Positions 1 to 64,000 of a stretch of 64,000 bases of DNA are shown one piece after another. Below the pieces are notes generated by a model, which did no database searches, had not been told where the DNA came from, and saw only the letters and a program-made list of their open reading frames with translations. Source of the DNA: Rhodoluna lacicola (GTDB lineage Bacteria > Actinomycetota > Actinomycetes > Actinomycetales > Microbacteriaceae); assembly GCF_000699505.1 (NCBI RefSeq), contig NZ_CP007490.1, positions 62,001 through 126,000 of the forward strand. The letters are read 5' to 3'. Position numbers and translations under genes: made by a program. Positions within the stretch are counted from its first letter, which is position 1. Every line of letters starts with the position of its first letter.

Positions 1-28
1 ATTGCGTACCCCCTAAGGATAAGCGAAA

Positions 29-50
29 ACCCCCACCGATAGGCAGGGGT
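29..50 (-). terminator. Terminator of the MFS exporter gene
   Basis: Read on the minus strand, ACCCCTGCC, loop TATC, GGTGGGGGT form a nine-pair stem with two G-U pairs, followed by TTTT. It lies just after the stop codon of the exporter gene and fits a Rho-independent terminator. Confidence 0.7.
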
Positions 51-67
51 CCTCGGATTGCTTGGAA

Positions 68-1735
68 TTAGTGCATGCTGGCCAATTTGGCTTCCTCTTC
101 GGCTTTTGCTGCCACGCCAGACATCTGGCGAAGCGGAACTTCTTTGACGAACCATGTCAGCACGAAACCAACAAAGATGACCGCAGCGGCAGCCGAGAAC
201 ACGGTAACTCCGGCCTCGGTGAAGGCAATCAGAATCGGCTTTGAGATCTCTGGTGAAATGCTCTGCAAGAACGACGAGTCAGTTGCCACCATGTCGGCGA
301 TGCCACCGGGCTGAGTGTTTTTCAAAATCGAGTTTTCAGGCAGGGTCAAAAGTTCTGGCTTGGCCATCAACACCGATTTAATCTGCTCGCCAATCCAAGA
401 GCCCTTATCAGCCAAGGTTGCAAACAGAATCGAAAGGAATACTGCAACACCACCGGTTCCACCCATCTGGCGGAAGAAGGTTGATGAAGAAGTTGCCACA
501 CCAATGTCACGTGCATCAACAGCATTTTGTGCCGCGATGGTTAGTGTCTGCATTAGCTGACCCAAACCAAGACCCATCACAACCATGCCGATTGAGATCT
601 GCCAGATCTCCCAGTCGTACTTCATTTGCGCGAAGTAAACGTATGAGAGGGTCATCATCGCGGTGCCCAGCACCATAAAGATTTTGTATTTACCGGTTCG
701 CCCGGTGATGATTCCGGAACCCATTGATGCGGTCATCATTCCAATGGTCATTGGAATCATTAGCAGGCCAGCCTCGGTAGGCGAAGCACCCTTCACGATT
801 TGCAAGATCAACGGCAGGGTCATCATGCCACCAAACATTCCAACACCAACAATCACACCAATACCGGTGCTCATTGAGAAGGTGCGTGACTTAAATAGCT
901 TGAGCGGCAAGATTGCGTCGTCACCCATTTTGCGTTCGATAAACAGGAACGAAATAATTCCAATCGCTCCGGTCACATACATCGTGATGGCAAGTGAGCT
1001 GTTCCAACCCCAGTCGCGACCTGACTCAGCAACCAGCAACAGTGGCACAACCGCAACGATAATCGCAGCCGAACCAAGCCAGTCAATTTTTGATTTGCGT
1101 GGAGTGTGCGGCACGTGCAAGAACGAAACCACCATCAACATGGCAGCAATTCCAATTGGCAAGTTGATTAGGAAGATCCAGCGCCAGCCTTCAACAAATA
1201 AGAAGGTATCGATGTCGGCAAACAAACCACCGATAAGCGGACCAAGAACTGAGGATGTGCCGAACACCGCCATGAACATGCCCTGGTAACGAGCGCGCTC
1301 TCGTGGCGGCACGATATCGGCAAGGATTGTTAGCGAGAGTGTAAACAAACCACCGGCACCAATTCCTTGGAATGCACGCCAGGCAGCAAGCTCATACATT
1401 GAGTTAGAAAACGCAGCCGTGACAGAGCCGATTACAAAAACCGCGATTGCAAAAATAAACAAACGGCGACGACCAAAAATGTCACCGAGCTTTCCATATA
1501 AAGGAGTGGTCACGGTTGAGGTAATTAGGTAGGCGGTGGTTGCCCAGGCCTGAAGTTCAAGACCCTGCAGGTCATCGGCAATGGTGCGCATTGCGCTACC
1601 AACCACTGATTGGTCAAGTGCCGAGAGAAACATGCCGCTCATCAAGCCGACAAGTACCAACATGATCTGGCGGTGAGTCATCACACCGGTTTTGGCAGAT
1701 TCTTCTGCTGCTGCTTTTCTGTCGGCGCGCGCCAT
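68..1735 (-). CDS. MFS multidrug exporter, DHA2 (EmrB/QacA) family
   Basis: A 555-residue polytopic membrane protein. The length fits the 14-helix DHA2 drug:proton antiporters. Near the N-terminus are the first helix stretch ending ALDQSVVGSAMR and the motif-A loop GKLGDIFGRRR after helix 2. The motif-C-like stretch SVLGPLIGGLFAD marks antiporters. The N-terminus is short and charged, and the C-terminus is cytosolic and Ala/Glu/Lys-rich. It probably expels lipophilic or cationic compounds from the plasma membrane using the proton gradient; the substrate cannot be read from sequence. It is transcribed alone, divergently from the carboxypeptidase gene 50 bp away, and ends at a clear terminator. 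The ATG start is chosen because the hydrophobic core begins soon after it; I see no strong ribosome-binding site. Confidence 0.9.
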   Translation of the reverse strand: MARADRKAAAEESAKTGVMTHRQIMLVLVGLMSGMFLSALDQSVVGSAMRTIADDLQGLELQAWATTAYLITSTVTTPLYGKLGDIFGRRRLFIFAIAVFVIGSVTAAFSNSMYELAAWRAFQGIGAGGLFTLSLTILADIVPPRERARYQGMFMAVFGTSSVLGPLIGGLFADIDTFLFVEGWRWIFLINLPIGIAAMLMVVSFLHVPHTPRKSKIDWLGSAAIIVAVVPLLLVAESGRDWGWNSSLAITMYVTGAIGIISFLFIERKMGDDAILPLKLFKSRTFSMSTGIGVIVGVGMFGGMMTLPLILQIVKGASPTEAGLLMIPMTIGMMTASMGSGIITGRTGKYKIFMVLGTAMMTLSYVYFAQMKYDWEIWQISIGMVVMGLGLGQLMQTLTIAAQNAVDARDIGVATSSSTFFRQMGGTGGVAVFLSILFATLADKGSWIGEQIKSVLMAKPELLTLPENSILKNTQPGGIADMVATDSSFLQSISPEISKPILIAFTEAGVTVFSAAAAVIFVGFVLTWFVKEVPLRQMSGVAAKAEEEAKLASMH

Positions 1736-1773
1736 GGGACTCGATTCGTTCGAATTATTTTTGAGGGGAAAGT

Positions 1774-1779
1774 TAGGCT
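1774..1779 (+). promoter_or_regulatory. -10 box of leaderless promoter (carboxypeptidase)
   Basis: TAGGCT is followed by exactly six bases and then the ATG at 1786. Transcription would begin at or next to the start codon. The same geometry recurs at nine genes in the window. Confidence 0.6.
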
Positions 1780-1785
1780 GGGTCT

Positions 1786-2559
1786 ATGCGTTTCCCGCGA
1801 GAGTTCAAGCCTAAGCCCACAAATTGGAAAGTAGTTCTAACTACTGCAATTGCTCTCGCTGCGCTGTTATTCCCTATTGGTGTGGCCGCTATGCCCGCTG
1901 GCGCCGTGGTTTCAACCGGAGACGTGCCCCGCGGAACCAGCGAAGTTGAGCGCAATACCAGCGATGTGCCGCGTACCTCTTTATACAACACCGATGCCGC
2001 CAGCTCGCTGCAGGTTGTGGTGAATAAGAAGCGTCCCCTGAACCCAATCGATTACCTACCAAAGGGCAAGGTTCAGATTGGTTATGCCTGGGTGGCCAAG
2101 CCTGCGGCCGAGGCCTACGCCAAGTTGAAGGCGGCGGTTAGCGCCAAAAAGCTGGGAACCCTGTGCATCAACAGCGGCTACCGCAGTTTCGCCAGCCAAA
2201 AGATTATCCACGCGGCTAAGGTGGCCCAGCTGGGTAAGGCCGCGGGCGAGCGACTTGCGGCCCGCCCCGGTCACTCGGAACACCAAACCGGTTTGGCCAT
2301 TGACGTCTCAACCACCCAGCTTGGTTGCCGGATTGGCCCTTTTGGTTCCAGCCGAGCCTCAAAGTGGATTGCCCAAAACGCCTGGCAGTACGGATTCATC
2401 GTGCGCTATCCAAGCAATGCCAAAACATCGATAACTGGATACGTCTGGGAACCCTGGCACCTACGTTTTGTTGGCGTTGAACTTGCCACAGATATGAGAT
2501 CTAAGAAGATCACAACCCTTGAAGAATTCTTTGGATTGCCGGCTGCGCCAAGATACTGA
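1786..2559 (+). CDS. D-alanyl-D-alanine carboxypeptidase, VanY/peptidase M15B family
   Basis: A 257-residue exported zinc peptidase that trims the terminal D-Ala of peptidoglycan stem peptides. An N-terminal hydrophobic segment (about residues 15-38) serves as signal or anchor. The catalytic domain starts near residue 90 and carries the VanY signatures: SGYRSFASQ, then RPGHSEHQTGLAIDV (zinc His and Asp), then EPWHLRFVG (catalytic Glu and last zinc His). Residues 45-66 hold a linker with three imperfect copies of a (D/E)V-x-R-x-TS unit. The start is the ATG six bases after a TAGGCT box and the mRNA looks leaderless. It converges with pgm; a shared hairpin lies between them. Confidence 0.9.
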   Translation: MRFPREFKPKPTNWKVVLTTAIALAALLFPIGVAAMPAGAVVSTGDVPRGTSEVERNTSDVPRTSLYNTDAASSLQVVVNKKRPLNPIDYLPKGKVQIGYAWVAKPAAEAYAKLKAAVSAKKLGTLCINSGYRSFASQKIIHAAKVAQLGKAAGERLAARPGHSEHQTGLAIDVSTTQLGCRIGPFGSSRASKWIAQNAWQYGFIVRYPSNAKTSITGYVWEPWHLRFVGVELATDMRSKKITTLEEFFGLPAAPRY

Positions 2560-2604
2560 GCACCCTTAACCGGGTTGGCTAAGCCCATTTTCACGGAGAG
2601 TTAG

Positions 2605-2631
2605 AAAAAACGCTCCTAGCCCGCGTTTTTT
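2605..2631. terminator. Bidirectional terminator between carboxypeptidase and pgm
   Basis: AAAAAACGC, nine-base loop, GCGTTTTTT. The A-tract and T-tract make it usable from both strands, and it lies between two convergent stop codons. Confidence 0.75.
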
Positions 2632-2632
2632 A

Positions 2633-4255
2633 CTAGGCCAGCACGTTGTCTACAAGAAGCTTTGCTTCAGATTGCACAGACTCCAGATGTTGCTGACCTA
2701 GAAAACTCTCCGCATAAATCTTGTAAACATTTTCAGTACCCGATGGCCTAGCGGCGAACCAAGCGTTTTCAGTTTCAACCTTGAGCCCACCAAGGGCTGC
2801 GCCGTTGCCTGGAGCGTGGGTGAGAATTGCGGTGATTTTTTCACCGGCAAGTTCGCTGGCGGTAACCGCATCGGCAGAGAGTTTTCCAAGCTTTGCTTTT
2901 TGCTCAAGGGTTGCCGGTGCATCGATGCGTTCGTAGGCCGGAGCACCAAACTCGGCGGTCAACTCTGCGTAACGCTGAGAAGGTGTCTTGCCGGTTACCG
3001 CGGTGATCTCGGCTGCTAGCAGAGCAAGAATTAATCCGTCTTTATCGGTGCTCCAGGCAGAACCATCAAGTCGCAAGAAAGAAGCACCCGCAGATTCTTC
3101 ACCACCAAAACCAACAGAGCCATCAATCAGACCTGGCACAAACCATTTAAAACCAACCGGCACCTCAATTAATTTGCGGCCAAGTTTTTCAACCACGCGA
3201 TTGATGATGCTTGAAGACACCATGGTTTTACCAACCGCAGCATCGGTACGCCACTGCGGACGATTGCGGTAAAGGTAATCAATGCACACCGCAAGAAAAT
3301 GATTTGGATTCATCAAACCGTGATCACGAGTCACGATGCCATGTCGGTCGGCATCGGCATCGTTGCCGGTAGAAATATCAAACTTGTTGCGGTCTTCAAT
3401 CAGTGAAGCCATTGCAAAAGGCGACGAGCAATCCATGCGAATTTTTTCATCCCAGTCCAGGGTCATGAAACCAAATTGAAAATCAACCGCAGGATTTACC
3501 ACGGTGAGGTTCAAGTTATATTCCTCACCAATTGCGCCCCAGTAATCAACCGATGCACCGCCCATAGGGTCAGCACCAATTGACACGTTGCTGTCGCGAA
3601 TGGCATCAAGGTTTAGAACATCGCCGAGCTGTGAAATGTAGTTCTCACGGAAGTGAAACTTGGTTGGCTTTGGCGCCGAACGCTTTACCCCTCGCATTCC
3701 GCCAAGAATAATTTCGTTGGCGCGGGCGGCAATCCAATTGGTGGCATCGCTGTCGGCGGGTCCGCCGTGTGGAGGGTTGTATTTGAATCCGCCATCGGTG
3801 GGTGGATTGTGACTTGGGGTGATCACCAGCCCATCGGCCAAGTGTGAATCGCCGGCCGGCTTGCCCTCATTGTGATTGATGATGGCCACCGATACCGATG
3901 GCGTTGGCACATAGCGGCCCTCGGCATCAACCATGGTGATTACATCGTTTCCGGAAAGAACCTCAAGAGCGGTTTGCTCGGCCGGTCCGCTCAACGCGTG
4001 GGTATCTTTACCCACGTAGATTGGCCCGTGAATATTTTGAGCGCGACGGTATTCCACGATGGCCTGGGTTATGGCGGCAATGTGATCCTCGTTGAACGAG
4101 CCGTTCAGACTGGTGCCACGGTGACCCGATGTTCCAAAAGCCACCTTTTGTTCCGCGGTCGTGACATCGGGGTGGATTTCAAAATAGGCCGCAAGCAGCT
4201 TCTCAATGTTGACTAAGTCAGATTGTTGGGCTTTTTTGCCGGCTCGCTCGCTCAT
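2633..4255 (-). CDS. pgm: Phosphoglucomutase, alpha-D-glucose-specific
   Basis: A 540-residue cytosolic enzyme that interconverts glucose-1-phosphate and glucose-6-phosphate, linking glycolysis with glycogen and cell-wall sugar synthesis. The alpha-PGM signatures appear in order. TSGHRGTSL is near residue 42. The active-site loop [12 protein letters not shown] holds the Ser that carries the phosphate. The Mg-binding loop is NDADADRHG. The sugar-binding loop is GGEESAG. The C-terminal phosphate-binding loop is [12 protein letters not shown]. The length matches the roughly 545-residue bacterial Pgm subfamily. It is a single gene, divergent from pheA with 28 bp between start codons. Confidence 0.95.
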
Positions 4256-4271
4256 AGACCTATTTTGCTCG

Positions 4272-4277
4272 TAACCT
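4272..4277 (+). promoter_or_regulatory. -10 box of leaderless promoter (pheA)
   Basis: TAACCT, six bases, then the ATG at 4284. This matches the leaderless pattern seen at several core genes here. Confidence 0.6.
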
Positions 4278-4283
4278 TGACCT

Positions 4284-5237
4284 ATGTCATCTGCATCTCG
4301 TAACGGTTCTACAAAGAAGACCTACTCGTTCCTTGGCCCAATCGGCACCTTCACCGAGCTTGCTCTGGCCCAGGTAGCCGAGGCCAAGGGTGCCATCGCG
4401 CACCCGGTTAGCCACGTGCAGGATGCGATTGATGACGTGATTGCCGGCCGTGCGTTTCGCGCGATTATTCCGGTAGAGAATTCGGTTGAGGGTGGAGTCA
4501 CCGCAACCAGTGATGCGCTGGCGGCCAACCCAAACATTCGCATCTACGGCGAGTACCTGGTGCCAGTGAAATTTGATTTAGTTGCGCGCCCCGGGGTTGC
4601 GCTAACTGATGTTCGCGTTGTGGCCACTCACCCGGTTGCTTACGCGCAGACCCGCGCTTGGTTGAGTGCCAATATAAAGAAGCACACTTACCTGCAGTCA
4701 ACCTCAACCGCTGCCGCTGCCGCAGATCTTCTAGACACCGATGGTGATCACTCGATTGCCGACGCAGCGGTTGCTGCATCAACCATCACCAAGCACTACA
4801 AGCTAAAGGTGTTGGCAAAAAATATTGGTGACAACAAAAACGCACAAACCCGTTTCTTGCAAATTGGTTTAGCAAAGGGTGCCGCGCCAAAGGCCACTGG
4901 TAAAGATAAGACATCGGTAATTGTTGAATTGCCGAATGATCGCCCCGGTGCACTGCTAGAAATGTTGGAGCAGTTTGCTGCCCGCGGAGTTAACCTTTCA
5001 CGAATTGAGTCACGTCCGATTGGTGACCAGCTTGGTCGCTACCGTTTCAACATCGATATTGAAGGCCACGTTGAAGACGCCGCGGTGGCAGAGGCGCTAA
5101 AGGGATTGCACCGCTTTAGTCCAAAAGTTATTTTCCTAGGTTCTTATCCACGCGCAGATAAAAAGAAGTCCGTGCATCAGGGCAACAACACAAACGCCGC
5201 GTTCGCCGCGGCCGAAAAGTGGATCGCGAAACTTTAG
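4284..5237 (+). CDS. pheA: Prephenate dehydratase
   Basis: A 317-residue monofunctional enzyme that converts prephenate to phenylpyruvate in phenylalanine synthesis. The PDT domain begins at [13 protein letters not shown] (about residue 12) and includes [11 protein letters not shown] and, near its end, the catalytic TRFLQIG. An ACT domain follows (about residues 210-285) with RPGALLEML and [13 protein letters not shown], the usual site of phenylalanine feedback. There is no chorismate mutase domain, as expected for Actinobacteria. A basic tail (about residues 286-317) runs past the ACT domain. The stop codon overlaps that of the convergent lipid kinase gene by 3 nt. Confidence 0.95.
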
Positions 5238-6211
5238 ACGCGAACTGTAATTGCCTTCGGCACCACCACGAATTCAACTTCGCTAACCATGCCAAGCACA
5301 TCACCATCTAACTGCAGGTGAACTGGTCGTTCCGGCTGCACGCGAATTCTGGCACCGGCAAGGTTTTCTATCGTTTTCACGTTTGCGGTGGCATCCATAA
5401 GTTGGCGGCCAAATTTATTTGGGCGAATGTTTTGATTGGCAAAACCAACCCGGCCCCAAAAATCAATCCAGTTCCAAAATCTGCGCGGACCAATAAATGC
5501 AAGGTCAAGTAAGCCGTCGTCCAGTCTGGCATCAGGCATTAGCGAAAGGTTTCCGGGTAACCAGCCGGCGTTGCCAATCAAAAGGGAAACCAGTTTTAGT
5601 TTTCGCGGTTCGCGATTATCAACGGTCACGTGCATGCGCTCAAACAAAGTTGGAATCGATCTGATTCCACCCTCAAAGTAGGCAACCCAACCAATTGCCT
5701 TTTTTAGTTTTGGATTGGTGTTTTGCATGATCTTGGCATCAAGACCCATGCCACCCATGACTGAAAAGTAGAACTCGGCCCGTTCACCGTCTGGGCGAAT
5801 AGCCTTTGCCAAACCAAGATCAATTTCGTGACGGTTCCCCAGCAGTCCGCGCTTGACCGCAACGTTGATATTGCTTAGCTCCAACTTTAGGTTTCTGGCA
5901 AGTGCATTGCCGGTGCCGATTGGAATAATGCCAATGGTGACCCCGGTGATTTCTTCGCGGGCCAGGGCATCAAGCACTGATCGCACGGTTCCATCGCCGC
6001 CGGCAATAAGTAGGTGGGTGGCATTTTGAGCAACTGCGCGAAGGGCCTGTTGGCCGCCGGTTTCATCGGGGTTAGTGGGTAGCCACAGTGTGGGCTCCCA
6101 GCTCAGCGATGACAGGGTGAGGCTTACCGCGGCGTCAAGTTTTTTGCGGTCGATCCGGCCCGGAAAGTAGATGATGGCGGCTCGTTTGTGCTTGCCCCCG
6201 GTTGTGCTCAT
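5234..6211 (-). CDS. Diacylglycerol/lipid kinase family protein (DagK/YegS-like)
   Basis: A 325-residue kinase of the DAGK catalytic-domain family, which uses ATP to phosphorylate a lipid alcohol at the membrane. The nucleotide-binding motif GGDGTVRSVLDAL lies near residue 74, and the second family motif IPIGTGNALARNL lies near residue 105. The C-terminal beta-domain includes SLMPDARLDDGLLDLAFIG. Length and motif order are normal for the family; whether the substrate is diacylglycerol or another lipid is not visible. The start is an ATG six bases downstream of a TAGTCT box on the minus strand, so the mRNA appears leaderless. Confidence 0.9.
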   Translation of the reverse strand: MSTTGGKHKRAAIIYFPGRIDRKKLDAAVSLTLSSLSWEPTLWLPTNPDETGGQQALRAVAQNATHLLIAGGDGTVRSVLDALAREEITGVTIGIIPIGTGNALARNLKLELSNINVAVKRGLLGNRHEIDLGLAKAIRPDGERAEFYFSVMGGMGLDAKIMQNTNPKLKKAIGWVAYFEGGIRSIPTLFERMHVTVDNREPRKLKLVSLLIGNAGWLPGNLSLMPDARLDDGLLDLAFIGPRRFWNWIDFWGRVGFANQNIRPNKFGRQLMDATANVKTIENLAGARIRVQPERPVHLQLDGDVLGMVSEVEFVVVPKAITVRV

Positions 6212-6217
6212 GAGCCC

Positions 6218-6223
6218 AGACTA
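6218..6223 (-). promoter_or_regulatory. -10 box of leaderless promoter (lipid kinase)
   Basis: On the minus strand TAGTCT is followed by six bases and the ATG at 6211. Confidence 0.6.
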
Positions 6224-6273
6224 ACCGCGACCCCGATAATTGGCGAGGCCCGGGTTTTCCACAGAATTGAATC

Positions 6274-6301
6274 TTGACTCGTGGTACCAGATTGGTACCA
6301 T
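6274..6301 (+). promoter_or_regulatory. Toxin-antitoxin promoter with paired palindromic operator
   Basis: TTGACT (6274-6279), a 16 bp spacer and TACCAT (6296-6301) form a promoter; six bases later comes the ATG at 6308. Two copies of the self-complementary octamer TGGTACCA (6282-6289 and 6293-6300) lie 11 bp apart, one helical turn, inside the spacer and over the -10 box. This suits binding of two ribbon-helix-helix antitoxin dimers and autorepression. Confidence 0.65.
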
Positions 6302-6307
6302 TACGGT

Positions 6308-6514
6308 ATGGCTATGACACTTAGATTGACTGAAGAGCAGGACGCAAAGTTAACCGAATATGCCGAGCGGGCCGGACTATCAAAGCAGCGCGCTATCGAG
6401 GTTTTGATTGAGACTGCCGACTACCAGGCGGACCGCGAGGCTCGCTTGAAGCAGATTTTTGACAAGGTGATGACAAGAGATGCCAGGCTCATGGAGCGCT
6501 TGGCAGATGCCTAA
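6308..6514 (+). CDS. Ribbon-helix-helix antitoxin of Fic/Doc pair
   Basis: A 68-residue protein starting MAMTLRLTEEQDAKL. The N-terminal beta strand followed by two helices (AERAGLSKQRAIEVLIETA) has the look of a CopG/ribbon-helix-helix DNA-binding domain. The acidic and helical C-terminus (about residues 45-68) probably wraps the toxin. The ATG at 6308 is preferred over an upstream in-frame GTG at 6281 because the latter lies inside the promoter. The stop codon overlaps the toxin start (TAATG), so translation is coupled. Expected role: neutralise the following toxin and repress the shared promoter. Confidence 0.8.
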   Translation: MAMTLRLTEEQDAKLTEYAERAGLSKQRAIEVLIETADYQADREARLKQIFDKVMTRDARLMERLADA

Positions 6515-6885
6515 TGGACTTCCTCACTTTAGAGGATGCGCTCTTTCAGATTGCGCTCTTGGGTTTTTATGTAAAAGATCCTGGGCTACTGGATAGTGCC
6601 CTGAGCCGCCCGAAAACGAGTGTTTTTGGTGAGTTTGCTTACCCATCGGTTGAAACCATGGCAGCGGCTATGCACCAATCTCTAGTCAAGAATCACCCTC
6701 TTGTTGACGGCAATAAGCGCACTTCCTGGATGCTGCTAAACACTTTTCTTGAACTCAACGGGTACGAGTTGGTCATGACTGACGACGAAGGCATGGACTT
6801 TACGCTTGGTGTGGCCGAGAGTCGGTACGACCTAGAGGCGTCCGCAAAAATCATCAAAGCACACCTGATCCCAGCCGGCGAATAG
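6514..6885 (+). CDS. Fic/Doc-family toxin (death-on-curing)
   Basis: A 123-residue protein of Doc size with the Fic-fold signature HPLVDGNKRTSW at about residues 68-79. This equals the HxFx(D/N)(A/G)NKR motif with Leu in place of Phe. Doc toxins phosphorylate EF-Tu and arrest translation, while classic Fic proteins AMPylate. The Gly before NKR is closer to Fic, while the short length and the RHH partner are typical of Doc, so the reaction is uncertain. It is coupled to the antitoxin by a one-base overlap and inserted between two core genes (lipid kinase and serS). Confidence 0.85.
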   Translation: MDFLTLEDALFQIALLGFYVKDPGLLDSALSRPKTSVFGEFAYPSVETMAAAMHQSLVKNHPLVDGNKRTSWMLLNTFLELNGYELVMTDDEGMDFTLGVAESRYDLEASAKIIKAHLIPAGE

Positions 6886-6907
6886 GCCCAAGCCATAGTT
6901 GGCAAGG

Positions 6908-6913
6908 TAACCT
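6908..6913 (+). promoter_or_regulatory. -10 box of leaderless promoter (serS)
   Basis: TAACCT, six bases, then the GTG at 6920. It is identical to the box in front of pheA. Confidence 0.55.
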
Positions 6914-6919
6914 AGAGGG

Positions 6920-8194
6920 GTGATTGACCCAAACCTGCTCCGTGAAAACCCAGACGCCATCAAGGCCAGCCAGCGCGCTCGTGGAAACGATGAATCGCTA
7001 GTAGACCAGGCCGTTGCTGCCGACGCCGCTTGGCGCAAGGCCCTGCAGGAATTTGAGTCACTGCGTGCCGAGCAGAATGCAGCTGCCAAGGCAGTGGGAA
7101 CAGCCAGTAAAGAGGAACGACCAGCGCTAATTGCTGCCGGTCAGGTAATGGCCGAAAAGGTAAAGGCCGCCAACGAGATTGCCGATGCAGCCCAGAAGCA
7201 CCTTGACCAGATCATCTGGAAAATAGAGAACGTTGTCATTGATGGAGTACCTGCCGGTGGTGAAGAAAACTTCACCGTAGTTAAAGAGGTAGGCACCAAG
7301 CCAAAGTTTGATTTTGAGGCCCAGGATCACGTGGCCCTTGGTGAATCACTAGACATTATTGATATTGAGCGCGGCACCAAGATCGCCGGATCACGCTTTT
7401 ACTTCTTGAAGGGCTGGGGTGCACGCCTAGAACTGGCCCTGATGAACATGGCGCTTGACTACGCCAGCAAAAATGATTTCACCGCGCTGATTACACCAAC
7501 CTTGGTGCGTCCAGAGGTGATGGCCGGCACCGGGTTCCTAGGTGAGCACGCAGATGAGATTTACTACCTACCGGCAGATGATCTTTACCTGACAGGAACT
7601 TCAGAGGTTGCGCTCGCCGGATATCACCGCGACGAAATCATTGATCTTTCAAATGGACCACTGCGTTACGCCGGTTGGTCAACCTGTTACCGCCGCGAGG
7701 CTGGCAGCGCTGGCCGAGACACCCGCGGAATTCTGCGCGTGCACCAGTTCAACAAGCTTGAAATGTTCTCTTACATTGATCCTGCCGATTCAGAAGCAGA
7801 GCACGCAAAGTTGCTTGCGTTCCAAGAGGCAATGCTGCAGGCCTGCGAACTTCCTTACCGAGTGATTGACACCGCAGCCGGTGACCTTGGTTCATCTGCA
7901 GCGCGCAAGTTTGATGCCGAAGCCTGGGTGCCAACCCAAGAGACTTACCGCGAACTCACTTCAACTTCTAACTGCACCACCTATCAGGCACGCCGCTTGA
8001 ACGTTCGCTTTAGAAATGCAGATGGTAAGACTCAAACCGCGGCAACCCTAAACGGAACACTTGCCACCACCCGATGGTTGGTTGCGATTCTTGAAAACCA
8101 CCAGCAGGCTGATGGTTCGGTAAAGATTCCTGCGGCTCTGCGCCCGTACCTTGGTGGCCAGGAATTCATTACTGCGCCAAAGTCACGCGCCTAA
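6920..8194 (+). CDS. serS: Seryl-tRNA synthetase
   Basis: A 424-residue class II aminoacyl-tRNA synthetase that charges tRNA-Ser (and tRNA-Sec where present). It begins [15 protein letters not shown], the usual SerRS opening, followed by the long antiparallel coiled-coil arm (about residues 28-105) that grips the long variable arm of tRNA-Ser. The class II core follows, with the motif 2 region [20 protein letters not shown] and motif 3 [18 protein letters not shown]. The start is a GTG, without an SD, six bases after a -10 box. The HAD phosphatase gene follows 9 bp later and is probably co-transcribed. A tRNA-Ser gene lies about 900 bp downstream. Confidence 0.97.
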
Positions 8195-8203
8195 GAAAAA
8201 CTT

Positions 8204-9046
8204 ATGACAATTGCAACCGGAGATGACCGCTGGCTCATTGCCATAGATATTGACGGCACACTTGTCACCGATGATGGTTTTCTCTCTGAACAAGTAACCG
8301 CAGAAGTAGCGCGCGTGCGCTCACTGGGTCACGAAATTATTGTTGCTACTGGCCGCAGCGCCGCCAATGCTTTTCCGGTGATCAAAGATATTGGAATTCA
8401 AACTGGGTACGCGGTTTGCTCAAACGGTGCGGTAACAATTGAATTACACGAATCTCACGAGCGCGGATTCAAGCCGCACGAGGTAATCACTTTTGATCCT
8501 GCCCCGGTACTTGGCGAACTTATCAAGGCCTTGCCAAACGCTCACTTTGCGGTTGAAGATGTTGATGGCACCTACCGATTCCACCGCGAGTTCCCTGCCT
8601 ACGCGCTTGGTGATCTGAACCGTGAGACTCCGCTTGAAGAACTAACCTCACACCCGGTTAGCCGAGTTGTGGTTCTTTCTCCTGAGCACGACGCCGAAGA
8701 ATTTGGCAACATGATTGACCGCCTTGGTTTGCACTCGGTTACCTATGCAATTGGCTACACCGCATGGTTGGACATTGCGCCAAGTGGAGTCAGCAAGGCT
8801 TCGGCACTTGAAAAGCAGCGCGCTGTACTTGGCATTAAGCCTTCGCAGGTAATCACCATCGGTGATGGTCGAAACGATATTCAGATGTTTGAGTGGGCAC
8901 GTGAGCTAGGCGGATACGCATTTGCAATGGGTCAGGCTCCAGAAGAAGTCAAAGAAGCTGCCACCGCGGTAACCGCTGCGGTAGAAGATCACGGTGTTGC
9001 CCAGGTGCTTGCCGGCTTTGAAGGCATCGTTTACACGCTCAAGTAA
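8204..9046 (+). CDS. HAD-superfamily hydrolase, Cof/IIB type
   Basis: A 280-residue cytosolic phosphatase-like protein. Motif I is IDIDGTLV (nucleophile and acid/base Asp near residues 15-17), motif II is the Thr in VATGRS, and motif IV is ITIGDGRNDIQMF. An alpha/beta cap domain lies between motifs II and III, as in the Cof/YidA group that dephosphorylates sugar phosphates and cofactors. The conserved Lys of motif III is probably in SGVSKASAL. It lies 9 bp after serS, so it is likely the second gene of that transcript. The substrate is unknown. Confidence 0.88.
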   Translation: MTIATGDDRWLIAIDIDGTLVTDDGFLSEQVTAEVARVRSLGHEIIVATGRSAANAFPVIKDIGIQTGYAVCSNGAVTIELHESHERGFKPHEVITFDPAPVLGELIKALPNAHFAVEDVDGTYRFHREFPAYALGDLNRETPLEELTSHPVSRVVVLSPEHDAEEFGNMIDRLGLHSVTYAIGYTAWLDIAPSGVSKASALEKQRAVLGIKPSQVITIGDGRNDIQMFEWARELGGYAFAMGQAPEEVKEAATAVTAAVEDHGVAQVLAGFEGIVYTLK

Positions 9047-9072
9047 GCAGATCAGTGGCTCTTGGCCTCGGG

Positions 9073-9101
9073 TGGCAATGCCGGCCAGTCTCGGGTAAAG
9101 T
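9073..9101 (+). promoter_or_regulatory. Promoter of tRNA-Ser
   Basis: TGGCAA (9073-9078), a 17 bp spacer and TAAAGT (9096-9101) end 10 bp before the first tRNA base. Confidence 0.5.
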
Positions 9102-9111
9102 AGTCGGGTAC

Positions 9112-9200
9112 GGAAGCGTGCCGGAGCGGCCGAACGGAACAGTCTTGAAAACTGTCGTCGTTAATAGCGACCGTGGGTTCAAATCCCACCGCTTCCTCCA
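9112..9200 (+). tRNA. tRNA-Ser (anticodon TGA)
   Basis: An 89-base tRNA with acceptor stem GGAAGCG paired to CGCTTCC, anticodon stem ACAGT/ACTGT and loop CTTGAAA (9144-9150), anticodon TGA at 9146-9148. It has a long variable arm (CGTCGTTAATAGCGACC region), as type II serine tRNAs do, and the T-arm GTGGGTTCAAATCCCAC. The CCA end (9198-9200) is encoded, after T in the discriminator position, where serine tRNAs more often have G. Confidence 0.95.
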
Positions 9201-9201
9201 C
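9175..9201 (+). repeat. 27-bp direct repeat, copy 1 (inside tRNA-Ser 3' end)
   Basis: This is the 3' part of the T-arm, the acceptor strand and the CCA plus one base. It is repeated exactly at 9345-9371, 170 bp downstream in the same orientation. Confidence 0.9.
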
Positions 9202-9239
9202 AAATGACTAAACCCAGCGAATGCTGGGTTTAGTCATTT
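9202..9239 (+). terminator. Hairpin directly after tRNA-Ser
   Basis: A perfect 17-bp stem (AAATGACTAAACCCAGC and its complement) with a GAAT loop. There is no T-run after it, but the right arm ends in ATTT. It could be a terminator or a 3' processing signal. Confidence 0.6.
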
Positions 9240-9344
9240 AAGGAACCGGCGGTGTTTCCACCTCCCGCATTCTTTGCAGTAATTAGGGCCTTGGCTAGTC
9301 TCGCCTAGCAGCAGCGATAACTTCGCTGCTAAACGCTAGGCTCC

Positions 9345-9371
9345 GGGTTCAAATCCCACCGCTTCCTCCAC
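9345..9371 (+). repeat. 27-bp direct repeat, copy 2 (orphan tRNA-Ser 3' end)
   Basis: An exact copy of the tRNA-Ser 3' end without any 5' tRNA half upstream; the preceding bases form a different hairpin (AGCAGCGA, TAAC-type loop, TCGCTGCT). It resembles the displaced end left by integration at a tRNA gene. The stretch from 9240 to 9344 between the copies holds no gene I can support. Confidence 0.85.
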
Positions 9372-9376
9372 TTGAG

Positions 9377-9406
9377 ACCCCAGTCATTGACTGGGGTTTT
9401 CTGTTT
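9377..9406 (+). terminator. Rho-independent terminator after the tRNA fragment
   Basis: ACCCCAGTC, loop ATT, GACTGGGGT, then TTTCTGTTT. This is a strong stem with a T-rich tail and is probably the real terminator of the tRNA locus. Confidence 0.8.
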
Positions 9407-9445
9407 AACAAGAAATCCACAGGCAGCGAGGCCCGGTTTCTCGCT

Positions 9446-9451
9446 TAAACT
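9446..9451 (+). promoter_or_regulatory. -10 box upstream of the LCP gene
   Basis: TAAACT lies eight bases before the ATG at 9460, giving a leaderless or one-base leader transcript. Confidence 0.45.
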
Positions 9452-9459
9452 AGAGGTTC

Positions 9460-10689
9460 ATGGAAAACCAGACCCCAACCCCCAAACAAAGCAAACGCCA
9501 GGCTAAGAAATCGCGCGCTTTTGCTCGCCACGGTCGCATCAGAGTGCAGACCAAAGCCAGCGCAATCTGGGGCATCTTCTTCAAGGTTGTTGGTTTAGTT
9601 CTTGGCGCTGCCGTGGCCGTATCGGGCATTGCAATCGCCGATCTTTCAAACACCATCCGCACCAACGGAATCGTTCTTGCCGGGTCAACCAAACTTTCAC
9701 CAGAGGACATCGCCGGCCCAATCAACATGCTCTTGGTTGGTAGCGATACTCGCGAGGGTCAGGGCGAGGGGTACGGCAACGAAACATCGGTGTTGGCTGA
9801 CGTAATTATTCTTTTGCACGTTTCGGCAGACCGTAAAAGCGCCACCGCGCTGAGCTTTCCGCGCGACCTACTAGTACCGTGGCCAGCTTGCCCAAGCACT
9901 TCAATTCCGCCGGGCCCGGGCTACCTGCCGCAGTCACTTGGCCAAATTAACGCCACCATCGCCAACGGCGGGCCGGGCTGTACTTTGCTGACCGTTGAGG
10001 CGCTGACCGGGCTGAAGATTCCGCACCTGGCGATGATTGACTTCAAGGGCGTTATTGAAATGTCTAACGCGATTGGCGGAGTTGAAGTTTGTTTGACCAA
10101 GCCAATCAAGGACCAGTACACCTTCTTGAACCTGGCCGCCGGCAAGCACGTGTTGCAGGGCAAGGATGCGCTTAAGTTTTTGAGAACCCGCCACGGTGTT
10201 GGCGATGGCTCTGACCTATCGCGAATTTCAAATCAGCAGGTATTCCTAACCTCACTGGTGCGCAAGGTGAAAAGCGCCGGTGTGCTTGGAAACCCGATAT
10301 ACCTATACTCGCTTGCCTCGGCTGCGGCCCGCAACATGAAGTTGAGTGAAAGCCTGACTGATGTGAACGTAATGGTGGCAATGGCCGGTGCGCTAAAAGA
10401 TGTTGAGCTAGACAAAATGGTTTTCTTGCAGGTTCCTAGCCGCGGTGGATTGCCTGCGCCTTATTCGGGACGCGTTGCACCAATCTACGAAAAAGCAAAC
10501 ATAATTTTTGAAAAACTGCGCAACGATGAGCCGCTAGTTTTGGCCGAGGCTAATGCTGGCCAAGGTGCGGTAATTGCGGAGTCACCGGCACCAAGTTCCA
10601 GCCCAAACCCAAGCGCAAGCCCAAATCCATCGGCGCTACCTGAGGGAATTCTTGGCACAACCGCCGACACCAAGACCTGCTCAAACTAA
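9460..10689 (+). CDS. LytR-CpsA-Psr (LCP) family cell-wall glycopolymer transferase
   Basis: A 409-residue membrane-anchored protein. The N-terminus is cytosolic and strongly basic (about residues 1-38), followed by one transmembrane helix (about residues 42-65) and an extracellular LCP domain. Family marks are NMLLVGSDTREGQG, SFPRDLLVPWP (the Arg/Asp that bind the polyprenyl pyrophosphate) and FLRTRHGVGDGSDLSRISNQ. LCP proteins transfer secondary wall polymers from their lipid carrier to peptidoglycan. The last about 45 residues are Ala/Pro/Ser-rich with short repeats (SSPNPSASPNPSA), a flexible wall-spanning tail. It is likely transcribed alone, with its own -10 box. Confidence 0.92.
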   Translation: MENQTPTPKQSKRQAKKSRAFARHGRIRVQTKASAIWGIFFKVVGLVLGAAVAVSGIAIADLSNTIRTNGIVLAGSTKLSPEDIAGPINMLLVGSDTREGQGEGYGNETSVLADVIILLHVSADRKSATALSFPRDLLVPWPACPSTSIPPGPGYLPQSLGQINATIANGGPGCTLLTVEALTGLKIPHLAMIDFKGVIEMSNAIGGVEVCLTKPIKDQYTFLNLAAGKHVLQGKDALKFLRTRHGVGDGSDLSRISNQQVFLTSLVRKVKSAGVLGNPIYLYSLASAAARNMKLSESLTDVNVMVAMAGALKDVELDKMVFLQVPSRGGLPAPYSGRVAPIYEKANIIFEKLRNDEPLVLAEANAGQGAVIAESPAPSSSPNPSASPNPSALPEGILGTTADTKTCSN

Positions 10690-10721
10690 AAACAATTAGG
10701 CTGAAACCAAACGGTTCAAAG

Positions 10722-11564
10722 GTGAACCAGATTGGATTTGAATTGAACAGCAATTCAGAGATTTCACGTTCGTGGCTGCTAGTCAATGCAATGCGCGAAG
10801 AGCAGTTTGATGCTGCAGCAAAGAGTCGTGCCGACGAAATTATTCTTGACGTCGAAGACGCAGTGGACCCCAAGTTCAAGGGTGAGGCGCTGCAAAAAGT
10901 TATCGCTTGGTTAAACGGCGGCGGCAGTGCGTGGGTTCGCATCAATGACTACACCACAGATTTTTGGCGCCAAGATCTTGACGGCCTAAAAGGAGTCAGT
11001 GGACTCAAAGGTGTGATGCTCGCCAAGACTGAAACCGCAAGTCAAGTAACAGAAACCTATGCCGCTCTTGGTTCAACGCTGCCGGTGATTGCACTGGTTG
11101 AATCTGCGCTTGGCATTGAAGACTCGCGCGAGATTGCTTCGGCGAAGGGCGCGTATCGGTTGGCTTTTGGTAGCGGTGATTACCGCCGCGATACCGGTAC
11201 CAGCGTTGATGATTTAGCGATGGCATATCCGCGTTCAAAGCTGGTTGTGGCCAGCCGCATTGGTAATCTGCCCGGACCGATTGACGGCCCTACCGTAGGA
11301 TCCAACCACGCAGTCTTGAAAGAAAAGAGCGAGTTAGCGGTTGCACTTGGCATGACCGGAAAGCTTTGTCTTGATACCAATCAGCTAGCCGTGATCAACG
11401 AAACCATTTGCCCAACGGTTGCTGATGTGACCTGGGCTCACGATTTCATCACCGATTTTGAGGCTCGTGGTCGAGTGATTCGTGACGGTTCAGACTTGCC
11501 ACGACTTGGTCGCGCTGAGAAGATCATGAAGCTCGCTAACGCTTTCAACATTTCGCCCAGGTAA
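10722..11564 (+). CDS. HpcH/HpaI aldolase / citrate lyase beta-subunit-like protein
   Basis: A 280-residue TIM-barrel protein of the CitE-like family, which cleaves or forms beta-hydroxyacyl-CoA esters such as malyl-CoA or citramalyl-CoA. The Mg-binding signature [10 protein letters not shown] (about residues 45-54) and the second acidic site [13 protein letters not shown] are present, then [13 protein letters not shown]. No citrate lyase alpha or gamma subunit is nearby, so a free-standing lyase or thioesterase is more likely than citrate lyase. The start is a GTG with a weak AAAGG before it; a TAGGCT -10 box lies at 10697-10702. The stop overlaps the next start (TAATG). Confidence 0.82.
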
Positions 11565-12490
11565 TGTCTAACACTAAGAAAAGCCAGAGCTGGCTTGGCC
11601 AGTACATTGCGCTTGGGTTAATTTGGGGCGCATCATTTCTGTTCATTGAGATGGGCCTACTGGCCTTTCCACCAGCCGGGGTAACCTTTTGGCGCTGCTT
11701 ACTGGGCGCTATTACCCTGTGGGTTTTTGTGAAGGCAAAAGGCCTAGACACGAAAATCGATGGCAAGTTCAAGCTGAAAATTTTATTTGTGGCACTGGTT
11801 ATGAACGCCATCCCGGGAACGCTTTTTGCGTTTGCTCAAGAGCACGTGAGTACAGTGATTGCCAGCATCATCAATACCGCAAATCCAATTACAACTTTAA
11901 TTGTGATGCTGATTGCATTTAGAGATGAGAAACCAACGGTTCGCCAGGTAACTGGAATTTTTGTTGGTTTGATTGGTGCACTTTGGGCACTTGGAATTTC
12001 AAACGGAGACATCGGTGACAACGACCCCGTTGGCGTAGCCGCAATTGTATTGGCGGTTTTTTGCTACGGAGTCGCGATTCCTTTTTCACACAAGTATCTA
12101 CTGGGTCAGGGCAGACGTTCAGAAGTGATTGCAACTTGGCAGGTAACTTTTGCTTCGGCGGCACTACTTCCTGCCTACCTTTTTGCAAATTTAATTCTTG
12201 GTCAAGAGTTAATTCGCAGCGCATTAACTTTTGAAATTATTGCGTCAATGGTTGTGATGGGTGCAATTGGTAGCGGTATGGCATACATCTGGAATCTGCA
12301 GTTGATTGATCGCGCCGGCAGTGCTATTGCAAGTTCGGCAAGCTACCCAACGCTGTTAGTTTCTTTGTTTATTGGTTGGCTGGTACTTGGTGAGCCATTC
12401 AGTTGGAATCTTCCGATTGGCGCGGTGTTGGTTGCAGTTGGTTCTGCAATTACTCAGATGAAATCAAAAACCGGAGAGCAAACCATTTAG
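11564..12490 (+). CDS. DMT-superfamily transporter, EamA family
   Basis: A 308-residue, highly hydrophobic protein with two EamA halves of about five helices each (about residues 10-145 and 160-300). The first begins [17 protein letters not shown], the usual EamA opening with a conserved W-G-(A/S)-F. Such proteins export amino acids, metabolites or nucleotide sugars across the plasma membrane; the substrate is not readable. It overlaps the CitE-like gene by one base, so the two are translationally coupled and may serve one pathway. It converges with the IclR gene, 24 bp away. Confidence 0.88.
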
Positions 12491-12514
12491 TTGAGGGCTA
12501 TTTTCTGCGGCCGT

Positions 12515-13381
12515 TTAGTAAGTAATTTTTGAGGCGCCAAGATAAAGCGAAAACTCCAAACCAACCTTGGCAATAATTTCACCAACCTGATCCAGATGTG
12601 AGCCGATTCTGGTTTTAGGTGCGCTGACATTCATCACACCGATAATTCGATTGGACTGATCGCGAATCGGCGCCGAGGCACCAACCAACCCCCACTCAAA
12701 CTCTTCATCAACTTTGGCGTAGCCAACTTTACGAATCAGAGCGAGTTCCTTTTTCAAGTCCTCAACATTTTTAATTTTTCCAAGTCGTCGACTCTTATCT
12801 ACCTGGGGCAACGCGCCTTCGTCTTGAAGTGAAGCACCAATGGTTGGACGAATAATCAAAGTGTCTTGTGCGTGCTCTGCGTACCACTCGTCAATCTCGG
12901 CATCGTTCCAGTCACTGAGTAGAGCACGACCAGATGAAGTACTGAGCGCAGCAACGCTGACTCCCTCCCAGCCCACGCCTCTAAATGCGTGAGTTGAAAG
13001 CTCACTCTTAAGCGTCAACACATTGCCGCCGCGAAGAACGCAAAGGTGAGTGGTTTCGTGGGTGAGGTTGACCACCTTGCGCAGAAAGCGACCAGCCTCT
13101 TCAACAAAGCGGGCTTCGGCAGTTCTTGAGGCAAGTGAGTAGAGCTGGAAACCAAGTCGATACTTGCCGGTGGCGCGATCGCGATCAACAAAGCCGGCGT
13201 CGGCCAGGGTGGCCAGGGTGCGCGAGATTTGTCCCTTGTCTCTGGCGGTGAGCTCGGCAACCCGGTTGACCCCAAGACCGTGGTTGCGCAGCGCCTCTGG
13301 AGTGCCCAGAACCTCAAGCACCTCTAGGTCGCGGCTTAGCCCGGCGGCGTTTCGGCGCTGGGTTGGCTTGGCCTCAGCCAT
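12515..13381 (-). CDS. IclR-family transcriptional regulator
   Basis: A 288-residue regulator. The N-terminal winged helix-turn-helix (about residues 15-80) contains GVNRVAELTARDKGQISRTL and the wing around DRDRATGKYRLGFQL. The C-terminal IclR effector domain (about residues 95-280) binds a small organic acid or related ligand. It is divergent from the transporter/Fae operon beginning at 13541, with 159 bp between the starts, and is its most likely regulator. The ATG is preceded by an AGGAGG ribosome-binding site, in contrast to the leaderless core genes. Confidence 0.9.
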   Translation of the reverse strand: MAEAKPTQRRNAAGLSRDLEVLEVLGTPEALRNHGLGVNRVAELTARDKGQISRTLATLADAGFVDRDRATGKYRLGFQLYSLASRTAEARFVEEAGRFLRKVVNLTHETTHLCVLRGGNVLTLKSELSTHAFRGVGWEGVSVAALSTSSGRALLSDWNDAEIDEWYAEHAQDTLIIRPTIGASLQDEGALPQVDKSRRLGKIKNVEDLKKELALIRKVGYAKVDEEFEWGLVGASAPIRDQSNRIIGVMNVSAPKTRIGSHLDQVGEIIAKVGLEFSLYLGASKITY

Positions 13382-13438
13382 AGGTTCCTCCTGACGAACA
13401 CTGGGGGCGATTCCCTGTTTATCTGATTGTTATCGTAT

Positions 13439-13479
13439 TTGGTTGACATACTACCAACTCTCGTTGCGGTATACACAAC
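13439..13479. promoter_or_regulatory. Putative IclR operator region
   Basis: Two short inverted repeats lie in the divergent intergenic region: TTGGT-N9-ACCAA (13439-13457) and GTTG-N9-CAAC (13463-13479), 24 bp apart centre to centre. Both have the same arm spacing, which suits a dimer. A TTGACA lies at 13443-13448 inside the first repeat. Assignment to the IclR protein is inferred from position. Confidence 0.45.
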
Positions 13480-13540
13480 ACATTTCTAGTTTGGAGTTAG
13501 CGCTAAAAAGCGCTGATTAGCTCTCAACGAGGAGGCCGGC

Positions 13541-14203
13541 ATGGATTATGACCTTAGTTTGGTCCTGCCATTTCTAATCAAGAAAGCCGATGAAATTCTT
13601 GAGCTTTCGATCGAGCACATCACCGTGGTGCTGATTTCCCTGGTGATCGCGGCAATTATCGGTGTTGGCACCGGGCTTTTGGTCTGGGAGAAGCCAGTGG
13701 CTCGCTCCGCCGCCGTGGCTACCGCCGGAGTGATTTTGACCATTCCGTCGATGGCTCTGTTGACCATTCTGATTCCAATCATGGGACTTGGCTGGGCATC
13801 AACCGTATTTGCTCTGAGCATCTACTCGCTGCTACCGATTGTGCGAAACACCGTGGTTGGGCTTCGCGAGGTAGACGCGGCGGTAATTGAATCGGCCCGC
13901 GGAATGGGAATGAGCAAGACTGCCGTGCTTATGAAAATTCAGTTTCCAATTGCCTGGCCAGTAATTCTCACCGGCCTTCGCGTTGCGGCTCAGCTCTCTG
14001 TAGGTATTGCAGCAATTGCGGCATACGTGGCAGGTCCTGGAATGGGTGCCTACATCTTCAAGGGACTTTCAATGTTGGGTGCCGCCAACGCACTGAACTT
14101 TGCACTAACCGGCACAGTCGTGATTGTGATTATCGCGCTGAGCTTTGACGCAGTTTTTATTTTGATCAACCGACTAACAACCTCGAGAGGCATCCGTGTC
14201 TAA
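13541..14203 (+). CDS. Quaternary-amine-type ABC transporter permease (OpuCB/ProW-like)
   Basis: A 220-residue inner-membrane permease of the binding-protein-dependent family, of the usual OpuCB length. About six hydrophobic segments are visible. The EAA loop that contacts the ATPase is around VDAAVIESARGMGMSKTAVL (about residues 110-129). It imports glycine betaine, choline, carnitine or a related compound together with the next three gene products. A strong AGGAGG site precedes the ATG. The stop codon lies 8 nt inside the next gene, so the operon is tightly coupled. It is the first gene downstream of the IclR-regulated region. Confidence 0.9.
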   Translation: MDYDLSLVLPFLIKKADEILELSIEHITVVLISLVIAAIIGVGTGLLVWEKPVARSAAVATAGVILTIPSMALLTILIPIMGLGWASTVFALSIYSLLPIVRNTVVGLREVDAAVIESARGMGMSKTAVLMKIQFPIAWPVILTGLRVAAQLSVGIAAIAAYVAGPGMGAYIFKGLSMLGAANALNFALTGTVVIVIIALSFDAVFILINRLTTSRGIRV

Positions 14204-15191
14204 GTCAACCAGCGGCGCAAGCATTGAGCTAAGCAATGTAACTAAGTCGTATCCAAACCAGCCACAAGCGGCTGTTGAAAATTTCTCGATGAGCATCAAC
14301 CCCGGTGAGCTAATTATGTTGGTTGGCCCATCTGGTTGCGGTAAGACCACCACCATGAAGATGATCAACCGCATCATCGAACCAACATCGGGTTCCATCA
14401 AGATTGACGGCGAAGACATTCTTTCGCTAGATCAAAACACTTTGCGTCGCCGCATCGGTTACGTGATTCAGCAAATTGGTTTGTTCCCACACATGACAAT
14501 TGCCGAGAACGTATCGGTTGTTCCAAAGCTTTTGGGTTGGGACAAAGCAAAAACCGCAGCGCGCGTTGATGAACTACTTTCACTTGTTGATCTAGACCCA
14601 GCAAAATTTGCAAACCGATACCCAAAGCAGTTATCCGGTGGACAGCAGCAGCGCATTGGTGTTGCCCGTGCACTTGCCGCAGACCCACCGGTAATGCTGA
14701 TGGACGAACCGTTTGGCGCAACTGACCCAATCACTCGCGAAAAACTGCAGGACGAATTTTTGAGACTGCAGGCAACAATTGGAAAAACAATTGTGTTTGT
14801 GACTCACGACTTTGACGAGGCCATCAAACTTGGTGACCGCATTGCAGTGCTTAGCGAGCGCTCACAGATTGAGCAGTTTGATACCCCGGCAAATATCTTG
14901 GCCAACCCAGCCAGTGATTACGTTTCATCTTTCATTGGTGAGGGTGCAGCGCTAAAGCGATTGGCGCTAATTCCAATTTCGTCGGCAAAGCTTGGTGCCG
15001 CTACAGCAAGTGGACCAGCCGTGATGGTGACTGAAAATCTTCGCGAGGCCCTAGACCACATCGTGCTAAACGGTGGTTCACCGGTGCCAGTAACTGACGC
15101 CAAGGGAAAGACCGTTGGCAGCATTTCTGTCAAAGAGATTTCAAATGCCCTGGGCGCAGATGCCTCAGCCCTTGGAATCAAAAAAGGCTAA
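14196..15191 (+). CDS. Quaternary-amine-type ABC transporter ATPase (OpuCA/ProV-like)
   Basis: A 331-residue ATPase of the importer. Walker A is GPSGCGKTT (about residues 45-53), the Q-loop is QQIGLFPHM, the ABC signature is LSGGQQQRIGVARAL, Walker B is VMLMDEPFGATDP, and the switch His is in FVTHD. Residues 245-331 are a C-terminal extension that looks like one shortened CBS-type unit; OpuCA proteins usually carry two CBS domains for ionic-strength sensing, so osmotic gating may be reduced. The GTG start overlaps the upstream permease by 8 nt, and the second permease follows 2 bp after the stop. Confidence 0.92.
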   Translation: MSKSTSGASIELSNVTKSYPNQPQAAVENFSMSINPGELIMLVGPSGCGKTTTMKMINRIIEPTSGSIKIDGEDILSLDQNTLRRRIGYVIQQIGLFPHMTIAENVSVVPKLLGWDKAKTAARVDELLSLVDLDPAKFANRYPKQLSGGQQQRIGVARALAADPPVMLMDEPFGATDPITREKLQDEFLRLQATIGKTIVFVTHDFDEAIKLGDRIAVLSERSQIEQFDTPANILANPASDYVSSFIGEGAALKRLALIPISSAKLGAATASGPAVMVTENLREALDHIVLNGGSPVPVTDAKGKTVGSISVKEISNALGADASALGIKKG

Positions 15192-15193
15192 TC

Positions 15194-15982
15194 ATGAGTA
15201 TTCAAGCCGCATCAGATGTAAGCACCTCTTACAGTCAGCCATCTGACCGCAAGGGCCGCTTCTTCACAGCCAAGCGCTGGGGCACCCCGCTGCTGATCTT
15301 GGTGGCACTAACCGGTCTACTGGTTTTTCTAACCGTGCGCGGTGAGCCAGACAAGATTGAATCCTTTGCACTCAACTGGCCATACATGCTGGCCAAGGTT
15401 GATGAGCACATTCGTCTTTCAATCGCCGCAGCGCTACTGGTTGCAGCTATTGCCATTCCAGCGGGAATCTTGGTTAGTCGCTCAAAGTCAAAGATTGTGC
15501 GCGGCACCATTGTGGGAATCGGAAACGTTGGCCAGGCAACACCTGCCGTTGGTGTGATCATCTTGCTTGCTTTGATTCTTGGCATTGGATGGTCAACCGC
15601 AATCATCGCGTTGGTGTTCTACGGTTTGCTACCGGTGATTCGCAACACCATGGTTGGTATTTCACAAATCAACCCATCAATCATTGAGTCTGCAAAAGGT
15701 ATGGGCATGACCGGTGGACAGATTCTTCGCAAGATCGAACTGCCGCTAGCAGTTCCAGTAATTTTGGCGGGGTTTAGAACAACCCTCGTCTTCAGTGTTG
15801 GTGTGGCAACAATTGCCACATTCATCAACGCCGGTGGTTTGGGGGAGGTGCTCGTGGTTGGTCTAAAGCTTTCACGAGAGGCCGTCACGCTGACGGGTGC
15901 AGTAGTGGTTTCATGTATCGCCTTGGGCATGGACTGGCTTGCCGGTCTGGTCGAAGACCTACTGAAGCCCAAGGGAGTATGA
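15194..15982 (+). CDS. Quaternary-amine-type ABC transporter permease, second subunit
   Basis: A 262-residue permease paralogous to the product of 13541-14203, with an extra N-terminal cytosolic segment and an added helix (about residues 29-50). The EAA loop is around INPSIIESAKGMGMTGGQIL. Two different permeases with one ATPase and one lipoprotein is the standard OpuC arrangement. It starts with ATG 2 bp after the ATPase stop codon. Confidence 0.9.
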   Translation: MSIQAASDVSTSYSQPSDRKGRFFTAKRWGTPLLILVALTGLLVFLTVRGEPDKIESFALNWPYMLAKVDEHIRLSIAAALLVAAIAIPAGILVSRSKSKIVRGTIVGIGNVGQATPAVGVIILLALILGIGWSTAIIALVFYGLLPVIRNTMVGISQINPSIIESAKGMGMTGGQILRKIELPLAVPVILAGFRTTLVFSVGVATIATFINAGGLGEVLVVGLKLSREAVTLTGAVVVSCIALGMDWLAGLVEDLLKPKGV

Positions 15983-16033
15983 GTTCAAAGCTGAACTCAG
16001 CTGATTAATCGATTAATTAATAAGGAGCAGTAA

Positions 16034-16963
16034 ATGAAAACCAGTCTAAAGACTGTACTGGCTGCAGTCGCCGTTGTCGGCAGCCTAACACTGACAGGTT
16101 GTGCACCTGCCGCAGAAGAAGCAACAAGCGATAACACAGCACTTGCTGGTCTAACCGGCGTTGTTGGTGCGAAGGACTTCTCTGAGCAGTACATCCTAGG
16201 AAACATGGTTAGCCAGCTACTAAACGCTAACGGTGCAGAGACTACCTACCAGACCATCGTTGGTTCTGCGAACGTACGTACCGCACTTGAGTCAGATGAA
16301 TTCATGGGCTACTGGGAGTACACCGGTACCTCATGGTTGGCATACCTAGGTAACGACAAGCCGGTTCCAGGAGTTCAGGCTCAGTACGACGCAGTTAAGG
16401 CTGCAGACGCTGAAAAGGGTATTGCTTGGCTAGACGGTGCAGCGGTTAACAACACCTATGCATTCGCAATTCGTTCAGAGAAGGCAGCCGAGCTAGGCAT
16501 CAAGACTCTGTCAGATGTAGCAAAGCTTCCAGCTTCAGAGCAGACCTTCTGTGTTGAGTCAGAGTTTGCTTCACGTCCAGATGGTTGGGAAGGCCTGAAG
16601 AAGACTTATGGCCTTACTGGCAAGACTGTAACTCTTGACACCGGTGCTATCTACTCAGTAACCGACAAGGGTGACGACTGTAACTTTGGTGAAGTATTCG
16701 CTACTGACGGGCGCATCAAGGCTCTTGACCTAGTGGTTATGGCTGACGACAAGGAATACTTCCCTGTTTACCAGGTTGGTTTCACCTTGAAGCAGAGCAC
16801 CCTAGACAAGTACCCAGCGATTGCTGACATCATCAACAAGTTGACTGCAACTCTTACCGACGAGGTAATGCAGACACTTAACGCACGTGCAGACGTTGAC
16901 GGCGATGAGCCAGCTGACATTGCTCGTGACTACCTAATCGAGCAGGGATTCATTACCGAGTAA
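16034..16963 (+). CDS. Quaternary-amine-type substrate-binding lipoprotein (OpuCC/OsmF-like)
   Basis: A 309-residue lipoprotein. The signal peptide ends in the lipobox LTGC at about residues 20-23; the Cys would be lipidated and anchor the protein outside the membrane. The mature part belongs to the OpuAC/ProX class, with VVGAKDFSEQYILGNM at its start, a typical opening of glycine-betaine/carnitine/choline binding proteins. Codon use is strongly biased and uniform, which suggests high expression. A good site, AAGGAG, precedes the ATG. The first enzyme of the operon, Fae, follows after 46 bp. Confidence 0.92.
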   Translation: MKTSLKTVLAAVAVVGSLTLTGCAPAAEEATSDNTALAGLTGVVGAKDFSEQYILGNMVSQLLNANGAETTYQTIVGSANVRTALESDEFMGYWEYTGTSWLAYLGNDKPVPGVQAQYDAVKAADAEKGIAWLDGAAVNNTYAFAIRSEKAAELGIKTLSDVAKLPASEQTFCVESEFASRPDGWEGLKKTYGLTGKTVTLDTGAIYSVTDKGDDCNFGEVFATDGRIKALDLVVMADDKEYFPVYQVGFTLKQSTLDKYPAIADIINKLTATLTDEVMQTLNARADVDGDEPADIARDYLIEQGFITE

Positions 16964-17009
16964 TTACTCGATAATTTATCCAAGCTTCAAATAAACAAAG
17001 GAACCTGAG

Positions 17010-17519
17010 ATGGCACTTCAGATGCAGATCGGTGAATCATTCATCGGCGAAGGCGTAAACGCCGCACACATTAATACCGTGTTCGGGCATCGTGAAGGTC
17101 CAGCGGGAGTGGCCTGGGCAACAGCCCTGGCCACTCCTTCTCAGGGGCACGTTCCATACGTAGTGGTGCTTAAGCCGTCACTACCGGTCAAGCCATTGAC
17201 CCTATTTGTCACCAAGGCAGCTCCGGCCAACGACACTCACGGCACCATGATTTGGGGTGCGGCTCAGGCCGGTGTGGCAGGCGGAGTGGCCGATGCCGTG
17301 GCCGAGGGCTTCATCAAAAAGAGTGACCTAGACGACACCGTGATCATCACAGCCGTTTGGGTAAACCCAGGTGCCGATGACGCCGATGCGGTTTATCACA
17401 ACAACCGTCAGGCCACCAGAAATGCGCTGATGAATGGCGCCCACAATCTTCCGAGCATTGAAGACGTGCTCGATAACCGTGCTTTACCGCACAACCCGTA
17501 CTACACCGCTAAAAACTAA
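17010..17519 (+). CDS. fae: Formaldehyde-activating enzyme (Fae) homologue
   Basis: A 169-residue protein of full Fae length. Family Fae speeds condensation of formaldehyde with tetrahydromethanopterin. Family-typical stretches are IGESFIGEGVNAAHI, with the putative catalytic His at residue 20, then EGPAGVAWATALATPSQGH, VVVLKPSLPVKPLTLFV and MIWGAAQAGVAGGVADAVAEG. In methylotrophs the gene sits with H4MPT-pathway genes; none is in this window. Here it follows a quaternary-amine importer and precedes dehydrogenases. It may detoxify formaldehyde from N-demethylation, or act on another aldehyde. A clear AAAGGA site precedes the ATG. Confidence 0.85.
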   Translation: MALQMQIGESFIGEGVNAAHINTVFGHREGPAGVAWATALATPSQGHVPYVVVLKPSLPVKPLTLFVTKAAPANDTHGTMIWGAAQAGVAGGVADAVAEGFIKKSDLDDTVIITAVWVNPGADDADAVYHNNRQATRNALMNGAHNLPSIEDVLDNRALPHNPYYTAKN

Positions 17520-17551
17520 TTTTCTAAGCCAGATTTCTAAAGGACCAAGTC

Positions 17552-18655
17552 GTGAAAATCACCGATATCAAGCTAACCCGCATGCGGTTACCGCTTGACC
17601 CACCATTCAACGCAGCCTGGGATCCAAACCCTCGTCGTGAATTCACCGCAACTTTGGTCACCGTGGAAACCGATGCCGGTATCACCGGCTATGGCTCTGG
17701 CGACACAATGGATGGCTTTGAGGCATATCAACACCTATTTATAGGTACCGATCCAATGCAGATCGTGAACCAGGTAAAGCGCATCGAGACCATTAACTTT
17801 CACGGCGGCCGCTACTGGCCACTCGAGGTCGCGCTTTGGGACATCATCGGAAAAGTTGCCAACCTGCCGGTAGCCACTTTGTTTGGTGGTGCTAGCGATC
17901 GGTTGGCCGCTTATGCGTCATCGGGTGAATTAAAAGCTCCGGCCGCTCGCGCAGATGCAGCGGTCGCTGCAAAGGAACTTGGCTTCAAGGCCATGAAGAT
18001 TCGTATTGCGCGTCACCAACTTAAAGAAGGAATTGCCGCGGTTCGTGCAGCGCGTGAGGCAGTTGGCGAAGACTTTGAACTGATGGTTGACATGAATCAG
18101 ATGTGGCGAATGTCTGGTGACATTGAACCGGCGTTGACCCTAAGCAAGGTGCACTCAGTTGCAAAAGAACTACACGAACTAAAAGTTCTTTGGATTGAAG
18201 AACCACTACCGCAGGCAGATATTGAAGGCATGAAGCGCGTGCGTCAAGAAGTTGGCGTACAGCTTTCCGGTGGTGAGATGGTTCGCTCAATGGGTGAGCT
18301 TGCGCACCTGATTGAACAAGACGCACTGGATATTTACCAACCCGATGTCGTTCTTGCAGTTGGCATGTTGCGCGCACGCCAGGTGGCCGAGGCCGCGGCA
18401 CTGAAGCACCGCCAGTTCACTCCGCACTCATGGACCAACGGCATTGGTGTGCTTGCCAACCTACACGTGGTTGCCGGTGTTGGTGGCGGCCCGTACTTTG
18501 AATTCCCATTTGATCCACCGGGTTGGACAGTCGAGCGTCGTGACTTCTTTATCAAGCCGGTTAACGTTGATAAGAACGGTGACGTGGTTGTTCCTAATGC
18601 ACCTGGATTGGGAATTGAGCTTGATCACGAAGCGGTTAAGCGTTACACAATTTAG
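17552..18655 (+). CDS. Enolase-superfamily protein, mandelate racemase/muconate lactonizing group
   Basis: A 367-residue protein with the N-terminal capping domain (about residues 1-120) and a C-terminal TIM barrel. Active-site landmarks in order: KIR on the second barrel strand in FKAMKIRIARH (the usual KxK with Arg in place of the second Lys), the metal ligands in LMVDMNQ, WIEEPLP and LSGGEM, and a His in FTPHSWTNG near residue 291. These enzymes abstract the alpha-proton of a carboxylate and then epimerise or dehydrate it; the substrate cannot be told. Hydroxyproline-betaine epimerase belongs to the same group and would suit the importer, but this is only a possibility. The GTG start follows AAAGGA. 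Confidence 0.85.
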   Translation: MKITDIKLTRMRLPLDPPFNAAWDPNPRREFTATLVTVETDAGITGYGSGDTMDGFEAYQHLFIGTDPMQIVNQVKRIETINFHGGRYWPLEVALWDIIGKVANLPVATLFGGASDRLAAYASSGELKAPAARADAAVAAKELGFKAMKIRIARHQLKEGIAAVRAAREAVGEDFELMVDMNQMWRMSGDIEPALTLSKVHSVAKELHELKVLWIEEPLPQADIEGMKRVRQEVGVQLSGGEMVRSMGELAHLIEQDALDIYQPDVVLAVGMLRARQVAEAAALKHRQFTPHSWTNGIGVLANLHVVAGVGGGPYFEFPFDPPGWTVERRDFFIKPVNVDKNGDVVVPNAPGLGIELDHEAVKRYTI

Positions 18656-18687
18656 TTTCAACCAGCAATCAAGAAGGACAGGCCCAA

Positions 18688-20196
18688 TTGGCTAAGAACT
18701 GGGTACAGCAGGCCAAAAGCCTGAAACCAAAGAACGATCTGTTCATCGACGGCAAGTTTGTGCCGGCGGCAGATGGTGAAAGATTTGAAACCCTTGCCCC
18801 GCGCGATGGATCGGTAATCACCACCGTTGCCAGAGGCAAAGCGGCCGATGTTGATAAGGCAGTGAAGTCTGCTGCCGCAGCATTTGATTCAGGGGTTTGG
18901 TCTCGCGCTGATGTTCGCCACCGCCAGCAGGTGCTGATTCGCTTGGCTGAACTGCTGCTTGAAAACAAAGACGAACTTGCTCTACTTGAATCGATTGAAA
19001 CCGGTCATCCAATCGGCGACTCACTAAATGTTGATGTTCCGTCGGCCGCCAGAAGTTTTCGCTGGTATGGCGAGGCCCTAGACAAGATCTACGACGAGAT
19101 TGCACCAACCCCAAACTCGGCACTGGCCCTGGTCACCCGTGAACCACTTGGTGTTATTGGTGCGGTTGTGCCTTGGAACTACCCACTAATCATCTCTTCT
19201 TGGAAGTTGGCCCCGGCCCTGGCCGCCGGAAACTCAGTGGTTTTGAAGCCTGCCGAGAACACCAACCTGGCCTCGCTGCGCTTGGCCGAACTAGCGATTG
19301 AGGCTGGCCTGCCGGCTGGCGTCCTGAACGTAGTTACTGGTCTTGGTGCCGAAGCCGGTGCTGCACTTGGCCGTCACCCGCAGGTAGACAAGATCACCTT
19401 CACCGGATCCCCTGCGGTTGGGCGCATGTTCCAGGAGTATGCCGGCCAGACCAATGGCAAGCAGGTTGCGCTGGAACTTGGTGGCAAGTCACCGCACATC
19501 GTCTTTGACGATGTTGAAGATATTGAAGCGTGTGCGGTGTCGGTTGCCTGGGGAATTTTCTACAATGCCGGTCAGACCTGTCACGGTGGTTCACGCTTGC
19601 TGGTGCACGAGAGTGTGCACGACAAACTTCTTGAGGCAACAATTCGCGTGGCAAAGTCACTGAAGCTTGGCGACACTCTTGATGAGTCAACTCAAGTCAG
19701 TGCAATCGTCAGCGAGAAGCAACTAGAGCGGGTGCTTGGATATCTTGAAATTGCAAAACAAGAGAATGCAAAGGTAGCCATGGGTGGCTCGCGCTTTACT
19801 CCGGCGGCTGGCCTTGAAAACGGATACTTCGTTGAGCCAACAATTCTTGACAACGTTGGTAACTCAAGCCGAATTGGCCAAGAAGAAATCTTTGGCCCAG
19901 TGCTTGCGGTAACAACATTCAAAACCGTTGCCGAGGCAGTGCAGCTTGCCAACGACACCGAATACGGTTTGGCAGCCAGCGTTTGGACGAAAGACATTTC
20001 TCGCGCGCACAAAGTTGCTCGCGCGGTTCGCGCCGGAACAGTTTGGGTAAACACTTTTGACGTTGCCGACATCATCGTTCCATTTGGTGGCTTCAAGTCA
20101 TCTGGCTTTGGTCGCGACAGATCACTGCACGCACTTGATTCATACACCGCACTAAAGACCACTTGGATCAACCTTGGTTCACAGGAAATTTCATAA
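18688..20196 (+). CDS. NAD-dependent aldehyde dehydrogenase (betaine-aldehyde-dehydrogenase-like)
   Basis: A 502-residue member of the aldehyde dehydrogenase superfamily, oxidising an aldehyde to its acid with NAD(P). The oxyanion Asn is in VVPWNYPL, the Rossmann loop is ITFTGSPAVGR, the general base Glu is in ALELGGKSPHIV, and the nucleophilic Cys is in NAGQTCHGGSR. The closest families by eye are betaine-aldehyde and 4-trimethylaminobutyraldehyde dehydrogenases, which agrees with the importer. The start is a TTG after AAGGACAGG. It is the third enzyme gene in the operon. Confidence 0.88.
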   Translation: MAKNWVQQAKSLKPKNDLFIDGKFVPAADGERFETLAPRDGSVITTVARGKAADVDKAVKSAAAAFDSGVWSRADVRHRQQVLIRLAELLLENKDELALLESIETGHPIGDSLNVDVPSAARSFRWYGEALDKIYDEIAPTPNSALALVTREPLGVIGAVVPWNYPLIISSWKLAPALAAGNSVVLKPAENTNLASLRLAELAIEAGLPAGVLNVVTGLGAEAGAALGRHPQVDKITFTGSPAVGRMFQEYAGQTNGKQVALELGGKSPHIVFDDVEDIEACAVSVAWGIFYNAGQTCHGGSRLLVHESVHDKLLEATIRVAKSLKLGDTLDESTQVSAIVSEKQLERVLGYLEIAKQENAKVAMGGSRFTPAAGLENGYFVEPTILDNVGNSSRIGQEEIFGPVLAVTTFKTVAEAVQLANDTEYGLAASVWTKDISRAHKVARAVRAGTVWVNTFDVADIIVPFGGFKSSGFGRDRSLHALDSYTALKTTWINLGSQEIS

Positions 20197-20210
20197 TTAG
20201 AAAGCAGCAA

Positions 20211-21125
20211 ATGTTTAACAAAGAAACAACCACCGTAGGTTTTATTGGCCTGGGCAACATGGGTTCTGGCATGACCAAGAACCTGCAGCTAAACGGTTTC
20301 AAGTTGGTAGTGAACGACGTGCGCAAAGAAGCCGCAGAGACACTAATTGCTAACGGTGCCGAGTGGGCCGCAACCCCAGCTGAGGTCGCGGCAAAGAGTG
20401 ATGTTGTCATCACCATGCTGCCAACTCCAAAGCACGTGGATATGGTGTCGATGGGTGAAAACGGAATTCTTTCAGGAATTAAAGATGGCGGCTACTGGGT
20501 AGACATGTCTACCTCTGTGCCTGAAGTTACCGAGCGCGCACGCAAAACCAGCGAGGGCCGCAACCTTAACATCATGGACGCACCGGTATCGGGTATGTCT
20601 GTAGGTGCAGCAAATGGAAAGCTGCAGATTTTTGCCGGTGGTACCGCCGAGCAGTTTGCCACCATGAAGAATGTCTTTGAAGCCATGGGTGACCCACAGC
20701 GCATTTTGCACGTGGGCAAGGCAGGCGCCGGTTACGCGGTGAAGCTTGCGATCAACCAACTTTGGTTCTCACACCTGGTTGCTACCGCCGAGGTACTTAG
20801 CGTTGGCGTCAAGGCTGGGGTAGACCTAGAGGTGCTGCGCCAGTCGCTGATCGCCAGCCCAGCCAACTCAAACTTCGTTGAGAATGACGTGTTATCGGTG
20901 TTGAAGCACGGCGATTACGACGAAGGCTTTGCGATTGCCCTGGCCTGCAAGGACCTTGGCCTACACACCGATCTAGCCCGCGCGGTAGGTGTGCCGGTTG
21001 AGCTTTCGGCCCAGGTGGAGCAGATTTTCCGTCGTGCGAAGGCCCAGTATGGCGACCTAGCCGGCGAGATGACTCCAATGAAGCTGTACGAAGACCTAAT
21101 TGGCCAGACTCTTCGTGTTGAGTAA
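20211..21125 (+). CDS. NAD-dependent beta-hydroxyacid dehydrogenase (3-hydroxyisobutyrate dehydrogenase family)
   Basis: A 304-residue protein. The N-terminal Rossmann fold has VGFIGLGNMGSGMTKNL (about residues 8-24), the substrate-binding motif is MDAPVSGMSVGA, and the catalytic Lys is in GAGYAVKLAINQL; all are standard for the family. It oxidises a beta-hydroxyacid or reduces the matching semialdehyde. The ATG at 20211 is chosen over an in-frame ATG at 20163, which overlaps the upstream gene; the chosen ATG follows AGAAAGCAG. It belongs to the operon, 14 bp after the aldehyde dehydrogenase. Confidence 0.88.
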   Translation: MFNKETTTVGFIGLGNMGSGMTKNLQLNGFKLVVNDVRKEAAETLIANGAEWAATPAEVAAKSDVVITMLPTPKHVDMVSMGENGILSGIKDGGYWVDMSTSVPEVTERARKTSEGRNLNIMDAPVSGMSVGAANGKLQIFAGGTAEQFATMKNVFEAMGDPQRILHVGKAGAGYAVKLAINQLWFSHLVATAEVLSVGVKAGVDLEVLRQSLIASPANSNFVENDVLSVLKHGDYDEGFAIALACKDLGLHTDLARAVGVPVELSAQVEQIFRRAKAQYGDLAGEMTPMKLYEDLIGQTLRVE

Positions 21126-21157
21126 TCCCGCAACTCTATAAATAGGAATAAGCACAA

Positions 21158-22333
21158 ATGTCTGAGACCAGAAAACTTTCAAGCTACGAACTAGTTCTAG
21201 ACCCAAAACCGGCGGCACACTTTGGTGTTGGTGCCGTTTCAAAGGTGGGTGAGCTGGCAGCAGCGCAAGGTGCCAAGAGTGCACTGATTATTACTGACCC
21301 GTTCCTAGGTGCGTCTCCGATTTGTGCCGAGGTGCGGGGCAGTTTAGAGGCCGCCGGCCTCGCGGTATCTGTGTTTGATGGTGTTACTCCCAACCCAACA
21401 ACTGCCTGCGTTGACGCAGGTTCAGATGCAGGAGCTGCCGCCAAGTGCGACATTTTGATTGCACTTGGTGGTGGCTCATCAATGGACACCGCCAAAGGCG
21501 TTTCACTTGGTGCCGTAAATCCTGAGCGTGGTGTTGCGCTGGATTACTCAACAGAGTTTAAGAATTCTGGAATTCCAATCATCGCTATTCCAACCACCGC
21601 AGGAACAGGTTCAGAGGTAAATGCGTTTGGAGTAATCACCGATGAAATTACCCACAAGCGTTTCTACGTTGGCCACTCAAGTGCGCTGGCCAAGGCCGCG
21701 ATTCTTGACCCCAAGCTAACCGTTGGTTTGCCGGCTAAGGCAACTGCCGCAACCGGCATGGATGCACTGGTGCACGCAACCGAGTCTTATATTTCTGCAC
21801 GACCAAATCCATACAGTGATGGAATTGCACTGCAGGTAGTTGAGATGGTTTCACAAAACATCGTTACCGCTTGCACCAAGGGTGATGACATTGAGGCACG
21901 TTCACAAATGTTGCTGGCCTCACACATCGCCGGCGTTGGTTTCTCACACACCGGACTTGGACTTGTGCACGGCATTGGTCACGCACTTGGTGGCCAGTTC
22001 AATATTCCTCACGGTGTTGCGCTGTGCCTAGTGCTTGAAGAAGTGCTCAAGTTTAATTTGCCGCACCGCGTTTCACGTTTTGCCCGATTGGCGTTCGCGC
22101 TTGGCGTTGGCGACACAGCCAAGAATGATGCACAAAATGCCGATGCCGCAATTGCGCGCATTGCCGAGCTGGTCAAGCAGGTTGGCCTGAAGGGCAAGCT
22201 ATCGGATTTTGGAATCACCCACGAAAATCTTTCATCGCTAGCCAATGACGCAGTTGAAGATGCAGTAACAAACAACAACCCAGTTGCACCAACTCGCGAG
22301 CAAGTCATCGCAATTATGGAGAAGACACTATGA
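21158..22333 (+). CDS. Iron-containing (group III) alcohol dehydrogenase
   Basis: A 391-residue NAD-dependent, metal-containing alcohol dehydrogenase. The dinucleotide site is ALGGGSSMDTAKG (about residues 104-116). Metal ligands are expected in TGMDALVHATESYIS and in VHGIGHALGGQFNIPHG, which carries the family His residues. Members oxidise alcohols such as 4-hydroxybutyrate, 1,3-propanediol, methanol or choline-like alcohols. The next gene is a succinate-semialdehyde-type dehydrogenase overlapping by 4 nt (ATGA), so alcohol to aldehyde to acid in succession is a fair inference, 4-hydroxybutyrate to succinate being one option. Confidence 0.88.
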   Translation: MSETRKLSSYELVLDPKPAAHFGVGAVSKVGELAAAQGAKSALIITDPFLGASPICAEVRGSLEAAGLAVSVFDGVTPNPTTACVDAGSDAGAAAKCDILIALGGGSSMDTAKGVSLGAVNPERGVALDYSTEFKNSGIPIIAIPTTAGTGSEVNAFGVITDEITHKRFYVGHSSALAKAAILDPKLTVGLPAKATAATGMDALVHATESYISARPNPYSDGIALQVVEMVSQNIVTACTKGDDIEARSQMLLASHIAGVGFSHTGLGLVHGIGHALGGQFNIPHGVALCLVLEEVLKFNLPHRVSRFARLAFALGVGDTAKNDAQNADAAIARIAELVKQVGLKGKLSDFGITHENLSSLANDAVEDAVTNNNPVAPTREQVIAIMEKTL

Positions 22334-23811
22334 GCATCACCCCACAAGACGAAGCACGCGTACTAGATCTAGTTCCAAAGGGCATCTACGTAAACGGCGA
22401 GTGGCGTGACTCAAGTGACAAGTCAGTCATTGATGTGATTGACCCGGCAACCGGAAAGGTGTTGGCGCAGGTTGCCAACGCAACCCCGCAAGATGGTCAA
22501 GACGCATTGACCGCAGCTCACAACGCGCAGGCTGCCTGGGCCAAGACCTCACCGCGTTCACGTGCCGAGATTCTGCGCAAGGCCTTTGACAAGGTCACTG
22601 AGATGGCCGATGAATTCGCTATTTTGATGGCTCTTGAAATGGGCAAGCCGGTGGCCGAGGCCCGCGGAGAGGTTGCCTACGGCAGCGAGTTCCTGCGCTG
22701 GTTCAGCGAAGAAACTACTCACCAGGCTGGCCGCTTTGCCACCGCCCCGGACGGCAAGATGCGCATCATGGTGCAGAAGCGCCCGGTTGGCCCAAGCCTT
22801 TTCATTACCCCGTGGAACTTTCCGCTGGCTATGGCAACCCGCAAGATTGCCCCGGCAATCGCCGCCGGTTGCACCATGATCATCAAGCCAGCCGCGCTAA
22901 CACCAATGACCACCTTGCTATTTGCCAAGGTGCTTGAAGAAGTTGGCCTGCCAAAGGGTGTGCTGAACGTAATTCAGACTCAGAGCGCAGGTGCAGTAAC
23001 TGGTCCACTGATCAAGGACTCACGCCTACGCAAGCTTTCATTCACCGGTTCAACTGGGATTGGACGACGCTTGATTGCAGATTCAGCTGATCAGGTGCTG
23101 CGTGTGTCAATGGAACTAGGTGGAAACGCACCGATAGTGATTTTCGAAGATGCCGATATGGAGAAGGCATTGGCCGGCACCATGCTGGCAAAGCTTCGCA
23201 ACATGGGTGAGGCCTGCACCGCAGCTAACCGTGTGATTGTGCACGAGAGCATTGCCGAGGAATTCTCAACCAAGTTGGCAGCGAAGATGGCGGCGCTTAA
23301 GGTTGCCCGCGGAACAGAAGACGGCGCAAACATTGGTCCAATGATTGACAGCAAGAGTCGCGACAGCATTCACGAGTTGGTGCAAGATGCTGTTGATAAG
23401 GGCGCCAAAGTTTTGACCGGTGGTTCTGTTCCTGCAGGTGAAGGTTACTTCTACCCACCAACTGTTTTGGCATCGGTACCTAAGAACGCCCGCATTCTGA
23501 AAGAGGAAGTTTTTGGTCCGGTTGCACCGGTAATAACTTTCAAGACAGAGTCCGAGGCAATTGCACTTGCCAACGACACCGAGTTTGGATTGGTTGCCTA
23601 CGCGTTCACCAAAGATCTGAACCGCGGTTTGCGTTTGGCGGAATCACTTGAGGTTGGCATGTTTGGTTTGAACACTGGAATTGTTTCAAACCCTGCTGCA
23701 CCGTTTGGTGGAATGAAGGCTTCGGGCCTTGGTCGTGAGGGCGGTAAAGAAGGTATTGAGGAATACCTTGAGACCGTTTACATCGGTATTGCTGATCCGT
23801 TTGAGGACTAA
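22330..23811 (+). CDS. NAD(P)-dependent succinate-semialdehyde-type dehydrogenase
   Basis: A 493-residue aldehyde dehydrogenase. The Asn motif is FITPWNFPL, the Rossmann loop is LSFTGSTGIGR, the Glu is in SMELGGNAPIVIF, and the catalytic Cys is in NMGEACTAANR. The MGEACTA context is that of succinate-semialdehyde (GabD) dehydrogenases, unlike GQTCHGG in the upstream paralogue, so the two enzymes likely act on different aldehydes. It is the last gene of the operon and converges with crtI after 9 bp; no terminator hairpin is obvious in that gap. Confidence 0.9.
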   Translation: MSITPQDEARVLDLVPKGIYVNGEWRDSSDKSVIDVIDPATGKVLAQVANATPQDGQDALTAAHNAQAAWAKTSPRSRAEILRKAFDKVTEMADEFAILMALEMGKPVAEARGEVAYGSEFLRWFSEETTHQAGRFATAPDGKMRIMVQKRPVGPSLFITPWNFPLAMATRKIAPAIAAGCTMIIKPAALTPMTTLLFAKVLEEVGLPKGVLNVIQTQSAGAVTGPLIKDSRLRKLSFTGSTGIGRRLIADSADQVLRVSMELGGNAPIVIFEDADMEKALAGTMLAKLRNMGEACTAANRVIVHESIAEEFSTKLAAKMAALKVARGTEDGANIGPMIDSKSRDSIHELVQDAVDKGAKVLTGGSVPAGEGYFYPPTVLASVPKNARILKEEVFGPVAPVITFKTESEAIALANDTEFGLVAYAFTKDLNRGLRLAESLEVGMFGLNTGIVSNPAAPFGGMKASGLGREGGKEGIEEYLETVYIGIADPFED

Positions 23812-23820
23812 GTCAAACAG

Positions 23821-25242
23821 TTAGCTGCCGGGTTTTAGATCTCGCAAGGAAATTAGGGTTCCACCAAGCACGGCTGGAATACCGCCACCCGGGTGAACCG
23901 ATGCACCAACTCGGCGAAGCCAAGGCTTGAAGATGCTGCGGTACTGCGGGTTGTGGAATGGGCCAGACATCCAAAGCGGATTGGTCTTGCCATATAGCGC
24001 ACCAAGTGCCGAACCCCACTCGCCAAAGTACTCTGGCGTCAAAATGATGTGGTCTTCAAACAGTGAATCAATCGGTGCATTAAGACCCATAACCTTTGAG
24101 ATGCGTTCAACCTCAGTACGAACCCAAGGGCTGTTTAGGTCATAAGTCTTGCCATCGGCCGGGGCGGTAAGTAGCACGGCAACGGTTGGCTTTTCGTTTG
24201 GGTAAACCTCACCAGCCTTGTAGTAATTCACAAACGCCATGGTCTGCTTTGGTGGTACGGCGGCCTCAAGCGCGGCATAAAGATCGGCGGGTTCATCGGG
24301 CATCACCACAGAGTGGGTGACGGTGCCCGCAGGCAAGGGCTGCTTGAGCACGGCATAAATTGCCACACCAGAACAAGAACGCTTACCGGTTGGCGGCTTT
24401 GGCTTTTTGCCAAGCAACACCCGCAGCACCTCAGGGTCCAGCGAGCTAACCACTAGGTCTGCAGGGTATTCGCCATCTTGAGTAGTGACTAAACCCTTTT
24501 TAACACCGATGACCCGCTCGCCCAAACGAATCTTGGCACCGGCCGCTTCTGCAAGCTTGGCAATGGTCTGCGGAATTTCATTTACTCCGCCAACAGGAAC
24601 AGAGATTCCTTGAGTGGCCATGGCCGCGGTCATTGATGCGTAAATTGCCAGGGTTTGCTTTGGTGAGACACCTGCGTTCAAAGTGTGAATTGCGATTACC
24701 TCGCGAAGACCGGCGGGCATCCAGTTGAGTGACTTGATGTAGCTCTGCGTGGTCAAGCGCGCGCCATAAACCTTGAGCATCTTGCCAAGTGCCGGCACCG
24801 CCTTTGGATCAAAAGGATGTGCGGTCAACAGAGTTGAAATTGACGAAGTGATTTGATCGTGCTGTTTTTGAAAACGAGTCCAGGCTGCAAACCACTCGTG
24901 ATTTTCTTTTACCGGCAGATCAGTTTCGTGCTCGCGAAAAAAGTAACGACCAACTTCGTTTAGTTTTGTAAATTCAACTTTTGCAACTGATGCGTTTTTT
25001 ATCGGCGCCGACTTAGTTGCGCCAAGCGCATCATAAGTTGCCAAGAACTGCTGCCAAACTTCAGGAAAGGTAACCAGTGCCGGACCGGTATCCATGCGCT
25101 GACCACTTACTTCAACGCGTCGAGACTTGCCACCAATCCAGGTGTTGCGTTCTAAAACAGTTACTTGGTAACCAGCTTGCGCCAGCAGTGCCGCACTTGC
25201 CAGCCCAGAGATTCCGGCGCCAAGTACAACGGCTTTTTTCAC
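23821..25242 (-). CDS. crtI: Phytoene desaturase-like FAD oxidoreductase (CrtI family)
   Basis: A 473-residue flavoprotein. The FAD-binding dinucleotide fold AVVLGAGISGLASAALLAQ begins at residue 4, followed by VTVLERNTWIGGKSRR, the CrtI-type opening. The C-terminal signature region includes VHPGGGIPAVLGG, where CrtI enzymes have HPGGGIP. It introduces double bases' conjugation into phytoene or a related carotenoid backbone at the membrane. The GTG at 25242 is taken as start since the flavin fold begins right after it and it overlaps the stop of the upstream prenyltransferase (TAGTG); longer upstream readings would overlap that gene. No crtE, crtB or cyclase is in the window. Confidence 0.85.
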   Translation of the reverse strand: MKKAVVLGAGISGLASAALLAQAGYQVTVLERNTWIGGKSRRVEVSGQRMDTGPALVTFPEVWQQFLATYDALGATKSAPIKNASVAKVEFTKLNEVGRYFFREHETDLPVKENHEWFAAWTRFQKQHDQITSSISTLLTAHPFDPKAVPALGKMLKVYGARLTTQSYIKSLNWMPAGLREVIAIHTLNAGVSPKQTLAIYASMTAAMATQGISVPVGGVNEIPQTIAKLAEAAGAKIRLGERVIGVKKGLVTTQDGEYPADLVVSSLDPEVLRVLLGKKPKPPTGKRSCSGVAIYAVLKQPLPAGTVTHSVVMPDEPADLYAALEAAVPPKQTMAFVNYYKAGEVYPNEKPTVAVLLTAPADGKTYDLNSPWVRTEVERISKVMGLNAPIDSLFEDHIILTPEYFGEWGSALGALYGKTNPLWMSGPFHNPQYRSIFKPWLRRVGASVHPGGGIPAVLGGTLISLRDLKPGS

Positions 25243-26081
25243 TAGTACCAACCCATGAAGATTGCGGTTACCAACTGCACACCGGCAACTGCGCCAGCAA
25301 CGTAAGGGAAAGTAATTGAATACTTGTAAAGGTCGTGCGCAACTTTGGGCGTTGGGTTCTGCCAGACCTTGATCACCAAGTATCCAGAGATCAGCAGGTT
25401 CACAAACGCAACTGGCACATTCACCATTGCAAACAGCACGGTTGCAACCAACCACCAGAAACCACACCAAATCAAAGTTTTCTTAACGCCCAGGTGCACG
25501 GCGGTGGTGACGATGCCGGTGTCAGAGTCCTGCGGAATATCTTGAATCGCATCGTAGGCGTGCTTTGCAATTGACCAAGCCATCAACGCAAACACCGCTA
25601 ACCAAATTGGCTCTTTACCAAGTGCAAGAGGCACGAAGGCCAACGGAAAGGCGTAATCGGTGTTGGAAAAGCTATCTAGGTAAGCGCGGGCCTTTAGGCG
25701 AAGCGGCGGGGCAGAGTAGAAGGTGAAGAACAGGGCATAGGCCAGCATCCAGGCGGTGGCCTGCCACGGCAGGGTCAGGGCAAAGTAACCCAGGAACGGC
25801 AGGTTGGTCAGCGCCACACCCCACCAGATTGGCTTTACCTCGTTTGGGTAAATGTGTGCGCCCTCGTAGCCGCCCTTGCGAGCGTTGATGTTGTCTGTTT
25901 CTTGGTCGAAGATGTCGTTGATGCCGTAGATAAGAAGGTTAAAAGGCAGCGTGACCCAAATCAGAATTGGCAGCACGCGCCAGTCCCACAGGAATCCGGC
26001 CAACCACATGCCCATCACGGTGGTACCGATGGTGTTGATCCAAAGGACAGGTCTTGAAATAACTACTAGGCGTCTTAGCAC
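25242..26081 (-). CDS. UbiA-family prenyltransferase, probable lycopene elongase
   Basis: A 279-residue polytopic membrane enzyme of the UbiA family. The first Asp-rich site is NDIFDQETDNINARKGG (about residues 54-70), which binds Mg and the prenyl diphosphate; the second is DAIQDIPQDSDTG (about residues 175-187). The opening ISRPVLWINT resembles CrtEb/LyeJ lycopene elongases, which add C5 units to make C50 carotenoids. Coupling to a CrtI homologue supports a carotenoid role, but quinone or lipid prenylation cannot be ruled out. The GTG start lies six bases after a TAGGCT box, so the mRNA is probably leaderless. Confidence 0.82.
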   Translation of the reverse strand: MLRRLVVISRPVLWINTIGTTVMGMWLAGFLWDWRVLPILIWVTLPFNLLIYGINDIFDQETDNINARKGGYEGAHIYPNEVKPIWWGVALTNLPFLGYFALTLPWQATAWMLAYALFFTFYSAPPLRLKARAYLDSFSNTDYAFPLAFVPLALGKEPIWLAVFALMAWSIAKHAYDAIQDIPQDSDTGIVTTAVHLGVKKTLIWCGFWWLVATVLFAMVNVPVAFVNLLISGYLVIKVWQNPTPKVAHDLYKYSITFPYVAGAVAGVQLVTAIFMGWY

Positions 26082-26087
26082 CCCTTT

Positions 26088-26093
26088 AGCCTA
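26088..26093 (-). promoter_or_regulatory. -10 box of leaderless promoter (prenyltransferase-crtI operon)
   Basis: TAGGCT on the minus strand, six bases, then the GTG at 26081. The divergent aspA promoter is close by (TAGTCT at 26109-26114). Confidence 0.6.
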
Positions 26094-26143
26094 CGCTCAG
26101 TTGCCTGTTAGTCTTGGGCGTATCCGACAGAAATGGTTTAGCA

Positions 26144-27532
26144 ATGAGGCTAGAACATGACCTTTTAGGTGAGCTAGAAGTTCCCGAAAGTGCATATTGG
26201 GGAGTTCACACCGCCCGTGCCGTGAAAAATTTCAACATCTCCGGCGTATCAATCGGCCACTATCGGTCGTTCGTAAGAGCCCTTGGCTACATTAAAGAAG
26301 CCTCAGCACTGGCCAATCATGAGCTGGGCGAGCTTTCCACTGATTTGTTTGAGCCAATCAGGCAGGCCTGCATTGAGGTGCGCGACGGAAAATTCGACTC
26401 CGAGTTTGTTGTAGACGCAATTCAAGGTGGCGCTGGTACGAGCACCAATATGAATGCCAACGAGGTGATTGCTAACCGCGCCCTTGAAATAGTTGGGCAC
26501 AAAAAAGGTGAGTACCAATTTATTCATCCGTTAAACCATGTGAACATCTCGCAATCAACCAACGACGTGTATCCAACGGCCATCAAGGTTTCGTTGATCA
26601 TTGAGCTCAATGCCCTACTTGCCGAGATGAAATTGCTGCGTGAATCGTTTGCAGCAAAGGCTAGCGAGTTTGCATCGGTGATCAAGATGGGTAGAACGCA
26701 GCTGCAAGATGCAGTGCCCATGACGCTTGGTCAGGAATTTTCAACCTACGACATCACCATGGGTGAAGACGAAGCGCGTATTCGAGAGGTTATTCGGCTA
26801 CTGAGTGAAATTAATCTTGGTGGCACAGCCATAGGCACTCAATTAAACACCCCCGATGGCTATGCCAGATCAGTAACCAAGCATCTTTCGCAAATTACCG
26901 AGCACGAATTTCTGTTGGCAGAAAATCTGATTGAGGCTACTCAGGACACCGGTGTATTTGTTAGCGCATCTAGCGTCATGAAACGCGTTGCCGTGAAACT
27001 ATCAAAAATTGCAAACGACTTACGTTTGCTATCCAGCGGACCACGAGCCGGATTTGGTGAAATCAATTTGCCACCCCAACAGGCAGGCTCGTCAATCATG
27101 CCTGGAAAAGTAAACCCGGTAATTCCCGAGGTGGTAAATCAAATCGCCTTTACTGTAATTGGCAATGACCTAACGGTGACCATGGCATCTGAGGCTGGGC
27201 AGTTAGAGCTAAATGCCTTTGAACCGATTATTGCCAGATCGCTAATGATGAGCATCACCTACCTGCGACGGGGTTGTGCAACGCTTAGAACTTTGTGTGT
27301 TGATGGCATCACGGCAAACGTTGAGTACCTCCGCATGACTGTTGAAAATTCAATCGGGTTAGTAACGGCCATATCGCCGCGCATTGGTTACGAGAACGCC
27401 ACCGCGGTGGCTAAAGAAGCGCAGGCAACTGGAAAATCGGTGCGCGAGGTAGTGCTGCAAATGAAACTGCTCACCAGTGAAGAGTTTGACGCGATTCTTG
27501 GCGATGTAAATCGCCTAACTGGAAGAAGATAG
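26144..27532 (+). CDS. aspA: Aspartate ammonia-lyase (fumarase/aspartase superfamily)
   Basis: A 462-residue enzyme converting aspartate to fumarate and ammonia. The start region MRLEHDLLGELEVPESAYWG and the signature loop GSSIMPGKVNPVIPEVVNQ are present; VIPEVVNQ is the aspartase form, while class II fumarases have a different continuation. GGAGTSTNMNANEVIANRA is also intact. The ATG at 26144 is chosen because the family N-terminus begins there; a TTG in frame 30 bases upstream is less likely. The gene is divergent from the carotenoid pair and convergent with the large surface-protein gene. Confidence 0.88.
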   Translation: MRLEHDLLGELEVPESAYWGVHTARAVKNFNISGVSIGHYRSFVRALGYIKEASALANHELGELSTDLFEPIRQACIEVRDGKFDSEFVVDAIQGGAGTSTNMNANEVIANRALEIVGHKKGEYQFIHPLNHVNISQSTNDVYPTAIKVSLIIELNALLAEMKLLRESFAAKASEFASVIKMGRTQLQDAVPMTLGQEFSTYDITMGEDEARIREVIRLLSEINLGGTAIGTQLNTPDGYARSVTKHLSQITEHEFLLAENLIEATQDTGVFVSASSVMKRVAVKLSKIANDLRLLSSGPRAGFGEINLPPQQAGSSIMPGKVNPVIPEVVNQIAFTVIGNDLTVTMASEAGQLELNAFEPIIARSLMMSITYLRRGCATLRTLCVDGITANVEYLRMTVENSIGLVTAISPRIGYENATAVAKEAQATGKSVREVVLQMKLLTSEEFDAILGDVNRLTGRR

Positions 27533-27583
27533 CGCGAGTCAGCGGCACCCGCCAAAGACTCCAGAGCCGGCACAGAAAATCTC

Positions 27584-30187
27584 CTAGAAGGTGATGGTCA
27601 CCAATGCCCGGCGATACGCCCCGCTGTTGTACTTTGTGGTCACTGACTTTGAAGACAGTTTGGCAACAGCTGGGTTCACCTTGGCTAGGTAGCTGCACAC
27701 ATTTCTTGCGCGGTTTCTGGCCAGTGCTTGATCGCCCCTCAAAATGGTTGGGCCCATGGTGTAGCCCACGCAGGAAACATTCTCAATTGAACTTGATGTC
27801 TTGGCGAACTTGCTGATTGCCTTCTTCATGCTGCTTGAAAGCACCGATGAACCTGGCTTGAAACCGGTCACCTTCAATACTTTGTTTTGTTTCACGACCG
27901 GTGGCGCTTCAACCACTGGAACAGGCGCAGTGACAACTCCGCCACCCCCACCGCCCGATGATTGCTGTGGTGCCGCAATCGTGGCCGAAACAGTTCCGGT
28001 TTGATAGGTGGAGTTCAAGAAGTTTCTCTGAGTCACAGTTGCCGATTGACCAACGGTCAAACCGCTCACCTTGAGTTTTCTGATGTTGCCCACGGTTGAA
28101 ACAATTTCTACTGTTCCAGCTGAAACGGTTGGAGCATCCCAGCCGTAGGTTGAGTCGTAGTTGGTGATGTCTACCTCAAAGCCAGTGGTTCCAATTACTG
28201 GGGTACTGAAAATTGGCATTGGCGATACGTTGGCCGCGGTAATTACCGGGTCCTCGGTGAAGTTTAAAGCCAGGACTCCGTCTTGCACAGACTTTCCGAT
28301 TACACGAACATCGTCACCAATAATCTGCCAGGCGGTTGCACCGTTGACGATAGATGAGTTGGTAATGGTGATGGTCAACGGAGTAACCGCATCTTGCACG
28401 GTCTTTGGTGTGGTCACGTCATCACCGATTGACCAACTGACCGCCATGTTCACGAAGTAGCTGTTGCTGCTATTGATCTTTGATTTAGCCAGTTCATCGT
28501 TTACCAAACGCCAGAAGATAACTTCCGTTCCAGCGGCAAGTGCGTTTGCAGGAATCTGGATGCGAACCGAGTTATTGGCACCGGCTGAAACCGTGGTGTC
28601 AATTGCTTCGTTGGCCACGATGTTCCAAGTCAGCACCCGCGACCTGCCGGCAGCACTTGTGCCCAGCAAAGAGTTTTGCGTCCACTGGGCGGTGAGAGTG
28701 GGGTTTCCGGCACCAACCGTGTAGGTATCGCCTGGGCTGTAGGCAACCGTTCCGTCTTTCCAACCGGTGAAAGTAAAGTTGCTTCTGGTTGGCCCGGCAG
28801 CAACTGTAAAGGTGTCACCCGCGGTAAGGGTTGCACCGGCTGGCAGGTTGGTCACGGTGGCAAGGGTTCCGGCCGCGTAGGTCAATGTGCGAGTGGCCAC
28901 GATTCCAGCCTTGACGCTAATTGGCAATGAGATATCACCAGCACCAAACGGGTTTATCGCCCGCAGCTTCACCGAGTAGGTTGTGCCGTTGGTTAAACCA
29001 CCGATGGTAATCGGCGACGAAGCGGAGGCCGGTGAGCGAGTGATCCAGGTTGCCCCGTTGTCTGTTGAGTAGGCGTAGTTAGTCACCGCCATGCCGCCAT
29101 CGTTTTCTGGTGGGCTGAAGTTGATTGAAACTGATCCATCACCGGCGCTGTAACTTTGGTTTGCCGGCCTTGATGGCGTACCGGTTGGAACCACAGATCT
29201 ACCAAGTGATGACGCTGAACCTGAAACGTTATTGGCAGTTACGCGAAGTGTGTAGGCAATACCGTTGGTCAAACCGGTGACGGTTGAAGTTCTAACGGTT
29301 CCCGCAACAGTTGCAAAAGTTTTGAACGATGCATCTGGTTCGCTAGATTCCTTGTATTCAATTAGGTAGTTATCAACTGCACCGCCAGCCTGTGGATCTT
29401 TCCAAGTTACGGTTACTTGGCGATCACCTGGTGATACCGGGAGGTTTGCGTTGCTAAGTGGGTAGCGGAACAGTGCGGCCGCACCATCGGGAATATTCCA
29501 AGCGCCATTCGGAATTGCTGGTGAGAACATTCCTCCGTTGCAAGAAACAGAGCACGAGTTTTTAATTACGGTTCTGGTTGGGTGATTGTTTCTGAGTGCC
29601 GGTGCCCAAATTAGATTGCGGCTTGCCGGTTGCATATCTGCAAGGGTTGCACTGAAGTCACCGTTAGCGATGTTTCCTGCTGAAGTTTCAAACCCTGTGA
29701 TGTGCTTGTGAATCATCAGCATGTCTGAGTGAAACAGATCCTTGGCGTCTGAAACTCTGCGGTTCACGGCAACCTCTGCGCCTGGATAGTCAAGCAGTGG
29801 AATGCCATTCAAGACACCATTCCAGTCTTCTTCACCGCCAACATCCCCGGTTCGCCCGTCGTCGGCTGTGTAGCCACCGTTGCCACCCATTGGCAACACG
29901 TAAATGTAGGTCTCGCCGCTCTGTGGGTAAACGTCAATAGTTTGAATATTGCTGATCTGCTGTGGCCAGCTGACGTTATTTTGATAAAACAGGCGAGTGA
30001 TCTCTAGGTCATTACCCATGAAGACGGCAAAGTCGTTATCGGCAACGGCCTTTAGTTGCACCTGGTTGAATACCGGGCCGGCTGGCGGCAGTGGCGCCGA
30101 AGCGCTGGCAGATAGTGGGCTTAGCAGGTGGGCAACACCAAAAATAGCTGCTAGAAATATGACCCTGAGTCTCATTAATGCATCCAT
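27584..30187 (-). CDS. Large exported protein with FN3 domains, InlB-type repeat and OmpA-like C-terminus
   Basis: An 867-residue surface or secreted protein. It has a signal peptide (about residues 1-30), an N-terminal domain I do not recognise (about 30-250), two fibronectin type III units (about 255-440), one InlB/Listeria-Bacteroides-type repeat (about 445-515, ending LTAQW), a further beta-rich part, a Gly-rich hinge (SSGGGGGGV) and a C-terminal OmpA-like domain (about 765-867). In that domain GYTMG stands where OmpA has G-x-TD, so the Asp that holds diaminopimelate is missing. It probably sticks to the wall or other surfaces. It lies downstream of a sensor kinase and response regulator. 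Confidence 0.8.
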   Translation of the reverse strand: MDALMRLRVIFLAAIFGVAHLLSPLSASASAPLPPAGPVFNQVQLKAVADNDFAVFMGNDLEITRLFYQNNVSWPQQISNIQTIDVYPQSGETYIYVLPMGGNGGYTADDGRTGDVGGEEDWNGVLNGIPLLDYPGAEVAVNRRVSDAKDLFHSDMLMIHKHITGFETSAGNIANGDFSATLADMQPASRNLIWAPALRNNHPTRTVIKNSCSVSCNGGMFSPAIPNGAWNIPDGAAALFRYPLSNANLPVSPGDRQVTVTWKDPQAGGAVDNYLIEYKESSEPDASFKTFATVAGTVRTSTVTGLTNGIAYTLRVTANNVSGSASSLGRSVVPTGTPSRPANQSYSAGDGSVSINFSPPENDGGMAVTNYAYSTDNGATWITRSPASASSPITIGGLTNGTTYSVKLRAINPFGAGDISLPISVKAGIVATRTLTYAAGTLATVTNLPAGATLTAGDTFTVAAGPTRSNFTFTGWKDGTVAYSPGDTYTVGAGNPTLTAQWTQNSLLGTSAAGRSRVLTWNIVANEAIDTTVSAGANNSVRIQIPANALAAGTEVIFWRLVNDELAKSKINSSNSYFVNMAVSWSIGDDVTTPKTVQDAVTPLTITITNSSIVNGATAWQIIGDDVRVIGKSVQDGVLALNFTEDPVITAANVSPMPIFSTPVIGTTGFEVDITNYDSTYGWDAPTVSAGTVEIVSTVGNIRKLKVSGLTVGQSATVTQRNFLNSTYQTGTVSATIAAPQQSSGGGGGGVVTAPVPVVEAPPVVKQNKVLKVTGFKPGSSVLSSSMKKAISKFAKTSSSIENVSCVGYTMGPTILRGDQALARNRARNVCSYLAKVNPAVAKLSSKSVTTKYNSGAYRRALVTITF

Positions 30188-30326
30188 CTGATCGACTTAT
30201 TTGCGAATTTGCTTCGCATAGACGAACAGTACACGCGGGAACCTGCGGATAACCGAACACCATACATTTGTTCGTTGCTGGTTTGTACCCCCCAGACGGA
30301 TGCCGGGTCAGCCCATAAGGCCCGGT

Positions 30327-31421
30327 TTACTGGGCGATAGGGAACTCGGCCCAAAGCGTGGTGTTTGTATCTACCTTTTTAACAGTCCACTGGCCCCGAT
30401 ACTGGCTGACCCAGGTATCGATGATGGCAAAACCCGCCCCGGCCACCAATTGCTGGGCAAGCTCGCGGCCGTCGTTGGTGACCCAAATTCTGATCATGTC
30501 GTCTTCGATTTTGACGACGATCTCAATGTTTCTTGGGCTGCCGTGCTTTGCGGCATTTAGCAGCGCCTGCTCCACGATTCTGTAAATGGCCAAACGCTGT
30601 TGTTTGGTGATCTTTTCTTTTTGATCAACCTGGATCTTGACATCAAACACCGATAAATACTGCCGACTCAAGTCATTCAGAGCCGGAGCAATTCCGGGAC
30701 CATCAAGCTCGGGGGCAAGCGCTCTGGATGCCTCGCGCACATCAATCTGCCGGATTCTTTCGATTTCTTCTACGAAGGCATTGGCAACTTCTTTAGATTC
30801 AACCGGCATTGATTCGGTAGCACGGTTAATTTGGATGCCGAGCACCACTAAGTCTGATTGCAGCCGGTCGTGTAAAAAGTCAGCAATTTCTTTTCTGGTT
30901 TGTTCCTGCGAATCAATTAGTCTGCCACGCTGAACCTCAAGAGCAGCCTTAGCCTCTTTGGCCTGCTTTGCCTCTTCAGCAATTCGCGAGTTAGAGATGC
31001 CAAATGAAGCGTGCAAAAAGTAAAACAAGAATATGACGACCACAAAAAGTCTAATTTTGCTAATCGGTTCCTGCCAATAATCTGGGGTGGTATCGCTGGT
31101 CAAGATTTCGCGAACCAAAACTGTGATAGCTGAGAAGGCGATTGCGGTTAGGTGATATACCAGCGCATACATTTTCTTAAGTTTTTTGGAAATCAAATCA
31201 CCCAAATAAATTACGCTGTACCCAAATCCAAAACACAGAGCAGCCATTGCAAAAATCCATGGTGCATTTTGCCCCCTTGCGCCTACTCCAGATTGCTCAC
31301 TTAGCGAAACAACGACCGCGCTGACCACCATGAAAAGGAACGCGGTGGTGACTGTGGTCACCGCAACTGGCTTGAATGGCCAAGGGGAAAAAGCAAACCT
31401 AAGATTCTTCAATATCTTCAT
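30327..31421 (-). CDS. Sensor histidine kinase, NarL/DesK (HisKA_3) type
   Basis: A 364-residue membrane kinase. About four transmembrane helices lie in residues 18-150 with little extracellular sequence, so the signal is probably sensed in or near the membrane. A coiled-coil linker (about 150-190) leads to the dimerisation helix with the phospho-His in RKEIADFLHDRLQSDL. The ATPase domain has the N-box EQALLNAAKHG, NDGREL and GAGFAIIDTWV. The start ATG follows the response-regulator stop directly (TAAATG). The likely partner is that regulator, and the likely targets include the flanking surface-protein genes. Confidence 0.88.
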   Translation of the reverse strand: MKILKNLRFAFSPWPFKPVAVTTVTTAFLFMVVSAVVVSLSEQSGVGARGQNAPWIFAMAALCFGFGYSVIYLGDLISKKLKKMYALVYHLTAIAFSAITVLVREILTSDTTPDYWQEPISKIRLFVVVIFLFYFLHASFGISNSRIAEEAKQAKEAKAALEVQRGRLIDSQEQTRKEIADFLHDRLQSDLVVLGIQINRATESMPVESKEVANAFVEEIERIRQIDVREASRALAPELDGPGIAPALNDLSRQYLSVFDVKIQVDQKEKITKQQRLAIYRIVEQALLNAAKHGSPRNIEIVVKIEDDMIRIWVTNDGRELAQQLVAGAGFAIIDTWVSQYRGQWTVKKVDTNTTLWAEFPIAQ

Positions 31422-32087
31422 TTAGTCCAAACCAGACCTTGTGTCGCGAAGATACTTGAGCACCGCGGCGGTGCGTAAATCGGTGCCAGGTTTTGGATTT
31501 GGAATCAGAACCTTGTAGCACTTTGAAAGTTCTTGCCGTACAGACACCGAAGCCAAGTTCAAATGCTTAGCAATTTCAGTTGCGTCTAGTCCGGTGGCGG
31601 CAAGGGCAATCACCTGATGCTGGCGCTTGGTGAGCTTGGCCGAAAGGTTGGCATTATCTTCAACGCCAATAGAAGTGTTGGGGTCAACCACTGTTTTTCC
31701 TTTGGCGGTGTTTTCTAAAACATCCACCAAGTAGTCAAAAGAAAGAGTTGCTGATTTCTGAATCGCAGACCAGCCATAGCCAAATTGGTCTGGCAATGAA
31801 TTTAGGTAGCCGGCCGAAATGTGCTGAGACAGCAAGACAATGCCCAGGTGCTCGTTCTTGGCCCTGAGTTCAAGTGCCAACTCAACACCCGTCAACGAGG
31901 ATGGGCCCAGTGAAACGTCAAGCAAGGCAGCGTCAAAACGATTGGATTCGGCAACTTCTAGGGCCTCGCTGCTGTTGCGGGCGGTAACCAGCTGATCGAC
32001 TTTAGGGTGCAGTCTGATGGACTGACCAAGCAAGCCAAGTAGGGCCTCGTCGTTCTCGACGTAGAGCACCTTAAGTCCCCGGCTCAT
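31422..32087 (-). CDS. Response regulator with LuxR-type HTH
   Basis: A 221-residue regulator. The receiver domain (about residues 1-125) opens LKVLYVENDEALLGLL; the phospho-acceptor Asp is in AALLDVSLG (about residue 52). The C-terminal domain (about 145-215) begins LTKRQHQVIALAATGLDATE, the LuxR/GerE helix-turn-helix. Start: the ATG at 32087 precedes the receiver directly and is preferred to a TTG 24 bases upstream. The operon order is regulator, then kinase. The receiver's acidic pocket is END rather than the common DD pair, which is tolerated in the family. Confidence 0.85.
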   Translation of the reverse strand: MSRGLKVLYVENDEALLGLLGQSIRLHPKVDQLVTARNSSEALEVAESNRFDAALLDVSLGPSSLTGVELALELRAKNEHLGIVLLSQHISAGYLNSLPDQFGYGWSAIQKSATLSFDYLVDVLENTAKGKTVVDPNTSIGVEDNANLSAKLTKRQHQVIALAATGLDATEIAKHLNLASVSVRQELSKCYKVLIPNPKPGTDLRTAAVLKYLRDTRSGLD

Positions 32088-32157
32088 CTTGGCTCCGATC
32101 GTATGGGTCAATTGAAATTACCACGAAGTAAGTTGGCCCAGACCGGCCAGACTTTAC

Positions 32158-34953
32158 CTAATCGTCAGAGAGGGTGAGGGTCACTCTTGGTACGGACTGT
32201 GACTTTATGGCCTTTAGTTTCTTGACCGAGCTAGCCGGTAATTTAAACGACTGCAAAAGAGAGCTGGCGTATCTTGCAACGGAGTTTGCCCGGTACTTGG
32301 CTAACAACTCGTGCCGATTCAAAACCTTTTTCCCGGCGGTGAAGCCCAGTGCGCTGACATTTAGGTATCCATTGTTGGTGGTCATGAACTGTCTAATCTT
32401 TAGCTTCATGTCTGCAGTCAATTTGGTGGCTGTCTTCTTGAACCCAGCAATAGTCAAACTGACTGGAGGCTTTGTTGGTTTTACGGCCGGGGGTTGTGGC
32501 GCGGTGTAGTTTGAGCCGCCGCCACCCACAGAAGCAATACGAGTCCACTGCGCGAATAGAACCGTATCGCTACTCAGGGCCACATTTGATTGAGCCGGGG
32601 TGTAGGCAACACCTGAGCCATCATCGGCAGTATTCCAGCCTGCAAATGTGTAGCCATCTTTTGCAAGGCCACCGATGTTATCCCTGACGTTAACGGAACT
32701 TCCGTAGGTGAATGTTTGCGCCGCTGGCTCACTGCCAGCTGATGCTCCGTTGCCAGAATAAATCACAGAGTAGGTTGCGGGAGTCCAGTGAGCATAGAGC
32801 GTGCGCGCAGTTGAAAATTTCACGCTGCTGGCACCAAGAGCGTATGGTGTTCCAGTGCCGTCATCGGCGGTGTTCCAACCCGCAAGGCGGTAGCCACGCT
32901 TCACCAAGTTGCCAGAGTTTAGCGGCAAATTAATTCCTGGTGATCCTACATATGTGTTTTGTGAAGAAGGGGCAGAGCCAGAGTCAGCACCGTTGGCGTT
33001 GAAGGCGATAGTAATGTTTTGACCCCACTGGGCATACAGAGTAATTCCCTCAGCGAAGCTGTAAATGTAGTTGCTTTGGTACCTCACCCCGGTGCCGTTT
33101 GCCAGCGTGTTCCAATTTAGAAACGTGTGATTGTCTTTCACAAAACTATTGGCAGAAAGCCGTGTGCTATTGCTGGCTGTTTGATTTGCCATTGAGCCAC
33201 TGGTTGAGGTGTTTCCATTGAAGACGATGTCGTTGTTTGCCTGCGCCACCCAAATGGCGTAGAGGTTTTTATCGGTGGTAAATGAATATTTTTGACCATC
33301 TTTAAATGTGGCCGTAGAGGCACCGTAGTTTTCATTCCAGCCTAAGAAGTTGTATCCGGTCCTGGTGAAGCCATTTAGATTCAGAGCCGTTGAACTTGAA
33401 GCGGTTTGAGAAGCGGTTGAACCACCAGTTGCCGCGTTTCCATAGAAGGTCACTTTGTAGGTGGCCACGATTGCCTCCCATTGAGCGTAGAGAGTGACGT
33501 CATCGGCAAAGCTGTAGATGGCTTGATTGTCATAGGCAAACCCGGTGCCATTTGCGTTGGTGTTCCAACCGGCAAAGGTGTAGCCAGAGCGGGTCATGGT
33601 GTTGGGTGAGAGATTGGTTGAGGTTCCAGAAACCTGATTCTCCATAGTCCCCGTGCCGCCATTGTTATTAAAGGTAACGGTGTGGGTCACCCCCGCAAGC
33701 CACTTGGCATACAAGGTGATGTCTTGCGAAGTAGTGAAAGCAGATTGATCGTCATAAATGGTTCCGGTGCCGTTGGCCAGGGCAGTCCACCCGCTGAAAA
33801 CATATCCCGTGCGTGCAAAGGTGTTTGCACTGAGTTGAGTCTCTACACCGGCTGCAACATTCTGAGTAGTTGTGCTGGCACTTGAAGTATTTGAGTTGAA
33901 AGTAATTGTCTTGAGGTTGGTGTTGGAAACCCAGCGGGCAATAACAACACCGGAGCCACCGTCGCCAGCATCAATATCTTCCGGGTCCGTCCCACCGCCA
34001 CCACCGCCGGTGTTAGGTGCACCATCGGCTGCGTTTGCCTTACCTGAGGCGCCGCCGGCACCATAGGAACTTCCATAGCCACCGCCGCCAAGACCACCTT
34101 GACCACCACCAGTTGTGAGTGGTGTTTGCCCGTTGAAGACTAAGTTGCCATCTGAGTCGACACCAACATATTGACCGTGGTTGTTGTTGATACCGCCACC
34201 GCCACCGCCGCCGTAGTAAACACTTGAACCGGTGATGTCAGAAGCTAGACCAATGCCACCATTACCACCGATGTAAGTTCTGGTTGTGTTGAAACCGGCA
34301 CCGCCGGCACCACCGCCACCGCCACCTGCGCCATAGCTGTTGTAGGTTGAGTAACCACCGTTGTTACCTTGACCAGTTACACCAGATCCGGCAGGGCCAG
34401 AACCACAGGTTGAAACTGTGCAGTCAAATCTGGATCCACCACCTGAACCACCGTTAACGTTTCCGTTTACGTTCTCGGTTCCGCCGGCGCCACCACCTTT
34501 GGCAGTGATCGCGCCAAACTTTGAATCATCACCCTTGGTTGCCGCAATTACTGTTCTGCGACCACCAGAACCACCGGTTCCACCTCTACCCACTGTGACA
34601 GAAATAGCGCTGCCGCTAACCACGGAGTAGTCGTTTTGTTTCAGCACGCCACCGCCACCGCCACCGCCAGATCCTCCACCGCCACCGCCGGCAACTACTA
34701 GGTAATCAATTTTTGAAATACCGATGGGCACAGTGAACGAATAGTCAGAACCAACAGTTTTGAATTTGGCAACGCAGTAGATACCAGAGAGTGTGATTTC
34801 AACATCAGTTTCACTGGCGGGTGATCCACCCTTTGTGATTGAAACTGAACAGCCTGTGGGAACAGCGGCTGAAGCTACCAGGGGCGTGAGGGATGCTCCA
34901 CTAACAGCTAAAACTAACCCGGCTACCATGCCGAAAATTGATTTGGACTTCAT
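32158..34953 (-). CDS. Giant exported Gly-rich protein with six InlB-type repeats and OmpA-like C-terminus
   Basis: A 931-residue surface protein. A signal peptide (about residues 1-30) is followed by a Gly-rich domain (about 85-340) with runs such as VVAGGGGGGSGGGG. Then come six repeats of about 70 residues (about 345-800), each with the pattern GYxFxGWNTxxxGTG and ending LYAxW, the Listeria-Bacteroides (InlB B) repeat. A Gly/Pro linker and an OmpA-like domain (about 825-931) finish it. There GFTAG replaces the usual G-x-TD. The ATG at 34953 is chosen since the signal peptide begins there, with a GGAGGG-type site upstream. It is an adhesin-like protein by architecture; its ligand is unknown. 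Confidence 0.82.
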   Translation of the reverse strand: MKSKSIFGMVAGLVLAVSGASLTPLVASAAVPTGCSVSITKGGSPASETDVEITLSGIYCVAKFKTVGSDYSFTVPIGISKIDYLVVAGGGGGGSGGGGGGGVLKQNDYSVVSGSAISVTVGRGGTGGSGGRRTVIAATKGDDSKFGAITAKGGGAGGTENVNGNVNGGSGGGSRFDCTVSTCGSGPAGSGVTGQGNNGGYSTYNSYGAGGGGGGAGGAGFNTTRTYIGGNGGIGLASDITGSSVYYGGGGGGGINNNHGQYVGVDSDGNLVFNGQTPLTTGGGQGGLGGGGYGSSYGAGGASGKANAADGAPNTGGGGGGTDPEDIDAGDGGSGVVIARWVSNTNLKTITFNSNTSSASTTTQNVAAGVETQLSANTFARTGYVFSGWTALANGTGTIYDDQSAFTTSQDITLYAKWLAGVTHTVTFNNNGGTGTMENQVSGTSTNLSPNTMTRSGYTFAGWNTNANGTGFAYDNQAIYSFADDVTLYAQWEAIVATYKVTFYGNAATGGSTASQTASSSTALNLNGFTRTGYNFLGWNENYGASTATFKDGQKYSFTTDKNLYAIWVAQANNDIVFNGNTSTSGSMANQTASNSTRLSANSFVKDNHTFLNWNTLANGTGVRYQSNYIYSFAEGITLYAQWGQNITIAFNANGADSGSAPSSQNTYVGSPGINLPLNSGNLVKRGYRLAGWNTADDGTGTPYALGASSVKFSTARTLYAHWTPATYSVIYSGNGASAGSEPAAQTFTYGSSVNVRDNIGGLAKDGYTFAGWNTADDGSGVAYTPAQSNVALSSDTVLFAQWTRIASVGGGGSNYTAPQPPAVKPTKPPVSLTIAGFKKTATKLTADMKLKIRQFMTTNNGYLNVSALGFTAGKKVLNRHELLAKYRANSVARYASSLLQSFKLPASSVKKLKAIKSQSVPRVTLTLSDD

Positions 34954-35042
34954 TTCCGCAATGCCCTCCGATTGCTGGAAGTATAAGTAGGTAACGTTTA
35001 CAAGCATCAAAAATTTCACACTTGTATTTAGACCGCACCGGC

Positions 35043-35048
35043 TAACCT
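35043..35048 (+). promoter_or_regulatory. -10 box of leaderless promoter (dienelactone hydrolase)
   Basis: TAACCT, six bases, then the ATG at 35055; identical hexamer to those before pheA and serS. Confidence 0.6.
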
Positions 35049-35054
35049 GAAACC

Positions 35055-35780
35055 ATGAACTCAACCACTGGGGTCCTGCAAGACATTCAGATCACACCTG
35101 AATTGCGCGGAGTTATTGCCACCCCGCCAGCCAGTGCAGGCCCCGGCCCGTTCCCCGCAGTTGTGATGGTGCACGAGGTATTCGGCATCGATGCCGCAAT
35201 GCGAGCACAAATCACCCGACTAGCCCAAGCCGGCTACGTGGTTCTAATGCCAGATCTGTTCAGCCGTGGCGGTGCCCGCAAGTGCCTAACCGCAACCTTC
35301 AAAGCGCTAACCGCGGGTAAAGGCCAAGCCTTTGACGATGTTGAAGCTGCCAAAGCCAACCTGCTCGCTCGCACTGACACCACGAAGAAAATCGGTGTGA
35401 TTGGTTTCTGCATGGGTGGTGGCTTTGCGCTGTTGCTGGCTAATCGCGGCTACGACGCATCGGCTGTGAATTACGGCATGATGCCTAAAGATCTTGATGC
35501 CGTGCTCGAGGGCGCGTGCCCGATTGTTGGTAGCTTCGGCGCCAAAGACAAGCAGCTGACCGGTGCCGCAACCAAGCTTGAGCTGGCGCTAACTAAAAAG
35601 AAGATTGCGCACGATATAAAGGAATACCCCGATACCGGTCACGCCTTTATGAACCCGCACCAGGCGGGTGGCCCAGTGTTTGGAACCCTGCTGCGAATTT
35701 CCGGAGCTAAACCCAACCCCGATGCCGCCGCAGACGCATGGTCTCGCATTGAGAAGTTCTTTGCAGAACATCTGGGTTAG
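35055..35780 (+). CDS. Dienelactone hydrolase family protein
   Basis: A 241-residue alpha/beta hydrolase of the DLH family. The nucleophile is Cys in GFCMGGGFA (about residue 118), the Asp is in FGAKDK and the His is in DTGHAFMNP; together they form the Cys-His-Asp triad. The early VVMVHEVFGID is also typical. DLHs open lactones in aromatic degradation, but many family members have other ester substrates. This is the full-length copy; two truncated 3' copies occur at 47497-47739 and 51864-52079. It begins leaderless and converges with the ROK gene 6 bp away. Confidence 0.9.
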   Translation: MNSTTGVLQDIQITPELRGVIATPPASAGPGPFPAVVMVHEVFGIDAAMRAQITRLAQAGYVVLMPDLFSRGGARKCLTATFKALTAGKGQAFDDVEAAKANLLARTDTTKKIGVIGFCMGGGFALLLANRGYDASAVNYGMMPKDLDAVLEGACPIVGSFGAKDKQLTGAATKLELALTKKKIAHDIKEYPDTGHAFMNPHQAGGPVFGTLLRISGAKPNPDAAADAWSRIEKFFAEHLG

Positions 35781-35786
35781 AAATTT

Positions 35787-36980
35787 TTATTTAGTAATTA
35801 GTGCATTGACCATTGAGTCAATAGTTTCGGCGTCAAGAACATAATCAATTGCCATTACGTTGGCGCCAATAATTCCGCCTTCTTTGCCAACTTTACTTTG
35901 AACAATCAAAAGATTTTCGCTAGCCAACGGCATTGAACGGGCATAAACGACTTCACGCACGCCAGCGATTAGATGTTCACCAGCAGATGCTAGAGATCCA
36001 CCAATCACAATCACGGCGGGGTTAATCAAACTTACGCAGGTACTCAGAACTTCACCAATGTCACGACCGGCTTGACGCACTGCTTGAATCGCTTCTACCT
36101 TTGCGCGCTTAGTTGCGTCAATTAGATCAGAGCTGTTTCTTATTGGTAAGCCATCAGCAACTAGCTTCTTGATAATTGCCGGCGCACTTGCAACTGCTTC
36201 AAGGCAACCAAAATTACCGCAGTGACAAGATACACCTCCACCGCTTGATACACGCACGTGACCAATGTCACCAGCGGTACCTTGAGCACCACGCTGTAAC
36301 TGGCCACCAGAAATAATTCCTGAACCAATTCCAGTTGCTGCCTTTAGAAAAATTAGGTGATCAACATCTGGATACGATGCGTAGCGTTCGCCTAGAGCCA
36401 TAACGTTTACATCGTTGTCTACCAAAACTTTTGCATTGAAGTCTTGATTCACGCGTGCAGGAACATCAAAAGCATCCCAACCCATCATGATCGGGGGGCT
36501 TGCGGGTTTTCCGGTTGAATGTTCCACCGGGCCGGGCAAACCAATTCCAATTGCTAACAAATTTTCTTCTGCTATTCCTTGCCCTGCTAAAAGGTGTTTA
36601 AGTTCCGCAATCATCCAGCGAAGGCAGACCTCAGGTCCATCAGAAATTTGACGTTTAGTTTCAATTGAGGCCAGGATTTTTCCGCTGAAGTCGGCCAGCG
36701 AGGCAACCGCGTGAGATGCGCCAAAGTCAACACCAGCAACCACAAAGGCGCGTTCGTTCAAAACCAATTGCGTGGAGGGGCGGCCGCCGGTTGAAGAGTT
36801 CTCTGCCGCAGGCGAAATGACGCCAAGCTCAATCAGAGGGTCAAGTCGCAGTGAGATGGTTGACCGGGCCAGACCGGTTAGTTCGGCTAATTCGGCCTTG
36901 GTGTGGGGCTGGCCATCACGGAATAGCTGAAATAGTTGGCCAGAACTTAGCCCAAAACTACTTCTGTTGATTTCAACCAT
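35787..36980 (-). CDS. ROK-family transcriptional repressor
   Basis: A 397-residue NagC/XylR-like regulator. The N-terminal winged helix-turn-helix (about residues 10-70) contains HTKAELAELTGLARSTISLR. The C-terminal sugar-kinase-like domain has VAGVDFGASHAVASL and GIGLPGPVEHSTG, and the ROK zinc motif CHCGNFGCLEA. It binds a sugar ligand and releases DNA. It is divergent from the sugar operon starting at 37129 and is very likely its repressor. The ATG lies six bases after a TATGCT -10 box, so it is also leaderless. Confidence 0.9.
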   Translation of the reverse strand: MVEINRSSFGLSSGQLFQLFRDGQPHTKAELAELTGLARSTISLRLDPLIELGVISPAAENSSTGGRPSTQLVLNERAFVVAGVDFGASHAVASLADFSGKILASIETKRQISDGPEVCLRWMIAELKHLLAGQGIAEENLLAIGIGLPGPVEHSTGKPASPPIMMGWDAFDVPARVNQDFNAKVLVDNDVNVMALGERYASYPDVDHLIFLKAATGIGSGIISGGQLQRGAQGTAGDIGHVRVSSGGGVSCHCGNFGCLEAVASAPAIIKKLVADGLPIRNSSDLIDATKRAKVEAIQAVRQAGRDIGEVLSTCVSLINPAVIVIGGSLASAGEHLIAGVREVVYARSMPLASENLLIVQSKVGKEGGIIGANVMAIDYVLDAETIDSMVNALITK

Positions 36981-36986
36981 TCATAA

Positions 36987-36992
36987 AGCATA
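36987..36992 (-). promoter_or_regulatory. -10 box of leaderless promoter (ROK regulator)
   Basis: On the minus strand TATGCT, six bases, then the ATG at 36980. Confidence 0.55.
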
Positions 36993-37036
36993 AGCACAAA
37001 GATTTGAGGACTTTCGAAATAAGACTGTCACAAATC

Positions 37037-37101
37037 CATAACGTTATGACGAAACTCGACATAAGTACGAAAATTGGCGTCATTATGTACTTAGGTAATA
37101 A
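37037..37101 (+). promoter_or_regulatory. Promoter and candidate ROK operators of the sugar operon
   Basis: TTGGCG (37074-37079), a 16 bp spacer and TAATAA (37096-37101) form the likely promoter. A perfect 12-bp palindrome CATAACGTTATG lies at 37037-37048, and an inverted repeat TAAGTAC (37062-37068) / GTACTTA (37087-37093) brackets the -35 box, its right arm lying in the spacer. Either could be bound by the divergent ROK protein. Confidence 0.5.
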
Positions 37102-37128
37102 GCGACACCGGATTTAGGAGATTGAACA

Positions 37129-37950
37129 ATGAAGTTTGGATATCAAACCATTACTTGGGGCGGAGTGGTTGGCCACCCAGGCGGCGTCACCAGCATCAAG
37201 GACTTGTTCTACATGACTCACGGTGACACCCAGGCCGCGATTCGCGATATCGCTAGCGTCGGTTACCAGGGCGTTGAGGTTTTTGATGGCAACCTAGCCG
37301 AGTTCGCCGATAAGGCTGAGGAACTGTTATCGGTGCTTTCTGAGACCAACACCGAACTTGTTTCTGTCTACACCGGGGCTAATTTCATCTACGACGAAAT
37401 CCTGGACGACGAGCTCTACAAGATTGAGCAGGCAGCCACCCTGGCCAAAAAGTTTGGAGCCAGCCGAATTGTGTTGGGTGGTGGGGCAAAGCGCCCCGAT
37501 GGCCCAAAGGCCGATGATTTTAAAAAGGTTGGCCGCGGGCTAGACATGGCCGCCGACATTGCTCGCAAGCACGGGCTAGAGAGTAGCTATCACCCTCACC
37601 TAGGCACCATCTCTGAAACCCTTGACGGCTTTCACCAAATTATGGACTCGTGCTCGATTGGCTTTTGCCCGGATACAGCACACCTGACTCTTTCTGGCAT
37701 TGATCCAGTTTCGGCGATCGATCGATACGGCGACCGTCTAAAGCACATTCACTTCAAAGACGTCTCTAACAAGACAGGAAACTTCACCCCGCTTGGCGAG
37801 GGTGACATTGACTTCAAAGAAATCCTTTCGGCTATCAAACGAGCTAACTACGACAGCTGGCTAATGGTTGAACTGGATTCCTACGAAGGTGATCCAAAGA
37901 AAGCAGCAGAAATCAGCAAGAGGTATCTAGAGCAATTATTTGCTAACTAG
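37129..37950 (+). CDS. Sugar phosphate isomerase/epimerase family protein (IolE-like TIM barrel)
   Basis: A 273-residue AP-endonuclease-2-type TIM barrel. Metal-binding features are YQGVEVFDGN, the His in SSYHPHLGT, the Asp/His in FCPDTAHLTLSG, the HIHFKDV strand and MVELDSYEG. Such proteins isomerise or dehydrate sugars and inositols (IolE, IolI, hydroxypyruvate isomerase), or act on 3-keto sugars. It opens the operon under the ROK-regulated promoter, with AGGAG before the ATG. A second distant relative lies at 45437-46450. The exact reaction is not evident. Confidence 0.85.
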   Translation: MKFGYQTITWGGVVGHPGGVTSIKDLFYMTHGDTQAAIRDIASVGYQGVEVFDGNLAEFADKAEELLSVLSETNTELVSVYTGANFIYDEILDDELYKIEQAATLAKKFGASRIVLGGGAKRPDGPKADDFKKVGRGLDMAADIARKHGLESSYHPHLGTISETLDGFHQIMDSCSIGFCPDTAHLTLSGIDPVSAIDRYGDRLKHIHFKDVSNKTGNFTPLGEGDIDFKEILSAIKRANYDSWLMVELDSYEGDPKKAAEISKRYLEQLFAN

Positions 37951-37990
37951 AAGAACCACCCATCCATCAAAATAAAAGGGAGTTACCTTA

Positions 37991-39148
37991 ATGAAGAGAT
38001 CAAAATCAATAGCCGTGAGTCTTGCGGCAATTTCAGCCCTACTTCTTGCGGGATGTAGCTCACCTGGAACAGAGGCATCATCGAGTACAGACTCGAAAGC
38101 CATTGTTCTGGATGCCGCATCACTCACTCCAAATGGAATAATCGGAAAAGGCAAGAATGGTGAAGAGCCAGCCAGCGTCGACGCTCTCCAGCTCACCGAC
38201 GAAGAGAAAGCAAAAGTCAAGGCCGGAAAGTTTACCGCAGCTATAGCAATGCAGACGATGGACATCGACTGGTCACGACTAACTCTAAAAGGTATTCAAG
38301 ATACATTCGATTCACTTGGCATCAAGGTCGTTGGCGTTACGGACGCTAAATTTGATGTTCAGCAACAGATCGCTGATCTTGAGAACTTGATTACTAAGAA
38401 GCCCGACGTCATCATCAGTATTCCTGTTGACGACGTGGCGACCGCGGAGGCGTACAAAAAGGTCTCAGCAGCCGGCATCAAACTCATTTTCATCCACATG
38501 CCAGCTTCTGGACTAAAATACCCAGCGGATTACCAGGCTGTTGTCGCTCCTGACAACCAAGGAAACGGTGAAATCGCGGCCGCCGCTTTGTCTAAGTACA
38601 TTCCGGAAAACGGCGTAGCGGGAATCGTTGATTTTGCTGTTGATTTTTACACAACGAACCAACGAACTCTTCGCGTCAAGAACTGGTTCTCTGAGAATCG
38701 TCCAGACGTGAAAATCAAAGAGGTTGGTTTCACAGACACCACAGCAGTCGGACCAATCACGGCTAACTTCGTCACGGCGAACCCAGATGTCAACGGCCTA
38801 TTTATCATTTGGGACTCACCGGCCATGCAGTCGGTTGCCGCACTTCGAAGTGCTGGCGTGACCTTGCCGATAACCACGATTGACCTGGGAACTGAAGACG
38901 CAGTTGACATGGCAGGAGATGGCTACATCAAGGCTGTTGGCGCGCAACGTCCATACGACCAGGGAGTAGCGGAAGCGTTGGCTGCGGCAAATGCACTTCT
39001 CGGGAAAAAGGTTCCAGCTTGGGTTGCATTACCAGCAGTTGCTGTGACACCCGGCAATCTTCTTGAGAGCTACAAGAGCATCTTCGGGACTGAAGTCCCC
39101 AAGGAAATTGTCGATGCATGTAACACCTCTGGAATCTGCGGAAAATAA
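37991..39148 (+). CDS. Sugar ABC transporter substrate-binding lipoprotein (RbsB-like)
   Basis: A 385-residue lipoprotein. The signal peptide ends with LLAGC (Cys at about residue 22). The mature protein is a periplasmic-binding-protein type I fold (peripla_BP_4), with ISIPVDDVATAEAYKKVSAAG and TTIDLGTEDAVDMAGDG, as in ribose/xylose/inositol binding proteins. It delivers a sugar to the permease encoded two genes later. An AGGGAG site precedes the ATG. A strong hairpin follows the gene, which may keep its mRNA level above that of the rest. Confidence 0.88.
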   Translation: MKRSKSIAVSLAAISALLLAGCSSPGTEASSSTDSKAIVLDAASLTPNGIIGKGKNGEEPASVDALQLTDEEKAKVKAGKFTAAIAMQTMDIDWSRLTLKGIQDTFDSLGIKVVGVTDAKFDVQQQIADLENLITKKPDVIISIPVDDVATAEAYKKVSAAGIKLIFIHMPASGLKYPADYQAVVAPDNQGNGEIAAAALSKYIPENGVAGIVDFAVDFYTTNQRTLRVKNWFSENRPDVKIKEVGFTDTTAVGPITANFVTANPDVNGLFIIWDSPAMQSVAALRSAGVTLPITTIDLGTEDAVDMAGDGYIKAVGAQRPYDQGVAEALAAANALLGKKVPAWVALPAVAVTPGNLLESYKSIFGTEVPKEIVDACNTSGICGK

Positions 39149-39161
39149 AAGAAATTGGACT

Positions 39162-39192
39162 TCCCTGGGCCGTACATTTTGCGGCCCAGGGA
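39162..39192 (+). terminator. Intercistronic hairpin after the binding-protein gene
   Basis: An 11-bp perfect stem TCCCTGGGCCG / CGGCCCAGGGA with a nine-base loop. No T-tract follows, so it likely acts as a partial terminator or 3' stabiliser between the binding protein and the ATPase. Confidence 0.65.
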
Positions 39193-39252
39193 GCCCTTAT
39201 CCTCACCTAGGCCTTTCGAACAGCAAACAGTTCACAAGTAGGAAAGTTTCAG

Positions 39253-40821
39253 ATGACTAAGACAAAAACTCCTCAGAGTGGGGCCCACGAGGAAGTAGAC
39301 AGCCTCATGCGAGCCACTCGTGTAAGCAAAGCTTTTAACGGAATTTACGCCGTCAAGGATGTCGATTTCGAGCTAAAGCCCGGAGAGGTGCACGCCCTAC
39401 TAGGACCGAATGGTTCCGGTAAATCGACGCTTATTAAAATGCTCGACGGAGTCCAACCCCAAGACGAAGGAACTATTGAAGTATCTGGGCGCTCACGAAA
39501 CTCAAAAGATGTCGCTACTGTGTTTCAGGAGCTAAGCCTCATACCTTCACTTTCTGTCGCTCAGAACATTTTCCTAGGAAACGAACTTCGTAACAGTCTT
39601 GGCCTGGTTCAAACTCGCGAAATGAATCGGATCTCCAGACAACTCACTGAGCGACTTGGGTTGAACCTGAGCCCTGACGAACTTGTAGAAAACCTGTCTG
39701 TCGCATCACGCCAGCTTGTTGAAATCGCAAAAGCGATACACAGAAGCGCAAGCGTTCTAGTGCTTGACGAGCCCACGTCGACTCTGACGACTGATGACCA
39801 GATATTACTTTTTAAAAGCATTCGAGACATTCAGAAAACGGGAGTTGGAATCATATACGTCACTCACCGACTTGGCGAGGTGTTTGAGATTGCAAATCGA
39901 GTCACAGTCTTGCGCGATGGGAAAAAGGTGCTCACCGCAAAGATTTCCGAAATTGACATGGCGTCGCTCGTTGAGGTAATCACAGGCACGGCTTATCCTG
40001 CCGGGGAAGTTTCAAACGACGATAAGGAAACGGTTGCAAGTGCGAAGCGCGGATCAATTCAATCAAAACCCCGTCTGGAAATATCAAATCTTTCAAGTGA
40101 CAAATTCTCGAATATTTCATTACGCGTAAATTCTGGCCAAATTATCGGGGTGGCTGGTCTTACGGGCACTGGACGAACTGAGCTGCTTGAGACAGTCTCG
40201 GGCATCAGAAGCAGAACCGGCGGAGAAATCAAAATCGATGGCAAACTCACTTCATTCAAAAATGTCTCGGAAGCGGTTCGAGCTGGAGTGGCACTTGTTC
40301 CGGAGGATCGGCATGGGTCTGGAATTTGCCTGGAACACTCAATCAGCAGGAATCTTCAGCTGGCACACGCTAAGGCTCTGAGTCGAGGACCATTTTTGAA
40401 CACCCAATCTGCCCAAGAATTAGTCGGCAATCTGATGAAAACCCTTCAAATAAAGGCCGCGTCGCCCTTAAGTGCCGTGCAGTCATTGTCGGGGGGCAAT
40501 CAGCAAAAAGTGGTATTTGCGAAATGGATGCAACCAAGTGTCAAAGTTTTGTTGCTGGATGAGCCGACACAGGGCGTTGATGTTGGTTCACGCAAGGAGA
40601 TTTATAGGGTTATCCGTCGTTTCGCAGATGAAGGCGTCGGAGTGCTAGTTGTTTCCTCCGACTTTGTAGAGCTTCAGCAGTTGTGCGACGAGATTTATTT
40701 CATGACATCCAGTTCAATTAGCGCTCCTGAGTCGGTTACTGAGCGCGTGACGGAACACTACATCTACTCAAAATTAAGCGAAAGGGTGACTTCTGGCCAT
40801 GAACAGCAAAAAATCAACTAA
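39253..40821 (+). CDS. Sugar ABC transporter ATPase, two-domain (RbsA/MglA-like)
   Basis: A 522-residue ATPase with two ABC domains. Domain 1 (about residues 15-240) has Walker A GPNGSGKSTLI, a weak signature LSVASRQLVEIAKA, and Walker B VLVLDEPTSTL. Domain 2 (about 275-505) has the degenerate Walker A GLTGTGRTELLE, signature LSGGNQQKVVFAKWM, and Walker B VLLLDEPTQGVDVG. This asymmetry is normal for the carbohydrate uptake 2 (RbsA) family. A TAGGAAAG site precedes the ATG. It overlaps the permease gene by 23 nt. Its codon choice looks less biased than that of the core genes, as if acquired. Confidence 0.92.
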   Translation: MTKTKTPQSGAHEEVDSLMRATRVSKAFNGIYAVKDVDFELKPGEVHALLGPNGSGKSTLIKMLDGVQPQDEGTIEVSGRSRNSKDVATVFQELSLIPSLSVAQNIFLGNELRNSLGLVQTREMNRISRQLTERLGLNLSPDELVENLSVASRQLVEIAKAIHRSASVLVLDEPTSTLTTDDQILLFKSIRDIQKTGVGIIYVTHRLGEVFEIANRVTVLRDGKKVLTAKISEIDMASLVEVITGTAYPAGEVSNDDKETVASAKRGSIQSKPRLEISNLSSDKFSNISLRVNSGQIIGVAGLTGTGRTELLETVSGIRSRTGGEIKIDGKLTSFKNVSEAVRAGVALVPEDRHGSGICLEHSISRNLQLAHAKALSRGPFLNTQSAQELVGNLMKTLQIKAASPLSAVQSLSGGNQQKVVFAKWMQPSVKVLLLDEPTQGVDVGSRKEIYRVIRRFADEGVGVLVVSSDFVELQQLCDEIYFMTSSSISAPESVTERVTEHYIYSKLSERVTSGHEQQKIN

Positions 40822-41773
40822 ATTTAGGCTTTTCCCTTCAGGCGTAAAATCAGCTCCTGATTTTTTCCGAGGTTACTTTGTTTACCTTGCCCTAACAGCA
40901 CTGATCATCTTCTTTTCCCTAGCATCGCCATACTTTCTAACGGCCCAAAACCTGTTCAACATAGGCAGGCAAACTACGGCAGTCTCAATAATTGCTGTTG
41001 GCATGACGTTCGTGATAATCAACGCTCAGATTGATTTATCCGTCGGCAGTGTGTTTGCACTTTCTGGAATGACGTCGGCCCTGGTGATGCAGTACGTAAA
41101 TAACTTTTGGCTGCTAGGCGCTCTTGCCGCAATTGCTGTGGGTGTTGTCATTGGATTTATCAACGGCTGGGTCACAGTGAAACTTGGCGTCCCCAGTTTT
41201 CTAGTGACACTGGGAACTCTAGGGATTGCTAGGGGGATAGCACTGATTATTACCGACACTAAGCCGGTATTAATTTCAAATCCTGCATATTTTCAACTAT
41301 TCGGAGACAGTTCGTTTCTTGGCATCCCAATTGCTGTGATCTGGACTCTTGTAATCGTAATTGCTGGATTTATTGTCTTGCACAAAACTACCTTCGGCCT
41401 GCGAGTCTTTGCTACAGGTGGAAATCCTCAAGCTGCTCGTTTTACGGGAATCAACACCCATCGCACGATAATAGCTTCCTTCATGATTGTGGGTGCGTTG
41501 GCGGGGCTTGCTTCGTTGCAATTCACTGCTATTGCTCGAGCAGCCCGCCCAGACCTTGCCGCAGGGCTCGAACTGGACGTAATCGCAGCGGTGATTCTAG
41601 GAGGGGTGAGTCTTTTTGGTGGCCGCGGAACAATAGTTGGCGCGCTGGCCGGATCACTAATCATCGGCGTCATGAACAACGGGCTTGTGTTACTCGGAGT
41701 GAGCTCGTCATTCCAGGAAATTATCAAAGGAATCATAATCATCGCCGCTGTTTCACTAGGCAAAAAGAAATAA
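40799..41773 (+). CDS. Sugar ABC transporter permease (RbsC-like)
   Basis: A 324-residue permease of the BPD_transp_2 family, as used with RbsA-type ATPases. Many hydrophobic helices are visible. Characteristic stretches are INAQIDLSVGSVFALSGM near residue 80, GFINGWVTVKLGVPSFLVTLG near residue 125, and VIAAVILGGVSLFGGRGTIVG near residue 262. It forms the membrane channel, probably as a homodimer since no second permease gene is present. The gene begins inside the end of the ATPase gene. Confidence 0.92.
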   Translation: MNSKKSTKFRLFPSGVKSAPDFFRGYFVYLALTALIIFFSLASPYFLTAQNLFNIGRQTTAVSIIAVGMTFVIINAQIDLSVGSVFALSGMTSALVMQYVNNFWLLGALAAIAVGVVIGFINGWVTVKLGVPSFLVTLGTLGIARGIALIITDTKPVLISNPAYFQLFGDSSFLGIPIAVIWTLVIVIAGFIVLHKTTFGLRVFATGGNPQAARFTGINTHRTIIASFMIVGALAGLASLQFTAIARAARPDLAAGLELDVIAAVILGGVSLFGGRGTIVGALAGSLIIGVMNNGLVLLGVSSSFQEIIKGIIIIAAVSLGKKK

Positions 41774-41796
41774 CAAGAGAAGAAATGAGAGGAAAA

Positions 41797-42927
41797 ATGT
41801 CAAATTCAACAACTACTTCACGTCGATTCTTTAGCGTGGGTCAAACAAAAAATGGAAATTGGAGTTTTATCGATCCAGAGGGTAAGCCTTTTGTTTCGCT
41901 CGGAGTAAACCACATTGATGATTCCGACCTCAGGTATCCACACAACGTTGAAGTTTGGGATGCAAAATATGGCTCTCGCCAAAACTGGGAAAGGGCCGTG
42001 GTTCAAGACCTGACCTCATTAAACTTCAACACAATTGGCTGGACCTGTCAGTACATCAGTGGTGGTTGGGGCGAGGCTCTCGACTGGTTTGGAGATCCGG
42101 TAGACCTTGGACACTCTTACCCTTGGCCCGACCAAGACCTGCTGGAGGCAAATATGCCTTACGTTGTTCAAATACGAGTACAGGAAATTGAAGACTGGAA
42201 TGGTCATCCGGCCTATCGCGACGTCTATAGCGAAGACTTTGCTAAATATGCGGATTGGATAGCCAGAAGAATGACTTCGGATCACAAGAACAGTACAAAT
42301 TTGATTGGCTATTTCCTGGTGGATATCCCAGGCTGGATTCCTCACGCAGCTGGACGTTTTTGGCCAGGCTTCGAGGGGTTGTCTAAAGCTGAGCATGACG
42401 AAAAGTTATTTGATGTCGCCAAGACCTACTACAAAATAATCACCGAAGCCATACGGCGTTACGACCCAAACCACCTGATTCTCGGTGACCGATACAACGG
42501 TAATAAAGGAATCCCTGAAGTTGTGCTCCAAGCAATGGTTGACCACGTGGACGTTTTGTCGGTCCAATACTTCACAGGAAAGTCTGCCGAGGAATACGAG
42601 ACCATGATTTCAGATCTTCGAGGTTGGCACGAAATTACAGGAAAGCCGGTGCTTATTGCCGACATTGGCAACTGGGTTCCAACCGAAATGAACCCGCATC
42701 GCACAAGCGACATGTCTACTCATGACGAACGCGGGCAAGATTACGCCTACGGGCTTTCACGAATCATGAGCGAACCTTGGATCATTGGTTGGCACTGGTG
42801 TGGCTTCATAGAAAATCTCGGCCGCGGTTGGGGGATGAAAGATCCGCAAGATAACTTCTACACAGCAATGACCGACAAGATGGCCAAAGCTAACGCCGAA
42901 GCCAACGCAGCAATAGCGAAACGCTAG
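41797..42927 (+). CDS. Agarase-like TIM-barrel glycoside hydrolase homologue lacking both usual Glu residues
   Basis: A 376-residue protein, cytosolic since no signal peptide is seen. NGNWSFIDPEGKPFVSLGVN near the N-terminus is the opening of GH50/agarase-like clan GH-A proteins. At the strand-4 position where an Asn-Glu acid/base is expected it has YFLVDIPGW, and at the strand-7 nucleophile position it has PVLIADIGNW, so Asp stands at or near both Glu places. It may be a divergent hydrolase or have another reaction. Located between the sugar importer and two Gfo/Idh genes. An ATG at 41785 is an alternative start; the chosen one follows AGAGGA. Confidence 0.65.
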   Translation: MSNSTTTSRRFFSVGQTKNGNWSFIDPEGKPFVSLGVNHIDDSDLRYPHNVEVWDAKYGSRQNWERAVVQDLTSLNFNTIGWTCQYISGGWGEALDWFGDPVDLGHSYPWPDQDLLEANMPYVVQIRVQEIEDWNGHPAYRDVYSEDFAKYADWIARRMTSDHKNSTNLIGYFLVDIPGWIPHAAGRFWPGFEGLSKAEHDEKLFDVAKTYYKIITEAIRRYDPNHLILGDRYNGNKGIPEVVLQAMVDHVDVLSVQYFTGKSAEEYETMISDLRGWHEITGKPVLIADIGNWVPTEMNPHRTSDMSTHDERGQDYAYGLSRIMSEPWIIGWHWCGFIENLGRGWGMKDPQDNFYTAMTDKMAKANAEANAAIAKR

Positions 42928-42939
42928 ACATCGCCTTGT

Positions 42940-42978
42940 GGAGCTGCCGGTGAACATTTCATGACCACCGGCAGCTCC
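42940..42978 (+). terminator. Intercistronic hairpin between agarase-like and Gfo/Idh genes
   Basis: A perfect 13-bp stem GGAGCTGCCGGTG / CACCGGCAGCTCC with a 13-base loop and no T-tract. Possibly a partial terminator or mRNA stabiliser. The rest of the 129 bp gap holds only the ribosome-binding site of the next gene. Confidence 0.6.
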
Positions 42979-43056
42979 GCAGGTTCACCCATCCATCATT
43001 AACGGGTAGGCGTCAAGCCTATCTAGATTCAACTGCTTTGAGGAAAAGGAAAAACA

Positions 43057-44247
43057 ATGAAGAAAATCCACGTCGGCTTAATAGGTGGCGGTTTTATGGG
43101 CAAAGCACATTCACTCGCCTATTCGGCTGTGCCAATGTTTTTTTGGCCAACCGAACTGGTGCCAGTGAAACACACGATTGCCGAAGCTACAGCTGGGCTT
43201 GCAGCGGATGCTGCTGCGCGTTTCGGCTTTTCTAAGTCAACGAGTGACTGGCGTTCAATCATTGAAGATCCGGAAATTGATCTAGTAGACATTGCTACCC
43301 CCAACAATCTGCACGCCGAAATTGCCATCGCGGCACTTGAGGCAGGGAAGCACGTTATCTGCGAAAAGCCGATTGCTCGAACTGTTGAAGAAGCAGCCAG
43401 GATGTACGAAGCTGCCAGAGCAACTGACCGGGTTCACATGGTGGCCTTCAACTACCGACGGACCCCAGCCGTTGCCCTGGCAAAACGTTTCATTGAAGAA
43501 GGGGCAATTGGTCGAATTCTAAACGTTCGCGCAACCTACCTACAGGACTGGTCAGCAGACCCAAACTCACCACTTTCTTGGCGTTTCAAAAAGGCAGTTG
43601 CCGGATCTGGCGCTGTGGGCGACATTCTGACTCACGTTCTAGACATGGCTCGCTATCTAGCCGGTGAAATTACCGAAGTGAGCAGCCTTACAGCAAACAT
43701 TATTACCGAGCGCCCACTTCAGCAGGGTGGCGCTGATTCACTAGGAAACACTAAAAATGACAACGGTCCGAAGGGACCGGTTGATGTCGAGGATGAGGTT
43801 CTTTCGTTAGTCAAATTTGCGAGTGGAGCTATTGGCTCTGTCGAGGCAACCCGAAACGCTTGGGGCCGAAACAATTTCATCACTCTTGAAATCCATGGCT
43901 CCGAAGGGTCTATCGCCTTCAACTACGAAAACAGAGACGAACTACAAGTGTGCTTTAAAAATGACGGAGATGATCGTCGTGGCTTCCGCACGGTTTACAC
44001 GGGTCCGAATCACCCCAATGGTGCAAACCTTTGGCCGATTCCGGCACTTGGAATTGGTTACGGCGAAACCAAGATTATTGAAGCCCATGACCTATTCCAG
44101 GCCATCGCGGGTGGTGAGCCAGTTCGCCCAGACTTCGGTGACGGATACCAGGTAGCTCTAGTCGACAACGCCATTCTGGAATCTGCAGCAACGGGACAGT
44201 GGGTTAAGGTTCCTCAGTTGAATCGTGAGACCGGAAAGGTTGCCTAG
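43057..44247 (+). CDS. Gfo/Idh/MocA-family oxidoreductase
   Basis: A 396-residue NAD(P)-dependent sugar dehydrogenase family protein. The Rossmann motif VGLIGGGFMGKAHSLAY starts at about residue 6, the family Lys-Pro motif is VICEKPIAR, and the C-terminal alpha/beta domain includes GDILTHVLDMARYL, where the conserved Asp and His serve catalysis. Such enzymes oxidise inositols, sugars or glycosides, often at C3. A GAGGAAAAGG site precedes the ATG. A second Gfo/Idh gene follows; pairs of these with isomerase/epimerases are known from oxidative glycoside breakdown pathways. Confidence 0.9.
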   Translation: MKKIHVGLIGGGFMGKAHSLAYSAVPMFFWPTELVPVKHTIAEATAGLAADAAARFGFSKSTSDWRSIIEDPEIDLVDIATPNNLHAEIAIAALEAGKHVICEKPIARTVEEAARMYEAARATDRVHMVAFNYRRTPAVALAKRFIEEGAIGRILNVRATYLQDWSADPNSPLSWRFKKAVAGSGAVGDILTHVLDMARYLAGEITEVSSLTANIITERPLQQGGADSLGNTKNDNGPKGPVDVEDEVLSLVKFASGAIGSVEATRNAWGRNNFITLEIHGSEGSIAFNYENRDELQVCFKNDGDDRRGFRTVYTGPNHPNGANLWPIPALGIGYGETKIIEAHDLFQAIAGGEPVRPDFGDGYQVALVDNAILESAATGQWVKVPQLNRETGKVA

Positions 44248-44311
44248 TTTCGATGACTATTTTCAGAATTCAAGTAGCCGAAGTTCTGAGCTAAGAGATG
44301 TTGATGTTCAA

Positions 44312-45412
44312 ATGAAAAAAGCAACCATGCGCGCCGGAATTCTAGGCGGTGGATTCATGGCAGAAGTGCACTCGCGAGCTATACGTGCAGCAGGGCACGA
44401 GGTCGTTATGATTTCGAGTTCGTCACCTGAAAAATCAGCTGAGGCCGCTCGACGACTAGGGATAGAGCACATCGCATTAGACAATCGAAGCCTCATCGAA
44501 TCGGAATTAGTGGACGTAGTTCATGTCTGCACCCCTAATTTCTTACACAAGACCCAAACGGAACAGGTTATAAATTACGGCAAACCCGTAATTTGCGAGA
44601 AGCCATTGGCAACAACTTTTGCAGATGCACAAAGTTTGTTTGACCTCTCTGTTGCCACGTCGATTCCAACTGGAGTGCCGTTTGTGTATCGGTACTACCC
44701 GGCCGTTCAGGAAATCCGCGACCGGATATCTCGGGGTGACAATGGCGAACTCCACCTGCTTCACGGTGCATATCTCCAGGACTGGCTGGCCAAACCGAGT
44801 TCCACTAACTGGCGCATTGACAGGCAAGTTGGCGGAGAATCGCGCACTTTTGCCGACATTGGGGTGCACTGGTGTGATCTTATGGAGTTTGTGACAGGCC
44901 ATCGTATTACCAAGCTCGTTTCATCTCTCGCGACAATTCACCCTGAGCGAGGGTCAACCGAGGATGCTGCATCGATACTGTTTGAAACCGATAGAGGAGC
45001 GTTTGGAACTTTACTTGCAAGTCAGATATCACACGGCCGAAAGAATGAACTTAAGTTTTCATTTGACGGAGAATTTGAGTCGTATCAATGGAACCAAGAG
45101 CGACCTGGAAGATTCAGTGCATCCAATTCGCAAACTGAAATCATCATAGAGGTCGGATCCAACTCGATGAATTCTGTGGCGGCTCAAAACCTCGCATATC
45201 TGCCTGCTGGTCACCCACAAGGATATCAAGATGCCTTTAACGCATTTATGAAAGACTGCTACCGATCATTTGCTGGCGAATCAGTTGATGGATTGCCAAC
45301 TTTTGAAGACGGACTCAGAGCTGCCCAAATAACCGAGGCAGTTTTGCAATCTTCGGATTCAAGGCAATGGGTCGAAGTGGCAACCCTAGCAAGTGCCAAG
45401 GCAAGCTTGTAA
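44312..45412 (+). CDS. Gfo/Idh/MocA-family oxidoreductase, second
   Basis: A 366-residue protein distinct from its upstream neighbour. The Rossmann motif AGILGGGFMAEVHSRAI is near the N-terminus, the Lys-Pro motif is VICEKPLAT, and the catalytic region is TFADIGVHWCDLMEF. The two proteins share the domain plan but are clearly divergent, so they probably act on different intermediates. The start is uncertain: ATGs at 44312 and 44327 both suit the fold, and an earlier in-frame GTG at 44225 overlaps the previous gene. Ribosome-binding sites are weak for all. Confidence 0.85.
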   Translation: MKKATMRAGILGGGFMAEVHSRAIRAAGHEVVMISSSSPEKSAEAARRLGIEHIALDNRSLIESELVDVVHVCTPNFLHKTQTEQVINYGKPVICEKPLATTFADAQSLFDLSVATSIPTGVPFVYRYYPAVQEIRDRISRGDNGELHLLHGAYLQDWLAKPSSTNWRIDRQVGGESRTFADIGVHWCDLMEFVTGHRITKLVSSLATIHPERGSTEDAASILFETDRGAFGTLLASQISHGRKNELKFSFDGEFESYQWNQERPGRFSASNSQTEIIIEVGSNSMNSVAAQNLAYLPAGHPQGYQDAFNAFMKDCYRSFAGESVDGLPTFEDGLRAAQITEAVLQSSDSRQWVEVATLASAKASL

Positions 45413-45436
45413 ATTTGGCCCAACTTAGGAGAAATA

Positions 45437-46450
45437 ATGACACGCCCAGTAACGCTTTTCACCGGCCAGTGGGCCGACCTGAACCTCGAAGAAGTTGCTA
45501 AGCTCGCGAGCGAGTGGGGATATGACGGGCTCGAAATCGCATGCAGCGGTGAACACTTAGATGTGGAGCGCGCAGCCACTGACCCGGCCTATGTTGCCGA
45601 ACGTCTAGCAATTCTCGAGCGACACAACCTGAAACTATTCGCTATCTCTAACCACCTCACTGGGCAGGCGGTTTGCGACAACCCAATCGACTTCCGTCAC
45701 CAGGGCATCCTGAGCTCGAAGATCTGGGCTGATGGCGAAGCCGAGGGAGTGCGAACCCGCGCTGCCGAAGAACTAAAGCAAACCGCCATCGCCGCCCGCA
45801 ACCTTGGCGTTGATACAGTGGTGGGTTTCACGGGCTCTTCGATTTGGCAATACGTTGCCATGTTTCCGCCAGTTTCGGCTGAGGTAATTGAGGCAGGGTA
45901 CGAAGACTTTGCCAAACGCTGGAATCCAATCATGGATGTGTTTGACGCAGAGGGCGTGAGATTTGCACTTGAGGTACACCCGTCTGAAATTGCCTACGAC
46001 TACTACACAACCGTGAAGACTTTGCAAGCAATTGATAATCGCCCAGCCTTTGGTTTGAACTGGGACCCAAGCCACATGCACTGGCAAGACATTGACCCGG
46101 TGAATTTCATTCTTGATTTTGCTGACCGTATTTACCACGTGGATTGCAAAGACACCTTTGTGCGAAAGCTTGATGGCCGGGTTGGCCGCCTAGGCTCTCA
46201 CCTTTCTTGGGATGACCCTCACAGAGGCTGGACTTTTGTTTCTACAGGTCGTGGCCAGATTGATTGGGAGTCATCATTCCGCGCACTGAATTCGATTGGC
46301 TACGATGGCCCAATTTCAGTTGAGTGGGAAGACGCCGGTATGGATCGCTTGCACGGTGCTAAAGAAGCAGTTGGTTTTGTGAAGTCACTGCTGTGGAATG
46401 TTCCGGCTCAATCTTTTGACGCGGCATTCAAGAAAAACTCAGGAGCCTAA
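45437..46450 (+). CDS. Sugar phosphate isomerase/epimerase family protein, second
   Basis: A 337-residue TIM barrel of the AP-endonuclease-2 type, longer than the first one in the operon. Metal-site features are [37 protein letters not shown] and IYHVDCKDT, then [10 protein letters not shown]. Relatives are found next to Gfo/Idh enzymes and act on keto-sugars or inosose. TTAGGAGA precedes the ATG. It belongs to the ROK-controlled operon and probably acts after one of the dehydrogenases. Confidence 0.87.
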
Positions 46451-46451
46451 A

Positions 46452-46784
46452 ATGACCGATATCTGCACAGTGGTAGCCATCTTCACACCAAAGCCAGAGT
46501 TTGAGCAAGACGTCAGAGATGTTCTCTATCGCGTCACGCCATTGGTTCACGAAGAAACAGGTTGTGAGTTTTACTCAATGAACCGTGACGTTGAGGGGCG
46601 CTACATTCACATTGAGGCCTGGACCACCAGACAGGACTGGATTGATCACATGGAGCAGCCAACCGTGAAAGAAATCTTGGCCGGTGTTGAAGGCAAACTC
46701 CAGAAAGAAGTAGAGGTCTACGAACTGTATAACGTGCCAACTGGGACTAGTGGCAAGGGTTCCTTGGCGGCTGCTGCCGTCTGA
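46452..46784 (+). CDS. Antibiotic biosynthesis monooxygenase (ABM) domain protein
   Basis: A 110-residue small protein with a ferredoxin-like ABM fold: CTVVAIFTPKPEFEQDVRDV, then HEETGCEFYSMNRD and YIHIEAWTTRQDWIDHM. Such small proteins act as quinol monooxygenases, heme-degrading enzymes, or simple stress-related enzymes; in sugar operons their role is not clear. The ATG at 46452 follows AGGAGCCTAAA and begins 1 base after the upstream stop codon, so it is the last gene of the operon. Confidence 0.8.
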   Translation: MTDICTVVAIFTPKPEFEQDVRDVLYRVTPLVHEETGCEFYSMNRDVEGRYIHIEAWTTRQDWIDHMEQPTVKEILAGVEGKLQKEVEVYELYNVPTGTSGKGSLAAAAV

Positions 46785-46786
46785 GA

Positions 46787-47464
46787 TTAGTTAGGCCGCT
46801 TAGGCTCCAAAGCTCGATACTGCTCCAAATACCCACGAGCAACCTCAAGCGCCGCCTTCTTGCCACCATTGGCATAAGCCACCGCAACCTCAAGCAGCAC
46901 ACCTGGCTGTACATGAAACACACTCTCGGCATTGAGCCCAGAAACCTTCTGCCGATTAGAAACAGAAATCATTACCTGCGTTCCGTTATCGCCCGAATTG
47001 AAATCCACCAGCTTGTCGAACGCCCATTCGCGCGTCTGTGCCTGACCACCAAACACCACGCGCTGATTGGTAAAGGTGGCATCGCCGCTGTCGATCACGC
47101 TCAGGGCATCGGGGTTGCGAACTAACTGACCACGATTCGCACCAACCCGATACGACAAACCCTTAGCAATGTGAATACTCACACCTTGCGATCCACCCTG
47201 GTAGCTACTGCCCGTGCTGCGATACTCCAGCAACTTAGTCGGCACCGAGTCAATGGCCACCTCACCCTTTTTGAGCATTGTCTGCACTAGCCCCGCCGGC
47301 ACACCGTCTTCAAGCTTCTTGACCAAACCCTCAAGCCCAGTAACCAGCGCCTGCCAGTTATCGTGCAGAGTGTGACTTGTCTTGCGCTTCTGCAGCCACA
47401 CCGCCAGCACAATCGCAGCAATGGCCAATATGCCAACCAACACCGATGTTGCGTTCTCGTCCAT
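46787..47464 (-). CDS. Membrane-anchored protein of unknown function, copy 1
   Basis: A 225-residue protein with one N-terminal transmembrane helix (about residues 7-24), a Lys/Arg-rich stop-transfer, a short helical part (about 35-75) and a beta-rich domain (about 80-200) with DATFTNQRVVFGG and EWAFDKLVDF. That pattern recalls bacterial PH-like domains, but I do not assign it. It is nearly identical to the product of 49874-50563. The ATG is preceded by AACCTAGGGGG, a G-rich site shared with two neighbours. A truncated dlh copy begins 33 bp upstream of it on the other strand. Confidence 0.75.
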   Translation of the reverse strand: MDENATSVLVGILAIAAIVLAVWLQKRKTSHTLHDNWQALVTGLEGLVKKLEDGVPAGLVQTMLKKGEVAIDSVPTKLLEYRSTGSSYQGGSQGVSIHIAKGLSYRVGANRGQLVRNPDALSVIDSGDATFTNQRVVFGGQAQTREWAFDKLVDFNSGDNGTQVMISVSNRQKVSGLNAESVFHVQPGVLLEVAVAYANGGKKAALEVARGYLEQYRALEPKRPN

Positions 47465-47496
47465 CTGACCCCCTAGGTTCTAGTTTCAGCGTACTT

Positions 47497-47739
47497 GGCG
47501 CCAAAGACAAGCAGCTGACCGGTGCCGCAACCGAGCTAGAGCTAGCGCTAACTAAAAAGAAGATTGCGCACGATATAAAGGAATACCCAGATACCGGTCA
47601 CGCGTTCATGAATCCGTACCAGGCAGGTGGCCCAGTGTTTGGAACCCTACTTCGCATTACCGGTGCTAAACCCAACCCCAATGCCGCCGCGGACGCATGG
47701 TCTCGCATCGAGAAGTTTTTTGGCGAGCACCTGCACTAA
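47497..47739 (+). pseudogene. Truncated dienelactone hydrolase, 3' fragment 1
   Basis: A 243-base stretch colinear without gaps with 35538-35780 of the full dlh gene, encoding GAKDKQLTGAATELELAL through the stop codon. It keeps the Asp and His of the triad but lacks the Cys half. There is no start or promoter; upstream is the leader of the membrane protein gene. Both fragments share bases that differ from the full gene (for example cccaGat-type changes near 47589 and GGCAGG near 47623), so they are old or came from a relative. Confidence 0.85.
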
Positions 47740-47816
47740 TTCAAAAGGACTTCAATGGGCTTGTAGAGTTAGACTGAGGCTAAACGAAATTTTACTAGAA
47801 ATTAAATGGGGGCATA

Positions 47817-49877
47817 GTGAAGAAATACATCGCAAAGTCTCTATGCGCCTTAATCTCAATTTCTTCACTTTGGATGATTCCTCTTTCACCTGCATCTGCT
47901 GCTCAAGTAACAGCCGAAGTGGTTAACGTAGATTTCACATCAGCCACCCAATCCGGATCAACTATCTCTAACGCAGCAGTAGGCAAGTTGGCCGACATTA
48001 CTGTCCATGGCACTCCGTCGCTAAATGGAACTACTGGAGCAACTTTTGCGAACACCAGCTCAGGCTCGACCGGAAATTACCTAACTGGAAATCTGGGCAC
48101 AACCACTGACATGTCAAAAATCACAGTTGAGTTTTCTGCGAAATTTACCGATGCCGGGTGTGCAGCACAAAACTCAGGCTCAATGGTTTTTGGCCTTGGT
48201 GGCAGCCAGGGGTATGCCTACTACAACGTCTACCGTCACTCGAACTTTATTGGCTTCAACACTTTCAACAGTGACATTTTCGGTGTTGCTCTTCCAGATA
48301 ACTCAAGCTTTCACACTTACAAGTTCGTATTGCTTCCTTACCCAGCAAACGCAAACAGCCTTCAAGAAATTTGGATTGACGGCGTAAAGCAAACACCTTC
48401 CTTCAAAACAACTTCTGTTGCTGTAGGGACTTGCTCGTTAATTAGTGGAACAGGCGAAAGCGCGTCTGAGCGTAAATTCACTCGAAGCAGTTATAACAAC
48501 GGTGATTTTATGCTGATGACACACCCGCTTGGACCAAGCACGTGGGGCACCACGGGTTCAATTCAAAACCTAAAGATTACAACTGTAGTTACGACAGCAA
48601 CTGTCGTTGCGCCTGATGCGCCAACCATAGGTTCAATAACTGGGGGCAATACCCAGCTTTCGGTTCCATTTACCGCGCCGGCAAATAACGGTGGCGCATC
48701 AATCTCCGATTACAAGTACTCAACCAATAATGGAAGCACTTGGGTAAGCGCCGGAACGACTTCTAGTCCAATTATTATCACCGGACTAACCAATGGCACC
48801 GCCTACAACATCAAGCTTCTTGCCGTAAATTCAGCAGGTGACGGAACCCCATCAACGGCAGTTTCGGCAACGCCAGTCACACCAATAACCGTGCCGGCTG
48901 CGCCAACAATTAGTGCAATAACCGCTGGTGATGCACAACTTTCAATCGCGTTCACAGCTCCGAATTCTGACGGTGGCGCAGCTATCACGGATTACAAATA
49001 CTCAACCGATAACGGCACCACGTGGACCAGCGCCGTGACCAGAACAAGCCCGATCGTGGTGACCGGCTTAACCAATGGCACCGCCTATAACTGCAAGCTT
49101 CGCGCTGTGAATTCAGCCGGAGATGGAACGGCGTCGTCTGCAGTGGTTGGCACCCCGGTGCAGCCGGCATCACAAGGAAGCTCCTCTGGCCCAGCACCTG
49201 TTCCCGGTCCAACGGCGCCACCAGCTCAGGTGGAATCGATTGCAATTACCAAGGCAGTGGGCAAGAGTGGCAGCTTGCTGAAGGTAAAACTAGATTCACA
49301 AGCTGGCGTCAATGTTGGCTCAAGTGTTCAGGTTCGACTACTTGATCTAAAAGGAAAACTGATTCAAGTTTTGACTATTCCGGTAACCGCAAGCACTTCA
49401 GTCATTGAGGTTCCAGTAAGTCTTACCCCTGGAAACTTCACCGTTGAAGCAGTTGCAGTCAACTCAGTGGGTGCTTCGCAGACAGTTGCCACAACACCTA
49501 CTTATTTACCGCAGCCTTTCTTCACCGTAAAGCCAGGGTCAAAAGCTCCGGTACTTGAAGGTAAAAAAGTTGCTGATCCGGTTTACTTCCAAGCTGACTC
49601 GGCAGTGCTCACTTCGGATGCAAAAGCCGCTTTACTTTCGGTGCTTGCAAAGGTGACCAAGCCTGGCTCAAGAGTGGCAATCACTGGTTTCACCGCCAGC
49701 CGAAACATGGGCACAAGCCTTGAAAAGAAACTTGCTGCCGCCCGAGCACTTCAGGTAGCCAAATTCCTTAAGGCAAATAAACCGGGCATCTGGATTTATT
49801 ACGCGGGCTTTGGTGCCCTAAAGGGTGCTCAAACTTACGCAGCAGCGCGCAAGGTTGAGCTAAGAATTATTAACTAA
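47817..49877 (+). CDS. Exported protein: lectin-like domain, two FN3 units, OmpA-like C-terminus
   Basis: A 686-residue surface protein. The signal peptide (about residues 1-29) ends near SPASAAQ. A beta-rich domain (about 30-260) with EIWIDGVKQ resembles LamG/concanavalin-like folds. Two FN3 units follow (about 262-350 and 357-447), nearly repeats of one another (SDYKYSTNNGSTWVSAG and TDYKYSTDNGTTWTSAV). After a Ser/Pro linker is another beta domain, and an OmpA-like end (about 580-686) with VYFQADSAVLTSDAKAAL; GFTAS replaces the G-x-TD site. GTG start after GGGGGC. Its stop overlaps the convergent membrane gene by 4 nt. Confidence 0.8.
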   Translation: MKKYIAKSLCALISISSLWMIPLSPASAAQVTAEVVNVDFTSATQSGSTISNAAVGKLADITVHGTPSLNGTTGATFANTSSGSTGNYLTGNLGTTTDMSKITVEFSAKFTDAGCAAQNSGSMVFGLGGSQGYAYYNVYRHSNFIGFNTFNSDIFGVALPDNSSFHTYKFVLLPYPANANSLQEIWIDGVKQTPSFKTTSVAVGTCSLISGTGESASERKFTRSSYNNGDFMLMTHPLGPSTWGTTGSIQNLKITTVVTTATVVAPDAPTIGSITGGNTQLSVPFTAPANNGGASISDYKYSTNNGSTWVSAGTTSSPIIITGLTNGTAYNIKLLAVNSAGDGTPSTAVSATPVTPITVPAAPTISAITAGDAQLSIAFTAPNSDGGAAITDYKYSTDNGTTWTSAVTRTSPIVVTGLTNGTAYNCKLRAVNSAGDGTASSAVVGTPVQPASQGSSSGPAPVPGPTAPPAQVESIAITKAVGKSGSLLKVKLDSQAGVNVGSSVQVRLLDLKGKLIQVLTIPVTASTSVIEVPVSLTPGNFTVEAVAVNSVGASQTVATTPTYLPQPFFTVKPGSKAPVLEGKKVADPVYFQADSAVLTSDAKAALLSVLAKVTKPGSRVAITGFTASRNMGTSLEKKLAAARALQVAKFLKANKPGIWIYYAGFGALKGAQTYAAARKVELRIIN

Positions 49878-50563
49878 CTAACTTTTACCTCAGGGCGCTT
49901 TGGCTCCAACGCCCGATACTGCTCTAAATACCCACGCGCAAGTTCTAGCGCTGCCTTCTTGCCGCCGTTGGCGTAAGCCACCGCAACCTCAAGCAGCAAA
50001 CCTGGCTGCACATGAAACACACTCTCGGCATTCAATCCGGAAACTTTCTGCCGATTAGAAACTGAAATCATTACCTGAGTGCCGTTATCGCCCGCGTTGA
50101 AATCAACTAGTTTGTCGAAGGCCCATTCACGTGTATGCGCCTGCCCACCAAACACCACGCGCTGATTGGTAAACGTGGCATCGCCGCTGTCGATCACGCT
50201 CAGGGCATCGGGGTTGCGAACTAACTGCCCACGATTCGCACCAACCCGATACGACAAACCCTTAGCAATACGAATACTCACACCTTGCGAACCACCCTGG
50301 TAGCTACTGCCAGTGCTGCGATACTCCAGCAACTTAGCCGGCACCGAGTCAATGGCCACCTCACCCTTTTTGAGCATGGTCTGCACTAGCCCCGCCGGCA
50401 CACCATCTTCAAGCTTCTTGACCAAACCCTCAAGCCCAGTGACCAGCGCCTGCCAGTTGTCGTGCAGAGTGTGACTTGTCTTGCGCTTCTGCAGCCACAC
50501 TGCCAGCACGATCGCAGCAATAGCCAAGATTCCAACCAACACCGATGTTACGTTCGCGTCCAT
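49874..50563 (-). CDS. Membrane-anchored protein of unknown function, copy 2
   Basis: A 229-residue paralogue of the product of 46787-47464, with only scattered substitutions (for example TKLL to AKLL, IHIAK to IRIAK, FNSG to FNAG) and a slightly longer C-terminus (KRPEVKVS). Same features: one N-terminal helix, helical stalk, beta-rich domain with a PH-like feel. The duplicated DNA includes the leader (AACTTAGGGGG before the ATG) and ends at a common TTTCAGCGTA. Duplication is recent. Function unknown. Confidence 0.75.
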   Translation of the reverse strand: MDANVTSVLVGILAIAAIVLAVWLQKRKTSHTLHDNWQALVTGLEGLVKKLEDGVPAGLVQTMLKKGEVAIDSVPAKLLEYRSTGSSYQGGSQGVSIRIAKGLSYRVGANRGQLVRNPDALSVIDSGDATFTNQRVVFGGQAHTREWAFDKLVDFNAGDNGTQVMISVSNRQKVSGLNAESVFHVQPGLLLEVAVAYANGGKKAALELARGYLEQYRALEPKRPEVKVS

Positions 50564-50657
50564 GCGACCCCCTAAGTTCTAGTTTCAGCGTATTGGGCAA
50601 CTAGGACATGGAACCGGGTTGGTTTTGAATCAGACTCAGGAGTTAATTGCCTAAAGG

Positions 50658-51770
50658 TCACTTTGGGCAGATAACAGACGCTTTCCCCTTGAGTAGATGT
50701 TTGTTTGCCGTAAAACCCGGAACGTGCATAAACGGGATTTTCTTGAAAGTTTTAGCACCTGCTGGGTAGTTCTGGGATTTCGAAATGCCAGCCTCAAAGT
50801 ATTTGTTGAGGGACGCACACGTCTTGAATTTAGTCAGGGACCGTTTTTCACTAATCTCCCTCATTGTGCTTTTGGGCGCAAGAGGATTAGCCGCAGTTAA
50901 GTAAGGCTTGAATTCAATAACAGCCAATCCACGTACGTCATTGCCGTCGTTAATTTTGCTACCAATTTCAAGCTCATCGATTGTGCTCCAATAATTACCT
51001 GCAAGGTTTAGCTGTAAAGGGTTGCTTTTATTCATGGCTGAGAATAGAAAGCCAGTATTTGCTGGCTTGTTGAAAGTGTTGCCAGAAACCCTTATAGTCA
51101 CACCATTATCTCGGGGTGAATACCTGTCGCTAATTGCGCACCCTTTTGCATATAGGTAATTGTCACTAAATACGATCGTAGCGTTCTGGTAGCTAGAAAA
51201 GATAGGGCACACGTTGTGCAAGGCATTTCTCTCAATAGTCACCACTGCAGGATTTCGAATCGCGGTTCCACTCACGTAGGTACTTGTGCCGACGGCGTTA
51301 ATCTGTAGCGGACCTGTTCGGTAGAAATCTGAGTCTCGGATAGTGAAGTTTCCAAACCGACTTATGTCTAGACGAAGATTTTCGATAATCGCGTGGTCTA
51401 TTTGAACATTTAGAAAGTTGTTTGCGGGATATTCGTAAGTGTCATAAAGTGCCGTGTTGCCCTGTAGCCCGATGATTCGCACAGGCTCAGAAGCAGTTCC
51501 AGCAATTGTTAGATTTCCCTTAAGTTCGACTAGATATCGAACGCTCAAAACGGCAACTGGGTCAGCAATAATTGAAACGCCTGCCTCAATAATGAGTGTC
51601 TGCCCAGCGGGCACGATGATGGGCTGAGTGATTACATAAGGACTTCCAGCTTTGGTGAGAATGCCACTTGGAGGCATCTCCCCTCCAACGTATACATTCG
51701 CGGCGGAAGCCGGCGCTAACCCCATAAATGTCATACCTGCAGAGATAAGTAGCGCAAAAAGCTTTTTCAT
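50658..51770 (-). CDS. Exported beta-helix-like protein
   Basis: A 370-residue secreted protein. Signal peptide about residues 1-23, ending ASAANVYV. From residue about 30 it opens PYVITQPIIVPAGQTLIIEAG, the pattern seen at the cap of right-handed beta-helix proteins, then short repeating strands (VQIDHAIIENLRLDISRFGN and similar). The last about 65 residues hold TCASLNKYFEAGISKS, similar in shape to the Cys-bearing excalibur tail of surface proteins, and two further Cys. A strong AGGGGGA site precedes the ATG. Possible role in polysaccharide binding; no catalytic site recognised. Confidence 0.7.
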   Translation of the reverse strand: MKKLFALLISAGMTFMGLAPASAANVYVGGEMPPSGILTKAGSPYVITQPIIVPAGQTLIIEAGVSIIADPVAVLSVRYLVELKGNLTIAGTASEPVRIIGLQGNTALYDTYEYPANNFLNVQIDHAIIENLRLDISRFGNFTIRDSDFYRTGPLQINAVGTSTYVSGTAIRNPAVVTIERNALHNVCPIFSSYQNATIVFSDNYLYAKGCAISDRYSPRDNGVTIRVSGNTFNKPANTGFLFSAMNKSNPLQLNLAGNYWSTIDELEIGSKINDGNDVRGLAVIEFKPYLTAANPLAPKSTMREISEKRSLTKFKTCASLNKYFEAGISKSQNYPAGAKTFKKIPFMHVPGFTANKHLLKGKASVICPK

Positions 51771-51863
51771 GGTTCCCCCTAAGTTATTCAGTAAATGGTA
51801 GCAAATCGGCTATGCAGCCTACGTGGGTGCTGAATAAGTTCGGGCAGCACAGCAAACATGTTC

Positions 51864-52079
51864 GAGCTTGCTTTTACTAAAAAGAAGATTGCGCACGATA
51901 TAAAGGAATACCCAGATACCGGTCACGCCTTCATGAACCCGCACCAGGCAGGTGGCCCAGTGTTTGGAACTCTGCTGAAAATCTCAGGTGCTAAACCCAA
52001 CCCCGATGCCTCCGCAGACGCCTGGTCTCGCATCGAGAAGTTCTTTGGGGAGCACTTATCCACAGTTTCAAAAGGTTAA
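51864..52079 (+). pseudogene. Truncated dienelactone hydrolase, 3' fragment 2
   Basis: A 216-base stretch matching the full dlh gene from 35580 to near its end; encodes KKKIAHDIKEYPDTGHAF to FFGEHL, then a different tail (STVSKG). It lacks the Cys and Asp of the triad. An ATG at 51858 gives a short open frame, but I see no convincing ribosome-binding site. It ends the mosaic region and comes just before the NYN gene. Confidence 0.8.
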
Positions 52080-52108
52080 TTATTTGAAATTCATATGCCT
52101 GAAAGACT

Positions 52109-52136
52109 TTGAATTGTCAGGCCTGACAAATACTAT
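52109..52136 (+). promoter_or_regulatory. Promoter with 16-bp palindromic operator
   Basis: TTGAAT (52109-52114), 16 bp spacer, TACTAT (52131-52136). The perfect palindrome TTGTCAGGCCTGACAA (52114-52129) fills the spacer, an ideal repressor site. The repressor is not identifiable here. Confidence 0.6.
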
Positions 52137-52171
52137 ATAAGTGAATCTTCCCTTGCATTTAGGTGCGAGCC

Positions 52172-52197
52172 CCCGGTCGCCTGCGCGGCCGGGTTTT
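52172..52197 (+). terminator. Terminator-like hairpin in the leader of the NYN gene
   Basis: CCCGGTCGC, loop CTGC, GCGGCCGGG, then TTTT. It lies about 55 bases after the predicted transcription start and before the NYN start codon, so it either attenuates that gene or ends a small RNA. Confidence 0.6.
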
Positions 52198-52213
52198 CAC
52201 ATTAAGGCACAAA

Positions 52214-52846
52214 TTGCAAAAACGCGTAGTTGCTTTTATTGATGGTTTCAATGTTTACCACTCTGTTAACGAATTGGGTCCCAGGTCAAATTCGCTCAAG
52301 TGGCTGAATCTTTATTCTCTTGTTAGCGCTCTTATTCATCCCACCAAAGACACACTCGCAAGCGTTGAGTATTTTTCGGCCGAAGCGCATTGGAACACTA
52401 ATGAAAAGAGAAAAAGACATACGGATTACGTTGCAGCTTTGGAAATTTCCGGTGTAAGCACACACATTGGCTCATTTAAGTCGGTGAAGAGAAAGTGTAA
52501 GAAATGCCATAAAACTTACAAAACCTTTGAGGAAAACGGAACGGATGTAGCGATTGCTGCTGCAATGATTAAATTTGCCCACGAGGACAAGTTTGATAAA
52601 GCATTACTTTTTTCTGCAGATAGTGATTTGGTTCCTATCATTCGAAGTCTGCGAGCGAGTCATCCAGAAAAAGAAGTATTTATAGTCACGACGTCATCGA
52701 GGATCAGAAACGCTAAGGACTTGAGGAAGATTTCCAATGGATTCATTTCAATTGGAGCCAAAAATTTTGAGAGAAATCTTTTTGGATCTGAAATTTCAAA
52801 CGGCACACAGTCAGTCTTGAGGCCGAAATACTACGACCCTATTTAG
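52214..52846 (+). CDS. NYN-domain (PIN-like) putative ribonuclease
   Basis: A 210-residue protein with a NYN domain, a PIN-like metal-dependent RNase fold. The acidic sites are VVAFIDGFNVYH (about residue 6), GTDVAIAAAMI (about 115) and LLFSADSDLVPII (about 134). A CxxC pair KRKCKKCHKTYK near residue 97 may form a small zinc-binding loop. The TTG at 52214 is preferred over a GTG at 52163 since the latter precedes a terminator-like hairpin. Related LabA/NYN proteins lie in defence loci or act in RNA turnover; here it stands at the edge of a defence-like region. Confidence 0.82.
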   Translation: MQKRVVAFIDGFNVYHSVNELGPRSNSLKWLNLYSLVSALIHPTKDTLASVEYFSAEAHWNTNEKRKRHTDYVAALEISGVSTHIGSFKSVKRKCKKCHKTYKTFEENGTDVAIAAAMIKFAHEDKFDKALLFSADSDLVPIIRSLRASHPEKEVFIVTTSSRIRNAKDLRKISNGFISIGAKNFERNLFGSEISNGTQSVLRPKYYDPI

Positions 52847-53268
52847 AGCCCGGCCTCACCAGTCGGCAACGCATAAGTACAACGCACATCACCAATTGCA
52901 AAGTATTCAAAGTCCGCGCGGTTCACACCAAGCTCTACCAGCACTCCGCCGTGCTTACCTGGTGAGCGCATCACGGTAGAAGCAGCTGCAACCCAGTCTT
53001 CGTTTACATCTTCTAATCGCATAGGCACAAGAATCTGATCTGCACAGCGAGCGGTGTCGTATATCTCAATGAACTGGCACCGCTCGTAAAGATCACAAAC
53101 GGCTTCATCGGCCCAATCCCAATACAGGTAATCGGTGTCTGCATACTCGGCTACCTGCGCAGAAATCTCTTCATCAAGAGTAGGTTCCTGCAAAGCCACA
53201 TAGGCACTAAGGGCACCGGTGGTTACCAACAACACCGAAACAAACCCGATCTTCCACCACTTAGGCAT
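52843..53268 (-). CDS. Small membrane-anchored or exported protein of unknown function
   Basis: A 141-residue protein with an N-terminal hydrophobic segment (about residues 6-25) that may be a signal peptide or anchor, then an acidic soluble part with four Cys (CDLYERC, ARC, VRC), possibly two disulphides outside the cell. No family recognised. It converges with the NYN gene with a 4-nt overlap and lies 21 bp downstream of the gene at 53290-53937, so the two may be co-transcribed. Confidence 0.6.
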   Translation of the reverse strand: MPKWWKIGFVSVLLVTTGALSAYVALQEPTLDEEISAQVAEYADTDYLYWDWADEAVCDLYERCQFIEIYDTARCADQILVPMRLEDVNEDWVAAASTVMRSPGKHGGVLVELGVNRADFEYFAIGDVRCTYALPTGEAGL

Positions 53269-53289
53269 GTATTTTTTTAGGGAAGAAAT

Positions 53290-53937
53290 TTAAAGAGCAG
53301 CTCTTGCAATTTGCTCACGAATGAACGCATTTTGATTGTCAAGCTTTATGAGACGTTTCTTCGCCTCAACAGGGTAAGGTTGAGCCCGGTACGTCTCAAT
53401 TCGCCTATAAAGTTCGAATGGAATAGGACGAGTTTTGTCCTTTTTATCCAGATTCTCTGGAGCAATCAAGCCATATTTGACGGTATTTCTGTCGCATTCC
53501 AGTGTAGAAATAGCCCACATTTCTTCTTCGGATTGCCAATCTCGGCTCTGCAGCATCACAAGAGTCAACCCAGTCCTATAAGCATTTGACATCGCATGTA
53601 TGAACTCGCGTTCCAACATGGGCATGGACCAGTACCAATAAAAGTCATCGGGAGTAACAGAATCAAGTTCTCGCTGTGGCTCGTATTTCTCAATTATTTT
53701 TATAAATAATTGCCCATAGGGGGTCTGTGGTTCTCTGCCTGAAAGGTACAACTCAGCCAGATTCTCGCCCTCAGACATGCCCCTCAAATTTGACACTTTG
53801 TTCTCAAGTGCCTGGTTTGCGAACTGTAACCCGTAATTTGTCGCGGTACCTCTATCAAGACCCCAGAGCATCATTGTTTCAGCAAGTTCGGATGCAGCTT
53901 CTTTTACTCTTTTTGAATCAGACTTTTTACCAAACAT
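53290..53937 (-). CDS. Hypothetical cytosolic protein
   Basis: A 215-residue, mostly helical protein with no signal peptide and many charged residues. Visible features: basic start FGKKSDSKRVKEAASELAET, an aromatic cluster DDFYWYWSMPMLEREF (about residues 97-112) and a C-terminal Lys/Arg-rich helix. I do not recognise the family. The ATG at 53937 follows GGGGGATTT and is chosen over an ATG 30 bases upstream with no site. It lies divergent from the restriction-modification operon. Confidence 0.55.
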   Translation of the reverse strand: MFGKKSDSKRVKEAASELAETMMLWGLDRGTATNYGLQFANQALENKVSNLRGMSEGENLAELYLSGREPQTPYGQLFIKIIEKYEPQRELDSVTPDDFYWYWSMPMLEREFIHAMSNAYRTGLTLVMLQSRDWQSEEEMWAISTLECDRNTVKYGLIAPENLDKKDKTRPIPFELYRRIETYRAQPYPVEAKKRLIKLDNQNAFIREQIARAAL

Positions 53938-54180
53938 AAATCCCCCAAAGTGTGTTTGGCCCAGCATACAGCCGGATCCTGCCTAAATCCGAGATCTCAT
54001 CAAGGGTTAGTTGGTTTGGCCATTGTCAATACAACCTGGGTTAGGCCGGCCGATGCCACGGTTAGCAGTCGTTTACCTTTACAAGGGGAAATATGGCCCC
54101 GGGCATGCTGCAATTTTCAGTTTTGTCTCCCTGTCCGCCCCGTCCTTTATCCTTATAAATAGAGAAAACGGGGGCCAAAG

Positions 54181-55743
54181 GTGTCATCAGAAGCACAGCG
54201 CGCAGAGCTGCACAGAACCATCTGGAAGATCGCTAATGATCTTCGCGGCAGCGTCGACGGCTGGGACTTCAAGACCTACGTGCTTGGCATGCTCTTCTAT
54301 CGCTTTATCTCTGAGAACCTCTCCGGCTACCTAAACGAGCACCAGCGTCGCGCCGGCGAAAAGGATTTCGAGTATTCAAACCTCACCGATGACAAAGCCG
54401 AATTTGGCCGCAAAACCACAGTTGAGCAAAAAGGTTTCTTTATTTTGCCAAGCGAGCTTTTCGTCAATGTTCGAAAGAATGCTAAGAATGACTCGAACCT
54501 GAATGAAACCCTCTCACGCGTATTCGCCAACATTGAGGGCTCAGCAGTTGGCGCTGCTTCAGAAAATGATCTCAAAGGCCTCTTCGAAGACCTTGATGTA
54601 AATAGCAACAAACTCGGCCCAACAGTTATTAAGCGCAACGAAGTGCTCGTGAAGTTGCTTGATGCTATTGGAGATCTAGATTTCGGAAACTTCCAAGACA
54701 ACAAGATAGACGCCTTTGGAGACGCGTACGAATACCTAATGTCTATGTATGCCTCTAGCGCAGGTAAGTCAGGTGGAGAGTTCTTCACCCCCCAAGAGGT
54801 TTCCGAACTACTCGCCCGAATCACACTTATCGGCAAAAAGTCAGTAAACAAGGTTTACGACCCTGCCTGCGGCTCTGGTTCACTATTGCTCCAGTACGCA
54901 AAAGTCCTAGGCAAAGACAACGTTCGCGAGGGTTTCTACGGTCAAGAAATCAACCTGACCACATATAACCTCTGCCGTATCAACATGTTTCTGCACGATA
55001 TCAATTACGAAAAGTTTGATATCGCCCATGGTGACACTCTTACCGACCCACATCATTGGAATGACGAACCTTTTGAGGCCATCGTCTCCAACCCGCCTTA
55101 CTCCATCAATTGGGCTGGTGATTCAGACCCGCTCTTAATCAACGATGACCGCTTTGCTCCTGCAGGTGTGCTTGCCCCCAAGAGCAAGGCAGACCTTGCC
55201 TTCACATTGCATATGCTCCACTGGCTAGCAGTGAACGGAACAGCCGCAATCGTTGAGTTTCCGGGCGTTATGTACCGTGGCGGTGCCGAACAAAAAATAC
55301 GCAAGTACCTTGTTGATAACAACTACGTGGATGCAGTAATCCAGCTGCCGCAAGACCTATTCTTCGGAACTTCTATCGCCACCTGCATCTTGGTGTTGAA
55401 AAAGTCCAAGAAAGAAAACTCAACACTATTCGTGGATGCTTCTGCGTTATTTACTCGCTCACAGACCAAGAATCGTTTGACCTCTGAGCACATTGATCAG
55501 ATTCTGCAAACTGTTGATAATCGTTCTGACACCGACTACTTCTCGCGGCTCGTTGACAATCAGGATGTTGCCTTAAACGACTACAACCTTTCTGTTTCAA
55601 GCTATGTTTCAGCCGAGGATACTCGCGAAGTTATCGACATCCAGCTGTTGAACAAAGATATTGAAGGCATTGTTGCTCGTCAGGCTGAACTACGTAAACA
55701 AATCGATTTAATTGTTGCTGATTTAGAGGACCAGGAATTGTGA
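54181..55743 (+). CDS. hsdM: Type I restriction-modification system, DNA methyltransferase subunit
   Basis: A 520-residue HsdM. The N-terminal HsdM domain (about residues 1-150) opens [20 protein letters not shown]. The methylase core has the AdoMet site [17 protein letters not shown] (about residue 226) and the N6-adenine motif SNPPYSIN (about residue 304). It methylates adenine in the HsdS-specified site and is needed for both methylation and cleavage. The GTG start follows GGGGGCCAAAG. A small HEPN-motif gene follows with a 4-nt overlap (GTGA). The 243 bp upstream hold no gene, only an A/T-rich -10-like TATAAAT near 54156. Confidence 0.95.
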
Positions 55744-56228
55744 GCACATTCAATCCCGATCAAATTCGCAGTCAGACTCAGATAGCCTTGCCAAGCGATG
55801 ATCAATATCTCTACAGACTAGGGGTAGCTCTTTTCGGTTTTTCTTCTGTAACAAATTTTATGATCGAGGTAACCTGTTACTTGGATCCGACAGTTTCCAG
55901 AACTAACCTCCAAGAACGAATGTCAGGTGAAGTTCTCGATGCATTCAGGCATAGCGTGAAGATTGGAATTAAATCCTGGCCTCAGTTGAAAACCGTTGGT
56001 GTGCAAACTGCAGATGACTATGAAAAAGTAAATACAGAGAGATCTGATTTTGTACATGCATATCCAATTACTAGTGCCACCGGCCAACAAATTTTGCACC
56101 GGAGGCAAGACAATAAAGGCAAGTATTTTGAGGCCTCCGATGGTTTTCTAGATAACTTCATTAGACAGTTGGATCGGGTTTGTGTGGGGCTATACGAAAT
56201 TCGGGAAATAGCGAGGCCGATCCAATGA
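55740..56228 (+). CDS. HEPN-motif protein encoded between hsdM and hsdS
   Basis: A 162-residue, mainly helical protein. The stretch [13 protein letters not shown] (about residues 99-111) contains R-x4-H, the active-site signature of HEPN ribonucleases. The N-terminal helix [20 protein letters not shown] would supply the first HEPN helix. It is coupled at both ends: GTGA overlap with hsdM and ATGA overlap with hsdS. PrrC, a HEPN anticodon nuclease, is similarly embedded in the EcoprrI type I system, but this protein is much shorter and lacks the PrrC ATPase. Assignment rests on the motif and fold impression only. Confidence 0.65.
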
Positions 56229-57343
56229 GTCATCTTGGCGCATTAGTCAATTCCCTGTGTCCTGAAGGGGTAAAATTTCAGCCTCTCGAAGAACTAATCT
56301 CGTACGAGCAACCAACGAAGTATCTTGTAAATTCTGTGAATTATGATGACTCTTTCACAACGCCAGTACTGACAGCCGGCCAAACATTTATTTTGGGTTA
56401 TACGGATGAGCAGGGCGGCATATATTCTGCAAACCCCAACAGCCCAGTGATTATTTTTGACGACTTCACTACTGCTTTTAAGTGGGTTGATTTCCCTTTC
56501 AAAGCAAAATCATCTGCGATGAAAATGTTAACTTTAAAAAACGGAGAAATTTCATCACTTAGGTATGTTTATTTCGCTATGCGCTGCATCGGATATGCCC
56601 CCCAGGATCACGCAAGGCACTGGATTAGTCAATATTCTCAATTCCGTATACCGGTACCGCCACTCAAGGTTCAAGAAGAAATTGTGCGAATTCTTGACAC
56701 CTTTACAGAGCTAGAAGCAGAGCTAGAAGCAGAGCTAGAAGCCCGTAAAAAGCAATACGAACACTACCGAAACAAACTACTGTCAACGCAGCTTCCTTCA
56801 AGCGTTGAGTTCAAGACATTGGGCGAGTTACTAGGCCCCATAGCTCGCGGAAAGCGACTAACCAAGTCAAATTTGGCTGATGATGGTTCGATTCCTGTAT
56901 TCCACGGTGGTCTGAATCCAATTGGGTATCACGACGAATCGAATATGCCTGGGGAAACCGTAATGGTTATCAATACAGGTGCTTCATCAGGAAGAGTTGG
57001 GTGGTCGAGCGAACCATTTTGGTGTTCAGATGGTTGCTTTGCTCTTCCCCATTCCGATGAGATTTCATCGAGGTTCCTGTACCATTACGCGTCACTAAAA
57101 GAGCAATTTTTCACGGACAAAGTTAGAAAAGCAGGCATCCCAACCCTGGCCTCTGCTCCAATTCTCTCATTGCCAATCCCAGTATTACCATTGTCCAAAC
57201 AATTGGAGATTGTCGGAATTCTGGATGCATTTGTTGAACTAACATCAAATCTTTCAATGGGTCTACCTGCAGAGATTGAAGCGAGGCGCAAGCAATATGA
57301 GTGCTACCGCGAAAGGCTTTTCACCTTCAAGGAACTTGCCTAA
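56225..57343 (+). CDS. hsdS: Type I restriction-modification system, specificity subunit
   Basis: A 372-residue HsdS with two target-recognition domains (about residues 10-155 and 195-335), each followed by a conserved helical spacer: VPPLKVQEEIVRILDTFTEL near 155 and VLPLSKQLEIVGILDAFVEL near 320. The first spacer contains three tandem ELEA units before RKKQYEHYRNKLL, like the TAEL repeats of EcoR124I whose number sets the gap in the recognition site. The second spacer has AEIEARRKQYECYRERL. The ATG at 56225 overlaps the HEPN gene stop and hsdR starts in its stop codon (TAATG). Confidence 0.92.
   Translation: MSHLGALVNSLCPEGVKFQPLEELISYEQPTKYLVNSVNYDDSFTTPVLTAGQTFILGYTDEQGGIYSANPNSPVIIFDDFTTAFKWVDFPFKAKSSAMKMLTLKNGEISSLRYVYFAMRCIGYAPQDHARHWISQYSQFRIPVPPLKVQEEIVRILDTFTELEAELEAELEARKKQYEHYRNKLLSTQLPSSVEFKTLGELLGPIARGKRLTKSNLADDGSIPVFHGGLNPIGYHDESNMPGETVMVINTGASSGRVGWSSEPFWCSDGCFALPHSDEISSRFLYHYASLKEQFFTDKVRKAGIPTLASAPILSLPIPVLPLSKQLEIVGILDAFVELTSNLSMGLPAEIEARRKQYECYRERLFTFKELA
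56708..56743 (+). repeat. Three 12-bp tandem repeats in hsdS
   Basis: Three units of GAGCTAGAAGCA (the last ends in C) encoding ELEA. The unit length is a multiple of three, so slippage would change spacer length without breaking the frame. Confidence 0.9.
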
Positions 57344-60300
57344 TGAGCATCCCAAGAGTTGAGCCAATTGCTGTCACAAATGAAAGCACTGTAGTTGCCG
57401 AGTATCAAGCCGATACCCGCACAGAGCAGGCTTACCAATCTGAGGCTCAACTCGAAAAGGCTTTTATAGACCTCCTCCAAGGTCAAGCGTATGAGTACCT
57501 GCCAATCACAAATGAAACGGATTTGCTGGGTAATCTGCGGAATCAACTTCAACTTCTAAACAAAGTTGAGTTCACTGATTCAGAGTGGGATCGACTCTTC
57601 ACAGACAGCATTTCATCCGCCAACGATCGAATGATTGATAAGACCATTCGTATCCAAGAGGATTACATCCGAGTTCTCAAGCGTGACTCTGGTGAGACTA
57701 AAAACATTTATCTGATTGATAAGTCCAACATCCACAACAACCGCCTGCAGGTAATAAATCAGTATGAGGCTGAGGGAAATTATCAGAACCGATATGACGT
57801 AACAATTTTGGTCAACGGCCTTCCTATGGCGCATGTTGAATTGAAGCGTCGTGGAGTTGACCTGCGCGAGGCTTTCAACCAGATAAAGCGCTATCAGCGA
57901 GACAGCTTTTGGGCTGGCTCGGGTCTTTTTGAGTATGTTCAGCTTTTTGTGATCAGCAACGGAACCCTGACCAAGTACTACAGCAATACCGTGCGGGAAA
58001 CCCGTGTGAAAGAGTCAAACGGAAACGAGCGTACGAGGAAGACATCAAACAGTTTTGAGTTCACCAGTTGGTGGGCCGATGCCAACAACAAACCGATTTT
58101 GGACCTTATGTCTTTCGGTAAAACTTTCTTTGCCAAACACACGATTTTGAACATTCTTACCAGGTACTGCGTCTTTACTGAAGAGCAGCTTTTGCTGGTT
58201 ATGCGTCCATATCAAATCGTTGCAACTGAACGTATTTTGCAGCGAATTCTGGTTAGCGAAAATTCAAAAACTCTTGGTTCGTTGGCTGCTGGTGGATACA
58301 TTTGGCACACAACCGGATCTGGTAAAACCTTGACCAGCTTCAAGACAGCACAGTTGGCCAGTCAGATGCCATCGGTGGACAAAGTTTTATTTGTTGTGGA
58401 CCGTAAGGACCTGGACTTCCAGACGATGAAGGAATACGACAGATTCCAGAAGGGTGCGGCAAACTCAAGTGCCTCAACTGCTGAGTTGAAGAAGCACCTT
58501 GAGAACCCGGACTCGCGAATAGTTATCACGACTATTCAAAAGCTCAGCAAATTTATTGAAGGCAACAAAGACCACCCAATTCAACGCAAGCGCGTGGTTT
58601 TGATCTTTGATGAATGCCACCGTTCGCAGTTCGGTGATATGCATTCGTCAATTCGCAAAGCCTTCAAGAACTACAACCTTTTTGGTTTCACCGGAACTCC
58701 TATTTTTGCTGCAGGAGCGTCAACAGGCGGAAACCCAGACCTAAAAACTACCGAGCAGGCTTTTGGTGACAAGCTGCACACCTACACAATCGTTGATGCG
58801 ATTACTGACAAGAACGTATTGCCATTCCGCGTTGACTACGTGAACACAATGAAGACGGTTGAGTCATCCGCCGATAAGCAGGTATCTGCCATAGATACCG
58901 AAGCGGCACTACTTGCACCTGAACGTATCTCCAAAATTGTGAACTATATTCTGGAGCACTTTGACCAGAAAACTCGCCGGAACGAAAGTTACTCAATAGA
59001 CAAGAAGCGCGTGCAAGGCTTCAATTCGCTGATGGCAACGCAGTCAATCGCTGCCGCTAAGTCGTACTATCAAGAGTTCAAAAAGGCTCAGGCCGATTTG
59101 CCAGAGGCACAGCGACTCAAGATAGCCACGATCTTTAGCTTTGCGGCAAATGAGGCGGAATCTGATGGATTGATGCCCGAGGAAGGCTTTGAGGTAGACG
59201 CACTCGATGTTCCATCACGCGACTTCCTTGAATCAGCCATCTCTGACTACAACAAAATGTTTGGGACCAGTTTTAGCACAAGATCTGACAAGGATGGCGG
59301 CTTTGAAAACTACTACAAAGACTTAACAAAGAAATTGAAGTCTCGCGAACTGGACCTCGTTGTGGTCGTAAACATGTTCCTGACCGGTTTTGATGCCACA
59401 ACACTGAATACGCTTTGGGTTGATAAAAACCTGCGTCAGCACGGCTTGTTGCAGGCCTACTCTCGTACGAACAGAATCCTGAACTCAGTAAAGACCTACG
59501 GAAATATCGTTTGCTTTAGAGATCTTGAAAAGCAGACTCAAGAGGCGATTACTCTATTTGGCAACAAGGAAGCCGGCGGTATCGTGATTCTCAAGCCTTA
59601 CGGTGAGTATTACGAGGAGTACTCGGCTACCGTCTCTGAATTCCTGGCGCGCTTCGCGACAAACGAAGTACCAGTTTTAGAAGACGACAAAAAACTCTTT
59701 ATAAAACTTTTCAATGGGATTCTCCGACTCAAGAACATCCTTGTCTCGTTCGATGATTTCAAGGGCAACGAAATTCTCACTCAGGCACAGCAACAAGATT
59801 GCCAAAGTGTATATTTCGAGATCAAGCAGCAACTAATCCCTATGTGGCCAGAAAAAGACTCGATCGTTCAAGATGTCATTTTTGAACTTGAGCTAATCAA
59901 GCAAGTAGAAATCAACGTTGACTATATCCTCGATTTGATTCGCAAACTCAAAGACTCGGGTGCTGATCTGAATGCCGATAAAGAAATTAAGGCGTCCATT
60001 AGCCGTGCTGTCGACTCAAGTTCAGCTTTGAGAAGCAAAAAAGACTTAATCGAGAGATTTATCCAGTCAGTCAACATCGACGCGAACATCGATGACTCCT
60101 GGGTGCAGTTTCTAAAAGAGCAACGTGTCATTGAGCTCGAACAGCTGATTGAGGATGAAAACCTCGACCCGGCTTCGACTCATACCTTTGTTGACCAATC
60201 ATTTAAGAGCGGTTCGATCCAAACCTTTGGCACAGGTCTAGCTCGGCTTATGCCAGCAGTGAGTATCTTTTCGCCAGCGGGCGAGCATGAAGCGCAGCGC

Positions 60301-60360
60301 GGTCGTGTAATTGAAAAACTACAAAACTATTTTGAGCGTTTCTTCACCCTGGGAAGCTGA
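57343..60360 (+). CDS. hsdR: Type I restriction-modification system, restriction and translocase subunit
   Basis: A 1005-residue HsdR. The N-terminal PD-(D/E)xK nuclease region has GLPMAHVELKRRGVDL (about residues 158-173). The helicase motor follows with Walker A WHTTGSGKTLTSFK (about 321), DECH box LIFDECHRSQFGD (about 418), and FGFTGTPIFA. The middle and C-terminal parts match the EcoR124-type R subunit. It pulls DNA past the bound complex and cuts unmodified DNA. It starts in the stop codon of hsdS, so translation is coupled. Confidence 0.95.
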   Translation: MSIPRVEPIAVTNESTVVAEYQADTRTEQAYQSEAQLEKAFIDLLQGQAYEYLPITNETDLLGNLRNQLQLLNKVEFTDSEWDRLFTDSISSANDRMIDKTIRIQEDYIRVLKRDSGETKNIYLIDKSNIHNNRLQVINQYEAEGNYQNRYDVTILVNGLPMAHVELKRRGVDLREAFNQIKRYQRDSFWAGSGLFEYVQLFVISNGTLTKYYSNTVRETRVKESNGNERTRKTSNSFEFTSWWADANNKPILDLMSFGKTFFAKHTILNILTRYCVFTEEQLLLVMRPYQIVATERILQRILVSENSKTLGSLAAGGYIWHTTGSGKTLTSFKTAQLASQMPSVDKVLFVVDRKDLDFQTMKEYDRFQKGAANSSASTAELKKHLENPDSRIVITTIQKLSKFIEGNKDHPIQRKRVVLIFDECHRSQFGDMHSSIRKAFKNYNLFGFTGTPIFAAGASTGGNPDLKTTEQAFGDKLHTYTIVDAITDKNVLPFRVDYVNTMKTVESSADKQVSAIDTEAALLAPERISKIVNYILEHFDQKTRRNESYSIDKKRVQGFNSLMATQSIAAAKSYYQEFKKAQADLPEAQRLKIATIFSFAANEAESDGLMPEEGFEVDALDVPSRDFLESAISDYNKMFGTSFSTRSDKDGGFENYYKDLTKKLKSRELDLVVVVNMFLTGFDATTLNTLWVDKNLRQHGLLQAYSRTNRILNSVKTYGNIVCFRDLEKQTQEAITLFGNKEAGGIVILKPYGEYYEEYSATVSEFLARFATNEVPVLEDDKKLFIKLFNGILRLKNILVSFDDFKGNEILTQAQQQDCQSVYFEIKQQLIPMWPEKDSIVQDVIFELELIKQVEINVDYILDLIRKLKDSGADLNADKEIKASISRAVDSSSALRSKKDLIERFIQSVNIDANIDDSWVQFLKEQRVIELEQLIEDENLDPASTHTFVDQSFKSGSIQTFGTGLARLMPAVSIFSPAGEHEAQRGRVIEKLQNYFERFFTLGS

Positions 60361-60373
60361 GGTGAATTTGCAA

Positions 60374-60904
60374 ATGTCAAAATTCAATGACTCTTTGAGG
60401 CCCAAAAAATTTCAACTTGGCCTCGATGTTGAGCAGTTGCGAATGGTGGGCGAAATAGTTCTCCTAGCAAGTTCCCTTGAATGGTTGATCGCTAAAGCAT
60501 CGCAGATTGATTTCTACTCGAGTAAGTCCCATTCGCCTGTTGATTACGGGCAACAGAGGGTCGCCATTTTTAAAGCATTGAATATGAAATTGAAAGATTT
60601 TGAAGAAAATTCCCGGTTACATAAACTCACAAACTGGAGACAGTTGTCAGGTGACATGAAGAGACTTCTAGATGTGCGTGACACCGTGGTACACGGTTCA
60701 ATCGATCACAGCAACCCGAATTTTTTTCAGTTCATTAATGTGAAGGACGGCACTTCCGTGTCAGCAGAAATAACGAGCCTCGAGCACCTAAAGAATGAAA
60801 TTTACGCCAAGGTAGAGCTTTTGGTAACTATTTGTGAAGTGCTTCAAAAACACGACACGGACTCGGGCGAGTGGGCGGTATACGCCACGAAGAATAAGAA
60901 ATAG
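60374..60904 (+). CDS. HEPN-motif protein downstream of hsdR
   Basis: A 176-residue helical protein. LLDVRDTVVHGSIDH (about residues 100-114) carries R-x4-H in the exact RDxxxHG context of HEPN proteins. Helix VGEIVLLASSLEWLIAKASQ (about residues 25-44) is typical of the first HEPN helix. It differs in sequence from the HEPN-motif gene between hsdM and hsdS. The ATG at 60374 has GAGGTG nine bases before it; a GTG at 60362 is an alternative. It lies 13 bp after hsdR in the same operon. A role as an RNase or as an adaptor is inferred from family only. Confidence 0.65.
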   Translation: MSKFNDSLRPKKFQLGLDVEQLRMVGEIVLLASSLEWLIAKASQIDFYSSKSHSPVDYGQQRVAIFKALNMKLKDFEENSRLHKLTNWRQLSGDMKRLLDVRDTVVHGSIDHSNPNFFQFINVKDGTSVSAEITSLEHLKNEIYAKVELLVTICEVLQKHDTDSGEWAVYATKNKK

Positions 60905-60915
60905 CTGAGAGAGAG

Positions 60916-61138
60916 CTAGCCAAAAAGCTCAGGCAAAGTAGCCTCGTGAGCACCACGCAGATCATTCAGCTGCCAGGTTGCAACATCCTGAATCTCTAGC
61001 TCGCCCGAGTTATCGGTGACACCAATGCGCAACACCGGAATACCGCGTGCCTCGCATAGACCAACAAACTTCACGTCATCTTCACGACCAACCGATACCA
61101 ACACGCGACCAGTTGACTCTGAGAACAGAGCACAAGCT
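60916..61138 (-). pseudogene. purL: purL 3' fragment 1 (phosphoribosylformylglycinamidine synthase C-terminus)
   Basis: Reads, on the minus strand, ACALFSESTGRVLVSVGRED, then CEARGIPVLRIGVTD and HEATLPELFG with a stop codon. This is the last about 74 residues of an actinobacterial PurL glutaminase-independent synthase. The reading frame is intact but has no 5' part; homology stops at about 61138. No full purL is in the window. A second, more decayed copy lies at 63490-63580. Confidence 0.8.
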
Positions 61139-61264
61139 TGTTAAACGCCAGGGGAGTGTTTAAAACTACTTTTTGACACGGCACGGTCCTCAAGGCCCGC
61201 ATCAGGCAAGTGATAAAATCGAACACGTGTTCGAGTAATAGTTACATAAATCCGTTAATTACTA

Positions 61265-61294
61265 TTGTCCACATTCTTCCGTACATGGTAGAAT
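61265..61294 (+). promoter_or_regulatory. Promoter of AbiE-like pair
   Basis: TTGTCC (61265-61270), 18 bp spacer, TAGAAT (61289-61294), six bases (AAGAGG), then the ATG at 61301; leaderless geometry, though AAGAGG could also act as a ribosome-binding site on a longer mRNA. The A/T-rich 61140-61264 upstream holds no gene. Confidence 0.6.
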
Positions 61295-61300
61295 AAGAGG

Positions 61301-62410
61301 ATGAATAGCGAAGCATCTAAGAACATCTCCCCTCTCGAGCGAGACGAGGAAATCTTCACGCGCGTTGCAGAGAAAATCAGGGCAGCTATCCCAAAAGACT
61401 TTAATGTGCAGATGAGTGCTTTGATTCAACCGTTACTCAAAGATAGAAATCTTGATGCGATTCTGGAGATTAAGATCCCTAACATTCCACCTGTGGAATT
61501 CGCCACAGAAGTCAAGAGGATACTGAACAGACCTCAAATGTTGGCGGCATTGGACCAGCTAAGTCGTATCACAAATGACAACTACAACAAACTCGTAGCG
61601 GCCAAATATATCCCCGAGCCAATCCAAAATGAACTAAAAGACAGAGGTGTTTCGTTTGCGGATGCCACCGGTAATGTATCTATAAATCTACAAAATCCAC
61701 TAATGGTTATTAACTCTCGCGGTGCGACTACCGACCCATGGAAAGGTCCGGGAAGACCAACGCAATCATTAAAGGGAGTGCCGGCGGGGCAAATAGTGAG
61801 AACATTGTGTGACTACGGTTCACCAATAAAAATCCAGAAACTAATAATTGAATCAGGCGCGTCTAGAGGTTCGGCGTATCGCATGATTGATTTTCTGACG
61901 GCAAACAAATTTGCCACCAAGCAAGTTGGATCCCAGGTTTCTGTAAATGATTGTAAGCAACTATTACTTGCGTGGAGCAAGGAAGTAGATGTTTTTGGCA
62001 GCGGTGTTACTAAAAGCTACATAAATCCGCGGGGACTCAATGAATTGCAGTCGAAATTAGCAGAGATTGATTCAAGGAAATATGTACTTACAGGTTCGTT
62101 AGCCGCAGAAAAGTATTATGCATACGCCGACCCGTTTACCGCAATGATCTACACAACAAATATTGATGAGCTGGCATTGGAGCTCGGTTTCCTGGAGACG
62201 AATAAAGGCGCGAACGTGATTCTATCTTCACCTAATACTCCAGTAGTTTTTGATCGTACCTCGATCTATAAGGGTATGAATATTGCGGCACCTTCACAAA
62301 TAGCCGTGGATCTCCTCGGGGGACCTGGAAGAAATCCCGAAGAAGGAAAGACGTTATTAGATTGGATGGAGGCTAACGAAAATGTTTGGCGAATCAAACC
62401 TGATAATTGA
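61301..62410 (+). CDS. AbiEi-like antitoxin/transcriptional regulator
   Basis: A 369-residue protein. Residues about 165-215 form a winged helix (GQIVRTLCDYGSPIKIQKLI and SRGSAYRMIDFLTANKFATK). The C-terminal half contains VLTGSLAAEKYYAYADPF, as in AbiEi-like proteins, where this domain contacts the partner. In AbiE systems the antitoxin represses its own promoter and counters a nucleotidyltransferase toxin. The following gene overlaps by 29 nt and encodes such a nucleotidyltransferase. The N-terminal about 160 residues are an extension I do not recognise. Confidence 0.7.
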   Translation: MNSEASKNISPLERDEEIFTRVAEKIRAAIPKDFNVQMSALIQPLLKDRNLDAILEIKIPNIPPVEFATEVKRILNRPQMLAALDQLSRITNDNYNKLVAAKYIPEPIQNELKDRGVSFADATGNVSINLQNPLMVINSRGATTDPWKGPGRPTQSLKGVPAGQIVRTLCDYGSPIKIQKLIIESGASRGSAYRMIDFLTANKFATKQVGSQVSVNDCKQLLLAWSKEVDVFGSGVTKSYINPRGLNELQSKLAEIDSRKYVLTGSLAAEKYYAYADPFTAMIYTTNIDELALELGFLETNKGANVILSSPNTPVVFDRTSIYKGMNIAAPSQIAVDLLGGPGRNPEEGKTLLDWMEANENVWRIKPDN

Positions 62411-63242
62411 AGCGCGTGAAGCACTCATTGATGCAGTTGAAGCCTTAGGTACGCAAGCCAAGTCTCTGATTCTGGTAGGGGCACAGGCTATTTATCTTCA
62501 CACTGATCAATTAGAACTTGTCGTTGCCCCCGCAACTAAAGACAGTGACTTCGCCATAGATTCGCGAAGCCTGGACGACGATCCCGTTCTCGAGGAAAAA
62601 CTTTCAGCCGCAGGGTTTATGAGGGACCCAATTTCAAGAAACCCAGGAGCGTGGATAAATGTTAAAGGAATCCCTGTTGACTTCATGGTCCCTGCCAAAT
62701 TAGTTTCGACAAAAAGTAGACGGTCTGCAAATCTAAACCCTCACGCGGATTATGTAGCAAGGAAAACCGAGGGTCTTGAGGCTGCCCTACTAGATAACGA
62801 TGTTCGTGAAATCAAATCATTCAGTCCATTATCAAGCAGGAGCTGCAGGGTGGCAGTAGCTGGACCTGCTGCTTTGCTAGTAGCAAAACTGATAAAAGTC
62901 GGAGAACGGATAGATCAATCAAGAATTAGTTCAGACAAAGACTCATACGACATCTTTAGGATCTTCGAGGTAGTTGATATTGCCAACCTTGTTTCAAAGT
63001 TTGTTGAATTTTCAGAAAACGAGTTAACAGAAGTTGTTGTTGGAAAAGCTTTAGAAGTTCTTGCTTTGCATTTTGCATCTTCACAGGAAGCATATGGACC
63101 AGCGTCTGCTGGTCGTGTGGAGTATGGAATTGGCAATCCAGACGAGATATCAGCAAGATTGTGGGCGTATTCCGTACAGTTTTTACAAATCCTAGAAAAA
63201 AATAGTTCAGCAACATCTGGTGTGACACGGGATTCAAAATAG
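62382..63242 (+). CDS. AbiEii-like nucleotidyltransferase (putative toxin)
   Basis: A 286-residue protein. The nucleotidyltransferase core is near the N-terminus: LILVGAQAIYLHTDQ (the G-x-x-A/x helix) followed by ATKDSDFAID with the D-x-D-like metal pair (SDFAID), then GIPVDFMVPAKL with the third acidic residue. AbiEii toxins are GTP-dependent nucleotidyltransferases, later members pyrimidinylate tRNA. GGAGG lies nine bases before the ATG, inside the end of the upstream gene. A hairpin (63243-63269) follows the stop codon. Confidence 0.7.
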   Translation: MFGESNLIIEAREALIDAVEALGTQAKSLILVGAQAIYLHTDQLELVVAPATKDSDFAIDSRSLDDDPVLEEKLSAAGFMRDPISRNPGAWINVKGIPVDFMVPAKLVSTKSRRSANLNPHADYVARKTEGLEAALLDNDVREIKSFSPLSSRSCRVAVAGPAALLVAKLIKVGERIDQSRISSDKDSYDIFRIFEVVDIANLVSKFVEFSENELTEVVVGKALEVLALHFASSQEAYGPASAGRVEYGIGNPDEISARLWAYSVQFLQILEKNSSATSGVTRDSK

Positions 63243-63269
63243 ATTTAGCTTCAAAATCTGAAGCTAAAT
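63243..63269 (+). terminator. Hairpin after AbiEii-like gene
   Basis: Perfect 10-bp stem ATTTAGCTTC / GAAGCTAAAT with a seven-base loop, immediately after the stop codon. Confidence 0.6.
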
Positions 63270-63337
63270 ATGAAAGAAAGATGGTGAAATTTTGGAAAAG
63301 TTCCAAATAACACTTCTAAGCAACTCGAAATATAAAC

Positions 63338-63367
63338 CGAAGGGCCTTCTCAGGAGAAGGCCCTTCG
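63338..63367. terminator. Strong GC-rich hairpin
   Basis: CGAAGGGCCTTCTC with its complement GAGAAGGCCCTTCG, nearly no loop. Typical of a terminator; the T-tract is weak on both strands. It ends the AbiE module. Confidence 0.6.
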
Positions 63368-63415
63368 TGGACATATATATTGCAGAAAAATGGGCTAAGT
63401 AAAAAATAAGTCCAG

Positions 63416-63443
63416 CAGGTCAGCCGTTCGAGCGGCTGGCCTG
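63416..63443. repeat. Inverted repeat
   Basis: CAGGTCAGCCG / CGGCTGGCCTG with a six-base loop and one mismatch. Role unknown; it lies between the AbiE module and the second purL fragment. Confidence 0.5.
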
Positions 63444-63489
63444 TATTCACTTTAAGGCATGAGTAGCCTACGTTTTGACATATTTGACA

Positions 63490-63580
63490 GTTAGCCAAAA
63501 GCTCAGGTCAAGTAGCTTCGTGAACACCACGCAGATCATTTAGTTACCAGGCTGCAACATCCCGAATCTCGAGCTCGTCA
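63490..63580 (-). pseudogene. purL 3' fragment 2, degenerate
   Basis: About 90 bases matching 60915-61008 (purL 3' end) in the same orientation, with one base lost in the stop-proximal A-run (frame broken) and scattered substitutions. Together with fragment 1 it brackets the AbiE-like pair as a direct repeat about 2.6 kb apart. Confidence 0.75.
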
Positions 63581-63594
63581 GAATGCTAAGTGCT

Positions 63595-64000
63595 CTAATA
63601 AAGCCTTGAAGATGCAATTGGGGTACAAGGAAATTCGGTAAGGGACTCAAACACCATATCCAACTTGTCCGTAAATGTGTTAACGAAGGCACCTGGTTTA
63701 AAGGATTCTCGACTTTGTTGCCACTTGAGCCAAATATCCAACTCCTCCATAGCCTCCAATTGCCTACCTACAGGGTTAGTGGTTCTGAATCCTACATAGG
63801 CAATAAAATCATTTACCGAGATATCCACTACAGAAATAATTAGTAGATCGTGCAAACTCAGAAACCATACATCAGAATCAATATCGACGTGGTTTTCTAA
63901 GTATCTACGATATGTGGTGCCGATTGTCCCTAGGTTGTCTAGTGAAACCACGATTTTGAGACTCTGCGAGTCCGGGGCCCAGTCAATTTTGCCGTACGGT
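63595..64000 (-). CDS. Hypothetical protein, 3' part (runs off the window)
   Basis: The open frame continues to the right edge (reading PYGKIDWAPDSQSLKIVVSL at the visible start), so only the C-terminal about 135 residues are seen. They are soluble, with DVWFLSLHDLLIISVVDISV and many aromatic residues; no motif recognised. A GTG at 63951 is internal and not taken as a start. It follows the degenerate purL fragment and belongs to the accessory region. Confidence 0.5.
   Translation of the reverse strand, partial: PYGKIDWAPDSQSLKIVVSLDNLGTIGTTYRRYLENHVDIDSDVWFLSLHDLLIISVVDISVNDFIAYVGFRTTNPVGRQLEAMEELDIWLKWQQSRESFKPGAFVNTFTDKLDMVFESLTEFPCTPIASSRLY

What the first reader, a model, noticed from the sequence alone, without database searches (positions are those of the whole stretch)
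54181..60904. Type I RM operon carrying two different HEPN-motif genes
Order is hsdM, HEPN-1, hsdS, hsdR, HEPN-2, with overlaps GTGA, ATGA and TAATG and a 13-bp gap: one translationally coupled five-gene unit. Both extra proteins have the R-x4-H signature (RSDFVH and RDTVVH) in mainly helical proteins of 160-180 residues. A HEPN RNase inside a type I RM operon is known from PrrC in EcoprrI, kept silent by the RM complex and released when a phage blocks restriction. Here the proteins are small, lack an ATPase and there are two, so this may be a different RM-guarded RNA-cleavage defence, or a two-part HEPN complex.
Basis: partly seen in the sequence, partly recalled or inferred. Interest (0 to 1): 0.8.

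Follow-up and report, generated by a model that had tools for sequence, protein, structure and literature searches.

The report
HEPN-like genes inside restriction operon
A bacterial DNA-cutting defence operon carries two extra small genes, one of which probably belongs to a known group of RNA-cutting proteins, so the operon may pair DNA restriction with an RNA-cutting back-up; it is an unusual example of a pairing already described for other proteins.

Summary
X is probably a HEPN-superfamily protein: R101 and H106 are invariant in 11 of 11 aligned sequences, and 5 of 10 relatives, not X itself, match Pfam HEPN families over the motif (best E 1.2e-5), though always below Pfam's cut-offs. Y is unproven: no relative was found, its motif arises in about 21% of shuffles, and its best hint is one fragment's match to a HEPN family at E 0.11. 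None of X's 10 relatives examined lies in a type I operon within the DNA seen. None of the 80 best hsdM loci returned carries a recognisable X or Y; their extra genes include RhuM, Fic, Mrr, GmrSD and, in two, PrrC-like genes. The other 66 genomes searched in the genus (many incomplete) have no close HsdR. Best reading: an acquired restriction operon captured a HEPN RNase as a second, abortive layer; silencing by HsdMSR is untested. HEPN genes linked to restriction systems were described in 2013, so this is a new member of a known kind.

The parts
54181..55743 (+). hsdM, type IC-like N6-adenine methyltransferase subunit, 520 aa, DPACG and NPPY present
55740..56228 (+). X (HEPN-1), 162 aa, probable HEPN-superfamily protein, R101-x4-H106
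56225..57343 (+). hsdS, specificity subunit, 372 aa, with an AELEAELEAEL spacer repeat
57343..60360 (+). hsdR, type I restriction/translocase subunit with EcoR124_C domain, 1005 aa
60374..60904 (+). Y (HEPN-2 candidate), 176 aa, R102-x4-H107; HEPN membership unproven
60908..61150 (-). displaced copy of the purL 3' end, 95% identical to the end of the intact purL just outside the window (context, not part of the operon)

Best explanation
A horizontally acquired type IC restriction-modification operon has taken up a small stand-alone HEPN ribonuclease gene (X) between hsdM and hsdS and a second small gene (Y, possibly also HEPN) after hsdR. HsdMSR methylates host DNA and cuts unmodified phage DNA (inferred from intact, well-matched subunits). 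X, made in step with HsdM and HsdS through 4-base overlaps, is a latent metal-independent endoribonuclease (inferred from its family) that acts as a second, abortive or dormancy-inducing layer when infection is not stopped at the DNA level. Whether X is silenced by HsdMSR as PrrC is, or senses infection itself, is not shown; its relatives live without a type I neighbour in the DNA seen, so self-contained sensing is at least as likely. Y is either a second RNase or an accessory or regulator.
For: Junctions GTGA, ATGA, TAATG. R101 and H106 among the 11 invariant columns of 11 sequences. 5 of 10 relatives match one or more of five Pfam HEPN families at E<=1: P0002 RiboL-PSP 1.8e-4; L090 RiboL-PSP 0.016 and Apea 0.034; L091 RiboL-PSP 1.2e-5 plus Apea, Cthe2314, Swt1 and DUF4145; L092 likewise, 3.6e-5; L093 Apea 0.066. 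PADLOC: 6 of 10 members match DUF3644 (best 7.9e-5) and 4 a CARF-HEPN model. X's low-confidence model puts the motif at the end of a helix before a hairpin and a last helix. X GC3 0.40 against hsdM 0.54 and hsdR 0.52, though hsdS is also low, 0.41. The Aquiluna MAG with the best HsdM match (79%) is M-S-R with a direct TGATG junction. Relatives carry other effectors in these slots, with PrrC-like genes between hsdS and hsdR in L052 and L086. A full-length close HsdR occurs in 1 of 67 genomes of the genus.
Against: No activity data. X itself and its nearest relative L087 match no HEPN model; every HEPN match of the relatives is below Pfam's curated cut-off (best 25.7 of 28.4 bits), L091 and L092 are 94% identical, and L090's best hit is a non-HEPN coiled-coil family, SOAR (2.4e-4). 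NCBIfam gave no HEPN family. X has S, not the typical N/D/H, after the motif arginine. Models are poor (pLDDT 48.7, 46.6) and PDB fold searches gave nothing at E<=0.001. Two weak promoter-like sites near the end of hsdM (55493, 55634) could serve X, though the region has fewer such sites than shuffles.
Confidence: 0.47

Rival explanations
1. X (and Y) are independent passenger genes: mobile defence genes that use the hsd operon only for expression, with no physical or regulatory tie to HsdMSR.
For: X relatives are stand-alone on plasmids, a phage-collection contig and a viral contig, beside ardC, type II restriction, toxin-antitoxin, ATPase/helicase or kinase/phosphatase genes. The extra-gene slots of related hsd operons hold many unrelated families. 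No X or Y in the 80 best hsdM loci.
Against: Four-base overlaps on both sides of X tie its dose to HsdM and HsdS. The slots in relatives often hold nuclease or toxin-like families, including PrrC-like genes, and PrrC is known to be held by HsdMSR (PMC2610378, PMC3874165, passages).
Confidence: 0.35
2. PrrC-like guard (a sub-case of the best explanation): HsdMSR holds X, or an X-Y pair, inactive and an anti-restriction protein releases it.
For: EcoprrI/PrrC precedent in a type IC system (PMC3874165, PMC2610378, passages); PrrC-like genes in two relatives of this operon; X relatives beside the anti-restriction gene ardC in 3 of 10 aligned loci and in L094, not aligned.
Against: X has no ATPase and no detected similarity to PrrC. 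X relatives occur without a type I neighbour in the DNA seen. The ardC linkage is within one set of related Lactococcus plasmids.
Confidence: 0.25
3. X and Y form a toxin-antitoxin pair or a two-part HEPN complex.
For: Both are small, in one operon, each with R-x4-H; one Y fragment weakly matches a HEPN family that X relatives also match (E 0.11); hhalign sets the two motifs in register.
Against: The X-Y hhalign score is reached by 21 of 150 shuffles of Y and 14 of 150 unrelated ORFs. The genes are separated by hsdS and hsdR. No Y relative was found, so no X relative can be shown to have one beside it.
Confidence: 0.1
4. Y is not HEPN but an unrelated helical orphan protein.
For: No relative beyond the window's own in samples of 299, 296, 249 and 198 genomes, which may overlap (two hits fall in unrelated membrane-protein genes); none in phages or viral contigs; in plasmids only a 21-residue match at E 0.6. 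PDB sequences gave four weak non-HEPN hits (best 0.062). Motif expected in 21% of shuffles.
Against: Of three versions of Y scanned against Pfam, the fragment's only reported family is a HEPN family, over residues 61-111, which hold the motif; the low-confidence model puts the motif at the end of the helix 88-107.
Confidence: 0.45

Closest known systems
EcoprrI-PrrC (type IC R-M with latent anticodon nuclease)
   Same: Type IC-like hsd operon with an embedded putative RNase gene; PrrC-like genes occur in two relatives of this operon.
   Different: X is 162 aa, has no ATPase, lies between hsdM and hsdS and shows no detected similarity to PrrC; a second extra gene follows hsdR.
R-M-linked HEPN families (at least 16 clades, Anantharaman et al. 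2013, PMC3710099)
   Same: HEPN proteins encoded in or beside R-M operons, proposed there to act as a PrrC-like second layer; some are solo domains.
   Different: X matches no Pfam HEPN model itself; two HEPN-motif genes in one type I operon, an arrangement I did not see in the passages read.
HEPN_RiboL-PSP family (PF18735)
   Same: 4 of 10 X-family members match it (best 1.2e-5); a Y fragment has it as its only hit at E 0.11.
   Different: All matches are below the family's cut-off; X itself does not match; no L-PSP domain or ParB neighbour seen here.
rlo genes (restriction-linked ORFs within Campylobacter type I loci; told in PMC2610378, passage)
   Same: Variable extra genes inserted within hsd loci.
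   Different: rloC is an ATPase-nuclease related to PrrC; X is a small solo protein.

Membership tests
HEPN superfamily (X) | R-x4-6-H motif conserved in the family | tested here: met
   invariant in 11 of 11 aligned sequences
HEPN superfamily (X) | polar N, D or H typically after the motif arginine | tested here: inconclusive
   N in 9 of 11; S (polar, atypical) in X and L087
HEPN superfamily (X) | sequence match to known HEPN families | tested here: inconclusive
   none for X or L087; 5 of 10 relatives match HEPN families over the motif, best 1.2e-5, all below Pfam cut-offs; NCBIfam none; PADLOC DUF3644 in 6 of 10, best 7.9e-5
HEPN superfamily (X) | four-helix fold | tested here: inconclusive
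   model pLDDT 48.7, N-terminal half modelled as strands at low confidence; no PDB match at E<=0.001
HEPN superfamily (Y) | R-x4-H conserved in the family | tested here: inconclusive
   motif present, no relatives found to test conservation
HEPN superfamily (Y) | sequence match to known HEPN families | tested here: inconclusive
   PF18735 at E 0.11, 12.8 of 28.4 bits, for one fragment; none for the whole protein
Type IC R-M system | intact HsdM, HsdS and HsdR with EcoR124-type HsdR C-terminus | tested here: met
PrrC | ABC ATPase and R-x3-E-x31-H nuclease triad in one protein | tested here: not met
   X and Y are 162 and 176 aa with no ATPase match
PrrC-like mechanism | RNase held silent by HsdMSR and released by anti-restriction factors | not testable with these tools
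   needs experiment
Dedicated type I R-M-linked HEPN clade | family recurrently found in type I loci | tested here: not met
   0 of 10 X relatives in type I loci in the DNA seen; L091, and L094 (not aligned), lie beside an AlwI-family restriction gene

The most novel reading that the evidence does not exclude
A type I R-M operon that guards two different HEPN RNases at once, one dosed with HsdM/HsdS and one with HsdR, so that loss of either the methylase core or the motor subunit releases a distinct RNA-cleaving response.
Probability: 0.08. Interest if true: 0.7.

Novelty: new member of a known kind. Interest (0 to 1): 0.37.

Why it matters
It offers a compact, ATPase-free case in which to test whether a type I enzyme can hold an RNase in check without PrrC's ABC domain. 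It also suggests that positions within and after the hsd operon of one widely spread type IC lineage act as interchangeable slots for toxin-like and nuclease genes. The X family, named 'selenium binding protein' in several plasmid records, looks like a HEPN family that deserves a proper name.

Tried and rejected
X and Y against Pfam, NCBIfam, PADLOC and PHROGs at E<=1: X only HTH_Tnp_Tc5 0.13; Y only two PHROGs of unknown function (0.069, 0.1). PDB sequence searches: X none, Y four weak hits, X profile two weak hits to a designed protein (0.018) and troponin (0.69). Structure prediction was poor (one and two sequences) and PDB fold searches gave no match at E<=0.001. Y against the X profile: no better than shuffles or unrelated ORFs. 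Viral-contig scans with X, Y, X+L087 and L087 found no relative; the scan with L089 found L095. X in 396 genomes of the phylum: own plus one weak; profile A1 in 22 genomes behind hsdM loci: none, in 321 of another class: one weak match with a stop. L087's gene in E. coli genomes: none. X as a fixed part of this hsd lineage was rejected.

Paper searches bearing on novelty: 1 paper; 67, 20 listed; none; 9; 19, 15 listed; 7; 30, 12 listed; on purL islands (28, 10 listed) and on pMRC01 (6) were listings only. I saw the outline with abstract, section 6 and passages of PMC3710099, and passages of PMC3874165, PMC11077055, PMC12839542 and PMC2610378; the rest were listings. Two HEPN genes in one type I operon were not seen in these, but most subscription journals are not held.

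Limits of the hsdM survey: one search kept the best 80 of 531 relatives found from six peptide patterns; flanks vary and some contigs end early (hsdS recognised in 73 and hsdR in 70 of 80). Genes were picked mechanically, plus strand, 75 aa or more. Of 56 'in' ORFs I scanned 52 (left out: a duplicate contig, an 82-aa HsdS piece, two from a locus with another gene order); of 63 'after' ORFs 54 (left out by eye: eight short ones and one cut by the contig end); one ORF with masked bases was dropped by the script. Searches list only 25 of 45 and 25 of 83 families, so rare HEPN matches there could be unseen.
Full report
Observation. The operon is as described: hsdM 54181-55743, X 55740-56228, hsdS 56225-57343, hsdR 57343-60360, Y 60374-60904, with GTGA, ATGA and TAATG junctions and a 13-base gap before Y; all frames are open. 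HsdM, HsdS and HsdR match their families strongly and HsdR has an EcoR124_C domain, so this looks like a type IC system. DPACG and NPPY in HsdM, DECH and TGTP in HsdR and an AELEAELEAEL repeat in HsdS are present; the HsdR Walker motif GSGKT was read by eye. Promoter-like and terminator-like sites are not above shuffles (4 against a mean of 9.2; 6 against 7.5), but two promoter-like sites lie in hsdM at 55493 and 55634, so X could have its own start.

X. X has no meaningful family hit. Relatives: L087 (human-faeces contig in the phage collection, 49% over 95%), G249, Rhodococcus and Latilactobacillus plasmids, Mammaliicoccus, Psychrobacter and Lactococcus plasmids, and viral contig L095. Apart from L087 they are 21-26% identical to X; identities among all 11 run from 18 to 64% outside the Lactococcus trio (78-94%). 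Eleven columns are invariant, among them R101 and H106. Scanned singly, 5 of 10 relatives match Pfam HEPN families: P0002, L090, L091, L092 and L093. The best is HEPN_RiboL-PSP with L091, 1.2e-5, 25.7 bits against a cut-off of 28.4; L091 and L092 match five different HEPN families, each stretch spanning the motif. Against this: all are below cut-offs; L087, P0001, P0003, L089 and L095 match no HEPN family; some unrelated families score too (SOAR 2.4e-4 with L090, FAM186A-B_N 0.013 with L089, MAPKK1_Int 0.023 with L092). NCBIfam gave no HEPN family; PADLOC gave DUF3644 in 6 of 10 members, best 7.9e-5, and a CARF-HEPN model in 4. DUF3644 overlaps a HEPN family according to PMC3710099 (passage). 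I put HEPN membership of X at about 0.85 and RNase activity at about 0.7.

Y. No relative was found: genome samples of 299, 296, 249 and 198, possibly overlapping, gave only the window itself and two hits inside unrelated membrane-protein genes; phages and viral contigs gave none; plasmids gave one 21-residue match at E 0.6. Of three versions scanned against Pfam (180 aa; 176 aa and the fragment 60410-60730), only the fragment had a hit, HEPN_RiboL-PSP at E 0.11 over residues 61-111, which include R102-H107. hhalign against the X profile sets the motifs in register but at chance level. I give HEPN membership of Y about 0.5.

Contexts of X relatives. In the DNA seen, none of the 10 aligned relatives lies in a type I operon. 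That DNA ranges from 1.5 kb a side (L002) through 5-7 kb for most; L095 ends 42 bases after the gene, L002, L087 and L095 were read by eye from ORF translations, and the plasmid gene tables are incomplete. L087 lies near an ATPase/helicase gene pair that resembles GajA-GajB (recalled, not tested). In L091, as in L094 (not aligned), the gene follows an AlwI-family restriction gene; in L091-L093, and L094, it faces ardC. L090 has a RelB/YafQ pair upstream; L095 a kinase-like and a phosphatase-like gene. X thus belongs to a mobile, mostly stand-alone family.

The hsd lineage. The 80 best hsdM loci kept (72-79% best-segment identity, many phyla) hold no X or Y by phmmer at E 1e-3. Extra genes are common. 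Of 52 scanned from within the operons, 19 match RhuM, 5 DUF4357, 4 Fic, 2 Mrr, 2 YhcG, 1 PIN and 1 GmrSD, with no HEPN family among the 25 of 45 families shown. Of 54 scanned after hsdR, 2 match DUF3644 and several match AAA or SMC ATPases (25 of 83 families shown). In L052 and L086 the gene between hsdS and hsdR is 377 and 388 aa, with R-x3-E-x31-H ending in SH, the spacing given for PrrC (R320, E324, H356) in PMC2610378, and with P-loops AFNSTGKT and AFNGVGKT (motif reading, no family model named the two). So this lineage can carry PrrC-like effectors in a neighbouring slot. The Aquiluna MAG L007, the best HsdM match, has neither X nor Y, and its hsdM and hsdS meet at TGATG.

Recent arrival. 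A close full-length HsdR was found in 1 of 67 genomes of the genus, the window's own; three others gave weak partial matches (29-36%), and only 22 of the 67 are at least 90% complete with at most 5% contamination. The operon is followed by a 243-base copy of the purL 3' end (95%); a partial copy lies at 63486-63577, and the intact purL lies just outside the window at 65359-67671 in window numbering. Of 18 stretches fetched from relatives, nearly all next to purL, 17 had ORFs and none of these had a window hsd gene, X or Y as best match; gene lengths vary by eye, with some recurring genes.

Mechanism. Shown: intact hsd genes, overlapping reading frames, family-wide R-x4-H in X. Inferred: X is HEPN and cuts RNA; it acts as a second layer; its dose follows HsdM/HsdS. 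Not shown: silencing by HsdMSR, any role of Y. The published model for R-M-linked HEPN proteins (PMC3710099) predicts release when the R-M system is neutralised. X fits it by position, while its relatives outside type I loci suggest that it does not depend on it.

Verdict. A genuine, rather unusual member of a published kind. The two-HEPN claim rests on Y, which is unproven. The confidences given overlap and do not sum to one.

Noticed in passing
window 60908-61150 and 63486-63577; intact purL at 65359-67671 in window numbering, outside the window: Displaced purL 3'-end copies separate blocks of defence-like genes. Extra purL 3'-end pieces also appear in G1542, G1522 and G1517. It looks like a serial insertion hotspot at the purL 3' end.
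   Followed up: partly
window 61301-63242: Two overlapping genes: one weakly like AbiEi antitoxins (PF09952 E 0.01, below cut-off), the other NTP_transf_8 (2.6e-10); possibly a type IV toxin-antitoxin pair.
   Followed up: no
window 52163-52846: NYN-domain gene (scanned from 52211) matching PADLOC candidate HEC-09 at 2.2e-50.
   Followed up: no
L095:2803-4726: An X-family gene after a Ser/Thr kinase-like and a PP2C phosphatase-like gene on a viral contig (read by eye); possibly a three-gene system.
   Followed up: no
L052:9550-10683 and L086:6381-7547: PrrC-like proteins, by length, position and motif spacing, between hsdS and hsdR in a Moranbacteria and a Victivallis MAG.
   Followed up: partly
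L006:6001-6153: An unannotated stretch of about 51 codons, 46% identical to residues 18-69 of X (E 1e-6), on a Pseudomonas aeruginosa plasmid; probably a gene remnant.
   Followed up: no
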